In this document: positions 1 through 64,000 of the stretch, piece after piece
How the letters are laid out: the number at the start of each line of letters is the position of its first letter
Position numbering within the stretch: the stretch's first letter is position 1
Assembly (NCBI RefSeq): GCF_000147715.2
Contig: NC_017934.1
Location: 62,001 to 126,000 of the forward strand
Length of the DNA: 64,000 nt
From: Mesotoga prima MesG1.Ag.4.2
GTDB taxonomy: Bacteria > Thermotogota > Thermotogae > Petrotogales > Kosmotogaceae
Direction: 5' to 3'
Program-made: the position numbers and the translations under genes
The notes under the pieces: model-generated
Databases searched by the model: none
The model's input: only the letters and a program-made list of their open reading frames with translations
What the model was told of the DNA's origin: nothing

Positions 1-480
1 CGTATTCACGAGAGATTTCAACAGCCCGCTCTCGTTGAGAGATTCATTGAAGGAAGGGAGTTCACCGTCGGGATTGTTGGCAATGAAGTTCTTCCAATCA
101 TGGAGATAGATTTCTCGTCACTGCCAGATCACCTTGAAACCTTCTATTCCTACAGGGTGAAACAGTTTCACGGTGACGAGACGAATTACATCTGTCCCGC
201 GAAGATCTCGCGGAGAGAGGAAACAGTTATAAGAGAGTTTTCGATGAGAGTCTTCCAGGTGCTCGATCTAAAGGACTATTGTCGCATAGATTTAAAGATC
301 GACGACGAAGGTAAGATCTACTTCCTGGAGGTCAATTCCCTTCCTCTCCTTGTACCGGACTACTCCGATATCGTTAAGATGGCTGAGACCAGAGGGTGGA
401 GCTACGAAGATCTCATTAACAGAATCGTCGCTTCAGCAATCCGTAGATATGGAATCGGGAAAGAAAATGGAAGAGTATAA
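1..480 (+). CDS. D-alanine--D-alanine ligase-like ATP-grasp protein (C-terminal part)
   Basis: The reading frame is open from the first base, so the gene begins outside the window and only about 159 C-terminal residues are seen. They look like the ATP-grasp catalytic half of D-Ala-D-Ala ligase relatives: an E-R-F-I-E-G-R-E-F-T-V strand-loop early on, then R-I-D-L-K-I-D, and the metal-binding stretch F-L-E-V-N-S-L-P in the last third. Genuine Ddl enzymes usually have N-x-x-P-G there; here it is P-L-L, so the acceptor amino acid may differ and I do not assign ddl. It overlaps the following amidohydrolase gene by 14 bases, suggesting translational coupling. The two could act together on a peptide or amino-acid conjugate, but that is inference. 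Confidence 0.8.
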   Translation, partial: RIHERFQQPALVERFIEGREFTVGIVGNEVLPIMEIDFSSLPDHLETFYSYRVKQFHGDETNYICPAKISRREETVIREFSMRVFQVLDLKDYCRIDLKIDDEGKIYFLEVNSLPLLVPDYSDIVKMAETRGWSYEDLINRIVASAIRRYGIGKENGRV

Positions 481-1753
481 AGAGATCCTAGATTACATAA
501 GGCAGGTTCCGGTGATCGACACACATGAACACCTGGTCCATTCTGAAGATTTGCTCCAGGGGCGCGACGATGTTCTTCAAGAGTTTCTCATTCACTACAT
601 GAGCTCCGACCTGATCTCTTCGGGGCTCTGCCCGGAGGTTCTGGCCATCGCTAGAGATAGTGAGAGAGATCTCGTCTACCGATGGAAGCTAATTGAAGAT
701 TACTGGGAGTTCTGCAGGCACACCGGCTACGCTAGGGCTCTAGATGATTCGATAAGAGAGATATACGGGATCGACGGAATAAGGGGTTCAACAATAGAGG
801 AGCTAGGAGAGAAATTCAGGGAGGCAAACAGACCGGGGCACATGAGAGAGATCCTGAAGGATTTATGTAACATAGAACTCGCGATAATTGATCCATGGAC
901 GGGCCGATTCGAGTGCGACAGGAGCCTTTTCAGAAGGGTCTGGCAACCACAAAACTACATAATTCCCATGCCTCCGGAATTCGATATAGTAGGTTGGCTG
1001 GAGGAGACCTACGCCGTAGAAATCAGATCGCTCAACGACTGGCTCAAAGTCTTCGAAATGGAGTTAGACGAGAATATTTCGAACGGCATCGTCGGTCTGA
1101 AGAGCGTTCTGGCGTATCATAGGCCGATTAGATTTGAAGAAGTAAGTCTAGACGATGCCGCAACTGCATTTCGTAAGGCCCTTGAAGAAAGGGGAAGAAG
1201 AAGGCCCGATCGTAACAGAGGCCTCTTGATTCCCGAAATAGTGCAGGATTATGTGATGCATTACATACTTTCCGTGGCAAATGAACGGGGTCTTTTCATT
1301 CAGTTTCACACCGGGTTTCTCGAAGGTAATCGTGGAATACTGAGTAATTCTAATCCCGAACTACTAGAAAATCTCTTTTCAAAATATCCGCGCGTGAAAT
1401 TCGATCTCTTTCACATAGGATATCCTTACTGGGGAGTCACTGCGGCTCTTGCCAAGACCTATCCAAACGTCTTCATCGACATGTGCTGGTCTCACATCAT
1501 ATCGCCAGTTTCTGCGCGGAACGCTTTGAGCGATTTTCTGGATGCGGTACCGTTCAACAAGATTTCCGGTTTTGGCGGGGACTATGCAATCGTTGACGCG
1601 ATCTACGGCCATCTCAAGATCGCGAGAGAAAACATCGCCCGGGTTCTTGCGGATAAGATAGGAGATAGTACTCTTACTGTTTCACAGGCGGTAAGAATTG
1701 CCGAACGGCTTCTCCATGACAATCCGAAAGAAATCCTCCTTAACAATCTTTGA
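467..1753 (+). CDS. Amidohydrolase family protein (metal-dependent, TIM barrel)
   Basis: A protein of about 428 residues with amidohydrolase-2 type metal ligands in order: D-T-H-E-H-L near residue 20, F-H-T-G around residue 290, F-H-I-G about 35 residues later, and G-F-G-G-D-Y toward the C-terminus. Members of this superfamily hydrolyse or decarboxylate ring or amide substrates in the cytoplasm; the substrate here is unknown. The frame is open further upstream inside the preceding gene, but the family motif starts just after ATG 467, which has a GGGAAAG purine stretch before it; ATG 449 is the alternative. It is coupled to the ATP-grasp gene before it. The next (broken) nucleotidyltransferase gene starts 56 bases downstream. 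Confidence 0.8.
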   Translation: MEEYKEILDYIRQVPVIDTHEHLVHSEDLLQGRDDVLQEFLIHYMSSDLISSGLCPEVLAIARDSERDLVYRWKLIEDYWEFCRHTGYARALDDSIREIYGIDGIRGSTIEELGEKFREANRPGHMREILKDLCNIELAIIDPWTGRFECDRSLFRRVWQPQNYIIPMPPEFDIVGWLEETYAVEIRSLNDWLKVFEMELDENISNGIVGLKSVLAYHRPIRFEEVSLDDAATAFRKALEERGRRRPDRNRGLLIPEIVQDYVMHYILSVANERGLFIQFHTGFLEGNRGILSNSNPELLENLFSKYPRVKFDLFHIGYPYWGVTAALAKTYPNVFIDMCWSHIISPVSARNALSDFLDAVPFNKISGFGGDYAIVDAIYGHLKIARENIARVLADKIGDSTLTVSQAVRIAERLLHDNPKEILLNNL

Positions 1754-1809
1754 TCTGTGAAGCAGTCTCAGCAAATACCTTTTTGGAGAATAAGAAGTGT
1801 GGAGATTAT

Positions 1810-2522
1810 TTGACACATGAGGAGAGGTTCAACCTGGTTCTGGAGATTTCCGGAAAGCTTTCAAGAGAGATGAAGGGCAATCTGATTTGCTTCTGGCTGT
1901 TGGTTCTACCTCAAGAGGGACCGATACTCACTGGTCCGATCTAGAAATGCTTATGATTACCAAAGAAGAGGTCCCAAAGAAAACCTTTCTGAAAGGCTTG
2001 GTCCCGGTCACTACAAATTCGATAACTGAAAAGATACTCTGCGGAATACTCGAGGAACCGGGAGTTGAATGGCCATTCTATGCTGGACTCGTAAAGAACC
2101 TTGTCGTACTGGAGGGCGATGCATCGAAGCCCGAACAGTATTATGATCTTGCTCGCAGTGTTCCTGAAGAAAAGTTCAGGAGGGCCTTGAAGGAGAATCT
2201 CTCGGAGCTCGTATTCGAGTCGTGCGGGAGAATCTTCTCCTGCATTGCAAGGAAGAGATACGAGGATGTTTACTGCGCAGTGATAGAGACCCTGCTAGAA
2301 ATGAAAACCGTTCTTTGCCTTTTGAAATGTACTCACGTTAACCATGACTACTTCGAAGGGCTGCAGGAGAGTTTCAAGTTCAGAAAGTTGCCAGAACGAT
2401 ATCCCGTCCTGGCAACCAGATTATGGAGGAGCAGAAGTCCATTCGACATTGCAAACTACTCGAGAGATCTCTTTAGGAACTATCTCTCTCTCTTGAGAGA
2501 AGAACGGCTTCTTCAGAAATGA
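1810..2522 (+). pseudogene. Nucleotidyltransferase-domain protein, frameshifted near its start
   Basis: The second frame carries G-S-T-S-R-G-T-D followed by S-D-L-E-M, the Pol-beta-type nucleotidyltransferase signature (G-S-x-x-R-G-x-x-x-S-D-x-E) of kanamycin-nucleotidyltransferase-like proteins. The usual N-terminal lead, T-H-E-E-R-F-N-L-V-L-E-I, sits just upstream in another frame, starting at a TTG (1810) with GGAG five bases before it. Adding one G to the GGG run at about 1875-1877 joins the two frames smoothly into a protein of about 238 residues. So this is either a recent one-base deletion or a sequencing error. If the shift is real, translation from TTG 1887 would start inside the catalytic loop and lack the N-terminal helix. 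Confidence 0.7.
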
Positions 2523-2572
2523 CAGAGTCTACTTACGAACATAACGCCTGATTGTATGAAAACCCCCACGAT

Positions 2573-4390
2573 TTACGGCACGTAACCGGTATCTGTGACC
2601 CACAAACTGATGTTGTCGAACATGACATACGAATAGTTGTAATTACTGGTGGACATTCTTACCCCATTTGTTCCAGAGGGAACCGGTGTGAAAGAAAAAC
2701 TCCTCTTGAACGTTCCATCTACATATACTGCCGCGCCACCCGTTGACATATTGAAGACCACTTTGACTCTATACCAGATTCCCGGACCAATATCCATTAC
2801 TCTTTCCGAGTGATAGGAGCCGCCCTCTTGTGTCCAGCAGACGATGGCTCTCTTTCCATCAAGATAGCCTATTCCTGTATACGCTAGCGAGTTGTTAGGA
2901 CCGATCCAGCCCCACCTTGGAATTGAGGTTGAGGCTAGTCTGACATCGTATTCCAGATAGCCTAGTTTGAATGGATCTACCTTTGGAGTGTATACGACGC
3001 TGTAACCGTTTCCACCGTAAAAAGCAATTACCTTTCCATGGCCGGCGATCTCTGTGATTATGGGGTTTGTAACGCTGCCGTACTCCTGGTAATACCACGG
3101 TCCAAATGAGCTGACGATTGAACCTGCAGAATATGATTCGAAATTCTCGACAAAGGCTTGCGTCGGTGCAGTACGGAAACGCCATACCGGTCCGGTCGTT
3201 GAGGCTCCCTTGTTGTCCTTCGCCACTATCTGCCAGTAATAATAAGTAGAGCTGTTGAGAGAGCCGGTCGAATACGTTCTGGTGCTTGTATTTGTTTTAA
3301 AGCTCAGCGCCGCAGGAGAGAGACCGAAGTATACGTCGTACGTGACCGGATCACCGTCCGGATCTCCTCCAAACCACGTCAGGGTCAAAGCGGCAGGCTG
3401 TGTCATTGCATTGTTTGCCGGCAAGGGTTTCCCGGGGACGTTTGGAGGATTATTGATGTGGCTCGCGTTGATATTTATCTCGACAGTCTGATCGGTCACC
3501 CCTCCGTTTCCATCGTTTGCCCTGATGGTCGCGTTTCTTGTGCCCGAATCGCTCAGTGCAGGAGAGTAAGTAAACGTACTACCGGTTACTGAACCGACAC
3601 CTGCTACCTTTGAAAAAGAGATCGCATCTCCGTCGGGATCGTACGCGAAGAGTGCCACGTCGAGCGTGAGAGTCTTTCCGGCGGTGACATATTGCGGAGA
3701 GGGTATAGAGAGCTCCGGAACTCTGTTCTTGTTGGTCACGGTCACCTGGAAACTCGTCGTTGCAGTTGCGCCTTTCGAATCAATCGCCCTGAGTTCTACG
3801 TTATACACTGCAGCCTCTTCAAAATTCATTGCGGCTTCTTCATAGGAAGGAGTGTATTCGTAGTTGTTGCCGTCGATTTCTCCCGGCCCTTCGGGTATAT
3901 CGAAGGCCAGGGCATCTCCGTCGGGATCGCTGGCGTAAGTCGTTAGAAGTATCGTAAGAGTGGAACCCTCCTGTACTGTCTTGTCGGGAACAGTCAACCA
4001 GACCGGGGGATCATTTTCCGGTGTTACGGTCACGTTGAAGTTCTCGCTTGCCGCTCCTCCCTTCCCGTCATTTGCAGTGATTGTGACGGCATAGACTGCC
4101 GACTCTTCGAAATCCGTAGAGGCTTCGCCTATTCCCGGGGAGTATGAGTAAACCCCTCCCGCGGAAATACTTCCTTTGCCCGATAAAGAGAAACTTAGAG
4201 AGTTGCCGTCGGGGTCGGACACGTGGTCGGAGAGAGTTATTTCGAGAGTCTCCGTTTCTTCCACGCTTCTGTCTCCTACCGGCAAGTTCCATACAGGGTC
4301 GTTGTTTTCAGGATTGCGAGGACATGCGGTAAGTAAGAGAATGATCAAGATACTTAAAAGCAGTACAAGACGGTTCCTTTTCACTACCAT
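2573..4390 (-). CDS. Surface lipoprotein with cadherin/Ig-like repeats, FnIII and a C-terminal lectin-like domain
   Basis: The 605-residue protein starts with a lipoprotein signal peptide ending L-L-T-A-C (Cys23), so it is probably lipid-anchored at the cell surface. Three repeats of about 95 residues follow (roughly 31-310). Each has a D-P-D-G calcium-type loop and the phrase E-E-A-A/S-V-Y-x-V, typical of dystroglycan/cadherin-like modules. A fibronectin-III-like segment (about 316-410) has a fourth D-P-D-G and the phrase Y-Y-Y-W-Q-I-V-A-K-D. The last 190 residues (F-V-E-N-F-E-S-Y onward) resemble a concanavalin/LamG-type beta sandwich. The ATG has GGGGAGGTG upstream. The architecture suggests adhesion or polysaccharide binding; no catalytic residues are evident. 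It is monocistronic and convergent with the nucleotidyltransferase. Confidence 0.75.
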   Translation of the reverse strand: MVVKRNRLVLLLSILIILLLTACPRNPENNDPVWNLPVGDRSVEETETLEITLSDHVSDPDGNSLSFSLSGKGSISAGGVYSYSPGIGEASTDFEESAVYAVTITANDGKGGAASENFNVTVTPENDPPVWLTVPDKTVQEGSTLTILLTTYASDPDGDALAFDIPEGPGEIDGNNYEYTPSYEEAAMNFEEAAVYNVELRAIDSKGATATTSFQVTVTNKNRVPELSIPSPQYVTAGKTLTLDVALFAYDPDGDAISFSKVAGVGSVTGSTFTYSPALSDSGTRNATIRANDGNGGVTDQTVEININASHINNPPNVPGKPLPANNAMTQPAALTLTWFGGDPDGDPVTYDVYFGLSPAALSFKTNTSTRTYSTGSLNSSTYYYWQIVAKDNKGASTTGPVWRFRTAPTQAFVENFESYSAGSIVSSFGPWYYQEYGSVTNPIITEIAGHGKVIAFYGGNGYSVVYTPKVDPFKLGYLEYDVRLASTSIPRWGWIGPNNSLAYTGIGYLDGKRAIVCWTQEGGSYHSERVMDIGPGIWYRVKVVFNMSTGGAAVYVDGTFKRSFSFTPVPSGTNGVRMSTSNYNYSYVMFDNISLWVTDTGYVP

Positions 4391-5360
4391 CTATAACACC
4401 TCCCCGGATTTGGCCGTTCTTAGGGTTTACGGAAGACTTCATTCTCTCTTCACAGTCTATTTCTCGAAAGGAATAAATCATCTTTCCGGCCAAAGACTCA
4501 CCGATTAAGAAAAGAAGATGCGATTATTTCTAATGAGGATTTTAGATATCTCTATGCCTGTAATTTTGACGAATAATCCGGTCATGAAATAATTAGGGAA
4601 TGAAATCTTCATACTGCTCACCATCGATTTCCGATTCTGGTATTCGTAAATAGACTGTTCATCTAACATAATGGTCTCTGAAGCTAGAGTTTCGAACAAA
4701 AATATCGAAAAATGGCGGATACATGAATGAAGATATATTGCAAATTGAGGCAAATGCCGGAACTGACAATCTGCAGCAATCAGATAATCGGGCTTCGATT
4801 CTCACCATCACTCCTCATTACTGCTCATCATTACCTACATAATCTTCTCTGGAGATCTATCATCCTGTTCCTTAGTTCCAGAATCAGCTAAAATTCTCGC
4901 GTCTCTTCAGTCCCGCCATCTCACTTATTCTCTCGATTTTTAACTAAGAACTAAGAACATGGACAGGTAGCGTCAAGACTAAGAACCGCTTTTCTCTCTT
5001 GCGAGACCCTACGCCCTACAACCCTAGACCCGGTTCTTCCTTCAAAGACACCCTCCGCCACTACGTGGCCCTCCTCCCTCAAGGGAGGATTTAAGATCAG
5101 GATCATCAGGATTCGAATACGAACTCATGCAAGAAACAGCTAATTAATGGTATTTAACTCACTTATTTATGTGCAATGATGAGCTTTTCAGGGATGTGGA
5201 AATCCCAGGATCGACTGAAGTTAAAACGTTTAGATTCAGAATTCCAAGCTCTGGCACAATGCTCCTCTCTTCTCAGACTCTCACAATCCTTCCTGATCAG
5301 TTCAGCAAAGGCTATAATCAGGTTGTCTAGCTTGAAACAAAATTGAGCAGAGGTGAGCAG
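4391..5360. other. Long intergenic region with a repeat fragment
   Basis: About 970 bases between the divergent lipoprotein and methyltransferase-like genes. I see no gene with a ribosome binding site. Around 4935-5000 are low-complexity words of the type AAGAACTAAGAAC, which recur in the other repeat-rich gaps, and 5049-5098 is a copy of the two-hairpin element described separately. The remaining A/T-rich part (about 4500-4900) shows no convincing structure. Confidence 0.6.
5049..5098 (+). repeat. Two-hairpin element, type 2 copy
   Basis: CACCCTCC, then hairpin GCCAC-TAC-GTGGC, then hairpin CCTCCC-TCAA-GGGAGG, ending ATTTAAGATC. The same element recurs near 32875, 33573 and (inverted) 60402, and with different but paired stems near 32645, 33343 and 60631. 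Confidence 0.85.
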
Positions 5361-6572
5361 ATGACATCGCGTGAAAGAATCCTTACCGCTTTGGACCACA
5401 ACGAACCTGACCGCGTTCCCATCGATCTGGGAGGAATGAGGTCGACTGGTATTCATGCTAAAGCTTACAGGAGGTTTGTCGATTATCTCGGTTACCGTGA
5501 TCTTCCAGTAAAGGTTTTCGATGTTCATCAGATGCTTGCCTTTGTCGATGATGAGATCAGAAGAGAAGTCCATTCCGATGCGATCGAACTCAAGAGACTG
5601 AATGGAGGCTTTGAAACTCGAATCGATTCCTGGAACGGGCGAAACATCTTTGATGATGGATCGAGATACCTCTTTCCAGATGGATTCGACCCGAAAGTGA
5701 AAGAGGACGGTTCACTCGTAATCGAGAGGGACGGTGTCGAAGTTGCTGCAATGCCCCGGGGCGGCCACTACTTCGACAGGAGCTACTTTCCCCTGGCCCA
5801 TGCCGGGAGAAAAGAGGAGATCTCGGCCCTTGTTATGCCAAGATTGACTGGCGAGGAAATCGAGTTCTTGAAGGCTCAGCTCACGGGAATACGCGAATCG
5901 ACAGACTGCGCCGTGATCGGGGCTTTCGGGGGGAACTTCCTTGAGGCCGGCCATTCAATGTTCGGGTACCAGGAGTTCATGGAGAGGCTCATTACCGATC
6001 GGCCTCTCATGGAGTTCTTTCTTGACCGTCTTCTAGAGACCTATCTTGTAGATCTGGAGAAGTATCTCTCTGCCCTGGGAGACGATATAGATATTATTCA
6101 GATCGGCGACGATTACGGCACCCAGGAGAACACCGCGATATCGCCACGAATTTTCAGATCTATCTTCAAACCTAGACTTAAGACCCTGTGCGACTTCATT
6201 CATAGGAAGAAACCCGATCTTTTCATCTTTCTTCACTCCTGCGGGTCTGTCTATACCTTCATACCAGATTTCATAGAAGTCGGTGTTCAGATACTGAATC
6301 CGGTTCAGACCAACGCGAAGAATATGGAGCCGGAAAGGCTGAAGAATGAATTCGGAAGAGATATCGTCTTCTGGGGAGGGGGATGCGATACACAGCACGT
6401 CCTGCCTTTCGGAACACTAAAGGACCTTGAGGACGATATTCGCCGCCGCATCGACATTTTTTCTCCTGGGGGAGGCTTCGTTTTTTCTCCCATCCACAAC
6501 ATTCAGGCCGAAGTACCACCCGAAAAGATCTTCAGACTTTTCGAGTGCGCATACGAATACGGTTCTCAATAA
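5361..6572 (+). CDS. Uroporphyrinogen decarboxylase-fold methyltransferase-like protein
   Basis: A 403-residue member of the UroD/MtaA/CmuA fold group, whose anaerobic members move methyl groups between corrinoid proteins and thiol or folate acceptors. It begins T-S-R-E-R-I-L-T-A-L-D-H-x-E-P-D-R-V-P, the classic opening of this group. Later it has F-L-H-S-C-G (H-x-C zinc-site type) and G-G-G-C-D-T-Q. ATG 5361 is chosen over the upstream TTG (5343) because AGAGGTG lies six bases before it. It is transcribed alone, convergent with the three-gene activator/methyltransferase series to its right. I infer corrinoid methyl transfer rather than haem synthesis because two more paralogs, an activator and a corrinoid protein lie within 9 kb. 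Confidence 0.8.
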   Translation: MTSRERILTALDHNEPDRVPIDLGGMRSTGIHAKAYRRFVDYLGYRDLPVKVFDVHQMLAFVDDEIRREVHSDAIELKRLNGGFETRIDSWNGRNIFDDGSRYLFPDGFDPKVKEDGSLVIERDGVEVAAMPRGGHYFDRSYFPLAHAGRKEEISALVMPRLTGEEIEFLKAQLTGIRESTDCAVIGAFGGNFLEAGHSMFGYQEFMERLITDRPLMEFFLDRLLETYLVDLEKYLSALGDDIDIIQIGDDYGTQENTAISPRIFRSIFKPRLKTLCDFIHRKKPDLFIFLHSCGSVYTFIPDFIEVGVQILNPVQTNAKNMEPERLKNEFGRDIVFWGGGCDTQHVLPFGTLKDLEDDIRRRIDIFSPGGGFVFSPIHNIQAEVPPEKIFRLFECAYEYGSQ

Positions 6573-6617
6573 TACCCGCTGAAGAAACTGCTCTTGTTCT
6601 AGACTTGAGACGTTTTG

Positions 6618-7574
6618 CTACGAACGATAATTTCTGCCGGCTCTGAAGAAGGCTGAGATGTTTTCTGGAGGTGTCTCCAGTGGGATGTCACACCCGGAAC
6701 TTAAAATGAAGTTGGGTACGTCCTTCATTTTCTCTAGAAGTTTTTCAGTCTCTCTTTCGACTTCCTCTTCATTTGACTGAAGAAAGACCTTAACAGGATC
6801 TATGTTTCCAATGATGAAAACATTCTCGGGGACTCTCTCCGCTGCAGCCTTCAGGTCCACCATGCTGTCGAGGCTCAATCCGTAGGCGCCGCTGGCGCCC
6901 ATAGGTTCTACTATGTGTTCCGTGTCTCCACAGATGTGATAAATCAAAGGTTTTGAAAGCTCGGATCTTAGCCTTTCAAAATAGGGAAGCGCAAAACGTT
7001 TAAACTGTCTCTTAGACAAAAGCACCGCCGTCGGTTCGAGAACGGCTATCATGTCTGCGCCGTGGTCGATTAGCGCTTTCGAATATTCACTTACAACCCT
7101 TGAGGAGAAGTCAATTACGCTCTCTGCAAAAGCCGGATCTTCTATCAGTTTCATACAGAGGTCTGTAACCCCAACCAACTCTCCTGCGAGGCTAAGTGGG
7201 CCTATAACGTAGCTGCCCCTCTTTCCCGGCAGTTCTCTTGCCATTTTATCCGCAACCTCTGTGAAGACCCTCATTCTCCCGGATACGCCGCTCCAGGAGT
7301 TTACCACTGAGGACAGCTCGTCCGGTCCCTTTATTGGATGTTCCTTCACGTAGGGATTGTTATCCTCGGGGAAGCCGACTTCCAGTCCTAACGCCTCGGC
7401 TTCGACCGTCAGATCCATCATGAAGAAGATCCCGTCTGGCTGAAACTCCTCCATAAGCTTGGTCAAAGAGCTAAACTGGATTTTCGCGTTTGTGAGATTC
7501 TCTTTGAGCTTCGTTCCCGTCAGCCTTGCGCCCGGCGCGCCGAGCAAAGGTATGATTGATCTATTGAAGGCCAT
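6618..7574 (-). CDS. MtaA/MtbA-like UroD-fold methyltransferase
   Basis: The 318-residue protein has the zinc-site pattern of methylcobamide:thiol methyltransferases: H-I-C-G-D-T around residue 215 and S-S-G-C-D-I-P-L-E-T-P-P near the C-terminus (H-x-C ... C). In methanogens such proteins pass the methyl from a corrinoid protein to coenzyme M. Thermotogae are not known to make coenzyme M, so the acceptor here is open. Its ATG begins three bases after the stop of the RACo-like gene, with AGGGAGGG as ribosome binding site overlapping that gene's end, so the two are coupled. It is the last gene of the leftward operon beginning at 11253. Confidence 0.8.
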   Translation of the reverse strand: MAFNRSIIPLLGAPGARLTGTKLKENLTNAKIQFSSLTKLMEEFQPDGIFFMMDLTVEAEALGLEVGFPEDNNPYVKEHPIKGPDELSSVVNSWSGVSGRMRVFTEVADKMARELPGKRGSYVIGPLSLAGELVGVTDLCMKLIEDPAFAESVIDFSSRVVSEYSKALIDHGADMIAVLEPTAVLLSKRQFKRFALPYFERLRSELSKPLIYHICGDTEHIVEPMGASGAYGLSLDSMVDLKAAAERVPENVFIIGNIDPVKVFLQSNEEEVERETEKLLEKMKDVPNFILSSGCDIPLETPPENISAFFRAGRNYRS

Positions 7575-7577
7575 TGC

Positions 7578-9356
7578 TTATCCCTCCCTTAAGGCAAGAT
7601 TGTCAACGAAAATCTCGTTGAAATCCTTTCTGCCAGATAGTTCAACGTAGTATATGATGTTGCTAAGATTCTCCGCTCTCTCTCGAATCCCGCTGTCCAG
7701 AACTGCCAGAACTGCACCGAGACCGGCCGCATTACCGACGGGTGAAACTCTTTCGACTGGGACATTGGGAAGCATGCCTATTCGCAGAGCGTTCTCGGGG
7801 TCGATGTAGTTCCCGAAGGCTCCGGCAAGTAAAATCCTGTCGATGTCTCGTGTCTCGATGCCGGCCCGGTCCATCAAGATGGATACTCCCGCTCGAATGG
7901 CTGCCTTTGCAAGCTGCACTTCACGAATATCTCTCTTGTTTATACGCACTATGCCCGCAGGGCCTTCAAGCTCGAAGTACTCTCCTTTGATTCGTCCCGA
8001 TTCAGTAAGAATACCGGCACCTATCATTACGGCAATCGCGTCTATCAGTCCCGAACCACAGATTCCAGAAGCATTCGAACCATTTACCGTACTGAACCCG
8101 ATACCTTCTCCATTGAGCCATACATGATCGACCGCTCCCGGCCTGGCAATAGTTCCCTGACTAATATTGCCTCCTTCGAATGCCGGACCTGCCGCTGTGG
8201 AGCAGGCGAAGATTCTGTCGCCCTTTTTGAGGGCCATCTCCCCGTTGGTCCCGATGTCTACGAGGAGAACGTTGCCGGAATCTTCGATAAATCCCGACGA
8301 AAGAATACCGGCTGTGATGTCCGAGCCAACATAGGCGGAGATTCCCGGCATTATGTAGATTTTCGAATTTGGAATGGACTCTTCTAGATCCAATTCCCGT
8401 GACTCGAATACCTTTCCTCCCGTGAATACCGGTATGAAAGGGGAGGAGGCGATTCTCTCGGGGCTTATTCCAAGAAGGATGTGGATCATTGTCGTGTTTC
8501 CCACTATCGAAGTATCGTAGATCCTTTCCTTCGATACTTCGCTTTCCTTGCAAAGATCGTCGATCAGCTTATTGAGTGTTTTCAAAACTGCTATTCTCAG
8601 TTCATCGATTCCTTCGGCTCTCTTTATTGTGTAATCTATCCTGGAAATGACATCCTGGCCATATGAAGACTGGGGATTTGGGGCAGATCGAACAGCAAGA
8701 ATCTCTCCCGACTTGAGATCCGCCAGGTAAACTGCGAGAGTTGTCGTGCCGATGTCGATAGCGACGCCGAAGATCCCTCTTTCGTCAGAGAAAGGTAGTA
8801 TGTCTATTACTTCACTTCCGTACATGACGGCCCGGCCTCTGTAATCTATCTCCCTAATAATATGGGGAAGCCTTCTCAGTAGATTCAGTCTGTCAATCCG
8901 GGGCTTTTCTGTAACGAGAGCACTGATCAGTCTTGAATAGTCTGAAGCCTGGTCATGGATATCCGGCCTTGAAAGAGAAAACTCTTCGAGTCTAACCAAT
9001 GGGGATATCTCTCGCATCAAGGCCTTCGGAAGAGGCGGTTTGGAAACTGCAGAATCCACTGCCGGATCCTCCGTTTTGACTCTGACATCGGTCATGACTT
9101 TGAACTGGCAGCTCAGCCTGTATCCGGCCGCAATCTCGTCTCGTGTCAGAAGTCTTGCCTCGGTAAGGGTTAGTGGGAAGGCCTCGCTTCCTTCAGCTAC
9201 AAGGGCCTTGCACTTTCCGCAGTTCCCCCTTCCCCCGCATACGGCACTTATGGGCTGAGACTCCCTTCTCAAAACATCGAGCAGAATCTCGCCTCTCTTT
9301 GCCGTCACCGTTCTTTGCGAAGGCAGGAATATGACCTTATGCACAGCTTCTTTCAT
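7578..9356 (-). CDS. RACo-like corrinoid activation protein (2Fe-2S ferredoxin + ASKHA ATPase)
   Basis: 592 residues in two parts. The first 100 hold a plant-type ferredoxin domain with C-G-G-R-G-N-C-G-K-C and a fourth cysteine in R-L-S-C-Q-F. After a linker comes a DUF4445/ASKHA ATPase region with I-D-I-G-T-T-T (phosphate loop), a second D-I-G-T-N-G-E, G-I-C-G-S-G-L-I-D and L-L-A-G-A-F-G-N-Y-I-D. Proteins of this build use ATP hydrolysis to drive the low-potential electron that returns inactive Co(II) corrinoid to Co(I). Its place between a MetH-activation-like gene and an MtaA-like gene fits that role. The likely partner is the corrinoid protein at 14294-14926. Confidence 0.88.
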   Translation of the reverse strand: MKEAVHKVIFLPSQRTVTAKRGEILLDVLRRESQPISAVCGGRGNCGKCKALVAEGSEAFPLTLTEARLLTRDEIAAGYRLSCQFKVMTDVRVKTEDPAVDSAVSKPPLPKALMREISPLVRLEEFSLSRPDIHDQASDYSRLISALVTEKPRIDRLNLLRRLPHIIREIDYRGRAVMYGSEVIDILPFSDERGIFGVAIDIGTTTLAVYLADLKSGEILAVRSAPNPQSSYGQDVISRIDYTIKRAEGIDELRIAVLKTLNKLIDDLCKESEVSKERIYDTSIVGNTTMIHILLGISPERIASSPFIPVFTGGKVFESRELDLEESIPNSKIYIMPGISAYVGSDITAGILSSGFIEDSGNVLLVDIGTNGEMALKKGDRIFACSTAAGPAFEGGNISQGTIARPGAVDHVWLNGEGIGFSTVNGSNASGICGSGLIDAIAVMIGAGILTESGRIKGEYFELEGPAGIVRINKRDIREVQLAKAAIRAGVSILMDRAGIETRDIDRILLAGAFGNYIDPENALRIGMLPNVPVERVSPVGNAAGLGAVLAVLDSGIRERAENLSNIIYYVELSGRKDFNEIFVDNLALREG

Positions 9357-9462
9357 TATTTATCTTCTCTCCTCATCGGTATCCTCTATTCTATTTAGCC
9401 TATCCCTTCACTCGATAGCTACACTGCAGCGGGCTCTTTGTTGGCGGCAAGATTGGGCCATT

Positions 9463-10161
9463 CTATTCAAGGGAGTTCCTCAGCTTCTCATCATATGGTG
9501 CGCTCCTGTAATTACAGTTAACCCTTTTGCAAACCATGCAGCTCCTGTAATCCTTCTCGGATTGAAAGGCGATTCCCGAAATCGATTTCGTCGGAATCAT
9601 GAGAAGAGATTCCTTCAGTTCGACCCCAATTTCCTCCTTCACATTTCCAATCAAGGAAAACAACTCCTTCTGCTGCTGCAAAGGCCAGATCTCCGCATCA
9701 CCCGAACCCGGAGACATCCAAACTAGATTTTCGATCAGGTTATTCCTTGAAATCTCCCTTCTCATGAATTCGGCTGCCTCACTGAGTATGTGCTCCAGCA
9801 AGCTATCCCAGAGAAAGATCTTGAGAAAGTCTGCACGATCGAGCGGGTACTCGTAAAGTTCTCGTCCGGAAGTTATGACGAACGGGAAGACTCTGCCTAC
9901 CGAATGGAGTTTTTTCGACAGGAGACGGCTCTCGAAGCGAACACCTTCTATCGTAACTTCGTCTCCGTTAACGCAGTCGACGAAGCAGGTCCTGTAGATT
10001 GCCTTTGGGTTGGCGGTTTTGCGGGCGCACTTGACGAGCTCTTTGAGAGTAGACTCTTCCTCAGAACCGGCTCTGATCCGCAGGCTTTCTCCAAGCGAAG
10101 CCAAATCTATATCGAAAGGAATGCCTTTCAAAACTGCGATGTTTTTCTCGCGTTCTACCAT
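9463..10161 (-). CDS. Vitamin-B12-dependent methionine synthase activation-domain-like protein
   Basis: A 232-residue protein resembling the stand-alone activation-domain proteins found beside corrinoid methyltransferases in Thermotogae and clostridia. Visible marks are the G-R-V-F-P-F-V-I-T-S-G-R-E-L beta region near residue 95, an S-P-G-S-G-D segment around 155, and a C-terminal cysteine motif C-x2-C-x4-C-N-Y-R-S-A-P-Y. The family is thought to help reductive reactivation of the cobalt centre. No metH gene lies in the window, so its partner is probably the local corrinoid protein. It is second in the leftward operon, 33 bases after the UroD-fold gene and 106 bases before the RACo-like gene. 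Confidence 0.65.
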   Translation of the reverse strand: MVEREKNIAVLKGIPFDIDLASLGESLRIRAGSEEESTLKELVKCARKTANPKAIYRTCFVDCVNGDEVTIEGVRFESRLLSKKLHSVGRVFPFVITSGRELYEYPLDRADFLKIFLWDSLLEHILSEAAEFMRREISRNNLIENLVWMSPGSGDAEIWPLQQQKELFSLIGNVKEEIGVELKESLLMIPTKSISGIAFQSEKDYRSCMVCKRVNCNYRSAPYDEKLRNSLE

Positions 10162-10194
10162 GAACGGACCGAATCGGAAGCCGGTTCGAAGTAT

Positions 10195-11253
10195 CTAGCG
10201 AGAGTTGAATTCATTTCCGGCCTCCAACATTGCCAGGTAGTTTTTCACCGGGATGTAGTTGGCGACGGTGTTGCCCGTGCCTAAAGCATACCCGCCTCCC
10301 GGAGCGCATTGTTCGAGAGTCTCGAGCGTTCTCTTCCTAACTTGCTCGACGGAGGCATGGCATAGAAAATCAACATCTATTCCTCCTAGGATCGAAATTC
10401 TCTCGCCCCATCTTCTCTTCACTTCGGTAACGGGCATTATCTGGTCTTCAAAGGAGTGTTTTGCATCGACACCGGCGTCTATGATATCGTCCATCACAGT
10501 GGTTAAGTTGCCGCAACTGTGAAGGACAAAGGGTTTACCGTTTGCATGTACCACACTGGCTATCTCTTTGTACCACGGGAAAACAAGTCTTCTGAGATGT
10601 CTCGGAGAGAAGATGGTCGATGTCTTGTATCCCAGATCGTCTCCAAAACAGTATGCTCCCACGCAGTCCATCGAAGAGATTATCTTCGCGGCTCCGACCA
10701 GAACATTGCCGATCTTTTCGTTGAGAGTGTTGACCAGCTCGGGATCCTCGTAAACGGCCATGGAGAGATTTTCGACACCCATCAGGAAGCTGGAGTGCTC
10801 AAATGGCCCACCGGAAGCACCTCCAACTACTTTCATCCCTTCGGGAAGGTGGTCTCCCAGCTTACGGAAAAGGTCGAAATCAACAGCTTCCTCTGGCTTC
10901 GGCCAGTCCGCTTCCTGGAGATCTTTCAGGGTCTTGATAGGGCCACCCTTTTCATTCATCCACTTCCTGCTTTCTCTCCTGTATGTGGCCGTGTCTTCAC
11001 CATGGATGTAATCGGGAGTTGGAAAGCGCGGAGCCTGATAGAAGGGAACGTAGTCATATCCCATTTCCTTATAGAAACCGACCAGCTGGTCGAAGTATCT
11101 GTCGGGATCCTCTTCTAATTTTGCAAGTTTGTAGCCCATAACTTCTTCCATTATTTCATCGTCGGCGAAAAGCTCAAAGAAAGGAACTCTGCAAGGTTCT
11201 CCGTTACGCCTGAAGACGTCCAGAATCACTGAAAAATCGGGTGCCGGTTTCAA
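10195..11253 (-). CDS. Uroporphyrinogen decarboxylase-fold methyltransferase-like protein
   Basis: A 352-residue UroD-superfamily protein and first gene of the leftward corrinoid operon. It has the opening R-N-G-E-P-C-R-V-P-F-F-E, F-V-L-H-S-C-G-N-L around residue 245 (H-x-C), L-G-G-I-D-V-D-F-L near 290, and C-A-P-G-G-G-Y-A-L-G-T-G-N-T-V-A at the end. The start is a TTG preceded by GGGGGGATCTAG. It lacks the arginine-rich N-terminus of true HemE, supporting a methyl-transfer or demethylation role. It is a distant paralog of the 5361 and 6618 genes; three paralogs may serve different methyl donors or acceptors. Confidence 0.8.
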   Translation of the reverse strand: MKPAPDFSVILDVFRRNGEPCRVPFFELFADDEIMEEVMGYKLAKLEEDPDRYFDQLVGFYKEMGYDYVPFYQAPRFPTPDYIHGEDTATYRRESRKWMNEKGGPIKTLKDLQEADWPKPEEAVDFDLFRKLGDHLPEGMKVVGGASGGPFEHSSFLMGVENLSMAVYEDPELVNTLNEKIGNVLVGAAKIISSMDCVGAYCFGDDLGYKTSTIFSPRHLRRLVFPWYKEIASVVHANGKPFVLHSCGNLTTVMDDIIDAGVDAKHSFEDQIMPVTEVKRRWGERISILGGIDVDFLCHASVEQVRKRTLETLEQCAPGGGYALGTGNTVANYIPVKNYLAMLEAGNEFNSR

Positions 11254-11551
11254 CTAGATCCCCCCATTTTTTCCAAAGGCTCAAAACTTCTCAAGCTCCG
11301 ATCGGATTCAAGTGTATCGGGTATTCATCAAAAACATTCTAGCATCAATTCACATCTCAAATGAAGCCTCTCTCTTGAGTAGATTTAATTATGATGCATT
11401 ACGGCCTCAACGGATGTGTAGCTGCATTTACGGGAATAATCAACTTACGAAAGAAAGCCTGAAAATCGGACCTGTCGGTACTGTTATAATCATCATGAGA
11501 TGAGTCTGATGCCCCGCATTCAACTCTCTTCATGCCTCGAGGTGAAGCCAG
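11254..11551. promoter_or_regulatory. Divergent intergenic region with an extended -10 promoter
   Basis: About 300 bases between the leftward corrinoid operon and the rightward nuclease gene. TG-T-TATAAT at 11482-11490 looks like an extended -10 for the nuclease gene, with no clear -35. No cobalamin riboswitch core was recognised, although the leftward genes are corrinoid-related. Confidence 0.45.
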
Positions 11552-13033
11552 ATGAGACTTATTACTAAGAAGATGTTTTTAGAGTACGATTACTGCCCCG
11601 TCAGGGGATGGATCGAGAGGAATGAACCCCGGGAATTCAGGCCGACCATTGCAGAGGATTTCAGGATGAAGGAAGGCCTCGATGTCGGGAGAAGGGCGAG
11701 AAGTCTCTTTCCTGAAGGTATTCTGATAGAGGAACCGGATCCATTTGAGGCCTCCTTCATAACCGAACGGATTATCGGCGACAGGCGGTCCGTAACTCTT
11801 TTCGAGCCTGCTTTCATAAGCGGCGATTTCGTCTCCAGGGCCGATGTTGTGAGAAAAGAGGGCGAGGAACTGGATGTCTTCGAGGTCAAGTCCAGCCTTG
11901 CCGGTTCATCGAACACAAAGGACTACATAAGGGATCTCTCTTACACGGTATCTGTAGTAGAAAACTCGGGTTACAGAGTCAAGAAAGCATGTTTGATCAT
12001 GATCTCAAGAATGTATCGCAAGGGCGATGACGACCGGAAGCTTTTTGAGATAATAGACGTAACTGGCGAGGTCTCGGAGCAGAAAATCGAGATAAAGGCC
12101 AAACTCGAATCTGCCTCAGCTGTCTTGACTTCAACATTGATCCCTTCCGGTTTGCTGGGATACAAATGCAGGGACTGCGAGCATCTTCGAAGATGCTTCG
12201 GCCTGGAAAGGAAACAAAGCATCTTTGAGCTTCCCAGACTGGGTGCCGACAAGACAGATGCTTTGATCGAAAAGGGATACTTCTATCTAGAAGAGCTTCC
12301 TCAAGAGGCACTCGGCGACAAACCACTCCTGCAAAGGGTCTTTCGCGGTGCTAAGTCGGGAAGGCTGGTGCTTGACGAACCCGAAGAACTGCGAGAAAAG
12401 CTGAACAGTCTCAAGTATCCGATAGGTTATCTCGATTTCGAGACTGCCGCCTCGGTTATCCCCCTTTACGATGGACTGGCGCCCTACGAGGGGATTCCGT
12501 ATCAGTATTCACTGCACATTCGAAGGGAAGCCTCGGGCGTCCTGGAACACAGGGAGTTTCTCTACGACGATCCTTCGAGGGATGAGAGTCTCCTGCTCGC
12601 CGAAAGACTTGTTGAGGACCTGAAGGACTGCAGAACACTTATGGCACACCATGCTTCCGTCGAGAGGAATATTCTCAGATGGCTGTCTAACAGATACAAG
12701 GATTTCCCAGAGCTCTCAGAACAGCTCATATCCTTCTCGGAAATATTCGTAGATTCAGAACTCCTTGTGAAAAACCACATATATCATCCAGACTTCGGGG
12801 GCAGCTTCTCGATCAAAAAACTTCTTCCTGCACTTGTAGAAGGGGTTGGTTATGAAGGGCTGTTTATCCACAACGGTGACGATGCCAGGTATGTTTTCGT
12901 GAACATGGCTCTGGGAAATTACAGAGAGTCAGAGATAGAGAAAATAAGAAGAGATATGCTTGAGTACTGCAAGATGGACACACTTGCGATGGTGGAGATT
13001 CACAAGTTTCTATGCGATCTTTCATCGGAGTAA
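11552..13033 (+). CDS. DUF2779 protein: Cas4-like Fe-S nuclease fused to a DnaQ-like exonuclease domain
   Basis: The 493-residue protein has two nuclease-like halves. The N-terminal half has Cys15 in D-Y-C-P and a later C-x2-C-x5-C cluster (Y-K-C-R-D-C-E-H-L-R-R-C, about 208-220), the four-cysteine layout of Cas4/AddB iron-sulfur nucleases. Between them lie S-R-A-D-V and D-V-F-E-V-K-S, a PD-(D/E)xK core. The C-terminal half begins with Y-L-D-F-E-T (about residue 293), has L-M-A-H-H-A-S-V-E-R-N, and ends with Y-C-K-M-D, matching DEDDy-type 3'-5' exonuclease motifs. It is a stand-alone gene with no cas genes nearby; a repair or mobile-DNA processing role is inferred. ATG 11552 follows CGAGGTGAAGCCAG. 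Confidence 0.75.
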   Translation: MRLITKKMFLEYDYCPVRGWIERNEPREFRPTIAEDFRMKEGLDVGRRARSLFPEGILIEEPDPFEASFITERIIGDRRSVTLFEPAFISGDFVSRADVVRKEGEELDVFEVKSSLAGSSNTKDYIRDLSYTVSVVENSGYRVKKACLIMISRMYRKGDDDRKLFEIIDVTGEVSEQKIEIKAKLESASAVLTSTLIPSGLLGYKCRDCEHLRRCFGLERKQSIFELPRLGADKTDALIEKGYFYLEELPQEALGDKPLLQRVFRGAKSGRLVLDEPEELREKLNSLKYPIGYLDFETAASVIPLYDGLAPYEGIPYQYSLHIRREASGVLEHREFLYDDPSRDESLLLAERLVEDLKDCRTLMAHHASVERNILRWLSNRYKDFPELSEQLISFSEIFVDSELLVKNHIYHPDFGGSFSIKKLLPALVEGVGYEGLFIHNGDDARYVFVNMALGNYRESEIEKIRRDMLEYCKMDTLAMVEIHKFLCDLSSE

Positions 13034-13166
13034 GGATAGTACAAATGGATAAAAGAGTAATCGGCAGACGACTTAATCGAATTCTTTTCAAAGTAGAATA
13101 GTGTGGTCATCAAATTAGGTTATTATGAATCATGCACAGTTTTTGGCATAGAGAGGATGTGACGAC

Positions 13167-14225
13167 ATAGAATTCTTCAAGATAAAGAATCATGAGGTAT
13201 CGCTTCCGCTAATTCAGGGAGGAATGGCCGTAGGGATATCTCTGGATAACCTGGCCGCTTCCGTTGCTAATGAAGGTGGAATAGGGGTTATTGGAACTGC
13301 AGGTATAGGTATGACGGTTGAAGGTTACAGAAAGAATTTCAGGCAGGCAAGCATCGATGGCCTCAGGAATACCATAAGAAGGGCAAGGGAGAAGACTAAA
13401 GGGGTTCTGGGAGTAAACATAATGGTGGCCCTCACAAACTACGCAGAGATGGTGGCAACGGCCGTGAAGGAGAAGATAGACGTGATCATCTCGGGCGCAG
13501 GACTCCCTCTAGATCTCCCCTCTTATCTCGAGGAAGGATCGGAAACGGCTATCATTCCTGTAGTCTCATCTCTGAAGTCCGCGACTGTAATATTCAAGAG
13601 ATGGTTTAGCAGGTACAAGTACATCCCCGACGGTTTCGTTGTGGAGGGACCAAAGGCGGGCGGCCACCTCGGATACAGAGTCGGGGAGATCTTTTCTGAA
13701 GAGAGTTCGCTCGAGAAGACATTACCCGAAATTAGAAGGTTTGTGGATCAAGTGAAACGGGATACCGGGAAGAACATACCTGTGATAGCGGCCGGGGGCA
13801 TATTTGACAGAGATGATGTCGAGAGAGTCTTCAAGCTGGGAGCTTCTGCCGTTCAAGTGGGAACTGCCTTTGTGGCAGCGGAAGAGTGCGATGCAGACTA
13901 CAGGTTCAAACAGGCATTTGTAAATGCGCGCAGCGAAGATATCACGATTATCAAGAGTCCAGTGGGAATGCCTGGAAGAGCGATCAGGAACAAGTTCATA
14001 GAAGATGTCGAGGAGGGAAAAAGAAAGCCCTTCAAATGCGCCTATCAATGCATAAAGACATGCAATTACAGAGAAGCGCCTTATTGCATTGCGGAGGCAC
14101 TCATGAATGCGTGCAAGGGAGATCTCGAAAACGGGTTTGCCTTTTGCGGAAGCGAGGTACACAGAATAAGCGGTATCACTACCGTGAAAAAGGTAATAGA
14201 TAGACTCTTTGGAGAAAAGTGCTGA
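13167..14225 (+). CDS. Nitronate monooxygenase / FabK-like flavoprotein with a C-terminal cysteine cluster
   Basis: A TIM-barrel FMN protein of the 2-nitropropane dioxygenase group: P-L-I-Q-G-G-M at the start, E-G-P-K-A-G-G-H-L-G in the middle, I-A-A-G-G-I-F and A-V-Q-V-G-T-A-F as phosphate-binding loops. The first conventional start, ATG 13224, would remove the P-L-I-Q-G-G strand. The frame is open back to 13152 with no ATG, GTG or TTG, so an ATA at 13167 behind GAGAGG is the likeliest start (ATG 13224 is the fallback). A C-terminal cysteine cluster, C-A-Y-Q-C-I-K-T-C-N-Y-R-E-A-P-Y-C, shares C-N-Y-R-x-A-P-Y with the MetH-activation-like protein. Being followed by the corrinoid gene, it may be an electron or acceptor partner rather than a nitroalkane oxidase. 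Confidence 0.75.
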   Translation: MEFFKIKNHEVSLPLIQGGMAVGISLDNLAASVANEGGIGVIGTAGIGMTVEGYRKNFRQASIDGLRNTIRRAREKTKGVLGVNIMVALTNYAEMVATAVKEKIDVIISGAGLPLDLPSYLEEGSETAIIPVVSSLKSATVIFKRWFSRYKYIPDGFVVEGPKAGGHLGYRVGEIFSEESSLEKTLPEIRRFVDQVKRDTGKNIPVIAAGGIFDRDDVERVFKLGASAVQVGTAFVAAEECDADYRFKQAFVNARSEDITIIKSPVGMPGRAIRNKFIEDVEEGKRKPFKCAYQCIKTCNYREAPYCIAEALMNACKGDLENGFAFCGSEVHRISGITTVKKVIDRLFGEKC

Positions 14226-14293
14226 AGTAATCTTTTTCATTGCGCTTTTCAATACTAGCTCTTTGAACATATAAGACCTGCGGGAGGTTGAAG

Positions 14294-14926
14294 ATGGAAA
14301 GTCTGGAGAAGATAAGGAACGCGATAATCGAGACAATGCCGGCAGAGGCAAAGGTAGCCACTGAAGAGGCTCTGGCTGAAGGCCTCAGCGCGAAGGAAAT
14401 CCTGGATGGTGCACTTATCCCGGGCATGGACGAAGTCGGGAAGCTCTTCAGGGAGGGCGAGTATTTCGTTCCCGAGGTCCTTGTTGCCGCCAAAGCGATG
14501 AACCAGTGTATGGACCTTATCGAGCCGCTTCTTGTAAGCGGGGGAGTCAAGAAGATCGGGAAGGTAGTCGCCGGTACCATAGAAGGAGATCTCCATGATA
14601 TTGGAAAGAACCTCGTCTGTATGATGCTCAAGGGAGCGGGCTTCGAGATAATAGATCTAGGAGTCGATGTGAAGCCCGAAGAGTTCGTTGAGGCAGCAAA
14701 GGGTGCGAAGCCCGATATTCTTGTGATTTCAGCCCTGTTGACAACTACCATGCTGAATATGCCCAGAGTGATTGAAGAACTTAAGAAGGCAGGAATTCGT
14801 GACAATGTGAAGGTCTTGATAGGCGGGGCACCTGTCAGCCAGACCTATGCCGAGGAGATCGGGGCAGACGGCTATTCTCCAGATAGCTCGGCAGCGGTCG
14901 AACTGGCAAGAAGACTCGTTTCTTGA
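14294..14926 (+). CDS. Corrinoid (B12-binding) methyl carrier protein, MtbC/MttC-like
   Basis: A 210-residue two-domain corrinoid protein. Residues 1-85 form the helical cap domain of methyltransferase corrinoid proteins (A-L-I-P-G-M-D-E-V-G-K-L-F, Y-F-V-P-E-V-L-V-A-A-K-A-M). The rest is the B12-binding Rossmann domain, with the cobalt-ligand motif G-D-L-H-D-I-G-K-N near residue 97, S-A-L-L-T-T-T-M and G-G-A-P-V-S. The chosen ATG has GGGAGG six bases before it. It would carry the methyl group in the local C1 system and be reactivated by the RACo-like protein. It follows the nitronate-monooxygenase-like gene by 68 bases. No MttB/MtaB-type substrate methyltransferase lies beside it, which is unusual. 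Confidence 0.9.
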   Translation: MESLEKIRNAIIETMPAEAKVATEEALAEGLSAKEILDGALIPGMDEVGKLFREGEYFVPEVLVAAKAMNQCMDLIEPLLVSGGVKKIGKVVAGTIEGDLHDIGKNLVCMMLKGAGFEIIDLGVDVKPEEFVEAAKGAKPDILVISALLTTTMLNMPRVIEELKKAGIRDNVKVLIGGAPVSQTYAEEIGADGYSPDSSAAVELARRLVS

Positions 14927-15035
14927 GTGATTCAGTGGTTTCTTCTCTTGATGAGGATCGAAAGCTAACTGCTGGAGAAGACGAAGAAAAGGAATTATTT
15001 CCCGCTTCCATCTCTTTCAAGCTTTATTGCCTGTT

Positions 15036-15064
15036 TTGATGGCAGCTAGATGAATTGCTATAAT
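15036..15064 (+). promoter_or_regulatory. Sigma-70-like promoter for rmuC
   Basis: TTGATG at 15036-15041 and TATAAT at 15059-15064 with a 17-base spacer, about 85 bases before the rmuC start codon. Confidence 0.6.
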
Positions 15065-15149
15065 ATTTAGGTATTCATTCGTTTATTTGTCTTGTATGGT
15101 TTTCATTTGATGGCGGATAGACCGTCTCGTTACGGATGGAGGGTTAAGT

Positions 15150-16394
15150 ATGCTTATCGCCCTGATAATTCTGTCGATAGTTACACTGATCTCCTTTCTC
15201 TTCGTGATTGCATCAGTTAGAAGATTATCCCGTAGTATCAAGAAGAACCAGGAGCTACAACTCAGCCTTAAGGATCTCGAAAGGGATGTCTCGGATAGAG
15301 ATGAGAAGCTCAAGTGGCTGACTTCTGCCAAGGAGGAACTTGAATCAACTTTCAAAGCGATTTCCTCGGACGTTTTGAATTCCAGTACTGAAAACTTCAT
15401 TCGACAGGCAAACGACAAGTTCTCTGGCCTACTGAAACTCCAGAAAGAAGACTGGGGAAGCCAGAAAAAGGATTTCGAGAGCCTTGTCAGCCCGGTAAGA
15501 GACAATCTTGAAAAGCTCGAGAAAAATGTTAAAGAGCTTGAATCGAAAAGGGAAGGAGCTTATAAAGCTCTTGAAGAGCAGCTGAAGATGCTTTCAGAAG
15601 CCAACACCGACCTCAGACAGGGCGTAACGGATCTCAAGAGCGCCTTGAGAAACAGATCGACACGCGGCCGTTGGGGCGAGATAGAGCTTCGACGCATTGT
15701 TGAGCTCAGCGGGATGACCGAGCATGTTGACTTCGTGGAACAGGAGTCTATCGATAACGGTAGACCGGACATGATAGTGAAGCTGCCCAATAACGCCTTC
15801 ATTCCCGTCGATGCCAAAGTGCCGCTGGACAGTTATTTGACAGCGCTGGAAGAAGAAGACGAATCTCTTAGAAAGCAGCTCATGGGTAACTACGCGAAGA
15901 ATGTCCGCGATACCGTCAACAGGCTTGCCGGTAAAAAATACTCGGAGGCCTTCAGTAGAACGGCCGATTTTGTTGTCATGTTCGTTCCTCTGGAATCGGC
16001 AATCAACGCCGCCTTTCTCGCAGATCCTGAACTTTTCGAATATGCCGTTTCAAGAAAGATCCTGATCGCCTCTCCCGTCAATCTAGTTGCATTGCTCAAG
16101 TCCGTTGCATATGGATGGCAGCAGTACAGTCTTACAGAAAATGCCGAGCGTCTCGTTCAAGCCTCTAAGGAACTCTATGAAAGATTTCGGGTCTTTTTTT
16201 CCCATTACAGCAGATTACAGGGCCATCTCAAAAACGCCGTAAAGGCCTACAATGATGGGGTGGGCTCCTTTGAAAGCAGACTGCTACCCAAAGTCAGGGA
16301 GATAGAAGCACTTGCCGAGGTAAAGGAAAAACTGGAAGAGATCGAGGAGATCTCCGACGAACCGAGATCAACGAATCTTGCCGGCCGAGATTGA
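15150..16394 (+). CDS. rmuC: DNA recombination protein RmuC family
   Basis: The 414-residue protein has an N-terminal membrane anchor (residues 2-22), a long charged coiled coil (about 25-160) and then the RmuC nuclease-like core with R-G-R-W-G-E-I-E-L-R-R, R-P-D-M-I-V-K-L-P, P-V-D-A-K-V-P-L-D-S-Y and F-V-P-L-E-S-A. RmuC limits inversions and recombination at inverted repeats in E. coli, probably as a membrane-tethered endonuclease-fold protein. That role is notable in a genome whose intergenic DNA is full of inverted repeats. It has its own promoter and appears monocistronic. Confidence 0.9.
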   Translation: MLIALIILSIVTLISFLFVIASVRRLSRSIKKNQELQLSLKDLERDVSDRDEKLKWLTSAKEELESTFKAISSDVLNSSTENFIRQANDKFSGLLKLQKEDWGSQKKDFESLVSPVRDNLEKLEKNVKELESKREGAYKALEEQLKMLSEANTDLRQGVTDLKSALRNRSTRGRWGEIELRRIVELSGMTEHVDFVEQESIDNGRPDMIVKLPNNAFIPVDAKVPLDSYLTALEEEDESLRKQLMGNYAKNVRDTVNRLAGKKYSEAFSRTADFVVMFVPLESAINAAFLADPELFEYAVSRKILIASPVNLVALLKSVAYGWQQYSLTENAERLVQASKELYERFRVFFSHYSRLQGHLKNAVKAYNDGVGSFESRLLPKVREIEALAEVKEKLEEIEEISDEPRSTNLAGRD

Positions 16395-16675
16395 ACTGCT
16401 CATCCCAAAGCGCTGTATAGACTGTAAGCAGTAATATACCGGAAAGCGCGAAGTTCTCATGGGTACGGTGTTTTCTTGACGACCCGATCCGGCCGCTTCT
16501 TGGCATAGTCTTAGTAAGCGCTTCCCGCATCTAATTGTGCCTTTTACTTCATAATCAAATGCAATTCCATATGAGATCAAACGAAACATCCAGCGGTGGT
16601 TTCAAGATCTTTTATGCGATAAAATGCGAAAGGGAGCTTTGAGGTTTCCAAGATCATATGAAGAAGGAGATATAG

Positions 16676-17371
16676 ATGAATGAGATTCTCTGGTTTGTGA
16701 TGCTGGTAGTGAACTTCGCTTTGATTACCATAGCATACAGATGGTGGGGAAAGACGGGCCTTTACGTATGGGTAGCTATTGCCGCGATAATAGCTAACGT
16801 TCAGGTTATAAAGACAGTCTCTCTCTTCTGGATGGCCGCCACGCTCGGGAATATCGTATATGCGACCTCCTTTCTCGCTACAGACATCCTATCGGAAAAC
16901 CACGGAAAGAAAGAGGCCAGGAAGGCGGTCTATATCGGATTCTTCTCTCTAATATCCGTTACGGTGATAATGCAGATTGCGCTCGCCTTCGAGCCCCACC
17001 CTTCGGACTTTTCTCAAGAACACCTTTCTGTGGTATTTGGTCTCCTTCCCCGTATCGCTCTTGCGAGTCTTGCCGCATACTGGTGTTCTCAGCTGCACGA
17101 CGTCTGGGCATACGACTTCTGGAAGAAGAGGTTCCCCGAGAAACGGCACATCTGGATAAGGAACAACGCGAGTACAATGATCTCGCAATTGATAGATACG
17201 GCTGTCTTCACTGTCATAGCCTTTGCGGGAGTCTTTTCGGCAGGTGTCTGGTGGCAGATATTCTGGTCCACTTATATTCTGAAATGGGTCGTTGCCGTTC
17301 TAGACACACCGTTCATCTATCTCGCCAGAAAGATGAAAGACGACGGGAAGATCAGAGATCTTGTTCCATAA
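16676..17371 (+). CDS. Queuosine precursor transporter (YhhQ/DUF165 family)
   Basis: A 231-residue, mostly hydrophobic protein with about six membrane segments and the family marks A-T-D-I-L-S-E-N-H-G-K-K-E-A-R-K-A-V and R-N-N-A-S-T-M-I-S-Q-L-I-D-T-A-V-F. YhhQ-type proteins import queuosine precursors such as preQ0 or preQ1 for tRNA modification. The start follows a strong GAAGGAG site with good spacing. I looked for a preQ1 riboswitch in the 280 bases upstream and did not recognise one. It appears to stand alone. Confidence 0.88.
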   Translation: MNEILWFVMLVVNFALITIAYRWWGKTGLYVWVAIAAIIANVQVIKTVSLFWMAATLGNIVYATSFLATDILSENHGKKEARKAVYIGFFSLISVTVIMQIALAFEPHPSDFSQEHLSVVFGLLPRIALASLAAYWCSQLHDVWAYDFWKKRFPEKRHIWIRNNASTMISQLIDTAVFTVIAFAGVFSAGVWWQIFWSTYILKWVVAVLDTPFIYLARKMKDDGKIRDLVP

Positions 17372-17447
17372 CCCTTATCATAGGCTGAAAATACTAAAAG
17401 CGCGAATTGTTGAAGCTTCGGTTTTTGGAAAACCGCCGATCTCCGGC

Positions 17448-17456
17448 TGGTATAAT
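17448..17456 (+). promoter_or_regulatory. Extended -10 promoter element for the LigD-type phosphoesterase gene
   Basis: TGG-TATAAT, about 75 bases before the GTG start; no good -35 is visible, consistent with an extended -10 promoter. Confidence 0.4.
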
Positions 17457-17529
17457 TAAGCCGAATATCCTCTGTTCAATGGTGTGGTACTTCAGCTTTC
17501 ACATACGTTGCCATGTCAGGAGGTGAACA

Positions 17530-18132
17530 GTGAACGAAAGAGAAGAGAAACTAGATAAATACGTGGAAAAGAGAGATTTCAGCAAGACATCGGAACCGGA
17601 CGGAAGAGAGGCCACTGTTGAATGGTCAAATGAAAGGCCGGTATTCGTCATTCAGAAGCATGCTGCTTCGAGGCTTCACTACGATTTCAGAATAGAAGTC
17701 GATGGAGTTCTCAAGTCATGGGCCGTTCCAAAAGGTCCTTCAACCGATCCATCGGAAAAGAGGCTCGCCGTTCCAACGGAAGACCATCCACTTGAATACG
17801 GAGACTTCGAAGGGAATATCCCGGAAGGCGAGTACGGAGGAGGCACGGTCCTTCTATGGGACCGGGGAAGCTACAGAAATCTGAAGGAAGACCCTGAATC
17901 GAATCCTCTGTTGAAGCAGATAGAAGACGGGCATATCACGATATGGCTCGAAGGCCGTAAACTTAGAGGCGGGTACGCTCTCGTAAGAACCGGTAAAGGC
18001 AGCAAAGCCAGATGGCTTCTAGTGAAGATGAATGACGAAGAGGCCGATGCGCGGAGAAATCCGACAGCCACCGAACCGGATTCGGTAAAGACCGGTAGAA
18101 CTCTCGAAGAGATTCGTGATTCCGGAGAGTAA
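17530..18132 (+). CDS. Stand-alone LigD-type 3'-phosphoesterase
   Basis: A 200-residue protein equal to the phosphoesterase domain of bacterial NHEJ ligase LigD. It carries H-A-A-S-R-L-H-Y-D-F-R near residue 50, W-A-V-P-K-G-P-S, E-D-H-P-L-E-Y, and the glycine turn G-E-Y-G-G-G-T-V. This domain trims 3' ribonucleotides or phosphates at DNA ends using a divalent metal held by the conserved His and Asp residues. No ligase, polymerase or Ku gene is visible nearby, so it is the isolated form known in some bacteria and archaea. GTG start with AGGAGGTG at ideal distance. Confidence 0.88.
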   Translation: MNEREEKLDKYVEKRDFSKTSEPDGREATVEWSNERPVFVIQKHAASRLHYDFRIEVDGVLKSWAVPKGPSTDPSEKRLAVPTEDHPLEYGDFEGNIPEGEYGGGTVLLWDRGSYRNLKEDPESNPLLKQIEDGHITIWLEGRKLRGGYALVRTGKGSKARWLLVKMNDEEADARRNPTATEPDSVKTGRTLEEIRDSGE

Positions 18133-18267
18133 TGCTGATTTGAAAGCCCCTTGTTATCTGGAAATTGATCAGACAGTATATGCCTGCCCTATCTTGAAGA
18201 CCAGAAAAACCTTCAAATCTCTCGAAGACCTTTCAAACTGAAAAAACAACGGCTATCTGGAGTTGCC

Positions 18268-18708
18268 TCAGTCATTCGAGCCGGGGTATTTGTCGATCAT
18301 CTCTGGATTCTTTAGGCCCTCCCTAACTTTTTCAAGCATCTCGGCTGTCAGTATCTTCAGTTGCAACAGATGAATGGATACGGCTACGCCAACTCCGACG
18401 AGGATAAGTGTGACGGCAGTATTGGATATCAGTATCATTGTCAAAGTGAGAGTAGACCAAAGCAATAGAAGCGCAAGGTTCCTCGCTCTCCTCCTGACGG
18501 CTCTGAAATGGAGATAGCTGTAGATATATGCGCCGAAGAGCCTGTGACTGATCAGCCATCTATATAGCTTTTTGGAGCTCCTCAAATAGCAAAATGCCGC
18601 CAACAGCAAAAAGGGTGTTGTTGGCAGCAAAGGAAGAATTATTCCCGTTATTCCAAGAAAGAGAAACAGAGATCCTGCAATTGAGAGCAGAATCCTTTTC
18701 AGTCTCAC
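18268..18708 (-). CDS. YbaN/DUF454 family small membrane protein
   Basis: 146 residues with the family opening: a hydrophobic helix, then G-I-I-L-P-L-L-P-T-T-P-F-L-L-L-A-A-F-C-Y-L-R-S-S, and W-L-I-S-H-R-L-F-G. Two more helices follow after the R-R-R-A-R segment. The function of YbaN proteins is not established. It lies 31 bases after the catalase stop on the same strand and is probably cotranscribed with it. Confidence 0.85.
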   Translation of the reverse strand: MRLKRILLSIAGSLFLFLGITGIILPLLPTTPFLLLAAFCYLRSSKKLYRWLISHRLFGAYIYSYLHFRAVRRRARNLALLLLWSTLTLTMILISNTAVTLILVGVGVAVSIHLLQLKILTAEMLEKVREGLKNPEMIDKYPGSND

Positions 18709-18739
18709 GAGTTGCCTCTCATATAACCAAATTCGTTGC

Positions 18740-20212
18740 TTATTGCTCTACTTCATTCAGAGAGATACCGAGCGCCTTCGCTACACCTGCTCCATAAGCT
18801 GGGTCGGCCTTTAGACAGTTTCCGATGTGTCTTATCTTTATCTCCTTAGGAGCGTCGCCCATGTTTCTTGCCGTGTTTTCAAAGAGGACCTGCTGCTGTT
18901 CGGGAGTCATCAGGTTAAAAAGCTTACCTGGCTGAGTGTAGTAATCATCGTCGTCCTCTCTGAAATTCCAGTTATCGGCCGCACCGGAAAGCTTCAGAGG
19001 CGGTTCCTTGAATTCCGGCTGTTCCACCCAGGCGCCGTAGCTGTTGGGCTCATAGCCCAGAGTGCTTCCGGCATTGTCGTCGACCCTCATCTGACCGTCC
19101 CGGTGATAGCTGTTGTAAGGATTTCGTGGTCTGTTTACGGGAATCTGATCGTGATTCACTCCCAGTCGATATCGCTGGGCGTCGCCGTAGGAAAATAGCC
19201 TTCCCTGCAGCATCTTGTCCGGTGAGAAGCCTATGCCGGGAACGATATGCGCCGGATTGAACGCGGCCTGTTCGACGTCGAGGTAGTAGTTCTCGGGATT
19301 CTTGTTCAGCTCGAAGTAACCAACCTCTATCAACGGGAACTCTCCCTTGTACCAAACCTTTGTAAGATCGAAGGGATTGTAGGGCATCTTTTCGGCCTGT
19401 TCAAGAGTCATTACCTGAATGTACATGGTCCATCTTGGGAAGTCGCCCCTTTCGATGCTTTCGAATAGATCGCGCTGGTGGCTTTCGCGGTCCTTTGCGA
19501 TTATTGTCTCGGCTTCGGCATCGGTTAGATTCTTGATACCCTGCTGTGTCTTGAAGTGGAACTTCACCCAGACTCTTTCATTTTCGGCGTTTATCATGCT
19601 GAAGGTATGGCTACCGTAACCGTTCATGTGTCTGTAGGAGTAAGGTATTCCCCTGTCACTCATCGTAATGGTGACCTGATGAAGCGCTTCTGGAAGTGAT
19701 GTCCAGAAATCCCAGTTGTTCTTCGCACTTCTCATGTTCGTTTTCGGATCTCTCTTGATCGCGTGGTTTAGATCGGGGAATTTCAGAGGGTCTCTAAGGA
19801 AAAAGACGGGTGTGTTGTTGCCTACGAGATCCCAGTTTCCTTCTTCCGTATAGAACTTCATCGCGAAACCTCTGATGTCCCTCTCGGCATCGGCGGCGCC
19901 TCTCTCCCCTGCAACCGTGGAGAACCTCACAAACATGTCCGTCTTCTTGCCAATTTCCGAGAAGAGCTTCGCCTTCGAGTACTTCGTTATGTCGTGGGTT
20001 ACGGTGAATGTCCCGAAGGCACCGGAGCCCTTTGCGTGCATTCTCCGTTCGGGTATTACTTCTCTGTCGAAGTGGGCGAGTTTTTCGAGATACCAGACGT
20101 CCTGAAGCAACATCGGTCCACGGGGACCGGCAGTCATTGAATTCTGATTGTCTACTACTGGAGCTCCTGCTTCAGTAGTGAGTTTGCCTTCCTTCTTTGG
20201 ATCATTTTCCAT
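18740..20212 (-). CDS. katA: Catalase (monofunctional haem catalase)
   Basis: A complete 490-residue small-subunit catalase. Visible active-site parts are R-R-M-H-A-K-G (His59), [11 protein letters not shown] with the distal Asn, and [14 protein letters not shown] with the haem-ligand Tyr. It removes hydrogen peroxide in the cytoplasm. Haem catalases are uncommon in the anaerobic Thermotogae, so acquisition by transfer is plausible. No haem-synthesis genes are visible here (the UroD-fold proteins are not HemE-like), so the haem source is unclear. ATG with AGGAGGAG upstream; no clear PerR box was found in the 330-base upstream region. Confidence 0.93.
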
Positions 20213-20548
20213 ATTCTCCTCCTGTCTCGATGGTCCCGAGAAGCGGACATCGTTGGGTCGGCTTCCAATTAGGTTCTCGGCAATCTAGTGAATAAGTTTG
20301 TGAAGTACAATCCCGGCTCACAATTAGTGAAAACGCTGTATAGAGAAAAAAGAGTTTGATCGAAGAGACAAGATTGTAAAACTTCTTACTACTTTAAATG
20401 ATTCTAACATGATATTGCGCTGACTTCTTCTAAGGGAAGAAGAGCTGACAGTTCAATTACTGGATCACCCCGCTTAAGAGATGTGGTTAGGTTTAATAAC
20501 TTCTATATTGTGATCAGGATTCTGCTATCATTAAAATGAGGTGATTGA

Positions 20549-21382
20549 ATGTACGCAGTTCTCTCGAAGAAAAGAATCGCTCCCGATACGTATGATATCT
20601 GGCTTTCTCATCCAGATATCTACAGATATGCAAAACCCGGTCAGTTCCTGATAATAAGGATAGACGAGTTTGGTGAGAGGATTCCTCTCACGATAGCATC
20701 GGCAGAAAAAGACAGGGTAAGGGTAATAGTGAAGGCCGTTGGGAAAAGCACCTATAAACTTTGTGCAATGAACGAGGGAGAATCCGTAAGCGATATAGTT
20801 GGTCCTCTTGGAAATCCCAGTGAGATCGAGAAACTTGGAACGGTCTGTGTTGTTGGCGGAGGAGTGGGAATAGCTCCTTTGTTTCCTGTTGCAAGGGCGC
20901 TTAAAGCTGCCGGAAACGAGGTAATCGGTATACTGGGTGCGGCTAACAAAGATCATCTGATCATGGTGGACGAGTTCAGGCCCTTTCTTGACAGGCTTTA
21001 CCTCTCTACAGATGACGGCTCTGCGGGAATCAAGGGAACCGTAACGAACCCCCTCAAAGAAGTAATAGCAGATTATTCACCGGTCACGATATGGGCAATC
21101 GGTCCGATGGTAATGATGAAGTTCGTCTCTCTTCTCGCTTCCCAGAATGACATACCTTGCTGGGTGTCTCTCAATCCGATAATGGTGGACGGCACGGGAA
21201 TGTGCGGCGCCTGCAGGGCCGAGGTTGGAGGCGAGATGAAGTTCGCCTGCGTTCATGGACCGGAGTTTGACGGCAGATTGGTCAACTGGGACGAGCTGAT
21301 CAAGAGGCAGTATCAGTACAGGGAAGAGGAACGGGTTGCTCTTGAGAAATACGTACGTGAATTGGGTGAGAAGGATGGCTGA
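20549..21382 (+). CDS. nfnA: Ferredoxin:NADP reductase subunit alpha (NfnA; sulfide dehydrogenase beta-like)
   Basis: A 277-residue FAD/NAD-binding protein of the dihydroorotate-dehydrogenase electron-transfer type. P-G-Q-F-L-I-I-R and R-I-P-L-T-I-A mark the FAD domain, V-V-G-G-G-V-G-I-A-P-L-F-P the nucleotide domain, and D-G-T-G-M-C-G-A-C-R ... F-A-C-V-H-G-P-E-F-D-G the 2Fe-2S site. With NfnB it forms the electron-bifurcating NADH-dependent reduced-ferredoxin:NADP oxidoreductase. The gene overlaps nfnB by eight bases. ATG preceded by GAGGTG. Confidence 0.93.
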   Translation: MYAVLSKKRIAPDTYDIWLSHPDIYRYAKPGQFLIIRIDEFGERIPLTIASAEKDRVRVIVKAVGKSTYKLCAMNEGESVSDIVGPLGNPSEIEKLGTVCVVGGGVGIAPLFPVARALKAAGNEVIGILGAANKDHLIMVDEFRPFLDRLYLSTDDGSAGIKGTVTNPLKEVIADYSPVTIWAIGPMVMMKFVSLLASQNDIPCWVSLNPIMVDGTGMCGACRAEVGGEMKFACVHGPEFDGRLVNWDELIKRQYQYREEERVALEKYVRELGEKDG

Positions 21383-22754
21383 GAAGTTCAAAGTAAGAAT
21401 GAGGGAGCTCGACCCTTCGGAGAGAGTCAACAGCTTCGAGGAGGTTGCCCTTGGATACACAAAGGAAGAGGCAATCGCGGAGGCAAAAAGATGTCTACAG
21501 TGCAAACACAAACCATGTGTGAGCGGCTGCCCCGTTGGAATAGATATTCCCGGTTTTATCAAGGCCCTTAGAGAGGATGACATTGAGAAGAGCACGAGGA
21601 TTTTGAAAGATGCGAACAACCTTCCGGCCATCTGTGGACGAGTCTGCCCTCAGGAGAAGCAGTGCGAACTGGCCTGCGTAGTGGGAAAGATTCCCGGCAG
21701 TGAACCCGTAGCAATCGGGAGGCTGGAGAGATTCGTCGCCGATCAGAATATCTCTCTAGAGACTGCTGTAAAGCCGTCCGTAAACAAGAGAGTTGCAGTA
21801 ATCGGTGCGGGTCCTGCCGGATTGACGGCCGCCGCCGATCTCGCGAAAGAGGGTTTTTCTGTTACAGTCTTCGAGGCCTTCCATACGGCGGGAGGCGTGC
21901 TTGTTTATGGCATCCCCGAATTCAGGCTTCCCAAAGAGATTGTTGCAAAGGAAGTCGAATTTGTGAAGAGCCTGGGAGTTGAATTCCGTTTCAATCAGAT
22001 CATCGGCCGAACGATTCCATTCGAAGAGATCAAGAACGAATATGATGCCGTCTTCATAGGTATCGGCGCAGGCGCGCCGAGATTCATGGGAATACCTGGA
22101 TCGAATCATAACAACATATTTTCCTCTTCCGAATATCTCACGAGGACAAACCTGATGAAGGCCTACCTTTTTCCGTTGTACGATACGCCAGTAAAGATAA
22201 AGGACAGAGTGGCCGTGATTGGAGCCGGAAATGTGACGATGGACGCTGCAAGAACGGTGAAGAGGCTCGGAGCCAAAGAGGTCCATGTGGTTTACAGGAG
22301 AAGCGAAGAAGAGATGCCTGCGAGAATAGAGGAGTATCACCATGCCGTAGAAGAGGGAATCATATTCCACTGGCTGACCCTTCCCGTTGAGTATATAGGT
22401 GATATAAACAACAACGTCACGGGGATGAAGTGCGTGAAGATGACTCTTGGAGAACCCGACGATTCGGGAAGAAGAAGACCGATACAGATCGAAGGATCGG
22501 AATTTGTCATGGAAGTGGACATGGTCATAGAAGCAATCGGTCAGACTCCAAATGCCATTTTGAAGGCCGGTTTCCCGGCGGTAAGGCTGAACAAGTGGGG
22601 CAGTATCGATGCCGATGAAGCAAGCGGCAGAGTCGACGAAGGTATCTACGCCGGTGGAGACATCGTTACGGGTTCTGCAACTGTAATCGAAGCGATGGGA
22701 GCCGGCAAACGCTCGGCAAGGGCAATCAAGTCATACTTATTGCGCAAGGGGTAG
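21375..22754 (+). CDS. nfnB: Ferredoxin:NADP reductase subunit beta (NfnB; glutamate synthase small-subunit-like)
   Basis: 459 residues from ATG 21375 (GGGTGAGAAGG upstream; the frame also opens earlier inside nfnA). The N-terminus has two 4Fe-4S motifs, C-L-Q-C-K-H-K-P-C-V-S-G-C-P and C-G-R-V-C-P-Q-E-K-Q-C-E-L-A-C. Then come an FAD site A-V-I-G-A-G-P-A-G-L-T-A-A, an NADPH site A-V-I-G-A-G-N-V-T-M-D-A-A-R, and the closing G-G-D-I-V-T-G-S-A-T-V-I-E-A-M. Genes labelled gltA are often this subunit; the adjacent nfnA and the missing large glutamate synthase subunit favour the bifurcating role. Confidence 0.93.
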   Translation: MAEKFKVRMRELDPSERVNSFEEVALGYTKEEAIAEAKRCLQCKHKPCVSGCPVGIDIPGFIKALREDDIEKSTRILKDANNLPAICGRVCPQEKQCELACVVGKIPGSEPVAIGRLERFVADQNISLETAVKPSVNKRVAVIGAGPAGLTAAADLAKEGFSVTVFEAFHTAGGVLVYGIPEFRLPKEIVAKEVEFVKSLGVEFRFNQIIGRTIPFEEIKNEYDAVFIGIGAGAPRFMGIPGSNHNNIFSSSEYLTRTNLMKAYLFPLYDTPVKIKDRVAVIGAGNVTMDAARTVKRLGAKEVHVVYRRSEEEMPARIEEYHHAVEEGIIFHWLTLPVEYIGDINNNVTGMKCVKMTLGEPDDSGRRRPIQIEGSEFVMEVDMVIEAIGQTPNAILKAGFPAVRLNKWGSIDADEASGRVDEGIYAGGDIVTGSATVIEAMGAGKRSARAIKSYLLRKG

Positions 22755-23212
22755 GTTTCAGCACCGCAATGATATTTTGGTAGAAATAATCTAATAGTAT
22801 TCCAAAACAAAAAGACAACGGCCCTCCTGGATTTGTTATGAACAATTGCTCTTCATTCTTCTGAGAAAGTTTCGCCTGCTTTTAGGTGATCTGCCTTTTT
22901 TCTGTACAGATCAAATCTCAATTTTTCTAATAAATTAGACGCTTCATCCTGAAATTTCCATTGATCATGAAGGATGCTCTTGTCGAGTATCTCGGCTTTA
23001 TGCGGCTTTCCAAACTCATGAACTCAGTTTCAGCCCCCTCTTTTATAGTATCTTATCCCTCAATAGACTTACTGAGATGCGATCCCGCCCGATGAACTTC
23101 CTTTATTGCGCGATGTTTAATCCATACTACCCAAAAGAGTGTTTTCGAAAAGACCGTCGAGTTTGTTAGAATAATTTAGGTTCAGAAACTAACTAATATG
23201 GAGGGGCATTCA
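22755..23212. other. Intergenic region, no gene recognised
   Basis: About 460 A/T-rich bases between nfnB and the ROK regulator. No gene, strong terminator or structured RNA was recognised. TAGAATAAT at about 23167 could be a -10 region for the regulator gene. Confidence 0.4.
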
Positions 23213-24337
23213 TTGTCATTTACTGAGAGAAGATCAGCGGGAGTTCCTTCCGAGCTTAGAGAGAGGAATTTGAAGACAATCATAGACGTAGTGTTTAGAT
23301 ATCAGCCGGTATCGAGAACAAATATCGCGAAATTGACCGGGATAAGCAAACCGACAGTGAGCAAGCTTGTGGGATTACTAATGAGCGAAAATTACATTGT
23401 GAAGACGGGTAAGACCTCTTCGGGGCTGGGCAAGAGGCAGGAGCTTCTTTCATTCAATCCCGAGAAGGCCTTCGTCATTTCCGTAGATGTTGGACTGGCG
23501 ACAACGATCGTAGCAAAGGTAGATCTTTCGATGAAGATGACGAACAAGTGTGAGATAAAGACATCAGAGAGTCCCGAGAGATTCGCCTCCGAACTGGTGG
23601 ACTGTCTTTCAGATTTCTGCGGAGCAGGGAAAGAATCGCCTGCCTCGGTGGTAATCTCCGTCCCCGGACTCGTTAGAAGCGATCTCAGAACTGCTATAAA
23701 CGTCCCGTTGCTCCACTGGACCGATCTCCCTCTCGCGGAACTCGTAGAGGAAAGGCTCAGGCTGAACGGTATTGTCTGCGGAGTTTCGATAAACAACGAT
23801 TCCAAACTGGGAGTTCTTGCCGAAGTTGCACTGAACAAGGACATTCCCGACAGCTTTTCCAACATTGTCTATGTTTTAGTGAAGGAAGGCGTTGGGGTCG
23901 GTCTTTACATCAATGGAAGTCTCTACGTGGGAAGCAATCACATTGCGGGCGAGTTTGGCCACATGTCAATAGATCCCAAAGGCCCGGAATGCTCGTGCGG
24001 AAGAAGAGGCTGCTGGCTGACGATGGTCGGCTCTAGAGAACTGGACGGCTTCATCCGCGAAAATCGGCTGGAGGATTATATTGAGCTGTTCTCGGTCGGC
24101 CTCATGAATATTGTAAACGGTCTCGACCCCAATCTAGTGGTCATCAGCGGCGCACTTGAACAGTACTGGGAAAGGGTGCTGCCGTCTTTGAGAGCGAAGC
24201 TGAAAAGCATTGCTCTCTTCGATCAATCCTCTATGGAAATTATGAAATCAGCTCTCGACGACAGAGAGGGGCCCATCTTCGGGGGAGCGTTAATGGTTTT
24301 GAGAAAGTATCTAGACATAGAAACGGGCGTCTTATAG
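23213..24337 (+). CDS. ROK-family transcriptional regulator (NagC/XylR type)
   Basis: About 374 residues. An N-terminal winged helix (about 15-75) contains S-R-T-N-I-A-K-L-T-G-I-S-K-P-T-V-S-K-L. A ROK sugar-kinase fold follows, with D-V-G-L-A-T-T, H-I-A-G-E-F-G-H-M and the zinc motif C-S-C-G-R-R-G-C-W. In many ROK kinases a Glu follows that last Cys closely; here W-L-T suggests a pure regulator. ATG 23198 overlaps its own GGAGGGG, so TTG 23213, six bases after that site, is preferred. It lies 27 bases before the sugar-binding-protein gene and presumably senses the transported sugar. Confidence 0.88.
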   Translation: MSFTERRSAGVPSELRERNLKTIIDVVFRYQPVSRTNIAKLTGISKPTVSKLVGLLMSENYIVKTGKTSSGLGKRQELLSFNPEKAFVISVDVGLATTIVAKVDLSMKMTNKCEIKTSESPERFASELVDCLSDFCGAGKESPASVVISVPGLVRSDLRTAINVPLLHWTDLPLAELVEERLRLNGIVCGVSINNDSKLGVLAEVALNKDIPDSFSNIVYVLVKEGVGVGLYINGSLYVGSNHIAGEFGHMSIDPKGPECSCGRRGCWLTMVGSRELDGFIRENRLEDYIELFSVGLMNIVNGLDPNLVVISGALEQYWERVLPSLRAKLKSIALFDQSSMEIMKSALDDREGPIFGGALMVLRKYLDIETGVL

Positions 24338-24364
24338 CCCGAATTTAAAGAGAGGTGATGACAG

Positions 24365-25621
24365 TTGAAACGTGGAGTAGTGCTCTTGACGGTACTGTGT
24401 TTGCTCTTTGCCGGGGCAACGGCTCTCGGCAGCTCCGCAAACGAGCTGGTTGTTTACCACTGGTGGACTGCCGGTGGAGAGAAAGAGGCAATTGATGCAC
24501 TCTTCGAAGTATTCATCGATGAGCACCCTGAGTATTCTATTGTTCAGAACCCGGTAGCGGGAGGCGGTGGCGGAATCCTCCGAGCGCAGATCAAGACAAT
24601 GATCATGGCCGGAAATCCACCAGACACTTTCCAGATTACTTACGGACACGGTATGATAAGCTCTTTCGTCAGTGTTCTCCAACCCATCGATGATCTGATC
24701 AAGGGTTACAACATCCCGGAGGACGTCTATGAATGGGGAAGAGTCGATGGAGTCATGTATGGGGTGCCGCTAAACCTGATGCAGAACAACTGCCTCTGGT
24801 ACAATGTCGACCTCGTCGAAGAGCTCGGGATCGAGATGCCAATCAAGAGTCTTGACGAATTCCTCGGAGTCTGTGCGAGAGTAAAGGCCGAAGGCTACGT
24901 ACCTCTAGCAGTTGGTGCGGGAATGGGACAGCAATTCTGGCTCGGGACCCTTTTCGAAGCCGTGAACAGTGCCCTATCCGGCGGAGGCGCGGACTTCTTC
25001 GTTGATTACTATGCCGGCAAGACGACGCCTTCCGAATCCGAAGTTTTCATTGAGACGCTCAAAGTTCTCAGAACCCTTATCGTTAATGGATTCGTCAACG
25101 ATGACTGGTCGGCTCTAACCTGGGACCAGGCTTCCGATCTTATGGCTACAGGAAAGGCCGTCTTCTACGTCATGGGAGACTGGGCAAAGGGTCATTTCAC
25201 TTCAATGAACATGGTTCCCAACGTGGATTTCGGTTATCAGCCCTTCCCTGGAACGGATCACGTATTCATCGGACATGCAGACTGTTTTGTTCTTCCGATA
25301 GGTGTCGACAGAAAGATCGCCAAGGACTGGATACAATTCCTGACGACAGTCAAAGCGGCAAATACGTTCTGCCCCATCAAAGGAGCGGCACCATTTGTTC
25401 TCGACGCTCCTCTCGATGTCTATGATGACATTACAAAGGAGATCCTTGGCTACTTCCGTGATGACGGAGTTGCGAAAGTGCTCTCCCAGTTTGGAGCACC
25501 GCCCGAATCGTATCTCGACGTTTTCGGAACGGCCTTCAGTGAGTACTTCAATTCACCTGAGATCAACGAGAACACACTTGGCAATTTCGATTACGCTTAC
25601 GAAGAGGTTTTCCTGTTCTAA
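24365..25621 (+). CDS. Sugar ABC transporter substrate-binding protein
   Basis: A 418-residue extracellular solute-binding protein of the family-1 carbohydrate type. It has a signal peptide (residues 1-22, ending A-T-A-L-G), H-W-W-T-A-G-G-E at the mature N-terminus, P-P-D-T-F-Q-I-T-Y-G-H-G, and the C-terminal G-D-W-A-K-G-H-F plus F-I-G-H-A-D-C-F. The aromatic residues and W-W-T-A-G-G-E recall glucose/mannose-type binding proteins. TTG start with AGAGGTG upstream. A perfect 10-bp hairpin follows the stop, before the permease genes, a usual way to make more binding protein than permease. Confidence 0.92.
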   Translation: MKRGVVLLTVLCLLFAGATALGSSANELVVYHWWTAGGEKEAIDALFEVFIDEHPEYSIVQNPVAGGGGGILRAQIKTMIMAGNPPDTFQITYGHGMISSFVSVLQPIDDLIKGYNIPEDVYEWGRVDGVMYGVPLNLMQNNCLWYNVDLVEELGIEMPIKSLDEFLGVCARVKAEGYVPLAVGAGMGQQFWLGTLFEAVNSALSGGGADFFVDYYAGKTTPSESEVFIETLKVLRTLIVNGFVNDDWSALTWDQASDLMATGKAVFYVMGDWAKGHFTSMNMVPNVDFGYQPFPGTDHVFIGHADCFVLPIGVDRKIAKDWIQFLTTVKAANTFCPIKGAAPFVLDAPLDVYDDITKEILGYFRDDGVAKVLSQFGAPPESYLDVFGTAFSEYFNSPEINENTLGNFDYAYEEVFLF

Positions 25622-25627
25622 AACAGA

Positions 25628-25653
25628 CCGGCAGGTGTAAGGGCACCTGCCGG
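25628..25653 (+). promoter_or_regulatory. Intercistronic hairpin between binding-protein and permease genes
   Basis: CCGGCAGGTG at 25628-25637 and its exact complement CACCTGCCGG at 25644-25653, six-base loop, no U tract. It probably stabilises the upstream mRNA or partly attenuates transcription into the permease genes. Confidence 0.75.
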
Positions 25654-25667
25654 CCGTTCGCGCTCAA

Positions 25668-26570
25668 ATGTTTTTCGAAACCAAGGAGTTGGATTATTTG
25701 AGCAAGAGAGTACAAATACTACTTTTCATTTTACCAGGTTTGATCCTTGTCGGCCTGTTCGTCTATGGCTTCACGGCCTGGACGTTTCAGGTATCGTTGA
25801 CAAACTGGCGAGATGTCGGATCGGCGGGAGACTTTGTAGGGTTGGATAACTATATCAGACTGTTTTCAAAAGACCGGGTCTTCAAAACTTCACTGGTCAA
25901 CACTCTCAAGCTTACACTGGTGTTTATCGGCGTGACGATCCCTCTTGGTCTCTTCCTTGCGGTGCTTCTAGACCTCAATTTGAAGGGAAAACAGCTGTTC
26001 AGACTTATATTTCTGCTCCCGCTATCCTTTTCCTTTGTTGCCTCGGCATCAATGTGGACTTGGATGTTCTCTCCGGAGATAGGCTCGGTGAATGCCTTGC
26101 TTCGGGCAATCGGACTAGATTCTCTTACTCAGCCGTGGATCACATCTGACAAACAGGCATTGATCTGCATTGCAATAGCTTATGTATGGCAATTTTCAGG
26201 TTTTTCAACGTTGGTATACTACGCTGGGATAAGCGGAGTAGCGCCAGAGATAACCGAAGCTGCGAAGATCGACGGAGCTTCAACCTTTCAGAGGTATATG
26301 AAGGTCATAATTCCCATGCAGAGACCGGCAACGCTCACAGTCCTCATGATTCTTCTCATGTATTCACTGAGAGTTTTCGACCTCGTCTGGCTAATGACCG
26401 GAGGAGGACCGGGCAGTTCTACGGAGATACTTTCGACCTTCATGTTCAGAACGGCCTTTAACAGAAATAGATTCGGATATGGGGCGGCCGTCGGGGTCGT
26501 AATGTTTGCCATATCGATCCTGATTGTCATTCCCTTCTTTGCGAGACTGAGGAGAAGCGAGTATGAGTAG
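25668..26570 (+). CDS. Sugar ABC transporter permease (MalF/UgpA-like)
   Basis: A 300-residue inner-membrane permease with six predicted helices and the ATPase-contact EAA loop E-I-T-E-A-A-K-I-D-G-A-S-T-F-Q-R-Y near residue 195. It pairs with the next gene, which it overlaps by eight bases. ATG 25668 lacks an evident ribosome binding site; TTG 25698, nine bases after AAGGAG, would give a protein 10 residues shorter and may be the true start. No ATP-binding subunit is in the operon, so a shared MsmK/MalK-type ATPase elsewhere is likely. Confidence 0.92.
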   Translation: MFFETKELDYLSKRVQILLFILPGLILVGLFVYGFTAWTFQVSLTNWRDVGSAGDFVGLDNYIRLFSKDRVFKTSLVNTLKLTLVFIGVTIPLGLFLAVLLDLNLKGKQLFRLIFLLPLSFSFVASASMWTWMFSPEIGSVNALLRAIGLDSLTQPWITSDKQALICIAIAYVWQFSGFSTLVYYAGISGVAPEITEAAKIDGASTFQRYMKVIIPMQRPATLTVLMILLMYSLRVFDLVWLMTGGGPGSSTEILSTFMFRTAFNRNRFGYGAAVGVVMFAISILIVIPFFARLRRSEYE

Positions 26571-27414
26571 GGCGAGATCAAAATCGATTTCAGGTGTAGT
26601 GGATATTACAAAGAAGGGCATAATCTATCTGTTGCTTCTAGCTGCAGCCTTCTTCTATCTCTTCCCGATATACACGGCAGTGAACACTTCTCTGAAGAGC
26701 AATCAAGAGCTGGCCTACGGTCCCGTCAATATAGTCAGAAATCCCGAATTTGCGAATTACCTCAAGGCCTTTTCCGAGATAGACAAACCGATCTGGAATA
26801 GCTTTGTGATAACTATGGTTGCAACTGCAATATCTTCGGCGCTCGGTGCATGGGGAGGTTTCGGATACTCCAAACTGAAATTCAGGGGAAGTTCCGTTCT
26901 CTTTCTGATTCTCGTTCTGGGATTTTACATTGCTCCCCAATCGATACTGATACCGCTGTTGAGATTCATTGGAAGTATCGGTTTGTACAACTCGTACTGG
27001 GGGCTGATACTTACACATACTGCGTACGGGGTTCCAATTACGACACTGCTTTTCAGGAATTATTTTGAATCTCTGCCCACCGAGGTTGTTGACAGTGCGA
27101 GAATAGACGGATGCAGCTACATAGGCACCTTCTTCAGGATTGCGCTCCCGCTATCATTGCCGGGTTTCGCAGTTGTAGCGATCTTTCAGTTCACAAATAT
27201 CTGGAATGAATTCCTTTTCGGGTTGATCCTCACCAGGGGAGCCGATTCTCAGCCGCTTACGGTTGCGATAGGCAATTTGAAAGGGACAACCGTTGCATCA
27301 TGGAATATTCAGATGGCCGGGATGTTGATCTCTGTTCTACCCGTGCTAATCGTGTACATATTCTTCTTGAAATTGATTGTAAAGGGACTACTTATGGGTT
27401 CGGTAAAAGGCTAG
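26563..27414 (+). CDS. Sugar ABC transporter permease (MalG/UgpE-like)
   Basis: A 283-residue second permease with an N-terminal helix, the segment Y-T-A-V-N-T-S-L-K-S-N-Q-E-L typical of MalG-type proteins, the EAA loop E-V-V-D-S-A-R-I-D-G-C-S-Y, and P-G-F-A-V-V-A-I-F-Q-F-T-N-I-W-N-E-F. Its ATG overlaps the MalF-like stop (ATGAGTAG), so the two subunits are translationally coupled. Confidence 0.93.
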   Translation: MSRARSKSISGVVDITKKGIIYLLLLAAAFFYLFPIYTAVNTSLKSNQELAYGPVNIVRNPEFANYLKAFSEIDKPIWNSFVITMVATAISSALGAWGGFGYSKLKFRGSSVLFLILVLGFYIAPQSILIPLLRFIGSIGLYNSYWGLILTHTAYGVPITTLLFRNYFESLPTEVVDSARIDGCSYIGTFFRIALPLSLPGFAVVAIFQFTNIWNEFLFGLILTRGADSQPLTVAIGNLKGTTVASWNIQMAGMLISVLPVLIVYIFFLKLIVKGLLMGSVKG

Positions 27415-27452
27415 TAGATTGATTATAAATGATTGAAAATGGAGGTGTTAGC

Positions 27453-28199
27453 GTGAAGAAGAAGGTATTGCTTCTTGGAGAAACATGGACGGTAACAAAG
27501 ATTCACACAAAGGGTTTCGACGTTGTGGAGCTCGGAGGTTTCGATGACTACTCTGTGTATTTCAAAGAGCCTATGAAGGCCTTTGAGGATATAGAAGTAA
27601 CACATATCCCCAATCATCAGGTGCTCAGCATGTTCCCGTCGACCGCGGAAGAGCTTGCGAAGTTCAACGTAGTAATCATAAGCGACTGCGGAAGAAACAC
27701 CCTGACAATGTACCCCGATATGTTCAAAGTACCTATGGGTCCTAACAAGGTCCAGATGTTATCTGATTACGTTCTTAATGGCGGATCTCTCATAATGACG
27801 GGTGGGTACGTTGACTTCCAGGGCTTCCAGGGCAAGGGTAACTACCACGGCAGCCCTATCGAGAAAGTAATGCCTGTCAATATGATGGAGACTGACGACA
27901 GGGTAGAGGCAACTCAAGGGGCCTCGGTCAAAGTATTAAATCCCAATCATCCGATCTTGAAGGGTATAGATACAACGTGGCCGAGATTCCTGGGCTACCA
28001 GAAGGTCTTTCCCAAGGAAGGTTCCGAAGTACTTGCCGAGATCGACGGCGATCCCTTCATAATTGTCGGTGACTCAGGAAAGGGCAGATCGATGGCCTTT
28101 ATGTCAGATCTTGCACCCCACTGGGGAACTGACTTCGTGAAGTGGGAGTACTACGGCAAATTCTGGCATCAGGCTATTAGCTGGCTCAGCAAGGAGTAG
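27453..28199 (+). CDS. Glutamine amidotransferase-like protein (PF07090/DUF1355 type)
   Basis: A 248-residue flavodoxin-like protein of the class-I glutamine amidotransferase-like group that often accompanies sugar operons. It has K-K-V-L-L-L-G-E-T-W at the start, V-V-I-I-S-D-C-G-R-N-T in the middle, G-G-S-L-I-M-T-G-G-Y-V-D-F-Q-G, and D-L-A-P-H-W-G-T-D-F-V-K-W near the end. A nucleophile Cys may be the one in S-D-C-G, but a typical G-x-C-x-G elbow is absent, so catalysis is uncertain. GTG 27453 lies five bases after GGAGGTG. It is the last gene of the ROK-controlled sugar operon and is followed by a terminator. Confidence 0.75.
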   Translation: MKKKVLLLGETWTVTKIHTKGFDVVELGGFDDYSVYFKEPMKAFEDIEVTHIPNHQVLSMFPSTAEELAKFNVVIISDCGRNTLTMYPDMFKVPMGPNKVQMLSDYVLNGGSLIMTGGYVDFQGFQGKGNYHGSPIEKVMPVNMMETDDRVEATQGASVKVLNPNHPILKGIDTTWPRFLGYQKVFPKEGSEVLAEIDGDPFIIVGDSGKGRSMAFMSDLAPHWGTDFVKWEYYGKFWHQAISWLSKE

Positions 28200-28313
28200 A
28201 TAAGAAGAGAGAGCCGAAAAAAGCTATCTGCCTAACAGGAGTTCGATCACTTTCTTGGTTTTATGCGAATGATTTCCGAGAATGGAAGGCTGGCCTTGGA
28301 TGGGCCGGAAATA

Positions 28314-28345
28314 CAAGAGGGCACGGTTTGCGCCCTCTTGTTTTG
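28314..28345 (+). terminator. Rho-independent terminator of the sugar operon
   Basis: Perfect 9-bp stem CAAGAGGGC / GCCCTCTTG (28314-28322 and 28332-28340), followed by TTTTGT. Confidence 0.88.
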
Positions 28346-28411
28346 TCTCGATCATTTTGAATTCAGAAAGTGGTTAGTGTAGCGGTGTTCTTCCGGAAAC
28401 AACAAAGAATT

Positions 28412-29848
28412 TTAAATCGGTAGCTCGACTATCGTAGCGACGAACTCCTCTTCATTAGCCATTGAAATAGTGCCACCATGCAGTTCGATTATTCTTCTCG
28501 TTATGCTCAGGCCAAGTCCGGTTTCTCCTCCAACCCCCTTGTTGAAGGGTTTGAAAAGCTCTTCCAATCTGGTTTCGGGGATTTTCTCCCCATCGTTTGC
28601 GAATCGCATCAAAAGATTCTCTTCTCTCTCGTCTACTTCCATAGTTACCTCTATCCTGTTCTTTGCATAGCGAATCTGATTTGAAAGTATGTTTTCTATG
28701 GCTATCGCCAGCTGTTCTTCATTGACCTCGGTCTTGAAGTCTTTGAGATTAAGATTCCAGTCTATGTCGTCCCTCTGGAATGAAAATCGCCCGACTGTGT
28801 CCTCAACCAGCTCTGAGAGATTGACTTCCTCTTTTTCGAGGTCGTGACGCGACAGGTATTCAAGTCTCGTTATGAAGAGGAGATCCTTTACCCTCAGATC
28901 CATTCTCTGGATCTCTTTATCTATGACGTCTATAGCACTATCCAGGTCACCCCCGGGATAAATGTCGTCTTTGATTGCCTGTGCGTAACTTCGTATAACC
29001 ATGACAGGTGTCTTTAGTTCATGGGAGATAAACTGGAGCATTGACTGTTGTTCTCTGTCCTGCTCGCTGAGGCTCTTTCTCATATTCTCGATTGAACCGG
29101 CTAGCTCTCCGATCTCGTCGCTTCTATTCAAAGAAATCGGCCTGTCCCAGTTTCTCTTTGAGATCATTCGCACGTCCTCGGAAAGTTTTTTGAGAGGCTT
29201 AGTCAGGTATCTAGAGAAGACTATTATGAAAACCAGACTGACCACAGTCATTATCGCCATTACGAGCAGCAGCCTGGAGAACAACGTCGATGAAAGAGTG
29301 TTCATGTACGTATCCCACATATAGGAAATCATCGTGACGTCTCTTCCCGAAATCTCTTCAGTACGAATCACATAGAAAAGACTCCGGCCGGAGAGAAGCG
29401 TTTCGTACCTCTCTGAAAGCGACGTCTGCTTTTCTGCGTTTTCTTTAATGGATTTCATAACAGGAAGTATTTCGGGAATAATCGTTCCGCTAATTAGTAC
29501 GTCCCTGGAAGTTGAGTCCTGAAGCGGAGGAGTTCTGTCGGAGCTATCCTGGGTTCCAAATCTGTTCAGGTAGTAATCTATTAGGTCAAACTCCCTGTCG
29601 AAGACGATTATGTGTCCTACGTCTCTGGCATTTCTAAGACTGTTGAGGTCGATATCCTCGAAGGGGATGAACCCTCCCTGCAATTCGATCACCCTCACTT
29701 CTTGAGCATACTCTATCGTTCTGTACGCTTCGGTGGTGAAAAAGTCTCTTATAGACCATCTGAAGACGATACCCAGAAGAAGGAAGAGGATAGAAAGAAC
29801 AGCGGCAAATAGCAGCCAGAGCTTGTCGGAAAGACTCCAGGATTTCAT
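28412..29848 (-). CDS. Membrane sensor histidine kinase
   Basis: A 478-residue HisKA-type kinase: first membrane helix (about 8-28), an extracytoplasmic sensor region of about 150 residues, a second helix (about 183-207), a HAMP linker, the phosphoacceptor box F-I-S-H-E-L-K-T-P-V, then N box E-N-I-L-S-N and G box G-G-E-T-G-L-G-L-S-I-T-R-R. The start codon overlaps the stop of the response regulator upstream by four bases, so the pair is coupled. The signal is unknown. Confidence 0.92.
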   Translation of the reverse strand: MKSWSLSDKLWLLFAAVLSILFLLLGIVFRWSIRDFFTTEAYRTIEYAQEVRVIELQGGFIPFEDIDLNSLRNARDVGHIIVFDREFDLIDYYLNRFGTQDSSDRTPPLQDSTSRDVLISGTIIPEILPVMKSIKENAEKQTSLSERYETLLSGRSLFYVIRTEEISGRDVTMISYMWDTYMNTLSSTLFSRLLLVMAIMTVVSLVFIIVFSRYLTKPLKKLSEDVRMISKRNWDRPISLNRSDEIGELAGSIENMRKSLSEQDREQQSMLQFISHELKTPVMVIRSYAQAIKDDIYPGGDLDSAIDVIDKEIQRMDLRVKDLLFITRLEYLSRHDLEKEEVNLSELVEDTVGRFSFQRDDIDWNLNLKDFKTEVNEEQLAIAIENILSNQIRYAKNRIEVTMEVDEREENLLMRFANDGEKIPETRLEELFKPFNKGVGGETGLGLSITRRIIELHGGTISMANEEEFVATIVELPI

Positions 29849-30519
29849 ATGTTCACACTCTTATAGCCGAAACCATAGACGGTTTCGATCTTGAAATGGG
29901 GCATCTTCTTTCTAAGCCTCCGTACAAGATCGTCAACTGCTCTATCACTACCGTAGTGGTCGTAACCCCAGACTCTGTCAAGTATCTGGTCTCTTGAAAA
30001 AGGCTTGCCTTTGCCGTTGACAAAGAGCAGGAGCAAATCGAACTCCATGGAAGTGAGCTCAATAAGCTGTGACTGATTCTCATCGATTTCTTCAGTAACT
30101 GTCCTTCTCGCCTCGTCGATCTTGTATGGAGGAATGGGTATGATTCCGCCAGAATGGTGGACACGTTCAAGAATCTTCTTGACCCGAATGACAAGCTCCC
30201 TTGGGAGAAAGGGCTTGGGCAAGTAGTCGTCGCTTCCCATCTCGAGTCCGACAACTCTATCAATATCTTTGTCCCTTGCTGAAATAAAGATTACAGGTAT
30301 CATCGAATCCCTCTTCCTGATTTCTCTGAGAAGCTCGAAGCCATCGATCCCCGGCAGCATTATGTCAAGAATCCAGATATCGGGAGAGTCATCGATTTCA
30401 TCGAATGCGTCGCTTCCGTTCTTGAACGACTTGACTTCCCAGCCCTCCTTTTCGAGATAGGAAGTCAGTACGCTGTTCAGATTCTTTTCGTCTTCAACGA
30501 GATTTATCCTTGTTCCCAT
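29845..30519 (-). CDS. OmpR/PhoB-family response regulator
   Basis: 224 residues: a receiver domain with acidic pocket E9-D10, phosphoacceptor D52 (W-I-L-D-I-M-L-P-G), Ser/Thr switch F-I-S-A-R and Lys in P-K-P-F; then a winged-helix DNA-binding domain ending V-R-R-L-R-K-K-M ... V-Y-G-F-G-Y-K. It is first in the operon with the kinase at 28412-29848. A 10-bp inverted repeat lies about 70-110 bases upstream. Confidence 0.94.
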   Translation of the reverse strand: MGTRINLVEDEKNLNSVLTSYLEKEGWEVKSFKNGSDAFDEIDDSPDIWILDIMLPGIDGFELLREIRKRDSMIPVIFISARDKDIDRVVGLEMGSDDYLPKPFLPRELVIRVKKILERVHHSGGIIPIPPYKIDEARRTVTEEIDENQSQLIELTSMEFDLLLLFVNGKGKPFSRDQILDRVWGYDHYGSDRAVDDLVRRLRKKMPHFKIETVYGFGYKSVNI

Positions 30520-30589
30520 GAATCACACCTCTGTGAATTCCACTTTATTCAATAATAATTGATTTCGCTATCAATAACTAACCGGTAAA

Positions 30590-30632
30590 CCGGACTGCAT
30601 AGATATGTCTCATTTCCTGTATTGCAGTCCGG
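30590..30632 (-). promoter_or_regulatory. Perfect 10-bp inverted repeat upstream of the response regulator
   Basis: CCGGACTGCA at 30590-30599 and TGCAGTCCGG at 30623-30632, loop 23 bases, with ACCGGT beside it. It could be an operator for the regulator or the transcript end of the small gene at 30835-31218. The rest of the roughly 300-base gap holds no gene I can support. Confidence 0.5.
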
Positions 30633-30834
30633 CCCTTTAAAAGAACTACCTTTCCGGAGTAACCAACACAACGCTATCGCATGGTGCACAGTCTTTGCCT
30701 AGATTCATTGTCCTCAGATTATCACGCTCCTTTGCACTTACGGAATGGGGCGGTTCCAGTTATCTATGTCAGACTGTCATCGTAGTTCTTGTCCTATCTA
30801 TTGGGTCAGGACTGTTAAAGGTTTTTGTAAAAAC

Positions 30835-31218
30835 CTAAAAGGGATCTACACTCTTTACTGCCACAACTATCGTTTCAACTCCATTGCTCACCCTTTTAAC
30901 CTGAATCGAGAACTCGGGCGGTTCGTAGATACAGCCCGCGGCAGATTGTAATGTGTTGTGATTCTTGTGAACCGGAGTCATATCGAGCATCATCACTTTC
31001 GTAATCGATTCCTCTTCCCAGGAACGCAACGTTTCCTCAAGATCTTCAGGGTCGATCACGCGGTTATCTGTTACAAGACGAGTTTCAGTCCCTTCGATTT
31101 CGCTCACCACAACTCTGTTCAGAGAATACAGGCCCAGGTCCTTCAGCTTCTGGATAAGGTCGTCCAAAGTCATTTCCGTCTTATCTGAATATCGCTTCTC
31201 ATGGCTTGTGACTAACAT
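30835..31218 (-). CDS. Hypothetical protein, 127 residues
   Basis: A small, soluble, acidic protein I do not recognise. It begins with an amphipathic helix (T-L-D-D-L-I-Q-K-L-K-D-L-G) and contains R-V-V-V-S-E-I-E-G-T-E-T-R-L-V-T-D and I-D-P-E-D-L-E-E-T-L-R-S-W. ATG with AAGGAG nine bases upstream and coding-like composition support a real gene. An ATTATA at 31263-31268 (TATAAT on the minus strand) is a likely -10 region. It is divergent from the BMP-family gene. Confidence 0.65.
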   Translation of the reverse strand: MLVTSHEKRYSDKTEMTLDDLIQKLKDLGLYSLNRVVVSEIEGTETRLVTDNRVIDPEDLEETLRSWEEESITKVMMLDMTPVHKNHNTLQSAAGCIYEPPEFSIQVKRVSNGVETIVVAVKSVDPF

Positions 31219-31306
31219 TTCTTCAACTCCTTGGAAGTCTCTGAGATCTAGTTCTCAGTTATATTATAGGAAGTAATATCCGAGAGAATTCGGCAAAAGT
31301 GTGGGA

Positions 31307-31312
31307 TATAAT
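31307..31312 (+). promoter_or_regulatory. Possible -10 element (TATAAT) for the BMP-family gene
   Basis: TATAAT about 93 bases before the start codon; no convincing -35. Confidence 0.35.
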
Positions 31313-31404
31313 GGGATTCATAAGACCGGAATTCCACTGGTATTGCAATGTAAGGAATTTAAAAAGGAGTGTTTGGGCTATTGAACTGCCTACGGAGGTG
31401 ACTT

Positions 31405-32454
31405 ATGAAAGGGATAATTACCGTTCTATTCATACTGTGCGCAGTTATTCTGGCTTCAGAGCCTTTCAGCATAGGATTCATCTATGTTGGTTCGGTCAAT
31501 GACGGGGGCTGGACAGAGAAACACGACGAGGGCAGGCTGTATCTCGAGAAGACTTTTGGAAGTCAAATCGAGACTTCTTTCATAGAAAACGTGACTGAAG
31601 GAGAACAGGATCTGGAGGTTCTTAGAAGTTACGCCGAACGTAACGTCAAACTCCTTTTCAGTACAAGCTTCGGCTTCATGGACGACGTTCTGGAGATAGC
31701 AAAGGACTATCCCGATACGATCTTCATGCATTGTTCGGGATATGAGACTGCCGAAAATGTCGGGACCTACTTCGGAAGGATATATGAGCCGGCGTATCTG
31801 ACCGGTCTCATAGCCGGTAAGATGACAAAGAGCAACATAATCGGCTATGTTGCAACATTCAAGATTCCGGAAGTTATCAGGGGGATAAATGCTTTTGCGA
31901 ATGGAATCGGAAAGGTCAACCCCGATGCTCGCGTGCACGTTATCTGGACCGAGACCTGGTTCGATCCCTCTTCCGAAGAGGAAGCGGCCGACGCCCTCCT
32001 GGATCTTGGAGCCGATGTAATCGCTCAGAGCCAGGATTCGCCAGCTGCAGTTCAGGCGGCCGGACAACGGGGTGTTTACGCTATTGGTTACAACACCGAT
32101 ATGAGTGCCTTCAGTCCAGACACTTTTCTGACTTCTCCCATATGGAACTGGGGAGTCTTTTACGAGAGAGTCGTAAAAGAAGTAATGGAGGGAAAGTGGA
32201 CCAGCTATCAATACTGGGGCGGAATAGAGGACGGTGTAGTCGACATAGTTATGAGTAATCTAGTTCCCGCCGATCTTCAGGAACTTATGAATAAAGAAAG
32301 AAGCCGGATAATTGAGGACGATTATCATCCCTTTGAAGGGCCTTTGCAAGATCAAGACGGAAAACTAAGATATTCAGAGGGCGAAGAACCAACCGACGAA
32401 GAGCTGTTGACCATGGACTGGTTTGTGAGCAACGTCATCGGCAGCCCGAAGTGA
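31405..32454 (+). CDS. BMP-family ABC transporter substrate-binding protein
   Basis: A 349-residue protein with a signal peptide (1-18) and the BMP/PnrA signature: I-G-F-I-Y-V-G-S-V-N-D-G-G-W-T at the mature start, L-L-F-S-T-S-F-G-F-M-D, Y-L-T-G-L-I-A-G-K-M-T and G-Y-V-A-T-F-K-I-P-E-V-I-R-G-I-N-A-F. This family binds purine nucleosides or related ligands for ABC import. No permease or ATPase gene is adjacent, so it is an orphan binding protein here. ATG preceded by GGAGGTGACTT; downstream DNA is a repeat block. Confidence 0.9.
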   Translation: MKGIITVLFILCAVILASEPFSIGFIYVGSVNDGGWTEKHDEGRLYLEKTFGSQIETSFIENVTEGEQDLEVLRSYAERNVKLLFSTSFGFMDDVLEIAKDYPDTIFMHCSGYETAENVGTYFGRIYEPAYLTGLIAGKMTKSNIIGYVATFKIPEVIRGINAFANGIGKVNPDARVHVIWTETWFDPSSEEEAADALLDLGADVIAQSQDSPAAVQAAGQRGVYAIGYNTDMSAFSPDTFLTSPIWNWGVFYERVVKEVMEGKWTSYQYWGGIEDGVVDIVMSNLVPADLQELMNKERSRIIEDDYHPFEGPLQDQDGKLRYSEGEEPTDEELLTMDWFVSNVIGSPK

Positions 32455-32509
32455 CTCTTATCTGTTTAGTCTAATGGAGCAGACCAGTCAAAAGGCGAGA
32501 ATCATCGCC

Positions 32510-32590
32510 GCCAGTAAAGGCTTCGCCTTCGCCAGTACCACTTCGTGGTGCCAGTCTCGCCTTCGGCGAGGCCAGTTCCGCTGCGCGGGC
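32510..32590 (+). repeat. GCCAGT hairpin-linker array, 4 units
   Basis: GCCAGT occurs at 32510, 32531, 32550 and 32571, so the period is 19-21 bases. Each is followed by a different hairpin: AAGGC-TTC-GCCTT, ACCAC-TTC-GTGGT, CTCGCC-TTC-GGCGAG and CCGC-TGC-GCGG. Confidence 0.9.
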
Positions 32591-32630
32591 AAAGAGCCAT
32601 CCTTCGTTAATTGTCCCAAATCATGGACGG

Positions 32631-33100
32631 CTCTTAATGCTCTTGATCTTAAATCCCCGCTTGAGCGGGGGGGACCGCTTGCGGTGGGGAGTGTGGTCTT
32701 TGAACAGCTTTTGGAATAGATTGGCCTGTTCGAAATTGAACGACAAATTCACTCTTCAAGTTGTTTGGTCTGTGATCCATAGGTATTCTCATAGAAGCAA
32801 CAAGGAATGAACATCGAACAACCCTCTCAGGGGACTATGTCAGGGCAGTAACTTTTCCAAACGTTGGAGATTCACACCCTCCGCCACTACGTGGCCCTCC
32901 TCCCTCAAGGGAGGATTAAAATCCTTATTCAGAAGCTCAAACAGTTTCTAGAGGATCATCCCTTGATCCGGGGCATGGACTGTTTTTTCACTGCGTGAAG
33001 CATCTTCAAACAAACAGCAGTCGTTTCGCCTGACATAGTGGGAGCTGGCGTGCGAAAGCAGACTGGTTTCTGAATTCCTCCCGCGGAAGCGGCATCACTT
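32631..33100 (+). repeat. 470-bp dispersed repeat, copy A
   Basis: Nearly identical to 33329-33797 and, inverted, to much of 60112-60700. It contains an inverted type 1 two-hairpin element at its left end (32645-32695), a type 2 element in the middle (32875-32924), and a CTGCTTTCGCA-like hairpin flanked by inverted GCCAGT-type words near the right end. Confidence 0.92.
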
Positions 33101-33328
33101 AGGCTCTTGGTCTTCTCGGAGGAGAACCGTTGACGGACAACGTTGTTTTCAGCAGCGCTCAGCGGTTCTTAGGATAGAGATGCTGAAACAAGTTCAGCAT
33201 GACGCAGTGTTAGATTCTCTGAACGATCTTGATCTTCCTACATCTACCCTCAAACCTCTGACCCCGGCCTTTGCTCTCACAACTCACAACTTGGAACTGA
33301 CAACTGGCAACTGCTCTCCGAAGAACAA

Positions 33329-33797
33329 CTCTTAATGCTCTTGATCTTAAATCCCCGCTTGAGCGGGGGGGACCGCTTGCGGTGGGGAGTGTGGTCTTTG
33401 AACAGCTTTTAGAATAGGTTGGCCTGTTCGAAATTGAACGACAAATTCACTCTTCACGTTGTTTGGTCTGTGATCCATAGGCATACTAATAGAAGCAACC
33501 TGGAATGAACATCGAACAACCCTCTCAGGGGACTATGTCAGGGCAGCAACTTTCCCGAACGTTGGAGACTCACACCCTCCGCCACTTCGTGGCCCTCCTC
33601 CCTCAAGGGAGGATTAAAATCCTTATTCAGAAGCTCAAACAGTTTCTAGAGGATCGTCCCTTGATCCGGGGCATGGACTGTTTTTCACTGCGAGAAGCAT
33701 CTTCAAACAAACAGCAGTCGTTTCGCCTGACATAGTGGGAGCTGGCGTGCGAAAGCAGACTGGTTTCTGAATTCCTCCCGCGGAAGCGGCATCACTT
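33329..33797 (+). repeat. 470-bp dispersed repeat, copy B
   Basis: Direct copy of A, 228 bases after it, differing by scattered substitutions. A short frame open in copy B (33505-33735) is stopped by TAA in copy A, so the unit is probably non-coding. Confidence 0.92.
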
Positions 33798-33868
33798 CCC
33801 CGGATGCTCTTCCGGGCATCACTTCCCGACGAAGGCGGCCTCGCCTCCTGCCGGAGGCAGCATCACTT
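33778..33868 (+). repeat. CATCACTT hairpin-linker array
   Basis: CATCACTT occurs at 33790, 33817 and 33861. Hairpins between or beside them: CCGC-GGAA-GCGG, CCCGGA-TGCTCT-TCCGGG, GGCG-GCCT-CGCC and CTGCC-GGA-GGCAG. Confidence 0.88.
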
Positions 33869-33954
33869 CTACTCTTGCTCTTCCTACCCGCAACCACCAA
33901 CCCCGAACCTCGTTTTCATCATCATCTCATCAAAGTCCGGATATAAGAAAGAGC

Positions 33955-35241
33955 CTATTTGTGCTTTCTTGATGGTATTCGTATTTCAAATATGCTTCCT
34001 CCGCCGGGGCGGTTCTCGACAGTTATTTCGCCCCCTAGCGAGCCGATCATTTCCTTTGCTATTGAGAGACCCATGCCGCTTCCCGAGCTGTTGTGAGATT
34101 CGTCTATCTTGTAGAATCTATCGAATATCCTTTCCTTATCCGGGTCATCTATGCCGGGTCCGGAATCGCCTATCTGAATGAGGAGTGAAGCTTCTCTCTC
34201 AAAGGCCTTAACGGTGACATCGCTCTTCTCTTCGGTGAACTTGATAGCATTTTCAAGCACGGCCGCAACCGCGACTTTAAGTTTGTCCAGATAGGTCCTG
34301 ACGAAGAGATCTTCATCGCTCTCAAGGATTATTCGGACCTCTTTCGATTCGGCGAAGGTTCTGTGATACTCTTTCATCTCTTCGAGAAACTCACGAACTC
34401 TCACATCCTGATAAGATATCACCGCCGAACTATCGTTGTTTGCTTTTGCCTGTAGCAGGAGTTGATTGACAACATTCTGCATACTCCGGGTAGCACCGTC
34501 AATCGCATCTATCTTGTCTCTCGACTCACTTTCCAGTGGTCTGCTCTTGAGCAGATCTACGCTCAGCCTCATAACCGTAAGGGGCGTCTTTAACTCGTGA
34601 GAAGCGTCGGCAGTGAAGCGCTGAAGTCTATCATAGCTTTCTCTCAGAGGTGTCAGAACGTAACCGGCTAAGGCCAGACCGACTATCCAGGAGATGGCCG
34701 CGACGAGCACTATCAGTAGAATCAGGGAAAAGAGAAGACTGGTAGATTTTTCGCTCAGCCCTTCGATAGATCTTCCAACCCTAAGGAAGAAAACCGGTTG
34801 TCCCGCGATATTTCTAATAGCTCTTGTAAGAATGTTGTATTCGAGTTCCGAGTCATCGTAATCAACGACCTTTGCCTTCGAAGTCCCCTCAACTAATGGC
34901 ACACTGCTCTTTATTCTTCCTCCGAGCTGAAGAACGCTCTCTCCGTCAGGAGTGACGAACTCGAGGATCTCATTCTCCGCGGTGAAGAGGTCTAAATTTC
35001 CGGAATAGTTTCTGAGCATTCTCTCCAGGGCTATTAAGGGTGCCCTTCCGATTCTGGATTCGATCCTGTCTGCTACTCTGTTGAGGGCGGTTATCTCGGC
35101 CCCTCTTTCAAGCCTGAGGGAGAGGACGAAAATGAAGAGGCTCAAAACCGAGACGAGAGAGACCACTATGAGGGTGAAGAATAGCGTCCATCTCCTCTTT
35201 GCCTTTCTGAATGACAGCCCTTCACCTGTCACTGATTTCAT
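33955..35241 (-). CDS. Membrane sensor histidine kinase
   Basis: A 428-residue kinase with helices at about 17-42 and 168-195, an extracytoplasmic region between them, a short HAMP-like linker, the H box F-T-A-D-A-S-H-E-L-K-T-P-L-T, N box V-L-E-N-A-I-K-F and G boxes G-D-S-G-P-G-I and G-S-G-M-G-L-S-I-A-K. It overlaps the upstream response regulator by 20 bases. The repeat block begins immediately after its stop. Confidence 0.92.
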   Translation of the reverse strand: MKSVTGEGLSFRKAKRRWTLFFTLIVVSLVSVLSLFIFVLSLRLERGAEITALNRVADRIESRIGRAPLIALERMLRNYSGNLDLFTAENEILEFVTPDGESVLQLGGRIKSSVPLVEGTSKAKVVDYDDSELEYNILTRAIRNIAGQPVFFLRVGRSIEGLSEKSTSLLFSLILLIVLVAAISWIVGLALAGYVLTPLRESYDRLQRFTADASHELKTPLTVMRLSVDLLKSRPLESESRDKIDAIDGATRSMQNVVNQLLLQAKANNDSSAVISYQDVRVREFLEEMKEYHRTFAESKEVRIILESDEDLFVRTYLDKLKVAVAAVLENAIKFTEEKSDVTVKAFEREASLLIQIGDSGPGIDDPDKERIFDRFYKIDESHNSSGSGMGLSIAKEMIGSLGGEITVENRPGGGSIFEIRIPSRKHK

Positions 35242-35899
35242 AGCCCATTCCCCTGACCGTTTTTATTAACTTCTTTCTTCGCCCTCCGTCTACTTTCTTG
35301 CGGATGTTCTTTATATGGCTTCTGATTACGTCCGACCACAGTTCGTCGTCTTCATTCCAGAGATGTTCCTCGAGCTCGCTCTTCGGAACGACCCTGCCAC
35401 TGTTTAGCATTAGATATTCAAGGATCTGGTACTCCTTCTTTCTAAGTTCTATCTTCTCGTTTCCCCTGCTGGCAGTCTTGAGCGACATATCAAGCTCCAG
35501 ATCTCCTACTCTAAGAACCCTTGAAGGAGCTCCGCCGAACTGGGCCCTTCTTAAAAGAGACTGAATCCTGACGACAAGCTCCCGGATATCGAATGGCTTC
35601 GGAAGATAGTCGTCGGCTCCTAAGTCGAAGCCCCGGACTTTGTCTTCGATGCTGTCGAGAGCTGTAAGCATCAGTACGGGTATTCTGCTTCCCGAATCTC
35701 TGATCTTTTCAAGAACCTGCCAGCCGGTGAGTTTGGGGAGCAGAATGTCCAGGACAATAACGTCAAATGGACCATTGAGAGCCATATAAAGTCCCTCTTC
35801 CCCGTCAACTGCGAGTTCGGCTACAAAGCCCTCTCTTTCGAGAGACTCCTTGAGCAATCTGCCCAGACTACGCTCGTCTTCAACAATCAGAATCTTCAT
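35222..35899 (-). CDS. OmpR-family response regulator
   Basis: 225 residues: receiver domain with E7-D8 and phosphoacceptor D51 (V-I-V-L-D-I-L-L-P-K), L-T-A-L-D and P-K-P-F; winged-helix output domain with L-R-K-K-E-Y-Q-I-L-E-Y-L-M and V-I-R-S-H-I-K-N-I-R-K-K. First gene of the pair with the 33955-35241 kinase. Good GGAGAAGAG site before the ATG. Confidence 0.94.
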   Translation of the reverse strand: MKILIVEDERSLGRLLKESLEREGFVAELAVDGEEGLYMALNGPFDVIVLDILLPKLTGWQVLEKIRDSGSRIPVLMLTALDSIEDKVRGFDLGADDYLPKPFDIRELVVRIQSLLRRAQFGGAPSRVLRVGDLELDMSLKTASRGNEKIELRKKEYQILEYLMLNSGRVVPKSELEEHLWNEDDELWSDVIRSHIKNIRKKVDGGRRKKLIKTVRGMGYEISDR

Positions 35900-35995
35900 C
35901 TCTTCTCCTCCACTATGAAATCATACCAGTAGAAGTGTGAAATCTTCGAGAAAGCTGCGGAAGATCATCTTCCAAAAAAACTTCTGCAACAGAGG

Positions 35996-36098
35996 CCCCA
36001 AACAAAAGCCCTGAACAGGAGACCCCAAACAGAAGCCCTGAACAAGAGCATTTCAGGGCAGGCTCATTGGGGCAGGCTTCAGGGCAGGCTCGGTGGGG
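35996..36098. repeat. Nested alternating palindrome
   Basis: Left arm: CCCCA, CCCTGA, CCCCA, CCCTGA (at 35996, 36009, 36023, 36036), each separated by 8 bases. Right arm: TCAGGG, TGGGG, TCAGGG, TGGGG (at 36053, 36068, 36079, 36094), separated by 6-9 bases. The two arms can pair throughout as one large interrupted hairpin, or in several alternative registers. Confidence 0.9.
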
Positions 36099-36465
36099 AA
36101 GGCTCAGTGGAACGACAACGAATGCTTATTCCGAAAACGTCTGAATCGGTCATGCTTAACTTGTTTCAGCATCCAGGCAGGCTTACCGAAAACAACAAAT
36201 ACCGTGAAAGCGTCCTGTAATTCTTAAGAACACAACAAACCGTCATCTGAACTCCATTCAGAATCTCGATGCTCTCTTGTTGAATGTCAGTAACGAGCTC
36301 ACTTCATTGCCCTTTAGAAAAAGGTCTTCTTCTTCTCACAACTTGCAACTTGGAACTTGCAACCGTTCTTTTCTGAGAACGGAGAACTATTCAACGGACA
36401 ACGAGTTCTCCTGCTCTTTCCAACCACCAACGCGCTGCCCCCGGCCACGGTCTTCAAAAGTGCAG

Positions 36466-36486
36466 ATCCCGGATCAAGTCCGGGAT
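36466..36486. repeat. REP-like GTCAT hairpin (ATCCCGGA stem)
   Basis: ATCCCGGA-TCAAG-TCCGGGAT with GAC after it (GTCAT on the other strand). Identical stems lie at 55616-55636 and 55865-55885; related stems with compensatory changes occur elsewhere in the window. Confidence 0.88.
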
Positions 36487-36995
36487 GACAGAGTGAGGGA
36501 CTTCCGGAAACCGCTGCCTGGACAACTTCCTCAGTTGCATTGAAACCCTGAATTGATTGCCAGTTCTCTTCACGAGACCCCAGACCCTGTAATCGATACC
36601 CTGCGCTCCGCGTCATCTGAACTCCATTCAGAATCTCGTGTTTTTTGATTTAACCAAGAACAAAGAACAGATCCTCGCTCTGGAAGAACGGGATTTATTC
36701 AGTGAATGGAGAACCATTCAACGGCAGACCGGTCTTTCTTGCTCTTCCTACAACGAACCTTCAATCCCCGATCACTGTATTTCAAAGCCTGGATCCCGAA
36801 ACAAGTTCGGGGTGATCCTGACAGGTGAAGTGGATCATGATTAAGTCTACTCAAGAGAGTTAATGCATCAGAATAGAATTTACTTAGAGTCGAGATGAAG
36901 GAGATTAAGAATATGTACCTTTGAGTTAGATTTAGGCTTCATCTTCTGTAAGCTTATAATTTGTTGTGGAAGGAGTCATAAACGGAAGATTGCCC

Positions 36996-37253
36996 TTGAT
37001 TATCGAAGTTTGCACTGGAAGCGTGTGCCTTATGTAATGCTCTTCCGAGGTCAGTAAGAGACTTATGAATCTGGTTAACGAACATGGTTTAGGCAACCTT
37101 GCCACCTTGAAGGCGTCCCACTGTATGGGACCCTGTTGCGACGGAGTTGTAGCCGACGTAGACGAGAAGAGATTCACCGGAATTTCGACGAAAAACGTCG
37201 ACGAATTCTTCATGAGAGAGGTATTGAAACTAGAATCAGATCAGACGCTCTAG
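36996..37253 (+). pseudogene. 2Fe-2S thioredoxin-like (NuoE-type) protein gene with an in-frame stop
   Basis: One frame reads I-I-E-V-C-T-G-S-V-C-L-M, then TAA (37035-37037), then C-S-S-E-V-S-K-R-L-M-N-L-V-N-E-H-G-L, and A-S-H-C-M-G-P-C-C-D-G-V. The C-x4-C and C-x3-C pairs on the two sides of the stop are the four ligands of the thioredoxin-like 2Fe-2S ferredoxins related to NuoE/HydC, and spacing is kept across the stop. So a nonsense mutation (or base error) splits an otherwise intact 85-residue protein. TTG 36996 with GGAAG upstream is the likely start; TTG 36990 is an alternative. An ATG at 37065 could give only the second half. Confidence 0.65.
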
Positions 37254-37267
37254 TAGGGTTTAGAGCT

Positions 37268-38017
37268 TCATATATCCTTTAGGGCGGGGAATCTCTCCCG
37301 CCAGTCTCTTAGAATACTCATTTTCTCATAGTCCAGTTCCCAGAGAAGCAATCCCTTCTCTGCTTCAAAGGGTACTTCGTTGCCATCTTGATCGAAGAGT
37401 ACTGAAAAGGCCTCGTCGTATTCTATGCCGTTACCGTCGACCCCAGTCCTGTTTAGACCCAGAACAAATGACTGGTTCTCGATCGCCCTCGCTTTGAGAA
37501 GAGCCTGCCAGTGATTGGCTCGCTTTTCCGGCCAGTTGGCAATCACTATCATGACCTCTGCAGGCAAGTTGGCCCTGAAGAGCTCCGGAAAACGAAGATC
37601 GTAACAGATGTTCAGAGAGAAGTGTATGTTTTTCATCTCGAAAGAGAGATTAGTGTCACCGGGGCTGTAAACGATATTCTCCCCTCCGTACGAAAATAAC
37701 TTTCTCTTCCGGTAGATCAAAGGCTCCGAACCCGGGGCGAGAAAAGCCGCGCAGTTGTAGAACTTCGAGTTTCTTCTGTCTATAAAGCCGTAAACTGCCG
37801 GAATACCCCAGTGATCTACCTGCTTTCTGAAGAAACCACACGCATCTTTCACGTAAGCTCTTTCGGCGTTATTAGTGAACCCGCTCAAGGTAGTTTCGGG
37901 AAAAACAATTAGCTCAACACCTGCCTCCGAGGCCCCGGCGAAAACTCTTTCGATTATCTTCATGTTGATCTCTGGAGACTCCCATACTATGTTGAGAGGA
38001 ACGCCGCCTATTCTCAT
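37268..38017 (-). CDS. Carbon-nitrogen hydrolase (nitrilase superfamily, omega-amidase-like)
   Basis: 249 residues with the nitrilase triad: Glu41 in V-F-P-E-T-T-L-S-G-F, Lys in Y-R-K-R-K-L-F near 105, and Cys in L-N-I-C-Y-D-L-R-F-P-E-L near 137. The pattern is closest to omega-amidase/YafV-like enzymes that hydrolyse alpha-ketoglutaramate or similar amides. Its ATG overlaps the stop of the pyroglutamyl peptidase gene, so the pair may release and process glutamine- or pyroglutamate-derived compounds. Confidence 0.88.
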   Translation of the reverse strand: MRIGGVPLNIVWESPEINMKIIERVFAGASEAGVELIVFPETTLSGFTNNAERAYVKDACGFFRKQVDHWGIPAVYGFIDRRNSKFYNCAAFLAPGSEPLIYRKRKLFSYGGENIVYSPGDTNLSFEMKNIHFSLNICYDLRFPELFRANLPAEVMIVIANWPEKRANHWQALLKARAIENQSFVLGLNRTGVDGNGIEYDEAFSVLFDQDGNEVPFEAEKGLLLWELDYEKMSILRDWRERFPALKDI

Positions 38018-38616
38018 CTATTCTCCTCCACCGCAAGATCAATTATCCTCGAAAGGACCCTAGCCGAAACTTCCGCCTCTATTGCAGGTCTGTTTTCTCC
38101 CGGACCAATCTGCTCGGGAATGCACGGTATATGTACGAACCCGGCAGGGATGTTTATGGCTCTCTTCGTGAGAAAGTCCATACATCTGTAAAAGAGGTAG
38201 TTACAGACAAATGCGCCGGCTGAAAAAGATTTCTCGATGGGAAGACCCTCGTCCTTAAGTTTCGAGACGATCCCGTCGACCGGAAGCCTCGAAAAGTATG
38301 CGTCGGGCGAGGCAGGAATTATCTTCTCACCGGTCGCAATAAATCCGTTGTTGTCTGGAGTTGGGGATTCCTTCCAGTTGATCGCAATCTTCTCTGGAGT
38401 AACGAGAGATCTCCCGGCCGCCTGGCCGACCATGATCAACGCCTCCGGGACGTTGTCTAGGAGCCGCAGCTCCAGTCGAGAAAAGCAGTCGTCGAAGACC
38501 GTTGGGAGGCTCATGAGCTCAATGTCTTCCCTGATATCCGCTAGAAGCTCCACGACTATCTGCGAAGCGTTTATTTTACTTCCCCCGAAGGGGTCGAAGT
38601 GGGTCACGAGTATCAT
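38014..38616 (-). CDS. pcp: Pyroglutamyl-peptidase I (pyrrolidone-carboxylate peptidase)
   Basis: A 200-residue cysteine peptidase removing N-terminal pyroglutamate. Family marks: T-H-F-D-P-F-G-G-S-K-I-N-A-S at the start, G-Q-A-A-G-R with Glu in T-P-E-K-I-A-I-N, the nucleophile region S-A-G-A-F-V-C-N-Y-L-F-Y, and the catalytic His in G-F-V-H-I-P. Length is typical. ATG preceded by GAGAGGTG. Confidence 0.92.
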   Translation of the reverse strand: MILVTHFDPFGGSKINASQIVVELLADIREDIELMSLPTVFDDCFSRLELRLLDNVPEALIMVGQAAGRSLVTPEKIAINWKESPTPDNNGFIATGEKIIPASPDAYFSRLPVDGIVSKLKDEGLPIEKSFSAGAFVCNYLFYRCMDFLTKRAINIPAGFVHIPCIPEQIGPGENRPAIEAEVSARVLSRIIDLAVEENR

Positions 38617-38714
38617 CTTTTACACCTCTCATTCCCTATAATTTTAGCATCATAAGGAAGTCGAGAATGAAAAGCCGTCATTCTGGTAGAATGATTCTGA
38701 AAGGGGTGATCTAG

Positions 38715-40664
38715 TTGAAGAAGCTGAAGCTTGAGGATCTCTACAAATACTCCGCTGTGGGCGATCTTCACATCTTTCCCGGTGGGAAAAACTTTGTCTT
38801 TGTAAGAAAGACGATGAACAAGAAGGAGAACCAGTACGAAAGCAACATCTGGTTGGGCAACATGAAGAATGAAGAAGTCCGTCAGCTGACCCGGGGCGGG
38901 AAGGACGGTTCTCCCGTCGTAAGTCCAGACGGCAAAAGCATTCTCTTTGTCTCGAAGAGAGACAAGGAGGCTAAAGGAACCGGGCTTTATCTTCTGCCTC
39001 TTGAGGGCGGTGAAAGCAGACTGGTGAAGACTCTTAAAGGAGGATTCTCCTCTGTCTCGTGGATCGATTCGGAGACGGTTCTATTCATGACGAAGCATGC
39101 CCCCGGGGAAGATCCCGAGAAGATCGAAGAAGACGAGCCGCCAGAGAAGAAGGTTTACGAAATAGATAGAATACCATTTGTCTCTAACGGCGCTGGATTC
39201 ACCGAGAACAGAGTGGGCCATCTATATAAGATGAAACTCGAAAATGGAAAGATGGAACCGATTACGGCCGTCGGAGGTGATATCGAAAGCATCGTTTTAT
39301 CTCCCGAGAGAAAGAGCGTCGCGGTAATAACAACCGAAGACAGGGAGAAGAGGCCGATATGGAGCAGTCTATACCTCCTCGATTTGCAGAGTGAAACTGC
39401 AAAGAGAATCGGTGACGACAGTCTCTCTTTCTATCATTGCGAGTGGTCAGACGATAGCGAACTCTTCGCCGTCGCGACAGACTTCAAAAAGGGCTTCCCA
39501 ACCAATCCCTTCATAGTCCACGTTGATCTGGAATCCTTCACTCTTACTACTCTTGCCAGGGAAATGGACCTGTACTTCGGCAACAGCCTGAACAGCGATG
39601 TGAGGGGTGTCTCGCCAAACACTTCCATGAAGGTTGTAGAAGGAAAGCTCTATTCGCTGGTAACTGCCGGGTCGCAGATAAAACTCGTTTCTATGGATAA
39701 AGAAGGAAAGGTAGAGGAAATCGCTGTCTCTTCGGGGAGCATAGACTGCTTCGATGTTGCAGGCGAGGAACTTCTACTTTCAGAGATGACCACGACAGAG
39801 CCACTGGAGATCTACTCTCTTGTCAAAGGCAAGAAGAAGAAACTCACGAGCTTTAACTCGTGGATGAAGGGTATCAAGCTGTCAAAACCGGAGGGCTTCG
39901 AAGTGGAGGCCTCAGATGGGCAAAAGATTGAAGGCTGGATAATGAGGCCGGTAGACTTCGAGGAAGGGAAGAAATACCCGGCCGTAGTGGAGATCCACGG
40001 AGGGCCAAAGACGGCATACGGCGGCGGATATATACATGAGTTTCAGACTCTGGCCTCCGAAGGATATGCAGTTATCTACTGTAACCCGAGGGGAAGCGCC
40101 GGTTACGGAACCGACTTCGCCGATATAAGGGGCCATTACGGGGAAAGGGATTTCGAAGACATAATGGAAATCGTCGAGTACGTCATAAATGAATACGATT
40201 TCGTCGACGAAGAGAGACTCGGTGTCACCGGGGGCTCATACGGCGGTTTCATGACAAACTGGATTGTAGGACATACTGACGCCTTCAAGGCGGCCGTCTC
40301 CCAGAGGTCTATCTCGAGCTGGATTTCCTTCTTCGGCACTACGGATATAGGATATTTCTTTGCAAGCGATCAAACCGGAGGCGATTTCTTCGACAACCTC
40401 GAGGGTTATCTAAGGCAGTCACCTCTGATGTCGGCGCCCAACGTCGTCACTCCGATTCTTTTCATTCACTCCCTTGAAGATTACAGATGCTGGGTCCCCG
40501 AAGCGATGCAATTCTTCACAGCGCTAAGGCATCTCGGCAAAGAGGCCAAAATGGTGCTCTTCCCGAAGGAGAACCACGAGCTTTCCAGAGGCGGCCTTCC
40601 CATACATAGAGAAAAGCGTTTGAGGGCAATACTGGAATGGTTCGATTCCTATCTGAAGATATGA
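38715..40664 (+). CDS. S9-family (acylaminoacyl) peptidase
   Basis: A 649-residue prolyl-oligopeptidase-type serine peptidase. The first 400 residues are a TolB-like beta-propeller (repeated D-G-S-P-V-V-S-P-D-G-K, V-L-S-P-E-R-K). The C-terminal alpha/beta hydrolase has the Ser in G-G-S-Y-G-G-F-M-T, the Asp in H-S-L-E-D-Y-R-C-W and the His in K-E-N-H-E-L-S-R-G-G. No signal peptide is seen, so it is cytoplasmic and degrades oligopeptides. TTG start with GGGGTGATCTAG upstream. The next gene starts seven bases after its stop. Confidence 0.92.
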   Translation: MKKLKLEDLYKYSAVGDLHIFPGGKNFVFVRKTMNKKENQYESNIWLGNMKNEEVRQLTRGGKDGSPVVSPDGKSILFVSKRDKEAKGTGLYLLPLEGGESRLVKTLKGGFSSVSWIDSETVLFMTKHAPGEDPEKIEEDEPPEKKVYEIDRIPFVSNGAGFTENRVGHLYKMKLENGKMEPITAVGGDIESIVLSPERKSVAVITTEDREKRPIWSSLYLLDLQSETAKRIGDDSLSFYHCEWSDDSELFAVATDFKKGFPTNPFIVHVDLESFTLTTLAREMDLYFGNSLNSDVRGVSPNTSMKVVEGKLYSLVTAGSQIKLVSMDKEGKVEEIAVSSGSIDCFDVAGEELLLSEMTTTEPLEIYSLVKGKKKKLTSFNSWMKGIKLSKPEGFEVEASDGQKIEGWIMRPVDFEEGKKYPAVVEIHGGPKTAYGGGYIHEFQTLASEGYAVIYCNPRGSAGYGTDFADIRGHYGERDFEDIMEIVEYVINEYDFVDEERLGVTGGSYGGFMTNWIVGHTDAFKAAVSQRSISSWISFFGTTDIGYFFASDQTGGDFFDNLEGYLRQSPLMSAPNVVTPILFIHSLEDYRCWVPEAMQFFTALRHLGKEAKMVLFPKENHELSRGGLPIHREKRLRAILEWFDSYLKI

Positions 40665-40671
40665 GCCGTTG

Positions 40672-41703
40672 ATGGAAAACAAGAAGGCAGGAAACATCCA
40701 TGTAAGATTCGCCTCAATCGATGACAACGAAAAGCTCCTCAAGATCGAGCGAGAGTCGGCTCAGGAGGGGAGTATCTGGCTGGTCGCCTTCAGAGAGGAC
40801 TTCTTTGGAAGACTGAAGTACTTCGAAGAGGGTTTCATTATGATTGCCGAAGACGCATATGACATCATTGGATGTATCGGTGTTGGAATCGACAACCTGA
40901 TCGTAAACGGAGAGATCAAAAAGGCCATCTATCTCTTTGGGCTTCGGACGAACCCGAAATACAGGCTGAAAGTAGCCCGCTGGCTGAAATCGATCATTCA
41001 GGAACTGCAGAATCTGCTCGGCCCCACGGATTTCGATTTCGGATATGCGTCGGTTAAGGCCGACAACATTGCCTCGAAGAAGATTCTCAAGCACATGGGT
41101 TTCTCCACTACGGCGATTCTGGACTTCTACGCCTGCCCGGTTAGGAAGACCTCTCAGGAGAAGTCGGTTTTTGTGGAAAGGGAGGTCGACCTGGAAACGA
41201 TTTTGGACCTGTACAAACCTCTCGAGAAGGATCATGACCTTCTTCTTCAAGGTACGAAGGCCTTCGAGGTGATGATTACAGAGAGGAGATTGTGGTTATT
41301 CAAGACTGAAGGTGCATACGCCCTGGTTCTCGACACGAGCGGCGAGCAGGACTTTGGAATCACACGCCTTTCAAAGGGGTTGAGGGCGTTCCAGCTTCTG
41401 GCTCAGGGAACTCTTTCACCGCTGGTGAGGATCCCGAAAATGAATGAGCGATTGAGGTCCTGGGACGTTCTTCTCTTCGGCTGGGACGATATCCGAAGCG
41501 CGCGAAAGATCGTAAGAAAGATCCATAGATGCGCCTGGGAAGAGGGCATAACGCTGATCAACTTCTCGAGGGACAGAAGCCTCGGAAGTATGAAGGGTGC
41601 GGTGGGTTCTCTCAGTTTCAGGATTCCCTTTGAGATAATGATCTATGAGAAGAACAGCATAAATAGAGGAAGCAGACCTATAATAAGAACTCCGACGATA
41701 TAA
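40672..41703 (+). CDS. GNAT-family N-acetyltransferase-like protein
   Basis: About 343 residues. The first 165 resemble a GNAT fold: V-R-F-A-S-I-D-D-N-E-K-L-L-K-I-E-R at the start, Y-L-F-G-L-R-T-N-P-K-Y-R leading into the acetyl-CoA helix, and S-V-K-A-D-N-I-A-S-K-K-I-L-K-H-M-G-F at the end. The usual Q/R-x-x-G-x-G/A loop reads R-L-K-V-A, so CoA binding may be altered. The C-terminal half is a second, more divergent domain I cannot name. Its start lies seven bases after the S9 peptidase stop; the two are probably cotranscribed. Confidence 0.78.
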   Translation: MENKKAGNIHVRFASIDDNEKLLKIERESAQEGSIWLVAFREDFFGRLKYFEEGFIMIAEDAYDIIGCIGVGIDNLIVNGEIKKAIYLFGLRTNPKYRLKVARWLKSIIQELQNLLGPTDFDFGYASVKADNIASKKILKHMGFSTTAILDFYACPVRKTSQEKSVFVEREVDLETILDLYKPLEKDHDLLLQGTKAFEVMITERRLWLFKTEGAYALVLDTSGEQDFGITRLSKGLRAFQLLAQGTLSPLVRIPKMNERLRSWDVLLFGWDDIRSARKIVRKIHRCAWEEGITLINFSRDRSLGSMKGAVGSLSFRIPFEIMIYEKNSINRGSRPIIRTPTI

Positions 41704-41747
41704 CTTTAAAATTCTCTTTTCGGATTGACTGAAGACTTGGTAAATGA

Positions 41748-41785
41748 GAGGCCGGGTCGGAAAGGCTTAGACCCGGCCTCAATTT
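41748..41785. terminator. Bidirectional terminator between convergent genes
   Basis: Perfect 11-bp stem GAGGCCGGGTC / GACCCGGCCTC (41748-41758 and 41770-41780), followed by AATTT on the plus strand and A/T-rich sequence on the minus strand. Confidence 0.8.
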
Positions 41786-42109
41786 CTATGGATGAGGTGC
41801 CTTCACTACCAGAACCCGCAAAGTCTCTTCTCCGGTGTTGACTATTCCGTGCGGTATCATTTTCGGACTGTCAATGATGTCATCTTCCATTACTTCATGC
41901 TTATCTCCGCCGATTGTGATTATTCCTCTACCGGCGAGCACTAGTATGAAAACATCGACAGGTGTCTTGTGCTCGGCCAATTCCATCCCCTCGGCTATGT
42001 CAATGACGACCGCCTGCGCATTCTCTCTGTCGTAGATTATCCGGCCCTTAAGTCCGGGTCTGTCAAGTGCAACTTTGCCCTTTTCGATTGAGCTCTTCAC
42101 CAACTTCAT
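41786..42109 (-). CDS. Small cupin-domain protein
   Basis: A 107-residue single-domain cupin: A-E-H-K-T-P-V-D-V-F-I-L-V-L-A-G-R-G gives the first cupin motif (only one His of the usual pair) and D-S-P-K-M-I-P-H-G-I-V-N the second. Metal binding is possible, but ligands are reduced. ATG 42109 has GAGGCGAGGTG before it; a GTG immediately upstream is an alternative start. It resembles small cupins of anaerobes with no set function. Confidence 0.8.
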   Translation of the reverse strand: MKLVKSSIEKGKVALDRPGLKGRIIYDRENAQAVVIDIAEGMELAEHKTPVDVFILVLAGRGIITIGGDKHEVMEDDIIDSPKMIPHGIVNTGEETLRVLVVKAPHP

Positions 42110-42179
42110 CACCTCGCCTCTAATGTTAGTACTATCTTAGCAAACCGAAGAGCCCCGATCGGTAACATATGTTACCGTA

Positions 42180-43199
42180 TCATAGGACTTCGCTCAGGAA
42201 TAGCGAGAGAGCCAGAAGCCCGAGGACTACTACCCAGCCAATTATCGTAACCCTAACAGCCTTGCCCGCCTTATTCGCTTCCCACCAGGAGCGCGGTTCT
42301 ATCCCCTGAAGTCTGAACGTTATGATTGAAGCGAGGTTTATACAGACAATGTTGACGAAGAACAGGAGTATCGCTCCGGAGAATCCGTCGATATTTCCGC
42401 TTCCGAGGAGCAGCCCTGCCGCAGCCAGAGGCGGCATAAGTGAAACGGCTACCATAACCCCAATGAGCGAAGTGGATACCCCAGAGCTGATCGACAGGGC
42501 CGCAGCCGTTCCCGATGCGAACGCCAGCACAATGTCGCCCAGGTTGGCCACTGTTCGACTGGTTATCTCGTTAGTAGTGTAATCTAGTCTGAATAAGAGC
42601 CCGAAAACAAGAGCAAAGGCAAAGCCCAGCCCGATACGGATCAGATTCGTTCTCACGGACTTTGCGAGAAGTCCGAAGTCTCCGAGCGTCGTTGCAAAGG
42701 ACTGCGCGACGTTTGGCCCTAGCATCGGAGCGATCACCATCGCCCCGATGATTATTGCGGGGCTGTTTCTCACAAGGCCTATCGTAGCTACGATGGCCGA
42801 CAATACTATCATCGCTATGTCTACCGCGTCGTTCGAGATCATCTCCGAGATGTCGTGATAAAGCTCTTCTCTGCTTATTCGCTTGAAGATTCCCTTCTTG
42901 GGCTTATTCTCCTCTTCCGTGGCCTGATTCTCTTCTTCTTTCTCCTCTTCTTGAGCTCTTGGAAGCGAGGCTTCTACCTGAAAGAGTATTGCCCTGAAGG
43001 ATTCATCCTGGGTGAAGCGCTGCTCGAGAGAGTCGAGGATCTTTTCGCTGTTTTCGGCAAGCGCCAGTATCTTCGTCTGCCAAAGCTCTTCCGATGTCTT
43101 AACCGTCCAGTAGTCGATTATCGATTTCTCTTCCAGCATTTCCTTCAGATCTTTTTCGGGGTCGGAACCTGAGAATACTTCTATCAGTCTTTCGGCCAT
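42180..43199 (-). CDS. DUF389 / TIGR00341-family membrane protein
   Basis: 339 residues. A soluble N-terminal region (1-110) ends in a run of Glu residues (E-E-E-K-E-E-E-N-Q). Then come six or seven membrane helices with the family signatures I-V-L-S-A-I-V-A-T-I-G-L-V-R-N-S-P-A-I-I-I-G-A-M-V-I-A-P-M and V-A-V-S-L-M-P-P-L-A-A-A-G. The role of DUF389 proteins is not established. Confidence 0.88.
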   Translation of the reverse strand: MAERLIEVFSGSDPEKDLKEMLEEKSIIDYWTVKTSEELWQTKILALAENSEKILDSLEQRFTQDESFRAILFQVEASLPRAQEEEKEEENQATEEENKPKKGIFKRISREELYHDISEMISNDAVDIAMIVLSAIVATIGLVRNSPAIIIGAMVIAPMLGPNVAQSFATTLGDFGLLAKSVRTNLIRIGLGFAFALVFGLLFRLDYTTNEITSRTVANLGDIVLAFASGTAAALSISSGVSTSLIGVMVAVSLMPPLAAAGLLLGSGNIDGFSGAILLFFVNIVCINLASIITFRLQGIEPRSWWEANKAGKAVRVTIIGWVVVLGLLALSLFLSEVL

Positions 43200-43303
43200 C
43201 TAATCACCATCCCGTACAGAGACTGTGGCATAATTGTCTTGCTCGCTAAGAATATATTACACCTGCAAATAAGAAGAGAAGGCATCGAATCAGGGAGGTT
43301 GGA

Positions 43304-44197
43304 GTGTTCTATCTTTTGCTGGCGATACTTTCCAGTTCCTCCATAGCAATGATTTTCAAAGTGACGGAGGGAAGAAGCTACAACAGGCTCGCGGTTACTA
43401 CGTTCAATTACCTGAGCGCGTTTTTGGTAGCACTCGTCATGATGGCGGTTGAAAGACCGGCCATAGGTCCCGGCGGAGGATCTCCGGCCGAAGTGATAGT
43501 GAAGGGAGAACGTCTCTTCAGCCTCACCAGCAGCGTAGTCTGGGGCCTCTCTTTGGGACTCGTTTCCGGCCTCTTCTTCTTTCTCTCCTTCATCTTTTAT
43601 CAGAAGAGTGTCAGGGAAAGCGGGGCAAGCCTTTCGGGAGCCTTCGGAAAGCTGGGGATTCTAATACCCATGATTCTTTCTTTGCTAGTCTGGAAGGAGT
43701 ATCCGGAAGCGCTGCAGTGGGTCGGGATCTTCCTTGCCATCTTCTCGATCGTACTCGTGAACAACCCTTTCGGATCGGGGAGGCAGAATTTCAGAGCCGC
43801 TTTAGTCATGTTGTTTATTACCGGCGGACTGGCCGAATTTATGAACAAGCTGTTCCAGAACTACACCGTCAGCGGATACAAGAATGTCTTTCTCTTCAGC
43901 GTCTTTGCAAGCGCATTTGCGATAAGCGCATTCTTTCTGAAGAGGTCCGGTAAATCTTTCCGTAAGAGGGAAGCAATCATAGGACTGATCGTGGGACTGC
44001 CAAACCTCTTCTCATCCTTCTTTCTCATAATGGCCCTGGAAGAAATGAAGGGTTCCGTGGTCTTTCCCGTTTACAGTGCCGGAAGCGTTGTGATGATAAG
44101 TCTTGGAAGCCTTATGTTCTTCGGTGAAAAGCTCAAGAAGCTCGAGATGATATCCTTAGGCATGGTGCTGATTTCCCTTATTATAATAAACATATGA
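43304..44197 (+). CDS. EamA/DMT-superfamily transporter
   Basis: A 297-residue protein with ten predicted membrane helices in two EamA halves (about 1-145 and 155-297), including F-Y-Q-K-S-V-R-E-S-G-A-S-L-S-G-A-F-G-K-L and S-V-V-F-P-V-Y-S-A-G-S-V-V-M. The cargo is probably a small metabolite, not predictable. GTG start with GGGAGG five bases before it. Confidence 0.85.
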   Translation: MFYLLLAILSSSSIAMIFKVTEGRSYNRLAVTTFNYLSAFLVALVMMAVERPAIGPGGGSPAEVIVKGERLFSLTSSVVWGLSLGLVSGLFFFLSFIFYQKSVRESGASLSGAFGKLGILIPMILSLLVWKEYPEALQWVGIFLAIFSIVLVNNPFGSGRQNFRAALVMLFITGGLAEFMNKLFQNYTVSGYKNVFLFSVFASAFAISAFFLKRSGKSFRKREAIIGLIVGLPNLFSSFFLIMALEEMKGSVVFPVYSAGSVVMISLGSLMFFGEKLKKLEMISLGMVLISLIIINI

Positions 44198-44264
44198 TAT
44201 CTCTTTGGATTAAAACAACGTCGAGGTAGTATTGAGACAATATCAGTCAGTGGAGGTGCGTCCC

Positions 44265-45140
44265 GTGTTACACAGAATTGGAAGAGACAGAGTAGTGTAC
44301 GATATGTCGCCTGAACACAAGCCCGTTCTGGAAGTCAGCCCGGGGGATACTGTAATAGTGGAGACGGAGGATTGCTTCTGCCACCGGATCGTCTTAGAGT
44401 CACAGACCGTCGGAGGAGACTTCGACTTCACTCATGTGAATCCGGCTACCGGGCCCATCGCCGTTAAGGGAGCGATGCCGGGTGACACGATAGTAGTCAG
44501 TATAGAGAGCATAGAGCTTGACAGTCAGGGCGTTGTCGAGACCTGTCCCTTCTGGGGCCCGGTTAGCAATGTCTCCAGGGAGTGCGTTACCGAAATCGTC
44601 AAGATTGACGGCAATTTCATGTCGTTTCTGGGAGAGCGCATCGAAATAAAACCTATGATAGGCGTAATCGGAAACTCTCCGGCCGAAGGTTCCGTTTCCT
44701 GTACAACTCCGGGAAGTCATGGCGGAAACCTCGACACAAAAGATATTGCGGCCGGTTCGAGAGTTTATCTTCCGGTCTTCGTGAAGGGAGGGAATCTCTC
44801 CCTCGGTGACGTTCATGCGAGAATGGGAGACGGGGAAGTCGGCGGCACAGGAGTCGAGATAAGAGCCCTTGTGAGACTCAGTGTAGATATAGATAAGATG
44901 CCAGTCGAAAGTCCCACCGTCGAAACCGAAGAGGCTTTCTACCTTTTGTTCAGCGCGAAGACTCTTGAAGAGGCAAGCCGCGGGGCGGTTAAGAGAGCCA
45001 TCGAATTTATCTCGGACTGGAAGTCTATTCCCGCTGAAAGAGCCTATATGCTGACAAGCATCACGTGCGATCTGATGATAAGCCAGGTGGTGAATCCACT
45101 GGTAACTGTGCGAGTTAGAGTTCCGAAAGAGATTCTCTAG
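44265..45140 (+). CDS. Acetamidase/formamidase family protein
   Basis: About 291 residues of the FmdA/AmdA family: V-S-P-G-D-T-V-I-V-E-T-E-D, H-V-N-P-A-T-G-P-I-A-V-K-G-A-M-P-G-D, T-P-G-S-H-G-G-N-L-D-T-K, and the acidic/His motif L-G-D-V-H-A-R-M-G-D-G-E-V. It hydrolyses short-chain amides to ammonia and acid. GTG 44265 is six bases after GGAGGTG; the frame is also open to a TTG at 44232. The stop TAG shares its last base with the GTG start of the next gene. Confidence 0.9.
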   Translation: MLHRIGRDRVVYDMSPEHKPVLEVSPGDTVIVETEDCFCHRIVLESQTVGGDFDFTHVNPATGPIAVKGAMPGDTIVVSIESIELDSQGVVETCPFWGPVSNVSRECVTEIVKIDGNFMSFLGERIEIKPMIGVIGNSPAEGSVSCTTPGSHGGNLDTKDIAAGSRVYLPVFVKGGNLSLGDVHARMGDGEVGGTGVEIRALVRLSVDIDKMPVESPTVETEEAFYLLFSAKTLEEASRGAVKRAIEFISDWKSIPAERAYMLTSITCDLMISQVVNPLVTVRVRVPKEIL

Positions 45141-46087
45141 TGATAGACATCAGAAAGGTATTTCTCTCTTTAAGAAGGCTTCTGCCCTTTCTGGGAATAG
45201 CTCTGTTCACTGTCTCGATCTACGTGCTCGTTCGTGAGTTGAGTCGATACACTATCAGCGATATTGCTGCAAAGGTCGGGGAGGTTCCGGCTTCCAGGCT
45301 TGTAATAGCGGTCTTCCTGACCTTTCTGACTTACTTGAATCTGAGCTTCTATGATCTGATCTCTTCCAGAAGGGCGGGAGTCAAACTGAAATTTACGTCG
45401 ACCGCTCTTGTTTCCTTCGTTGGATACACTTTCAGCAAGAATATCGGTTTCACGTTTCTTTCGGGTACAAGCGTCCGCTTCAGGTTATACGGAAAGTGGG
45501 GAGTAGCAGGAGGGAAGATCCTCTTAATAATAATTCTCAACTATCTTACTTTCTGGCTTGGTTTCTTCGCCCTTTCGGGAATCCTGTTCACTCTTTGGCC
45601 GCCCGTTCTTCAGAGTGCAGTCAGAGTCCCCTTCGGATCACTGAAGGTTATTGGAATAGCCTCTGCCGGGATCTACGTTCTATATATGGTAGTGGTTAGC
45701 TTCAGAAAACGTCCGTTCAGAATAAGAGGAAAGAGTTTCACTCTTCCGGGGAGGTCCTTCACGCTTGTCCAGACCGGGATATCCATTCTCGACTGGCTGC
45801 TTTCCGCAGGAGTGTTTTTCATGCTTCTCCCCCCGGAAATCGGTTATTTTGAGGTTCTTGGCGTCTTCCTGCTGTCGCAGTTTGCAGGTCTGTCGAGTCA
45901 GGTCCCCGGAGGTCTGGGAGTCTTTGAGGCGCTTACAGTAGTTATTCTCTCGCCCTCCTTAAAGCCGGATATTCTTGTGGCAGCGCTAATAATCTATAGA
46001 ATAATCTTCTACCTCGTTCCCTTCATTATCGCAGTGGTTTCTTTTGCAGTCAACGAACTCCTTTATAGAGGTTCTGAAAAGGCCTGA
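45140..46087 (+). CDS. UPF0104 / lysylphosphatidylglycerol synthase transmembrane-domain protein (YbhN-like)
   Basis: A 315-residue integral membrane protein with about eight helices and the family marks G-Y-T-F-S-K-N-I-G-F-T-F-L-S-G-T-S-V-R-F-R and S-Q-V-P-G-G-L-G-V-F-E-A. It corresponds to the membrane flippase part of MprF without the aminoacyl-transferase domain, so lipid movement is the likely role. It is translationally coupled to the formamidase-like gene. Confidence 0.88.
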   Translation: MIDIRKVFLSLRRLLPFLGIALFTVSIYVLVRELSRYTISDIAAKVGEVPASRLVIAVFLTFLTYLNLSFYDLISSRRAGVKLKFTSTALVSFVGYTFSKNIGFTFLSGTSVRFRLYGKWGVAGGKILLIIILNYLTFWLGFFALSGILFTLWPPVLQSAVRVPFGSLKVIGIASAGIYVLYMVVVSFRKRPFRIRGKSFTLPGRSFTLVQTGISILDWLLSAGVFFMLLPPEIGYFEVLGVFLLSQFAGLSSQVPGGLGVFEALTVVILSPSLKPDILVAALIIYRIIFYLVPFIIAVVSFAVNELLYRGSEKA

Positions 46088-46109
46088 GGGAGAACCGTTA
46101 TGATAGGTT

Positions 46110-46781
46110 TCAACCTGGCAGCAGGTCGAACAGTCTCTTGACGAAAGTCTCGATGCTCTCATTCTTTTCCATGAGTCCATTTTCTCGAACAAGAAGCGGG
46201 GCAGTTACAACTTTGTTTGTCTTATCGACGCACATCTCTCCGACTTCACAGGGGACGTGATCGATGGCCAGCTTTTCGACGACGGTCATCCTATCTTCGG
46301 GATTGCCCGAAGCGGTGACGGTAAGATTGGAGGCTACGTTCTCGAGAGCCCTTGCAAGTATTAAAACACCTTCTCCGATCGCTCCCAGAGGTTTCTTACC
46401 GAAGAAGCAGTTCACGATAAGCCTTTCAAGGCTCTTATTAACTCTGTAGTGATCCTCTTCGTCTTCAAATGTAGATAGGCTCTTCAAGACTCCCTTACCG
46501 CCGGGAATGACGAGCAGGTCCAGATCCTCCCAGTTGAAAGTATCAATGTTGTTTACCGGTCCGCTGAGCAGTCTTGCCGATTCTACGAGCTGGTTTCGCT
46601 TCTGTTCAAGTTCAGCCGGTTTTCCTGTCTGGTGGTTAATAACCTCGTATTGATCCTTGTCCAGTGCCAGAGAAACAACTTCAACCCCTGCCTTATCCAG
46701 GGCGAGGAAGGTCATTATGGCCTCGTCAACGGCCGTTCCATCCTCAGAGCCACAACCCGTAAGCACTACTCCACACTTCAA
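46110..46781 (-). CDS. ElbB-like DJ-1/PfpI-superfamily protein
   Basis: 223 residues clearly related to ElbB: G-V-V-L-T-G-C-G-S-E-D-G-T, E-V-I-N-H-Q-T-G, and L-L-V-I-P-G-G-K-G-V-L-K-S-L-S. The position that holds the nucleophile Cys in E. coli ElbB (L-G-F-M-C-I-A-P) here reads L-G-A-I-G-E-G-V, without Cys, so glyoxalase or chaperone chemistry is doubtful. TTG start with AAGGAGGG seven bases before. Convergent with the UPF0104 gene. Confidence 0.83.
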   Translation of the reverse strand: MKCGVVLTGCGSEDGTAVDEAIMTFLALDKAGVEVVSLALDKDQYEVINHQTGKPAELEQKRNQLVESARLLSGPVNNIDTFNWEDLDLLVIPGGKGVLKSLSTFEDEEDHYRVNKSLERLIVNCFFGKKPLGAIGEGVLILARALENVASNLTVTASGNPEDRMTVVEKLAIDHVPCEVGEMCVDKTNKVVTAPLLVRENGLMEKNESIETFVKRLFDLLPG

Positions 46782-46975
46782 TTCGGTCCCTCCTTATAGA
46801 AGCATCAAGAGTCGTTTTTCCTTAGGAAAATATAAATATTAATGGATTTTATCATCTTTGCCCCCCGTTCCAAACGGCTCGTAAGTGTGTTGGCCATCTT
46901 GACTGTTGACATGCCGGCGAGATTATTGGATATTAGTAGTGAGTTCCTGTGACTATTCGGCAAGGGGGTGCTCTT

Positions 46976-48280
46976 ATGAGAGTGGGTTTGATTCATTACA
47001 GGGCCGGACTGATGGACGGTGTTTCCCTTGAAATGGAAAAGTGGCGCAAGGTTTTCTCGAGAATGGGTCACTCGGTAGAGATCATTGCGGGAAACAACGC
47101 TCCCGGTGTCGACATTGTGATTCCGGAGATAGAATACAACGACGAGAAAAATGAAATCCTGAATTCGAAGCTCTACGGCAGTACGCCTTCATCGGAGAGC
47201 GAACTGCTCGATGAACTCTCCATCAGAACCGCCGAGATTCTAGGCAGCTTCAGATCGGTTCTCTCTGACTTCGATCTTCTTATACCGAACAACATCTGGT
47301 CGCTTGGATGGTCTATACCTGCGGGACTGGCCCTGCATGACTTCGCGGAAGAGTCGGGTAAGCCGTTTATCTCTCACAACCATGACTTCTGGTGGGACCG
47401 CCCCTATTACAGCAGTCCCTATCGAAGCGTCATGGAGCTCCTGGAAAACTACTTTCCTCCCGATCTCCCAAACGTCAAGAACCTGACGATCAACTCGATC
47501 TCCGCTTCCGATCTCTTCGAGAGGAGGGGTATCAGGGCTACCGTGGTGCCGAATGTGATGGACTTCAGCGGGCCCGTCTCTATCTCCGATGAGCGCATTC
47601 GAACGCTCAGAAGCGAGGCCGGGATAGAGAAGGGGGATATCGTCTTTCTCCAGGCAACCAGGATAACGGAGAGAAAGGCGGTCGAGATCTCTATAAGGCT
47701 AATCGCGGCTTTCAATAATATCGCGGGATCTTTGAAGGGGAAAAAGCTTTACAACGGGGAGCCGTTTACTGGGAGGGCCGTCCTCGTGTATTCCGGATTG
47801 ACCGAAAGGCAGTCGATGGACTACAGGAAAAAGCTAGATGAACTTGCGAACAAGCTCGGAGTAAAAGCGATCGACATCTCCTCTTCATCCTCCTTGAGCC
47901 AGGCGGCCTTCTTCGAATCGTACGGCGTCGCAGACATCGTTATATATCCAACCGTATTCGAGGGCTGGGGGAACCAGCTTCTGGAGGCGCTTGTGTACAG
48001 GAAGCCCCTTGCCCTCTTCAGATACAGCGTATTCAAGAGCGATATACAGAACAGCGGGATCTCTTTCGTAGATCTGGGCGATAGGTATATCTACAGCGAC
48101 GGATTGGCAGAAATACCGGAGCAGACTATCCTTAGCGCCGTTAAAGAGATCACGGAACTCCTCTTCGACAGAGAGAAATACGAAGAAACCGCGGAAAAAA
48201 ACTTCCAGATAGGAAGAGAAAAGTTCAGCCTGGAGACGCTGGGCGGCATAGTAAAGGGATTGATAACCGATCTGGTTTAG
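46976..48280 (+). CDS. Glycosyltransferase (GT4-like, GT-B fold)
   Basis: A 434-residue enzyme with an N-terminal acceptor domain (V-G-L-I-H-Y-R-A-G-L-M-D-G-V-S-L-E-M-E-K-W at the start) and a C-terminal nucleotide-sugar domain with V-F-E-G-W-G-N-Q-L-L-E-A-L, the E-x7-E signature of GT4 retaining enzymes. F-L-Q-A-T-R-I-T-E-R-K-A marks the interdomain hinge. ATG 46976 follows AAGGGGGTG. It may build a glycolipid or compatible solute. Convergent with the DUF362 gene. Confidence 0.86.
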   Translation: MRVGLIHYRAGLMDGVSLEMEKWRKVFSRMGHSVEIIAGNNAPGVDIVIPEIEYNDEKNEILNSKLYGSTPSSESELLDELSIRTAEILGSFRSVLSDFDLLIPNNIWSLGWSIPAGLALHDFAEESGKPFISHNHDFWWDRPYYSSPYRSVMELLENYFPPDLPNVKNLTINSISASDLFERRGIRATVVPNVMDFSGPVSISDERIRTLRSEAGIEKGDIVFLQATRITERKAVEISIRLIAAFNNIAGSLKGKKLYNGEPFTGRAVLVYSGLTERQSMDYRKKLDELANKLGVKAIDISSSSSLSQAAFFESYGVADIVIYPTVFEGWGNQLLEALVYRKPLALFRYSVFKSDIQNSGISFVDLGDRYIYSDGLAEIPEQTILSAVKEITELLFDREKYEETAEKNFQIGREKFSLETLGGIVKGLITDLV

Positions 48281-48313
48281 ACTAAGTAATCAGGCTAACA
48301 CGAATCCAAGTTT

Positions 48314-49384
48314 CTATCTGCCGAAGCAGGCTACTTTCTCGAGTTTGTAGCTCCTTTCGCCCAGGCCGATCTTTTCGGCGTGCTCAAGCTGGTGGCGCCA
48401 GCTAATTCCGGGATGGGCCCTTTCGAAGGGGTCGTATCCGAGCCTTCCTATCACCAGATCTATGCAAGCCTTGTCCACCGCTACGGGATCTCTGCCCACC
48501 ACTATGCCGATGTCTTCCACGACTGGAGGCCTGTTTATGTGCCAGCAGTCGCAGTCTGGCGATACGTTGTTTATGAAGGAGATATATAAAGCATTCTTTC
48601 CCTTTGAGGCCGCCAGAGCGTATTCTGCGATCTTCTTGCTTAGAGATTCCGGCGTTCCTCCAGCACCTGCACTCATCGCGCCATAATTGCACATGGCTAT
48701 GCACTGGCCGCATCCGATACAGACCTCATAATCTATTCTTGCGACCCTATCGACAGTAATAGCACCAGTAGGGCAGTTCTTTTCACACATTCCGCAGGCT
48801 ACACAGTTCTTCTCTCTTACTACGGGTTTCGATTCCGAGTGTTGCTCCATCTTTCCTGCCCTCGACGCCGAACCCATTCCGATGTTCTTCAGAGCGCCTC
48901 CAAAGCCCGTTTGTTCGTGCCCTTTGAAGTGGCTGACTACTACAAGCGAGTCGGCGAGAGCAATGGCCGATGCGATCTTAGCCTTCTTTATGTAATCTCC
49001 CTCAATTTCCACATCTATTTCATCGGAACCTCTCAAGCCGTCGGCGATCACTACGGGAACGCCCACAGATTCCATTGTGAAACCGTTCAGGGAGGCGGTT
49101 GTGATATGATCGACTGCGTTTGATCTGCTCCCTTTGTAAAGAGTGTTCGCATCAGTGAGGAAGGGAACGGCCCCCAGTTTCTTTATCTGATCGGCGATCA
49201 CCCTCAGATAGTTTGGCCGGATGTATGCGAGATTTCCGTACTCCCCGAAGTGAAGCTTGATGGCGACAAGTTTATCCTTCTGGACCACATCTTCAAGTCC
49301 GGCTCTCTTAAGTAAGGCCTCGACTTTTTTCAGAAGTCCCATTTCGGGAGTCGTCTCCATGTTTGTAAAGAAGACCTTGCTCAT
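48314..49384 (-). CDS. DUF362 protein with two 4Fe-4S clusters
   Basis: About 356 residues. The DUF362 part includes A-I-K-L-H-F-G-E-Y-G-N, H-I-T-T-A-S-L-N-G and V-S-H-F-K-G-H-E-Q-T-G-F-G-G-A-L-K-N-I-G-M-G, and encloses a ferredoxin-like insert near 190-245: C-V-A-C-G-M-C-E-K-N-C-P and C-I-G-C-G-Q-C-I-A-M-C. The function is unsettled; electron transfer or a metal-centre role is likely. ATG 49384 has AGAGGGG upstream. About 300 bases with no gene lie between it and the hybrid kinase gene. Confidence 0.9.
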   Translation of the reverse strand: MSKVFFTNMETTPEMGLLKKVEALLKRAGLEDVVQKDKLVAIKLHFGEYGNLAYIRPNYLRVIADQIKKLGAVPFLTDANTLYKGSRSNAVDHITTASLNGFTMESVGVPVVIADGLRGSDEIDVEIEGDYIKKAKIASAIALADSLVVVSHFKGHEQTGFGGALKNIGMGSASRAGKMEQHSESKPVVREKNCVACGMCEKNCPTGAITVDRVARIDYEVCIGCGQCIAMCNYGAMSAGAGGTPESLSKKIAEYALAASKGKNALYISFINNVSPDCDCWHINRPPVVEDIGIVVGRDPVAVDKACIDLVIGRLGYDPFERAHPGISWRHQLEHAEKIGLGERSYKLEKVACFGR

Positions 49385-49702
49385 ACTGTTCCCCTCTCTT
49401 TCCAAAGGATTTTCGCCTGGGACTGTCCAATGCCTACGCTCTAGAACTTTCCAGTCACGACAGGTTTTTCGGCGTTAGAGACAATGATCTCAATGTTATC
49501 ATATCGAAAATTCCAGTACTTCTCTAAACGGAGAATTTCTGCTGGCTGAGGTTCAGGGTTCCTCATAGACCGGATTATAGCGAAGTGAATTGCATTCTAG
49601 AAATTTGTCTGGGATCATCTCTGCTGAGAAAATTCAGAGAGTATTGACGATCCTTGAAAACCCAGGTAGAAGCGAGAGACCTTCTGTTGCAGTCGCCGCT
49701 CC

Positions 49703-52510
49703 TCACTCCCAGAGCTTACGATAAATCCTCTTGAGCTCTGCTATCCCGTCTGATATCTGGTTTTCATCGCCGCTCTTCCCGGCCGTCTCGATTTTAAAGC
49801 CGACCCCGGAAATCTCTTCAACCCCATACATTCTGCCGGAACCCTTAAGACTGTGGCCTTCTCTTGCGATCGAACCCATGTCTTTCCTTTCAAGAGCACT
49901 TTCGAGAGTAGCCACTGTCTTGTCGATGTGTTTCCCGTACTCCTCGAACATGGCCGAGGCCTCTTCCATGGAGAGCCCCATATCCTTCGCGAAGACTGTG
50001 ATATTGTCCGGCGAATGCTTTCCCTCTCGCTGAATTGGACGGACTCCGGATCTCTTGTTACCCGTCTTCCCGAATATGCCCAGGTGGTATCGCACGATCT
50101 CGAGAAGATCCGACTGCCTGACCGGCTTTCCCAAAAAGCCGTCACAACCGGCCTCGATCGTCTTCTCCTCGTCTCCCTGCATCGTATGTGCGGTCAGGGC
50201 AACGATTGGTATCTTGTAACCCTCTTGTCTAAGGGCCTTTGTAGCTTCATAGCCGTCCATGATCGGCATCTGCATGTCCATAAGGATGAGATTGTACTGG
50301 TTGAAGTTTCTCACCATTTCGATCGCCTGCTTGCCATTTCCGGCAACGTCGACAGAGTAACCGGCCTTTTCAAGAACTTCTTTTATAAGCAGCTGATTGG
50401 CTTCGTTGTCTTCCGTTAGCAATATCCTGTATTTGACGTTGTCCTGCCCCGGGCCGAGGTCCATGTAGTTGCCGATCTTGCCGATAAGTTCGTCTTCCTT
50501 TACGGGCTTTTGAATTATTTCGTTTACTTTCTTCCCGAAATGGATTTCGTTCTCGGTGGTATCTGTGATCACAATGACGGCAGCTTCGTCTATCCCATCT
50601 AGCGCGGCAAGGGCATCGTCGGCATTCTTTGGCGCGTCTACCACTGCAAGGGACGCACCTAATTCCCTTACAGCTCTCGAGAGATTCGAAAGGTTTTTCA
50701 CAGATTCGTAGTGCACTCCATTTCTCTTGAGCATCGCGCCGACGATTGTCAGGAAGTCCTCGTCGTCGGAGGCGACAACAACCTTTCCCGTTGGCGGCAA
50801 TTCGGGTTTCTCCTTTTGCTTCGGTACTTCCTTGGAAACGTTAGAAGGAATCCTAACTGTGACTTTCGAACCCTCGCCAACCTTGCTCTCGAAGCGTATT
50901 GACCCGCCCATCAGTTCAACGATCTTCTTCGTTATGGTTAAACCGAGTCCCGTTCCGCCAAACTTCCTCGACATCGTACCGTCGGCCTGAATAAAGGGCT
51001 CGAAGATCTTGTCTATCTCTTCTCTGGAGACTCCCGAACCTGTATCCTGAACCGTGTATATCAGGTGGTGGCCATCGTAATCGAGAAGCACTGAAACGTA
51101 ACCTTTGTCAGTAAACTTGAGTCCGTTGGATACCAGATTGGTCAGGACCTGTCTCACCCTAAATTCGTCTCCATCGACGTATTCTGGAACCCTTTCTGTA
51201 ATGCTGTTTGCGAAATGCAATCCCTTCGAATACGCCATGGGCAGATATGTTTCGGTGATCTCTTTCACCAGCTTTGCAGGGCTGTACGGGGAGATTATCA
51301 GATCGAATCTCGCCGCTTCGATCTTTGAGAGGTCTAGAACATCGTTTATGAGACTGAGAAGATGTTCCCCGCTCCTGTATATTGTCTTGAGATACTTCAT
51401 TTTTTCCAGATTCGTCTCATCGTTCATCAGTAGCTCGGCAAAACCGAGAATCGCATTCATAGGGGTGCGCATCTCGTGGGACATGTTTGCCAGAAACTCC
51501 GATTTCATCTTGCTGGCCTGCTGTGCCTCCTTCGAAACCTTCCTGAGCATTTCATTCGAATTCTTCAGTCTGTCAAGCGTCTTTTCAATGAAGACCATCG
51601 TGTTGTTCAGTTCTGAGGCGATCTCGCCCAACTCGTCATTAGAATTGAGTTTAACCCTGACAAAGGAGCCCTTCTTTATCGACTCGAAACCCTTCAGCAG
51701 CTCCGACAGGGCCTTGGATATATGGGCGTTGAGAGTGAAGGACAGCACGAAGGAAAAGCCGAATACCCCGAGTAACACAATGCTGAGTATCGGGAGTAGC
51801 CTATTCCTGAGCATCACCATTAGACCCTCAGACTGCAACACATAGATGTCGGCTCCGCCGATCGAAACCTTGTCGGCGAGGAACAACGATCCCGAGGAGA
51901 AGAAAGAGAAGGCGGGCCTCGGTTCGCTCACGGTGAAGGGGATTTCACTTGACCACCTCTCCTCATCCAGCACCGTTCTCACATAGAGGCCGGAATCCGA
52001 GAACTCTCTCGGGATCACGAAGTGATCATCGATCAGAAGGAAGGCGATTCCGTCCTGCCCAAGAAATGCCGACAGTTCTTCCACATCTTCATTGTCGAAG
52101 ACAATTCCGGCAACGTATCGCGATTCGTTGCTCTCTACAGTCGAGAAGTAGACGAGCTGTCCCTCGAGCATTTTGAATCCGTTTTCTGCTTCTTCGATTT
52201 CGTTTAACTGCCCTTCTGAGATGGCTGGCCTGTTAAGAATTGTCTTTCGCTCGTCTCCAAGTCGAATGAGAATATCGCAACCATCATCAATAACTCCCTC
52301 AAGCGAATAACCGTCGACAAAAACCTTCATATCCTTGCGCAAGTCGATAAACCACTGAAAGACGGATTGCTTCTTTGAGCTTAGATAGCTCTTGTATTCG
52401 TCGGTCGCTGTGCGGACAAATGTGACGGAAAGCAGAGCTACAAGGACAGTCAAGACTGCCAGGACGAAGAGCAGAAACTGTAACGATATCTTTCTACTTA
52501 GTTTTCTCAT
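49703..52510 (-). CDS. Hybrid sensor histidine kinase (HAMP-HisKA-HATPase-REC-REC-HPt)
   Basis: About 935 residues. Membrane helices near 8-30 and 235-260 bracket an extracytoplasmic sensor. A HAMP follows, then H box F-L-A-N-M-S-H-E-M-R-T-P-M-N, ATPase boxes N-L-V-S-N-G-L-K-F and G-G-T-G-L-G-L-T-I. The first receiver (about 570-690) has V-V-D-A-P in place of the usual D-x-x-M-P pocket. The second receiver is intact (T-E-D-N-E, L-I-L-M-D-M-Q-M-P, P-I-V-A-L-T-A). The C-terminal HPt has the phosphorelay His in G-H-S-L-K-G-S-G. Such phosphorelays need a separate output regulator, not found here. ATG 52510 lies 12 bases after AGGAGG. Confidence 0.9.
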   Translation of the reverse strand: MRKLSRKISLQFLLFVLAVLTVLVALLSVTFVRTATDEYKSYLSSKKQSVFQWFIDLRKDMKVFVDGYSLEGVIDDGCDILIRLGDERKTILNRPAISEGQLNEIEEAENGFKMLEGQLVYFSTVESNESRYVAGIVFDNEDVEELSAFLGQDGIAFLLIDDHFVIPREFSDSGLYVRTVLDEERWSSEIPFTVSEPRPAFSFFSSGSLFLADKVSIGGADIYVLQSEGLMVMLRNRLLPILSIVLLGVFGFSFVLSFTLNAHISKALSELLKGFESIKKGSFVRVKLNSNDELGEIASELNNTMVFIEKTLDRLKNSNEMLRKVSKEAQQASKMKSEFLANMSHEMRTPMNAILGFAELLMNDETNLEKMKYLKTIYRSGEHLLSLINDVLDLSKIEAARFDLIISPYSPAKLVKEITETYLPMAYSKGLHFANSITERVPEYVDGDEFRVRQVLTNLVSNGLKFTDKGYVSVLLDYDGHHLIYTVQDTGSGVSREEIDKIFEPFIQADGTMSRKFGGTGLGLTITKKIVELMGGSIRFESKVGEGSKVTVRIPSNVSKEVPKQKEKPELPPTGKVVVASDDEDFLTIVGAMLKRNGVHYESVKNLSNLSRAVRELGASLAVVDAPKNADDALAALDGIDEAAVIVITDTTENEIHFGKKVNEIIQKPVKEDELIGKIGNYMDLGPGQDNVKYRILLTEDNEANQLLIKEVLEKAGYSVDVAGNGKQAIEMVRNFNQYNLILMDMQMPIMDGYEATKALRQEGYKIPIVALTAHTMQGDEEKTIEAGCDGFLGKPVRQSDLLEIVRYHLGIFGKTGNKRSGVRPIQREGKHSPDNITVFAKDMGLSMEEASAMFEEYGKHIDKTVATLESALERKDMGSIAREGHSLKGSGRMYGVEEISGVGFKIETAGKSGDENQISDGIAELKRIYRKLWE

Positions 52511-52554
52511 AAAATGACTCTGCCTCCTCAACTGGACAAGACTGCATCACAATT

Positions 52555-53046
52555 TCATTTGCCGACGTTGAACTCCCATTGCACGTCCATGATTCTACCC
52601 TCGAGAGTTACGGAGTAGTAAATGGACGTATCTAGATAGACACAAAATGCGATTAACAGGCCCTCTGAATCAATAGCTATATAAGGATTGTACCTCTCCG
52701 TCTGGAAGATATACTCCTCACCAATTATGAAGAGATCGGCCCAGACTCCTTCAACGGGTTCTCCGCGCTTACACTTCCCCGTAACGGCCACATTCAGGAA
52801 CGATACACGTGAGGGACCTTCCGGCAGCTCGAAGAACAACAAACCGACAACATCCTTTATCGGGAAATCGAGGTTGGATATTGCATCGAATGGAATCGCT
52901 GTTACGGTGGCGAAACTGCCTTCTTCCATTTCGTACCCTCTAGAAGTAAATTCGGAGTAGCTGCCTATAAGCGGTTCGATCTGTTGGATATCGACAGACA
53001 AACCAACAGATGCGATAACCACAAAGACAATCAACACGAGTCTCAA
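52555..53046 (-). CDS. Hypothetical secreted protein, 163 residues
   Basis: An N-terminal signal peptide (about 1-18: hydrophobic, ending V-G-L-S-V-D) is followed by a beta-rich domain with no recognised motif; C-K-R-G-E-P-V and F-C-V-Y-L-D contain its two cysteines. TTG start with AAGGAG about 12 bases upstream. It lies 45 bases before the hybrid kinase start on the same strand, so it may supply or modulate the kinase's external signal (inference). Confidence 0.65.
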   Translation of the reverse strand: MRLVLIVFVVIASVGLSVDIQQIEPLIGSYSEFTSRGYEMEEGSFATVTAIPFDAISNLDFPIKDVVGLLFFELPEGPSRVSFLNVAVTGKCKRGEPVEGVWADLFIIGEEYIFQTERYNPYIAIDSEGLLIAFCVYLDTSIYYSVTLEGRIMDVQWEFNVGK

Positions 53047-53129
53047 AACCTAATCTCTCCTTCGCGTTAAGAAATGTGACCTTGTCTCAAAGAGATTATA
53101 TTACGCAAGGGCCGGATATCATAAGAACA

Positions 53130-53164
53130 GGAGCTCACAGATTAGATTGCTTTCCGTGAGCTCC
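53130..53164 (-). terminator. Hairpin after the SYLF-domain gene
   Basis: GGAGCTCAC / GTGAGCTCC, a perfect 9-bp stem (53130-53138 and 53156-53164) with a 17-base loop; the minus strand then reads TGTTCTTAT. Probable terminator of the 55135-53211 gene group. Confidence 0.6.
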
Positions 53165-53210
53165 AGTTGCATCTCAATAGATAAATGGTGTTTCCGTAAC
53201 AGTTACACGA

Positions 53211-53879
53211 TTAGTTCAGCCGAACAATAAGAGATTCGAGAAAGTTTATCAGTTCATTTACATCGTCTCCGATTGCTTCCTTCTCGATAATCTCCTGAGG
53301 AGTCAAAGACAGCCCGTAATACTCCCTGTTCGTATCCGAATCCTGCCGGATTATAGATCCTCCCAGGGAAACGCCGGCGAATATACCGTTGCTGACAGAG
53401 TAAGAGTAGATAGCCGCTTCGAGTTTGTAATCGGTGTCGGCGGAGAGAGTCTTTCCGGTAGGTCCGGCCGAAATAGAGGCGCTTCCGCCGAGGGTAACGT
53501 TGTTGCCCAGGAAACCTTCTATACCCTTCTCATTCATTATTACGAATACAAGCCCGCTCTTTTGAACACCGGCCTGAAATCCGTAGCTGATACCGTATAG
53601 CTTTAGAAAAAGAGGGCCATACCAGCGTCCATCCTCTGCTCTCTTCAGCAGAAAGCCCTCTCCAAACTGCCCGCCAAAACCTAGCGCAGCCTTCACCATT
53701 TCGGGATAAATAACTATCCCATTTGACTTGCTCAACAACTCAATAAAAGAACCGCTGTCTTCCGTTTGCGTGAGCTCTTGAAGGACGCCCAGGGCGTTCT
53801 GGATCCGTTCCTTTGGTAAACTTGCCCCAAATGTCGAGAAAGAAGCCATCATGATCACCACCAGTATCAGTTTTTTCAT
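53211..53879 (-). CDS. SYLF/Ysc84-type lipid-binding domain protein, secreted
   Basis: 222 residues: signal peptide (1-19, ending F-G-A-S) and an Ysc84-like domain with S-N-G-I-V-I-Y-P-E-M-V-K-A-A-L-G-F-G-G-Q-F-G-E-G, W-Y-G-P-L-F-L-K-L-Y-G-I-S-Y-G-F-Q-A-G and A-D-T-D-Y-K-L-E-A-A-I-Y-S-Y-S. Bacterial members are exported phospholipid-binding proteins. It shares its strand with a lipoprotein and a glycerophosphodiester phosphodiesterase, consistent with an envelope-lipid theme. Confidence 0.88.
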   Translation of the reverse strand: MKKLILVVIMMASFSTFGASLPKERIQNALGVLQELTQTEDSGSFIELLSKSNGIVIYPEMVKAALGFGGQFGEGFLLKRAEDGRWYGPLFLKLYGISYGFQAGVQKSGLVFVIMNEKGIEGFLGNNVTLGGSASISAGPTGKTLSADTDYKLEAAIYSYSVSNGIFAGVSLGGSIIRQDSDTNREYYGLSLTPQEIIEKEAIGDDVNELINFLESLIVRLN

Positions 53880-53903
53880 TTCAATCCCTCCCCGTTGTTC
53901 ATT

Positions 53904-54428
53904 CTATTTCACATTGAGGAAAATATCCTGTTTCTCCTGGCCAAATGTGACGCTTATCAACCTGAATTCCCCTTTGGAAGAGATGTGCGAATAGTCGCCT
54001 TTCTCAACCTTTACCTCCTGATACTGGAAATAAGGGAGATCCTGAACGAAAGAGAAAACGCTACCTTTCGAGTCGGTCACGGCATAGAGGAACCTCAGCG
54101 CGTCGATTATCTCTGATTTGATCACAGCAACCGTCACATATCCCCCCTTGACTTCGCTCTGAGGAAAGTCTTTCGAGAAGATCTGTCTACCCTCTCCGTC
54201 GTAGGCCGCCACGGTCAACAGGGGTTTTCCAGAAACGTCAAGCTTGATCTTGGTGAAACTTATCTCGCTTTCTTCCAGTCCGCAAAGGGCGAGAATCTCC
54301 TCTCTGGAAAGTGTGAGTTTTTCCTCTGCTGGATTGGGTTTCTCGCCACAGGAGGACACGGCAAGAATTGTCAGCAAGGCTAAATTAACAAGAACCACTA
54401 TCAGACTCTTTCGGCTGTCAAATTTCAT
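53904..54428 (-). CDS. Hypothetical lipoprotein, 174 residues
   Basis: Signal peptide ending A-V-S-S-C (Cys about 27) marks it as a lipoprotein. The mature part has L-T-L-S-R-E-E-I-L-A-L-C-G-L-E-E and a beta-rich body with F-Y-S/F-V-Q-D-L-P-Y-F-Q-Y-Q-E-V type strands; I do not recognise the family. ATG preceded by GGAGGTAGT and overlapping the stop of the phosphodiesterase gene by four bases. Confidence 0.72.
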   Translation of the reverse strand: MKFDSRKSLIVVLVNLALLTILAVSSCGEKPNPAEEKLTLSREEILALCGLEESEISFTKIKLDVSGKPLLTVAAYDGEGRQIFSKDFPQSEVKGGYVTVAVIKSEIIDALRFLYAVTDSKGSVFSFVQDLPYFQYQEVKVEKGDYSHISSKGEFRLISVTFGQEKQDIFLNVK

Positions 54429-55135
54429 ACTACCTCCATCATCACATCAGAGCGGTCAGTAATCAAGAAATCGCACACATCTCTGACCTTGAGAAATAGG
54501 TCCGAATCGTTTAACGTCCACAAAGCAACTCTCGTTCCTTCTTCGCGGATCTTTCGAAGCAATGAAAGCCCCTTCTCCAGGCCTATGTTTTCGAAGAGAT
54601 CCTTGTTGAGATTAACCGAATAAGGCCTGTATCTCTCGATCACTTTGTACAGGAACTCTTCACCACCCGGTCGAAGAAGCTCCTTATCTATTATAGGGGC
54701 TACCATAGGGCAGCATAACTCCTCTTTGAACTCATGAAGACAATCATGATGGAAGGAAGAAAACATAGTCCTTTCGAGGGCGTCGAATCTCTTGACAATC
54801 TTAATCACTTCAGGTACAGCCTCTACGGCTTTGATCTCAACATCGACAAATATATCTTCGGGCAGTTCCCGGTAAATCTCTTCAAGAGTGGTCAGGGCGT
54901 CAAATCCAACAAGCCCCATCTCTTCGAGTTCGGCGAACGTCTTTTCCGAGATCTTTACATCCAGTCCCATGGTCCTTTTAAGATCGGGATCGTGATTCAG
55001 GATGACCACGCCATCCTTTGTAAGCCTGACATCGAGCTCTACTCCATGTGCGCCGTACGATAGCCCCTCTTTGAAAGATCTAAGTGTGTTCTCGTATCTG
55101 CCCTTCCCCATACCCCTGTGGGCTAAAACAAACAT
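54425..55135 (-). CDS. Glycerophosphodiester phosphodiesterase
   Basis: A 236-residue GDPD-family TIM barrel: L-A-H-R-G at the start (catalytic His), E-N-T, G-V-E-L-D-V-R-L-T-K-D-G (metal Glu and Asp) and L-N-H-D-P (second His). It splits glycerophosphodiesters to glycerol-3-phosphate and an alcohol. No signal peptide. First gene of the leftward lipid/envelope group; ATG with GGAGG upstream. Confidence 0.92.
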   Translation of the reverse strand: MFVLAHRGMGKGRYENTLRSFKEGLSYGAHGVELDVRLTKDGVVILNHDPDLKRTMGLDVKISEKTFAELEEMGLVGFDALTTLEEIYRELPEDIFVDVEIKAVEAVPEVIKIVKRFDALERTMFSSFHHDCLHEFKEELCCPMVAPIIDKELLRPGGEEFLYKVIERYRPYSVNLNKDLFENIGLEKGLSLLRKIREEGTRVALWTLNDSDLFLKVRDVCDFLITDRSDVMMEVV

Positions 55136-55226
55136 ACAAATCGCCTCCGCAACCCGGCAAAATACTTCGCTGAGATCATTCTACTGTGTTATGGAAACTC
55201 AGTCAAGGCAATGTGAGGGAAGAACA

Positions 55227-55433
55227 GCCAGTCTGCTTTCGCAGACCAGTCAAAAGGCGAGAATCATCACCGCCAGTGAAGGCTCCGCCTTCGTTAGTAC
55301 CACTTCGTGGCGCCAGTCTCAGCTTCAAGCTGAGGCCAGTCACTGCAAGCAGTGGCAAGAACAACCAAGAAACGCAAGTGATGCAGAACATCAGGACCGT
55401 CGCACTGCGTGCAGCCAGTTCCGCTGCGCGGGC
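55227..55433 (+). repeat. GCCAGT hairpin-linker array, extended
   Basis: Linkers GCCAGT at 55227, 55272, 55312, 55335 and 55414, with variants ACCAGT (55245) and GTTAGT (55293). Hairpins in order: CTGC-TTTC-GCAG, GAAGGC-TCC-GCCTTC, CCAC-TTC-GTGG, CTCAGC-TTCAA-GCTGAG, CACTGC-AA-GCAGTG, GCAC-TGC-GTGC, CCGC-TGC-GCGG. The order parallels the array at 32510-32590, with one stem exchanged for another that still pairs. Confidence 0.9.
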
Positions 55434-55864
55434 GAGAACAGCTGCAAGTTGTCTGTTCCTAGTTGCAAGCATAAGAACCGATGCGCGCTTAAAAGCGGAG
55501 AACCCGCTGAGCGTTGTGAAGAGCCGTCCTTCGTCCCAAACCATGGACCCGTCCTTCGGGAAGACTGGTTCTTCGCTCCGACGCTGCGCGTCCAGGTTGT
55601 TCGTTCTTGGAACAGATCCCGGATCAAGTCCGGGATGACAGCGTATGGTTACTCCGAAAACGCCCAATTCCGTCATTCCGACAAAGCTCCTGGTCGGAAT
55701 CTCGATGCTCTTGCTTCATTGCTCTAACCAAGAACGAAGAACTGATCTGCGCTCTGGAACTAAGAACATTTTTCTTCTGAGAACCATTCAGCGGTGATGC
55801 GGTTTCACTCTGGTCTTTCAAACGTGCAACCCGCTAACCGCGGCCACGGTTTTCAAAAACCCAG

Positions 55865-55982
55865 ATCCCGGATCAAGTCCGGGATGACGGACTTAGGTTA
55901 TTCGGAAAACATCACATCACATGACAGCGTCCTGTAACTCTTAAAAACACAACAACCCGTCATTCTGAACTTGATTCAGAAT
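55865..55982. repeat. Pair of REP-like GTCAT hairpins with different stems
   Basis: ATCCCGGA-TCAAG-TCCGGGAT (55865-55885) and, in opposite orientation, ATTCTGAA-CTTGA-TTCAGAAT (55962-55982), both next to GTCAT. Confidence 0.85.
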
Positions 55983-56040
55983 CTTGGTCTTGAGAGCCGC
56001 TGGACACTTGCTAAGAAAAGCTGATGGCTGATCGCTGTGA

Positions 56041-56305
56041 AAAACCATCCTTAGTCTTTCATGAAGAGCAGTAGCAAGTTGAAAGTGCTGGAGTGAAGAA
56101 ACATCAAATGCCGTCATTCCGACAAAGCTCCTGGTCGGAATTTCGATGCTACTGCTTCACGATTTTGACCATGAACAAAGAACAGATCCTCGCTCTGGAA
56201 GAACGGGATTTATTCGGTGAACGGAGAACCGCTCAACGGTCAACCAGTTTCTTTTCTCTTACCAACCCGCACCCACCTACCCCGAACCTCGTCATTTATT
56301 CTTCC
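56041..56305 (+). repeat. About 265-bp dispersed repeat, copy 1
   Basis: Matches 60690-60962 over most of its length, including the ATTCCGAC/GTCGGAAT hairpin (56116-56141) and the final words ACCCCGAACCTCG. A partial third copy lies at about 36642-36760. Confidence 0.8.
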
Positions 56306-56354
56306 GCGTCTGGCTTGCCAGATTTAACCTTCCGGAAATCGGATATAAATACAC

Positions 56355-56384
56355 TTGGTGATAATATAGCTATATACATATATA
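56355..56384 (+). promoter_or_regulatory. Probable promoter of the GGDEF-like gene
   Basis: TTGGTG (56355-56360), an 18-base spacer and TATATA (56379-56384), in a very A/T-rich stretch just after the repeat block. Confidence 0.5.
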
Positions 56385-56407
56385 AGTATACACATAGGAG
56401 GATATTT

Positions 56408-57004
56408 ATGACTTTTGACCAGTGGAAAGAAGAACTCGAAAAACTCTCAAACGAAGGCCCCTTTGCTATTGCAGATATAGATATCGACAAGTTTTCGCTT
56501 TTGAACAAGGAATATGGAAGAGACTGCGGGGACAGGGTCTTCGAGATTCTAGATAAGACGCTGAAGGAGAATCTCCCAGAGAAGCTCTCGTTTGTCAGGT
56601 TTGGAGACGAGTTTTTTGTCTACAGCAGCGAGTACACCCTTGAGACTCTGTTTATGGAGATGCAGGATTTGGCTCAAACTATTTCGAAGCTCTCATTTGA
56701 ATGCAAGGGAAAGACGGTTAGGTTTACCGTCAGCGGTGCAGTGGGAGAGTTTCCAAGGAACGCGTCGACGGTCGAGAAACTGCTGAACCTCCTTTCGGAG
56801 GGAGTGAGAAAGGCAAAGGTCACAGGGAGAGCACAGATAATCTTTGCACCGCTTGAAAAGGAATCGAAGATGGTTATGAAATCCAACTACTACTTGAGAT
56901 CGCAGCTCGACGGACTAGCAAAACTAACTGCCCTTTTGAACAGAACCGAGTCATCACTCTTACGGGAAGCGCTGGATGATCTACTGAGAAAATACAAATT
57001 GTAG
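56408..57004 (+). CDS. GGDEF-domain protein with a degenerate signature
   Basis: 198 residues: an N-terminal half like diguanylate cyclases, with A-D-I-D-I-D-K-F-S-L-L-N-K-E-Y-G-R-D-C-G-D. The active-site loop reads R-F-G-D-E-F-F instead of R-Y-G-G-D-E-F, so one Gly is missing and cyclase activity is uncertain; a receptor or inactive role is possible. The C-terminus (S-Q-L-D-G-L-A-K-L onward) is an extra helical tail. ATG 56408 follows AGGAGG; the frame also runs upstream through repeats, which is not coding. A terminator follows. Confidence 0.8.
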   Translation: MTFDQWKEELEKLSNEGPFAIADIDIDKFSLLNKEYGRDCGDRVFEILDKTLKENLPEKLSFVRFGDEFFVYSSEYTLETLFMEMQDLAQTISKLSFECKGKTVRFTVSGAVGEFPRNASTVEKLLNLLSEGVRKAKVTGRAQIIFAPLEKESKMVMKSNYYLRSQLDGLAKLTALLNRTESSLLREALDDLLRKYKL

Positions 57005-57026
57005 AAATCTCAAAATACCGAAGAGA

Positions 57027-57051
57027 GGGTGGCCGGGGAGCCACCCTTTTT
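57027..57051 (+). terminator. Rho-independent terminator after the GGDEF-like gene
   Basis: GGGTGGC / GCCACCC stem (57027-57033 and 57040-57046), six-base loop, then TTTTTG. Confidence 0.88.
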
Positions 57052-57068
57052 GTTTAGGAGATGATCTC

Positions 57069-58286
57069 ATGAGGGAGAAGATGAATCGAAACATCTCAGT
57101 TTACTACCGTTTCAAGTTTTCACAGAACATGCTCATCATTGGTCCGGTTCTTGTCCCTTATATGCTTTTCAAGGGGCTTAGTTATTCGGAGATGATGTTC
57201 CTGCAGTCGATCTCGGCAGTGGCAGTTGTTCTCTTCGAAGTGCCGACCGGTTCGATAGCCGACAGGGTTTCAAGAAAGTTCTCCCTCGTGATTTCATCGG
57301 TAATAACGGCCTTCGGACTGTCTCTGTATATTCTCTGCGGAAGTTTTCTGGCCTTTGCCGTTGCAGAGCTGCTCTTTGGACTTGGAATGACTTTCAGCTC
57401 AGGTGCGGACTCGGCTATACTTTTCGAGAGTCTTTCAAGAATGGAAAGAGAGAAGGAATACAGCAAGATAGAAGCGAAGGCCATGTCAAATATCTTCGTA
57501 GGTCAGGCCGTTGGATCGATAGCAAGCGGGCTTCTATATTCAGTTTCACCTTACATTCCCTTCTGGATATCTCTGGGGATGCTGTTTCTATCGAGCGGCT
57601 ATTCCCTCTTCTTCACAGAGCCTGACCATGGAGAAAGATCAAGAGAGTCGTATCTGGTTCACGTTGCTAGGTCTTTCGGCGATGCCGTAAAGAAGCCGAG
57701 AGTCAGATGGGCCCTGTACTTCTCAGCGCTGATGGGAGTGATGCTGAGGGCAAGCTTCTGGCTGTATGAGCCGTACTTTAAACTTGTCAGGCTGGATATT
57801 GCCCTCTACGGGGTTGTCTTTGCCGGGTTCAACGTCGTTTGTGCGCTTTCGTCAAGGTATCTAATGAAGCTCTTCGAAAATGTCAGACCGAGAAAATCGC
57901 TGACATTCCTTGGGTTACTTATGGGAGGCGCGTATCTAATCCCTCTGATTCTTCTGAACGTCGGTTCGCTTGCATTTCTAGCGCTTGGTCAGATAGTCAG
58001 GGCTCTATACCAGCCCATCATGAGATTCTATATCAACAGGCAGATAGAAGATGCCTTCAGGGCGACGATAATCTCGATAGTGAGTCTAACCGCAAGCCTC
58101 TCCTTTGCAGTCTTTTCGCCGCTAATCGGGTTGGGGCTGGACAGGGCAGGCGCAATTTCCGTTTATCTAGTAATGGGGCTTGTTTCGGTCGGCGGATCAC
58201 TGTTCCTCTGGAGAGTCAGGAATCTCCAGAAAAGAAAGAAGGCCGCGGCGGATAGAAAATCTGCGCTGGACGAGACAGTTAGTTAA
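57069..58286 (+). CDS. Major facilitator superfamily transporter
   Basis: A 405-residue protein with about 12 hydrophobic helices. It has the MFS loop 2-3 motif F-E-V-P-T-G-S-I-A-D-R-V-S-R-K (G-x-x-x-D-R-x-x-R-K) near residue 60, and G-A-D-S-A-I-L-F-E-S-L in the third or fourth helix region, typical of drug-exporter-like MFS proteins. Substrate unknown. ATG 57069 with AGGAGATG upstream; ATG 57081 is an alternative. It ends in a bidirectional terminator. Confidence 0.88.
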   Translation: MREKMNRNISVYYRFKFSQNMLIIGPVLVPYMLFKGLSYSEMMFLQSISAVAVVLFEVPTGSIADRVSRKFSLVISSVITAFGLSLYILCGSFLAFAVAELLFGLGMTFSSGADSAILFESLSRMEREKEYSKIEAKAMSNIFVGQAVGSIASGLLYSVSPYIPFWISLGMLFLSSGYSLFFTEPDHGERSRESYLVHVARSFGDAVKKPRVRWALYFSALMGVMLRASFWLYEPYFKLVRLDIALYGVVFAGFNVVCALSSRYLMKLFENVRPRKSLTFLGLLMGGAYLIPLILLNVGSLAFLALGQIVRALYQPIMRFYINRQIEDAFRATIISIVSLTASLSFAVFSPLIGLGLDRAGAISVYLVMGLVSVGGSLFLWRVRNLQKRKKAAADRKSALDETVS

Positions 58287-58334
58287 ACTGAAACGGGTCA
58301 GAAGTTCGGGAGATTATATTTCTTGCACAAGAGA

Positions 58335-58358
58335 AAACCCCCACCTGAGTGGGGGTTT
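58335..58358. terminator. Bidirectional terminator between convergent genes
   Basis: AAACCCCCAC-CTGA-GTGGGGGTTT, a perfect 10-bp stem with A and T tracts on both sides, between the MFS and 5'-nucleotidase genes. Confidence 0.9.
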
Positions 58359-58375
58359 GTACTTGCGGTTATCTA

Positions 58376-59881
58376 TTACCTAATTCTTCCGTCAAGTCTG
58401 GCGCTTACCGGACTGTTGTTCTGCATGTATTCCTTGACTATCTTCTGTACATCCAGTCCAGTATCGGTGCATGGAAGCCCCGCAAAGAGATCCTTGTAAC
58501 CGGGAGCGAAGAGGCCCTGATAATTCGTTGTGGCCACCAGATAGGTTGCCTCGGGATTCAGCAAAGCAAAGCTGTCCGGGCATTCCGGGTCTTCCTGGAC
58601 CTCAATTGACGTCGCCTTTCCGTTGCTGATTATAAATCGCACACCGGAGACCTGAGAGAAGAACCCGGTACCGCTCTGGCTAACTGAATGGTTCAGAATC
58701 TTCTCAAGCGTTTCTCCCTTTACCTCGTAGACATAGATTGTGTTGACATAAGGAAGGGCGTTCTTCAGATCCTCGTAAACAGTCGATCCCGGTGCAATGG
58801 ATGCCCTGAAGCTGCTCGAAGTCGAGAGGGCGACGTTGGCCCCTGATTTCTCCCTAATGATGTCCATCACGAAATTGCCTAGCACCGATTCTCCCGTATT
58901 GACATTAGCTGCAGATAGTTCCGTTTCGACATCCCCGATCCATTCGAACAGGTGAGCGAACTCAGAATCGCTTTCCAATTCGTATTGAAGTTTTTCTACC
59001 TTATCCGCAATGACTGGATCCTCTGGTATGGAATCATCCATGGGTATTAGCGACCCCGAGATGGATTTCTGACCGTCGGCTCCGAAGTAAACTACCACTT
59101 CCGCCGCATATGTTCCATACTGATAAGGCGAAATGAAGTATGTTTCAGTTCCCTCGATCTTTGTAAGAGGGATCTTGAGATGGCTGTGTGTACCGAAAAT
59201 CAGGTCTATGCCTTCGATCTCTCTTGCCAATTTCAGCGTCTCCTCGTACTCTGCATGTCCTATAAAAACGATAAGATCGACTCCCTCTGCCTCCATTTCG
59301 TCAACGATCTCACTCGCAGTTATCATAAAATCTCCGAAAGTCGCTCCTTCAACTGGCCTTGCAGCTGGCTTGACAAGACTATCGAAATCCGATCCTGCAA
59401 GAGCGAAGACACCGATTTTCTTGCCTTCAACTTCTAGGACCAAGTATCTCTTTCCAAAGTATTCGAAGACAGGTACGCCGCCCGCATCCAGAACGTTGGC
59501 GCCAAGAATCGGATAAGTGACATCTTTCCAGACTTCCTGAAAATCTGCCGGTCCGTATTCCGAGTCGTGATTGCCGTAAGCCATGGCATCGAAGATGTTG
59601 TTGAACCAGGGCATCTCTATGGCGTGGAACTTGTCGGACCACGCCGGGGTCCCGAGGTTTATCATGTCTCCGCCGCCAAAAACGAGAGTGTCTTCATCGC
59701 CGGTTTTGTCTTTCAGAAAAGCAATTATCTTGGCGATTCCCCCGAACCCGCGTTGCCCCTCAGAATAGAAGGGAATTGCGTGAGAGTGATAATCGGTTAC
59801 TAGATACATCTTGATGGTCGTTGAGAACGAAAGGATTGAAAGAAGGAGAACAACCAGAACAAGGAATTTAGCCTTTTTCAC
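58376..59881 (-). CDS. 5'-nucleotidase / UDP-sugar hydrolase-like metallophosphatase, secreted
   Basis: About 501 residues: signal peptide (1-20), a calcineurin-like metallophosphatase domain (Y-L-V-T-D-Y-H-S-H-A, G-G-G-D-M-I-N-L-G, M-A-Y-G-N-H-D-S-E, I-G-H-A-E-Y, G-T-H-S-H) and a C-terminal substrate domain with G-N-F-V-M-D and L-P-Y-V-N-T-I-Y-V-Y. The first metal motif is D-Y-H-S-H rather than the usual D-x-H-G/S. It removes phosphate from extracellular nucleotides, providing nucleosides for uptake. GTG 59881 is six bases after GGAGGTG. Confidence 0.9.
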   Translation of the reverse strand: MKKAKFLVLVVLLLSILSFSTTIKMYLVTDYHSHAIPFYSEGQRGFGGIAKIIAFLKDKTGDEDTLVFGGGDMINLGTPAWSDKFHAIEMPWFNNIFDAMAYGNHDSEYGPADFQEVWKDVTYPILGANVLDAGGVPVFEYFGKRYLVLEVEGKKIGVFALAGSDFDSLVKPAARPVEGATFGDFMITASEIVDEMEAEGVDLIVFIGHAEYEETLKLAREIEGIDLIFGTHSHLKIPLTKIEGTETYFISPYQYGTYAAEVVVYFGADGQKSISGSLIPMDDSIPEDPVIADKVEKLQYELESDSEFAHLFEWIGDVETELSAANVNTGESVLGNFVMDIIREKSGANVALSTSSSFRASIAPGSTVYEDLKNALPYVNTIYVYEVKGETLEKILNHSVSQSGTGFFSQVSGVRFIISNGKATSIEVQEDPECPDSFALLNPEATYLVATTNYQGLFAPGYKDLFAGLPCTDTGLDVQKIVKEYMQNNSPVSARLDGRIR

Positions 59882-59975
59882 TGTCAACACCTCCTCGTGG
59901 TATTACACCAAATTCTAACATTGTTAGTTCCGATCGAATTCCTCTGGTTGGATCTGTTGACTGAAAGATAGATGG

Positions 59976-60119
59976 GGCGAAGAGATCGCCGGAAGTGAGG
60001 CTCGCTGGTGCGAGGAAGTGATGTTACTATAGTCAGACGCGATGCCGCCTTCGACAGGAAGCCTTCTCGGGTCCACCGTCAACGGTTCTCCTCCGAGAAG
60101 ACCAAGAGCGTAAGTGATG
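59976..60119 (-). repeat. CATCACTT-type hairpin-linker array (inverted)
   Basis: On the plus strand the linkers read AAGTGAGG (59993), AAGTGATG (60016) and AAGTGATG (60112). Hairpins: GGCGA-AGAGA-TCGCC (59976-59990), CTCGC-TGGT-GCGAG (60001-60014), and a nested one with outer stem CTTCTCGG/CCGAGAAG (60063-60100) around ACCGT-CA-ACGGT. Confidence 0.85.
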
Positions 60120-60700
60120 TCGCTTCCGCGGGAGTCATTCAGAAGCCAGTCTGCTTTCACAGGCCAGCTCCCACTATGTCGGGCGAAACGACTGCTGTTT
60201 GTTTGAAAGAAAATGCTTCACGCAGTGAAAAACAGTCCATGCCCCGGATCAAGGGACGATCCTTTAGAAACTGTTTGACCTTCTGAATAAGGATTTTTAT
60301 CCTCCCTTGAGGGAGCTCATCATTAACCATGAGTTAGGTAGTTAAATTTCATTAATGCGCTGGTTCTCGCGCGAATGCTGTGTTTGGCGCCCGATGATCC
60401 TGATCTTAAGTCCTCCCTTGAGGGAGGAGGGCCACGTAGTGGAGGAAGGTGTGAGTCTCCAACGTTTCGAAGAGTTGCTGCCCTGACATAGTCCCCTGAG
60501 AGGGTTGTTCGATGTTCATTCCAGGTTGCTTCTATTAGTATGCCTATGGATCACAGACCAAACAACGTGAAGAGTGAATTTGTCGTTCAATTTCGAACAG
60601 GCCAACCTATTCTAAACGTTGTTCAAGGAGCACACTCCCCACCGCAAGCGGTCCCCCCCGCTCAAGCGGGGATTTAAGATCAAGAGCATTAAAAGCCGTC
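60112..60700 (-). repeat. 470-bp dispersed repeat, copy C (inverted, with insertion)
   Basis: Minus-strand match to copies A and B. It includes an extra stretch of about 100 bases (roughly 60317-60415), so the type 2 two-hairpin element appears partly twice (around 60298 and at 60402-60451). The type 1 element is at 60631-60681. Confidence 0.88.
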
Positions 60701-60962
60701 CTTAGTCTTTAATGAAGAGCAGTAGCAAGTTGAAAGCGCTGGAGTGAAGAAACGTAAAATGCCGTCATTCCGACAAAGCTCCTGGTCGGAATCTTGATGC
60801 TACTGCTTCATGGTTCTAACCAAGAACGAAGAACTTGGACGCGGAGCGTCGGAACGAAGAACTAGTTTTTTATTCGGCGAACGGAGAACCATTCAACGGT
60901 GATCCTGTTTCACTCGCTCTTACCAACCCGCAACCACCAACCCCGAACCTCGTCATTTATTC
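60690..60962 (+). repeat. About 270-bp dispersed repeat, copy 2
   Basis: Matches 56041-56305, including ATTCCGAC/GTCGGAAT (60767-60792). Its middle differs: copy 1 has AGATCCTCGCTCTGG where copy 2 has a GACGC-GGA-GCGTC hairpin flanked by GAACGAAGAACT on both sides. Confidence 0.8.
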
Positions 60963-61037
60963 TTGCAACTTGGAACTGAGAACTTGCCACTGATCCTATG
61001 ATCTTCCTGCCTGCTACCACCTACCCGCAACTACGGT

Positions 61038-61652
61038 CTAACCAGCAGCTTCCTGCGTCTGGAAGGCAATTATGGGCTTCTTGAAAAGACTTGCGAGCAG
61101 GGCATGTACGAGCGCCACCGGGATGAGGAAGATGAAAGAGACAAGCATACTGATTTCATACCAAAGGCTGCTTCCCTCAACTGGTTTTCCCTTAATACGG
61201 TTTACTAATGCGCCCCACACTATTCCGAGGGCATTTCCCATCATGATTGTCCGGACAGCACCGAGTATTCCCTTAGCCTTTGATTCCCCATAGAGGGCTT
61301 TAAGAGAATTCCATGAATCCTCAGAGGGGTTTCCGGAAGAGTTTGCGTATTCTCGCGAGAATAGAATAGCTGGAGCGTCCTCCTGAGGGATCTCTTCAAC
61401 GTCAGCCACAAAGAGCATCTGAATCTCTTCTTCCTTTATACCCTCTTTTTCGGCAACCTTGTTGTGGAAGACTGTACAGACTTCGCAGCCGTTTATTTCG
61501 GTTACGGTCAGCATCACCTTTTCGATCAACTCGGTGCTAAGCTCTTCTTTTCTCTTTGCACGGCTCATGTATTTCATTGTTCTCATCGCATCGAAGAGAA
61601 TTTGGTAACACTCCTTAAAAGTGAAGAACCGCTTATAGAACTTCTGATTCAA
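61038..61652 (-). CDS. Carboxymuconolactone decarboxylase/AhpD-like protein with a C-terminal membrane segment
   Basis: 204 residues. The CMD/AhpD motif T-E-I-N-G-C-E-V-C-T-V-F-H-N-K near residue 55 contains the redox C-x2-C and the relay His, so a thiol-peroxidase-linked role is likely. A helical region follows, then a hydrophobic stretch (about 165-195) that probably spans or touches the membrane, unusual for AhpD. TTG start with GGAGG six bases upstream. Together with the catalase it suggests oxidative-stress defence. Confidence 0.82.
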   Translation of the reverse strand: MNQKFYKRFFTFKECYQILFDAMRTMKYMSRAKRKEELSTELIEKVMLTVTEINGCEVCTVFHNKVAEKEGIKEEEIQMLFVADVEEIPQEDAPAILFSREYANSSGNPSEDSWNSLKALYGESKAKGILGAVRTIMMGNALGIVWGALVNRIKGKPVEGSSLWYEISMLVSFIFLIPVALVHALLASLFKKPIIAFQTQEAAG

Positions 61653-61788
61653 CTCTTCCTCCAGAAGAATCTCGATCCCGAATCGAGATTAGGCAATTTA
61701 TAATCATTCCATTTTAGCATCTAATGCTGAATCTCATTTGGAAGAGGATATACATTCCACTTGTTGGAGATTTCATTATATCTGAATG

Positions 61789-61986
61789 CTATCTTTTGCT
61801 GTTGACCTTCACAAAGTACTCAATGCTTCTGTCCCAGGTTTTCTCCTGTTCTTCAGTGAAGTAACAGGCCGGAAGTTCTCCGTTTCTACGGTGATAGGCG
61901 ATGCACTCGCAGCACTTTCCCTTTCTTGGACAGCCCGGATAGGTGTAGTTGCATTTCTCAAGATTTCTGTCGACTTCACATTGCAA
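61789..61986 (-). CDS. Small cysteine-rich protein (DUF6485-like)
   Basis: 65 residues with a cysteine pattern [25 protein letters not shown], and L-P-A-C-Y-F, ending R-S-I-E-Y-F. It looks like the small conserved cysteine-rich proteins of anaerobes; metal binding is likely but unproven. TTG start with GGGAGG about eight bases upstream. Confidence 0.72.
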
Positions 61987-62145
61987 GATCAGTACCTCCC
62001 TTTGTTCATTTCATTCCTGATTTTATCAGAGGAGTCCTCCTCAACCGATTCTGCATAGCCGGCTTCCCAGAAGATTCTTCACCATTAATCTCTCTTTAAT
62101 CAAGAATGCTCTAACATACTAATATATGAGAAGGGGGGAACCGTA

Positions 62146-62472
62146 ATGAGAAAAGTTCTACTGATTTTACTGTTCGTTTCCATGATATTTGGCTTGACCC
62201 TGGCAAATAACGGCAAGGGTCCCGGTGATGGTATTCCTGATGGGCAGGAGCCCGGGGCAGGTTTTGGTTCTCCAGGAACAGGAAAGGGAGAAGGTCCCGG
62301 CGCTGGTAAAGTCGACTCTGGAGGCAGCACGACATTGCTGCTGGAAAACCTGGAGGCTGAAACCGCGAGTTCTGAGCCTGTTCTTGTCCGCTCCATGAAT
62401 AGATTGGTCGAGATGATCAGAAACATGTTGAGAAATCTTTTTAGAGTGCGTACCGCTCTCTCAGCAAAATAA
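62146..62472 (+). CDS. Small secreted Gly/Pro/Asp-rich protein, paralog 1
   Basis: 108 residues: signal peptide (1-20, ending L-T-L-A), then N-G-K-G-P-G-D-G-I-P-D-G, a G-A-G-F-G-S-P-G-T-G-K-G-E-G-P-G-A-G-K stretch, and a C-terminal basic helix (S-M-N-R-L-V-E-M-I-R-N-M-L-R-N-L-F-R-V-R). The N-terminal half closely matches the product of 62771-62983. Function unknown; a secreted or surface peptide precursor is possible. AAGGGGGG lies before the ATG, and TCTTTAATCA at 62093 also occurs upstream of the paralog. It ends in a terminator. Confidence 0.72.
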   Translation: MRKVLLILLFVSMIFGLTLANNGKGPGDGIPDGQEPGAGFGSPGTGKGEGPGAGKVDSGGSTTLLLENLEAETASSEPVLVRSMNRLVEMIRNMLRNLFRVRTALSAK

Positions 62473-62505
62473 AAACCAATTACCCCTGTTTACTCCTAGA
62501 CTAAA

Positions 62506-62548
62506 CCGCCGCTACCGTATTACCAGGACAGCGGCGGCCTTTTCTTTT
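62506..62548 (+). terminator. Rho-independent terminator after paralog 1
   Basis: CCGCCGCT / AGCGGCGG stem (62506-62513 and 62530-62537) followed by CCTTTTCTTTT. Confidence 0.88.
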
Positions 62549-62770
62549 ATGTGTAGTCACTATAGAGCGCAGGCAAATTAGGGTGCGTCAACCCCCCCGG
62601 GAGAGAGAATCCGCTTTAAGATAAGAGTGGAGTCGTTTCAAAATCTGCCTTGTCTTCCTGAAACTTCCGTTATCGAAACGCTCAGACAGTTCAATTATCG
62701 AGGTCTTTAATCACTCTTTAATGAGGAAAGCAATAAAATCTAATCATTCAAATACAACGGGGGGATGAAA

Positions 62771-62983
62771 ATGAAACGAATTACCGCAATTGTACTTTTC
62801 ATGTTATTTGTCTTTGGAATCGCTCTTTCAATCAATGGCAGCGGTCCGGGCGACGGTGTGCCCGATGGCCCTGATGACGATGCGGGTTATGGAGCACCAG
62901 ACGATTCCTGCGAGGGAAACGGTCCCGGTCAAGGGAAACCGGCACTCGATGAAGATGAGATCGTTATTGCAGAGATTTCATAA
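62771..62983 (+). CDS. Small secreted Gly/Asp-rich protein, paralog 2
   Basis: 70 residues: signal peptide (1-19), then N-G-S-G-P-G-D-G-V-P-D-G-P-D-D-D-A-G-Y-G, E-G-N-G-P-G-Q-G-K-P and a short acidic tail. It shares the N-G-x-G-P-G-D-G-x-P-D-G core, the A-G-x-G-x-P spacing and the closing G-x-G-P-G-x-G-K with the upstream paralog. It lacks that protein's basic C-terminal helix and has one Cys. ATG 62771 is seven bases after GGGGGG; ATG 62765 is possible. Confidence 0.7.
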   Translation: MKRITAIVLFMLFVFGIALSINGSGPGDGVPDGPDDDAGYGAPDDSCEGNGPGQGKPALDEDEIVIAEIS

Positions 62984-63473
62984 AAGGGTACATTTCTCTG
63001 AATTCTGAAGCTTGAGGGGAACCGAAGAAAGCCGGTCCCTTTAAACTTTCTATATGAGCATTTTCGATCGACAGTTAATGCCTTCGGAAATTCCATTACT
63101 CTACCTTTGGAAAAGGAAGGAAACAGCCAACAATAAGTCGCAAATCACAGGGCATCCTAATTCTCTAGTCTAAAAGAATTATCTTAGGGCAATTCTTGCA
63201 CTTGTAACTGGAACTGACAACTGTTCTAAGAGCCGTGGTTGGTACGCGGTTGGTGGTTGGTTGGAGCTAAAGGAAGAGAAGACAGCAATCACCCCGCGGA
63301 AGAATATCAACTTGTTTGAACCAACTCAATTTGCCATCCTAATGTGATCTTGATCAGGATCTAATCTTTGATCTTATAGGTGAACAGCTTCTCGCAGCGC
63401 TCAGAGGCTCTCAGGATCGAGATGCTGAAACAAGTTCAGATACTCTAAGTTGTCAAGTATAGAATTAGGAAAA
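62984..63473. other. Intergenic region, no gene recognised
   Basis: About 490 bases. A weak hairpin (GGGGAACCG ... CGGTCCC, about 63014-63041) with a T-rich tail may end the upstream gene. Around 63196-63240 are the low-complexity words AACTGGAACTGACAACTG seen in the other repeat gaps, and near 63420-63440 a partial GTCAT-type hairpin. Confidence 0.5.
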
Positions 63474-64000
63474 TTATGAGAGTGAAAGGTCAAATGGAAC
63501 GTTATTTTTCAAAAGTTGGTAGACCATTTCAGCTGCAGCTCTTGCAGTTGCTATTAGGGCCACCTTATTTTTCACCCCCCTCTTTTTCATCTTCTCGTAT
63601 TTGTTCCTGTACTTTTCAGTGTTTTTGATCAAGCTTTTAGCTAACTGGTAGAAGGTTCTTCGTAGATGTTTGTTACCCTTCTTAGAAATTGAGAGGCCGC
63701 GAGTCATGTTACCACTCTGCTTAATAACAGGATCAAGGCCTATGTACGATACAAAGGCTTTCCCAGAAGAGAATCTGTCTATGTCGCCTACTTCAGATAC
63801 GATTTCGGCTTCCGTGACTTCAGCAATACCTGGTATGGTTCTTAGGGGATTGTCAGGGAACTTCTCAAGAAACTTCTTTATTTCCTCATTCAGGGCTTCC
63901 ACGTGGTCTTTGAGAAGCTTAATTTCAGCTATGAATGTGCTGGTAATCGTTGAGTAGGTTCCAAAGGTATCTGGCTTGCCTATTGAGTCTTTGAGTGAAT
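63474..64000 (-). mobile_element. IS110-family transposase, C-terminal part (cut by window end)
   Basis: The frame is open to the window edge, so at least 175 C-terminal residues are visible. They match the IS116/IS110/IS902 domain: L-R-T-I-P-G-I-A-E-V-T-E-A-E-I-V-S-E-V-G-D-I-D-R-F, Y-I-G-L-D-P-V-I-K-Q-S-G, I-S-K-K-G-N-K-H-L-R-R-T-F-Y and V-A-L-I-A-T-A-R-A-A-A-E-M-V-Y. This is the Ser-containing C-terminal half of IS110-type DEDD recombinases, which work with a bridge-type non-coding RNA. The 3' flank of such elements or their 5' leader (outside the window) would carry that RNA. No terminal inverted repeats are expected. Confidence 0.9.

Follow-up and report, generated by a model that had tools for sequence, protein, structure and literature searches.

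GCCAGT-linked hairpin arrays of Mesotoga prima as candidate mosaic DNA repeats that turn over by whole hairpin-linker units

The GCCAGT-linked hairpin arrays of Mesotoga prima are best explained, with a probability of roughly 0.5, as dispersed, noncoding, REP-like intergenic mosaic repeats in which hairpin-linker units turn over as DNA, probably in single-stranded form. Constraint within these arrays falls on the linker and on the loops, which belong to two classes (TNC/TNNC and RRANCA), and a stem may have any sequence that is self-complementary. The window analyzed here, to which positions refer, is a stretch of 64,000 nucleotides (bases 62001 to 126000 of contig 1) from the 2.98-Mb genome labelled G000. 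The array at 55227 to 55433 (+ strand) comprises seven hairpins and one spacer of about 46 bp and is intergenic, lying between a GDPD gene (54425 to 55135, −) and a GGDEF gene (56093 to 57004, +). It reads GCCAGT-CTGCTTTCGCAG-ACCAGT-CAAAAGGCGAGAATCATCACC-GCCAGT-GAAGGCTCCGCCTTC-GTTAGT-ACCACTTCGTGGC-GCCAGT-CTCAGCTTCAAGCTGAG-GCCAGT-CACTGCAAGCAGTG-(46-bp spacer)-CGCACTGCGTGCA-GCCAGT-TCCGCTGCGCGGG, with GCCAGT at 55227, 55272, 55312, 55335, and 55414. Two open reading frames that cross it (55002 to 55727, +; 55203 to 55676, −) had no Pfam match and were taken as spurious.

On the + strand, the first linker (55227 to 55232) is followed by module A (CTGC-TTTC-GCAG, 55233 to 55244), which has a TNNC loop, by the variant linker ACCAGT (55245 to 55250), and by a hairpin of the purine-rich hexaloop class, CAAAAGGCGA-GAATCA-TCACC (55251 to 55271), in which one pair is broken. 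Then come module H (GAAGGC-TCC-GCCTTC, 55278 to 55292), the variant linker GTTAGT (55293 to 55298), module J (ACCAC-TTC-GTGGC, 55299 to 55311), with its outer pair broken, and module L (CTCAGC-TTCAA-GCTGAG, 55318 to 55334). The array is completed by the hairpin CACTGC-AA-GCAGTG (55341 to 55354), which usually comes after module L, by module E (CGCAC-TGC-GTGCA, 55401 to 55413), again with a broken outer pair, and by the terminal module TCCGC-TGC-GCGGG (55420 to 55432).

A companion array (32483 to 32589, +) lies just 3' of a Bmp-family gene (31405 to 32454, +) and reads ACCAGT-CAAAAGGCGAGAATCATCGCC-GCCAGT-AAAGGCTTCGCCTTC-GCCAGT-ACCACTTCGTGGT-GCCAGT-CTCGCCTTCGGCGAG-GCCAGT-TCCGCTGCGCGGG, with GCCAGT at 32510, 32531, 32550, and 32571. 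Its module order is CAAAAGGCGAGAATCATCGCC, H, J, D, and the terminal TCCGCTGCGCGGG, module D (CTCGCC-TTC-GGCGAG, 32556 to 32570, +) being the third stem. The upstream hairpin CAAAAGGCGA-GAATCA-TCGCC is common to the two arrays, and the companion therefore starts at 32483 rather than at its first GCCAGT. The original prediction had described both arrays, and its description was borne out: both are real, with linkers confirmed at the positions read in each, the AAGGC/GCCTT and CCAC/GTGG modules occur in the same order, the final CCGC..GCGG hairpin is common to both, and the third stem is CTCAGC/GCTGAG at 55227 and CTCGCC/GGCGAG at 32510. The extra hairpin claimed for the 55227 array was also found, since CACTGC..GCAGTG, together with the spacer of about 46 bp, follows the third module there and is missing from the 32510 array. 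The window holds a small third array (60145 to 60180, +), GCCAGT-CTGCTTTCACAG-GCCAGC followed by a TCCCAC..GTCGGG hairpin; a GCCAGT pair at 37507 was set aside as a chance occurrence and not a hairpin unit. A further family of hairpins, whose linkers include GGAAGTGATG, GGAAGTGAGG, and GACGCAATG and whose loops are TNC or purine-rich RRATCA, was observed at window positions 32690 to 33100 and at loci L046, L049, L050, and L057, often directly upstream of GCCAGT arrays. The double hairpin CCCTCCGCCACTACGTGGCCCTCCTCCCTCAAGGGAGGA at 32880 to 32915 is a separate repeat with a TNC (TAC) loop.

The proposal that both arms of the third stem had changed in compensation did not hold, as CTCAGC-TTCAA-GCTGAG and CTCGCC-TTC-GGCGAG are two separate modules, each recurring at other loci and in other species, and no stepwise intermediates between them were present among 95 distinct units. 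The 32510 array shares 86 to 91% of its left flank with arrays of the 55227 type but only 20 to 24% of its right flank. The apparent swap of the third stem is therefore the linker junction of two established modules, and the difference, as read from the alignment, is a sequence switch at a GCCAGT linker and not a pair change within a homologous array. When each of the 95 distinct units was assigned to its nearest module, 45 one-sided arm changes (31 pair breaking and 14 wobble) and 2 genuine two-sided changes were counted. Covariation in place, which the original prediction had expected of homologous arrays, was contradicted by the 11 arrays of order A-B-D, where two-sided change was seen at 0 of the 15 pairs of helices 1 to 3. 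The terminal helix gave two two-sided pairs, but this alignment mixes two terminal modules of unequal stem length.

Complementarity of the arms between modules and in the sister genus was nevertheless far above chance (arm-shuffle P < 0.0002). This would be expected of the structured RNA element suggested originally, a noncoding RNA or an element of untranslated regions that selection maintains for its RNA fold, and fast gain and loss of units is compatible with an RNA role. We consider this explanation quite improbable, given the lack of two-sided change within same-order arrays, the absence of Rfam matches at the gathering score in the whole window, presence and absence that differ among related species, and loops that fit hyperstable DNA loops rather than GNRA or UNCG RNA loops. 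The orientation of arrays relative to the flanking genes was also random (same/same, 11; opposite/same, 10; opposite/opposite, 10; same/opposite, 9). Structure matters, but the arms of a stem are replaced as one unit.

The family is large. In G000 the pattern GCCAGT-N8-34-GCCAGT occurred in 80 copies versus 11 for a reversed control, and 49 of the 89 distinct interlinker units were perfect palindromes versus 1.0 in shuffles, with no hairpin filter applied. A stricter pattern was found in 8 of 10 Mesotoga species, at 1 to 77 copies each, and was absent (control level) from Mesotoga G001 and G004; its reversed control gave 0 in all 103 Thermotogota genomes searched. Parsing of the fetched loci yielded 109 arrays with 243 units, in which stems of 4 to 7 bp form about 15 recurring modules joined by GCCAGT, including CTGC, CAGGC, CACC, CTCGCC, CGCAC, CTTTGC, CTCTGCC, GAAGGC, CGCC, ACCAC, ATCGC, CTCAGC, ACGAC, and CACGC. 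The units ran head to tail on one strand in every parsed array, and a TCCG-type terminal hairpin (TCCG...CGGG) stood directly after 58 of the 109. Two other kinds of repeat were excluded: coding repeats, because the unit lengths of 17 to 23 bp are not multiples of 3, and a CRISPR array, which has repeats of 23 to 55 bp and unique spacers of similar length, because the repeat here is 6 bp and the palindromic units of 11 to 21 bp are reused at many loci.

In the sister genus (G032 and G033), GCCAGT and both loop classes were kept and the stems were largely different, as in CCGAG-AAGACCA-CTCGG, CGCCC-AGGATCA-GGGCG, ACACCG-TTC-CGGTGT, and CTAGC-TTC-GCTAG. One contig of G032 (C104, locus L323) carried Mesotoga-type arrays (A-B-D and A-C), while the other arrays of that genome use different stems; the contig may reflect horizontal transfer or contamination. 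In a scan of 84,980 species genomes, the non-Thermotogota genomes among the matches listed looked like chance singletons, and Thermotogales and Kosmotogaceae MAGs were also present among those listed. Viral contigs gave no match to one strict array pattern. Within G000, the array loci L055/L059 and L056/L060 (C1:1763925-1795135 and 1850457-1881666) are identical in sequence and always lie about 86.53 kb apart, suggesting that a large segment was duplicated recently.

Binding of a nucleoid protein to the linker or to cruciforms, with selection keeping arrays of distinct hairpins for chromosome organization as in BIMEs bound by gyrase or IHF, would accommodate the fixed 6-bp linker, the fixed spacing, the intergenic location, and the indifference to gene orientation. 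It appears improbable in view of the control-level counts in G001 and G004 and the free decay of single arrays. Across the stretches sampled, local GC skew gave no clear sign that arrays favor one replication strand.

How arrays change could be read from loci that differ by single units. The paralogues L053 and L054 have identical left flanks and an identical terminal hairpin at the right; a single 19-bp unit (CGCACTTCGTGCG and its linker) is all that separates them. The two copies of L046, with near-identical flanks, carry CACC versus CAGGC at position two; in G003, ACCAC is replaced by CGCC between L071 and L266; and in G005, L284 and L280 read A-C-B versus A-D-C-B, CTCGCC having been gained or lost. 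These differences show that arrays acquire, drop, and exchange complete units at their linkers, in support of the earlier view of a modular, evolving, structured element. Between species, G000 and G005 gave A-C-D versus A-C-B-D in less similar flanks. One genome per species was compared, and none of the unit exchanges caught is between close strains.

A true orthologue of the 55227 array in G007, beside a neighboring protein of 76% identity, had the same module order and showed no compensatory changes. Its stems read TCGCC and GTGGT where the window copy has the one-sided, pair-breaking changes TCACC and GTGGC, and the loops differed as TTTC/TTC and TCC/TTC. The variant linkers ACCAGT and GTTAGT noted in the original prediction are present but are mutations, i.e., decayed GCCAGT: G007 has GCCAGT at both positions.

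Presence and absence also varied between orthologous sites. Upstream of the GDPD gene, a full array was found in G000 and G007, one module in G006, and none in G005 and G009. An array was present 3' of the Bmp gene in G000 and G007 (protein 98% identical) and not in G009 (97%), G005 (92%), or G002 (79%), where the sequence runs on as GAGCA(G/T)-TCCGACTA. The left edge of the Bmp-locus array is sharp and the right edge is uncertain, the downstream sequences being unrelated. Orthologous intergenic regions mostly differ as a whole, so that clean insertion boundaries are rare, and no clean empty site was found in the G009/G000 orthologous region, where the entire intergenic region differs.

The loops followed a stricter rule than the stems. 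Among C-G-closed triloops in 250 kb around the G000 arrays, TNC occurred 105 times versus 9 expected from Markov sequence, the next class reaching 24; a count of triloops on stems of at least 6 bp with no closing-base rule was too coarse. The TNC excess spans several linker families and corresponds to GNA on the opposite strand. In perfect modules, 127 of 142 triloops were TNC on the + strand and GNA on the other. Within modules the middle position accepts any base and the two outer positions hardly vary, as in the CAGGC module (TCC, 13; TTC, 5; TGC, 4; TAC, 3; TTT, 3; CCC, 1), where all four middle bases occur. The tetraloops of the CTGC module are TNNC, i.e., GNNA on the opposite strand, and 26 of 37 (GTTA, GTCA, GCCA, and GACA) break the GNRA rule of RNA; for GTTA, GTCA, and GCCA, DNA fits better than RNA. 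The second, purine-rich class, RRANCA, was found in GGCGA-GAATCA-TCGCC and neighboring hairpins. Exceptions to the TNC rule are module L, with its TTCAA loop, and some copies of module G. The loop sequence of the modules thus matches the DNA mini-hairpin motif C-GNA-G or C-GNNA-G, and d(cGNNAg) counts among the stable tetraloop motifs of DNA. C-GNA-G loops are described as forming extraordinarily stable DNA mini-hairpins by Yoshizawa et al. 1997, as cited in PMC6479982. The stability of GNA loops was taken from the literature, as the DNA parameters of ViennaRNA score all triloops alike and give no GNA bonus. The d(GCGNAGC) mini-hairpins share the C-G-closed GNA loop with the minus strand of nearly all modules but what is known of them comes from oligonucleotide chemistry and single sites rather than from a family of arrays spread across a genome.

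A second rule concerned module order. No module was repeated within any of 78 multiunit arrays, whereas 11 arrays were expected from position-respecting label shuffles and 20 from free shuffles (P < 0.0002); with distinct module orders only, the count was 0 of 39 versus 6.6 to 9.4 expected.

We propose that the relevant form would be single-stranded DNA, exposed for example at the replication fork, in which the strand with C-GNA-G and C-GNNA-G loops would fold into unusually stable mini-hairpins. Where linkers or modules are identical, the polymerase could then slip or switch template from one to another, and whole units would be deleted, inserted, or exchanged. Template switching is reported to write and repair stems with both arms in one event (PMC8794818). 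If new stems arose here in this way, their perfect pairing would not require compensation step by step. The same process may remove identical neighbors and so produce the no-repeat rule, which could alternatively reflect selection against mispairing of identical stems or the mode of unit acquisition. Were the arrays purely a mutational by-product, with quasi-palindrome template switching making and perfecting palindromes under no constraint on loop or linker, the creation and mending of stems by that process (PMC8794818) and the frequent one-sided decays in units would both be expected. This account would not explain why one linker is conserved across two genera, why loops show the TNC restriction (105 versus 9), or why the same modules turn up at dozens of loci, and we regard it as very improbable.

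A transposase was the other candidate mover. A RAYT/TnpA-REP-type HUH (Y1) enzyme might recognize the hairpins and the GCCAGT tag as single-stranded DNA and move them, as known TnpA-REP enzymes require a short tag and hairpin features (PMC8266576). RAYT-like Y1 transposase genes of about 300 amino acids (range, about 250 to 340) were found in the array-carrying genomes G003 (L311), G005 (L303), G006 (L306 and L307), and G007 (L309 and L310). Several adjoin GGGACAGAC..GTCAGTCCC inverted repeats, and 11 of the 109 arrays start inside one half of a repeat of this type. An array lies directly 3' of one Y1 gene in G005 and of one in G007, but no array was found within 450 bp downstream of the other copies (both in G006 and one each in G005, G007, and G003). 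No Y1 match was obtained in G000 or G002, two array-rich genomes of about 99% completeness (control genomes gave matches to Y1_Tnp), whereas G001 has the same type of gene (L312) and no arrays. The tag, moreover, is neither GTAG nor CGTC. Transposase-borne spread is thus unlikely as a general account; a past or occasional role of the enzyme is possible and would leave G000 and G002 unexplained.

Comparison with known repeats brings out what is distinctive. Like the GTAG- and CGTC-tagged REP and BIME elements (PMC3733652, PMC2817692), the arrays consist of short palindromes that lie between genes, carry a short unpaired tag, cluster into mosaics, and are present in many copies per genome. Where REPs have a GTAG or CGTC tag, unpaired and terminal, these arrays carry GCCAGT, or its decayed forms, between all units; their stems are 4 to 7 bp, compared with 8 to 9 bp in CGTC REPs; and their units run head to tail, an order rare in REP dimers and unlike the alternating palindromes with a few accessory motifs of BIMEs. 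They also draw on an alphabet of many stems with fixed loops and linker and no repeated module, and G000 has no RAYT/Y1 gene flanked by repeats such as a REPtron comprises. The Neisseria dRS3/RS mosaic arrays (NIME) are likewise intergenic, with short inverted repeats alternating with other units, but there the palindrome is constant and the spacer variable, whereas in Mesotoga variable palindromes are joined by a constant linker. CGTC-tagged REPs (CGTC-3) have been recorded for M. prima in a classification that files dRS3 as CGTC-1 (PMC3733652), and a palindrome survey includes M. prima among its genomes (PMC12306157). The CAGATCCCGGATCAAGTCCGGGATGAC repeats at window positions 55613 to 55640 and 55862 to 55888, and at many other loci, are probably those CGTC-tagged REPs. 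Repetitive hairpin elements of sponge and algal mitochondria (PMC2800124, PMC4524435) are intergenic, invade and expand, and diverge structurally between lineages; they are organellar, and the abstracts mention no common linker joining a hairpin alphabet.

No description of GCCAGT arrays was found in the open-licence literature, and they are apparently a previously undescribed kind of repeat. More tentatively, they may be a genome-wide repeat system with its own grammar: the linker and both loop classes would be fixed, the loops being recognized as structure in single-stranded DNA, and the stems, always self-complementary and never repeated within an array, would be free to change. A structure-guided DNA process would rearrange such a system; that this makes the arrays a categorically new bacterial mosaic element, and not a REP variant, is a possibility we hold with considerable doubt.

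In array paralogues that share flanks and differ by exactly one hairpin-linker unit, nature has recorded several times over how a bacterial chromosome acquires palindromes, exchanges them, and keeps them perfect. The arrays imitate ordinary RNA coevolution but are not a case of it, and they warn that a joint change of both arms between repeats is no evidence for compensatory evolution. Should the loop rule come from the folding of DNA single strands, there would be a genome-wide selection or bias on DNA hairpin stability, and the spread of REP-like repeats without a resident transposase would become directly testable.
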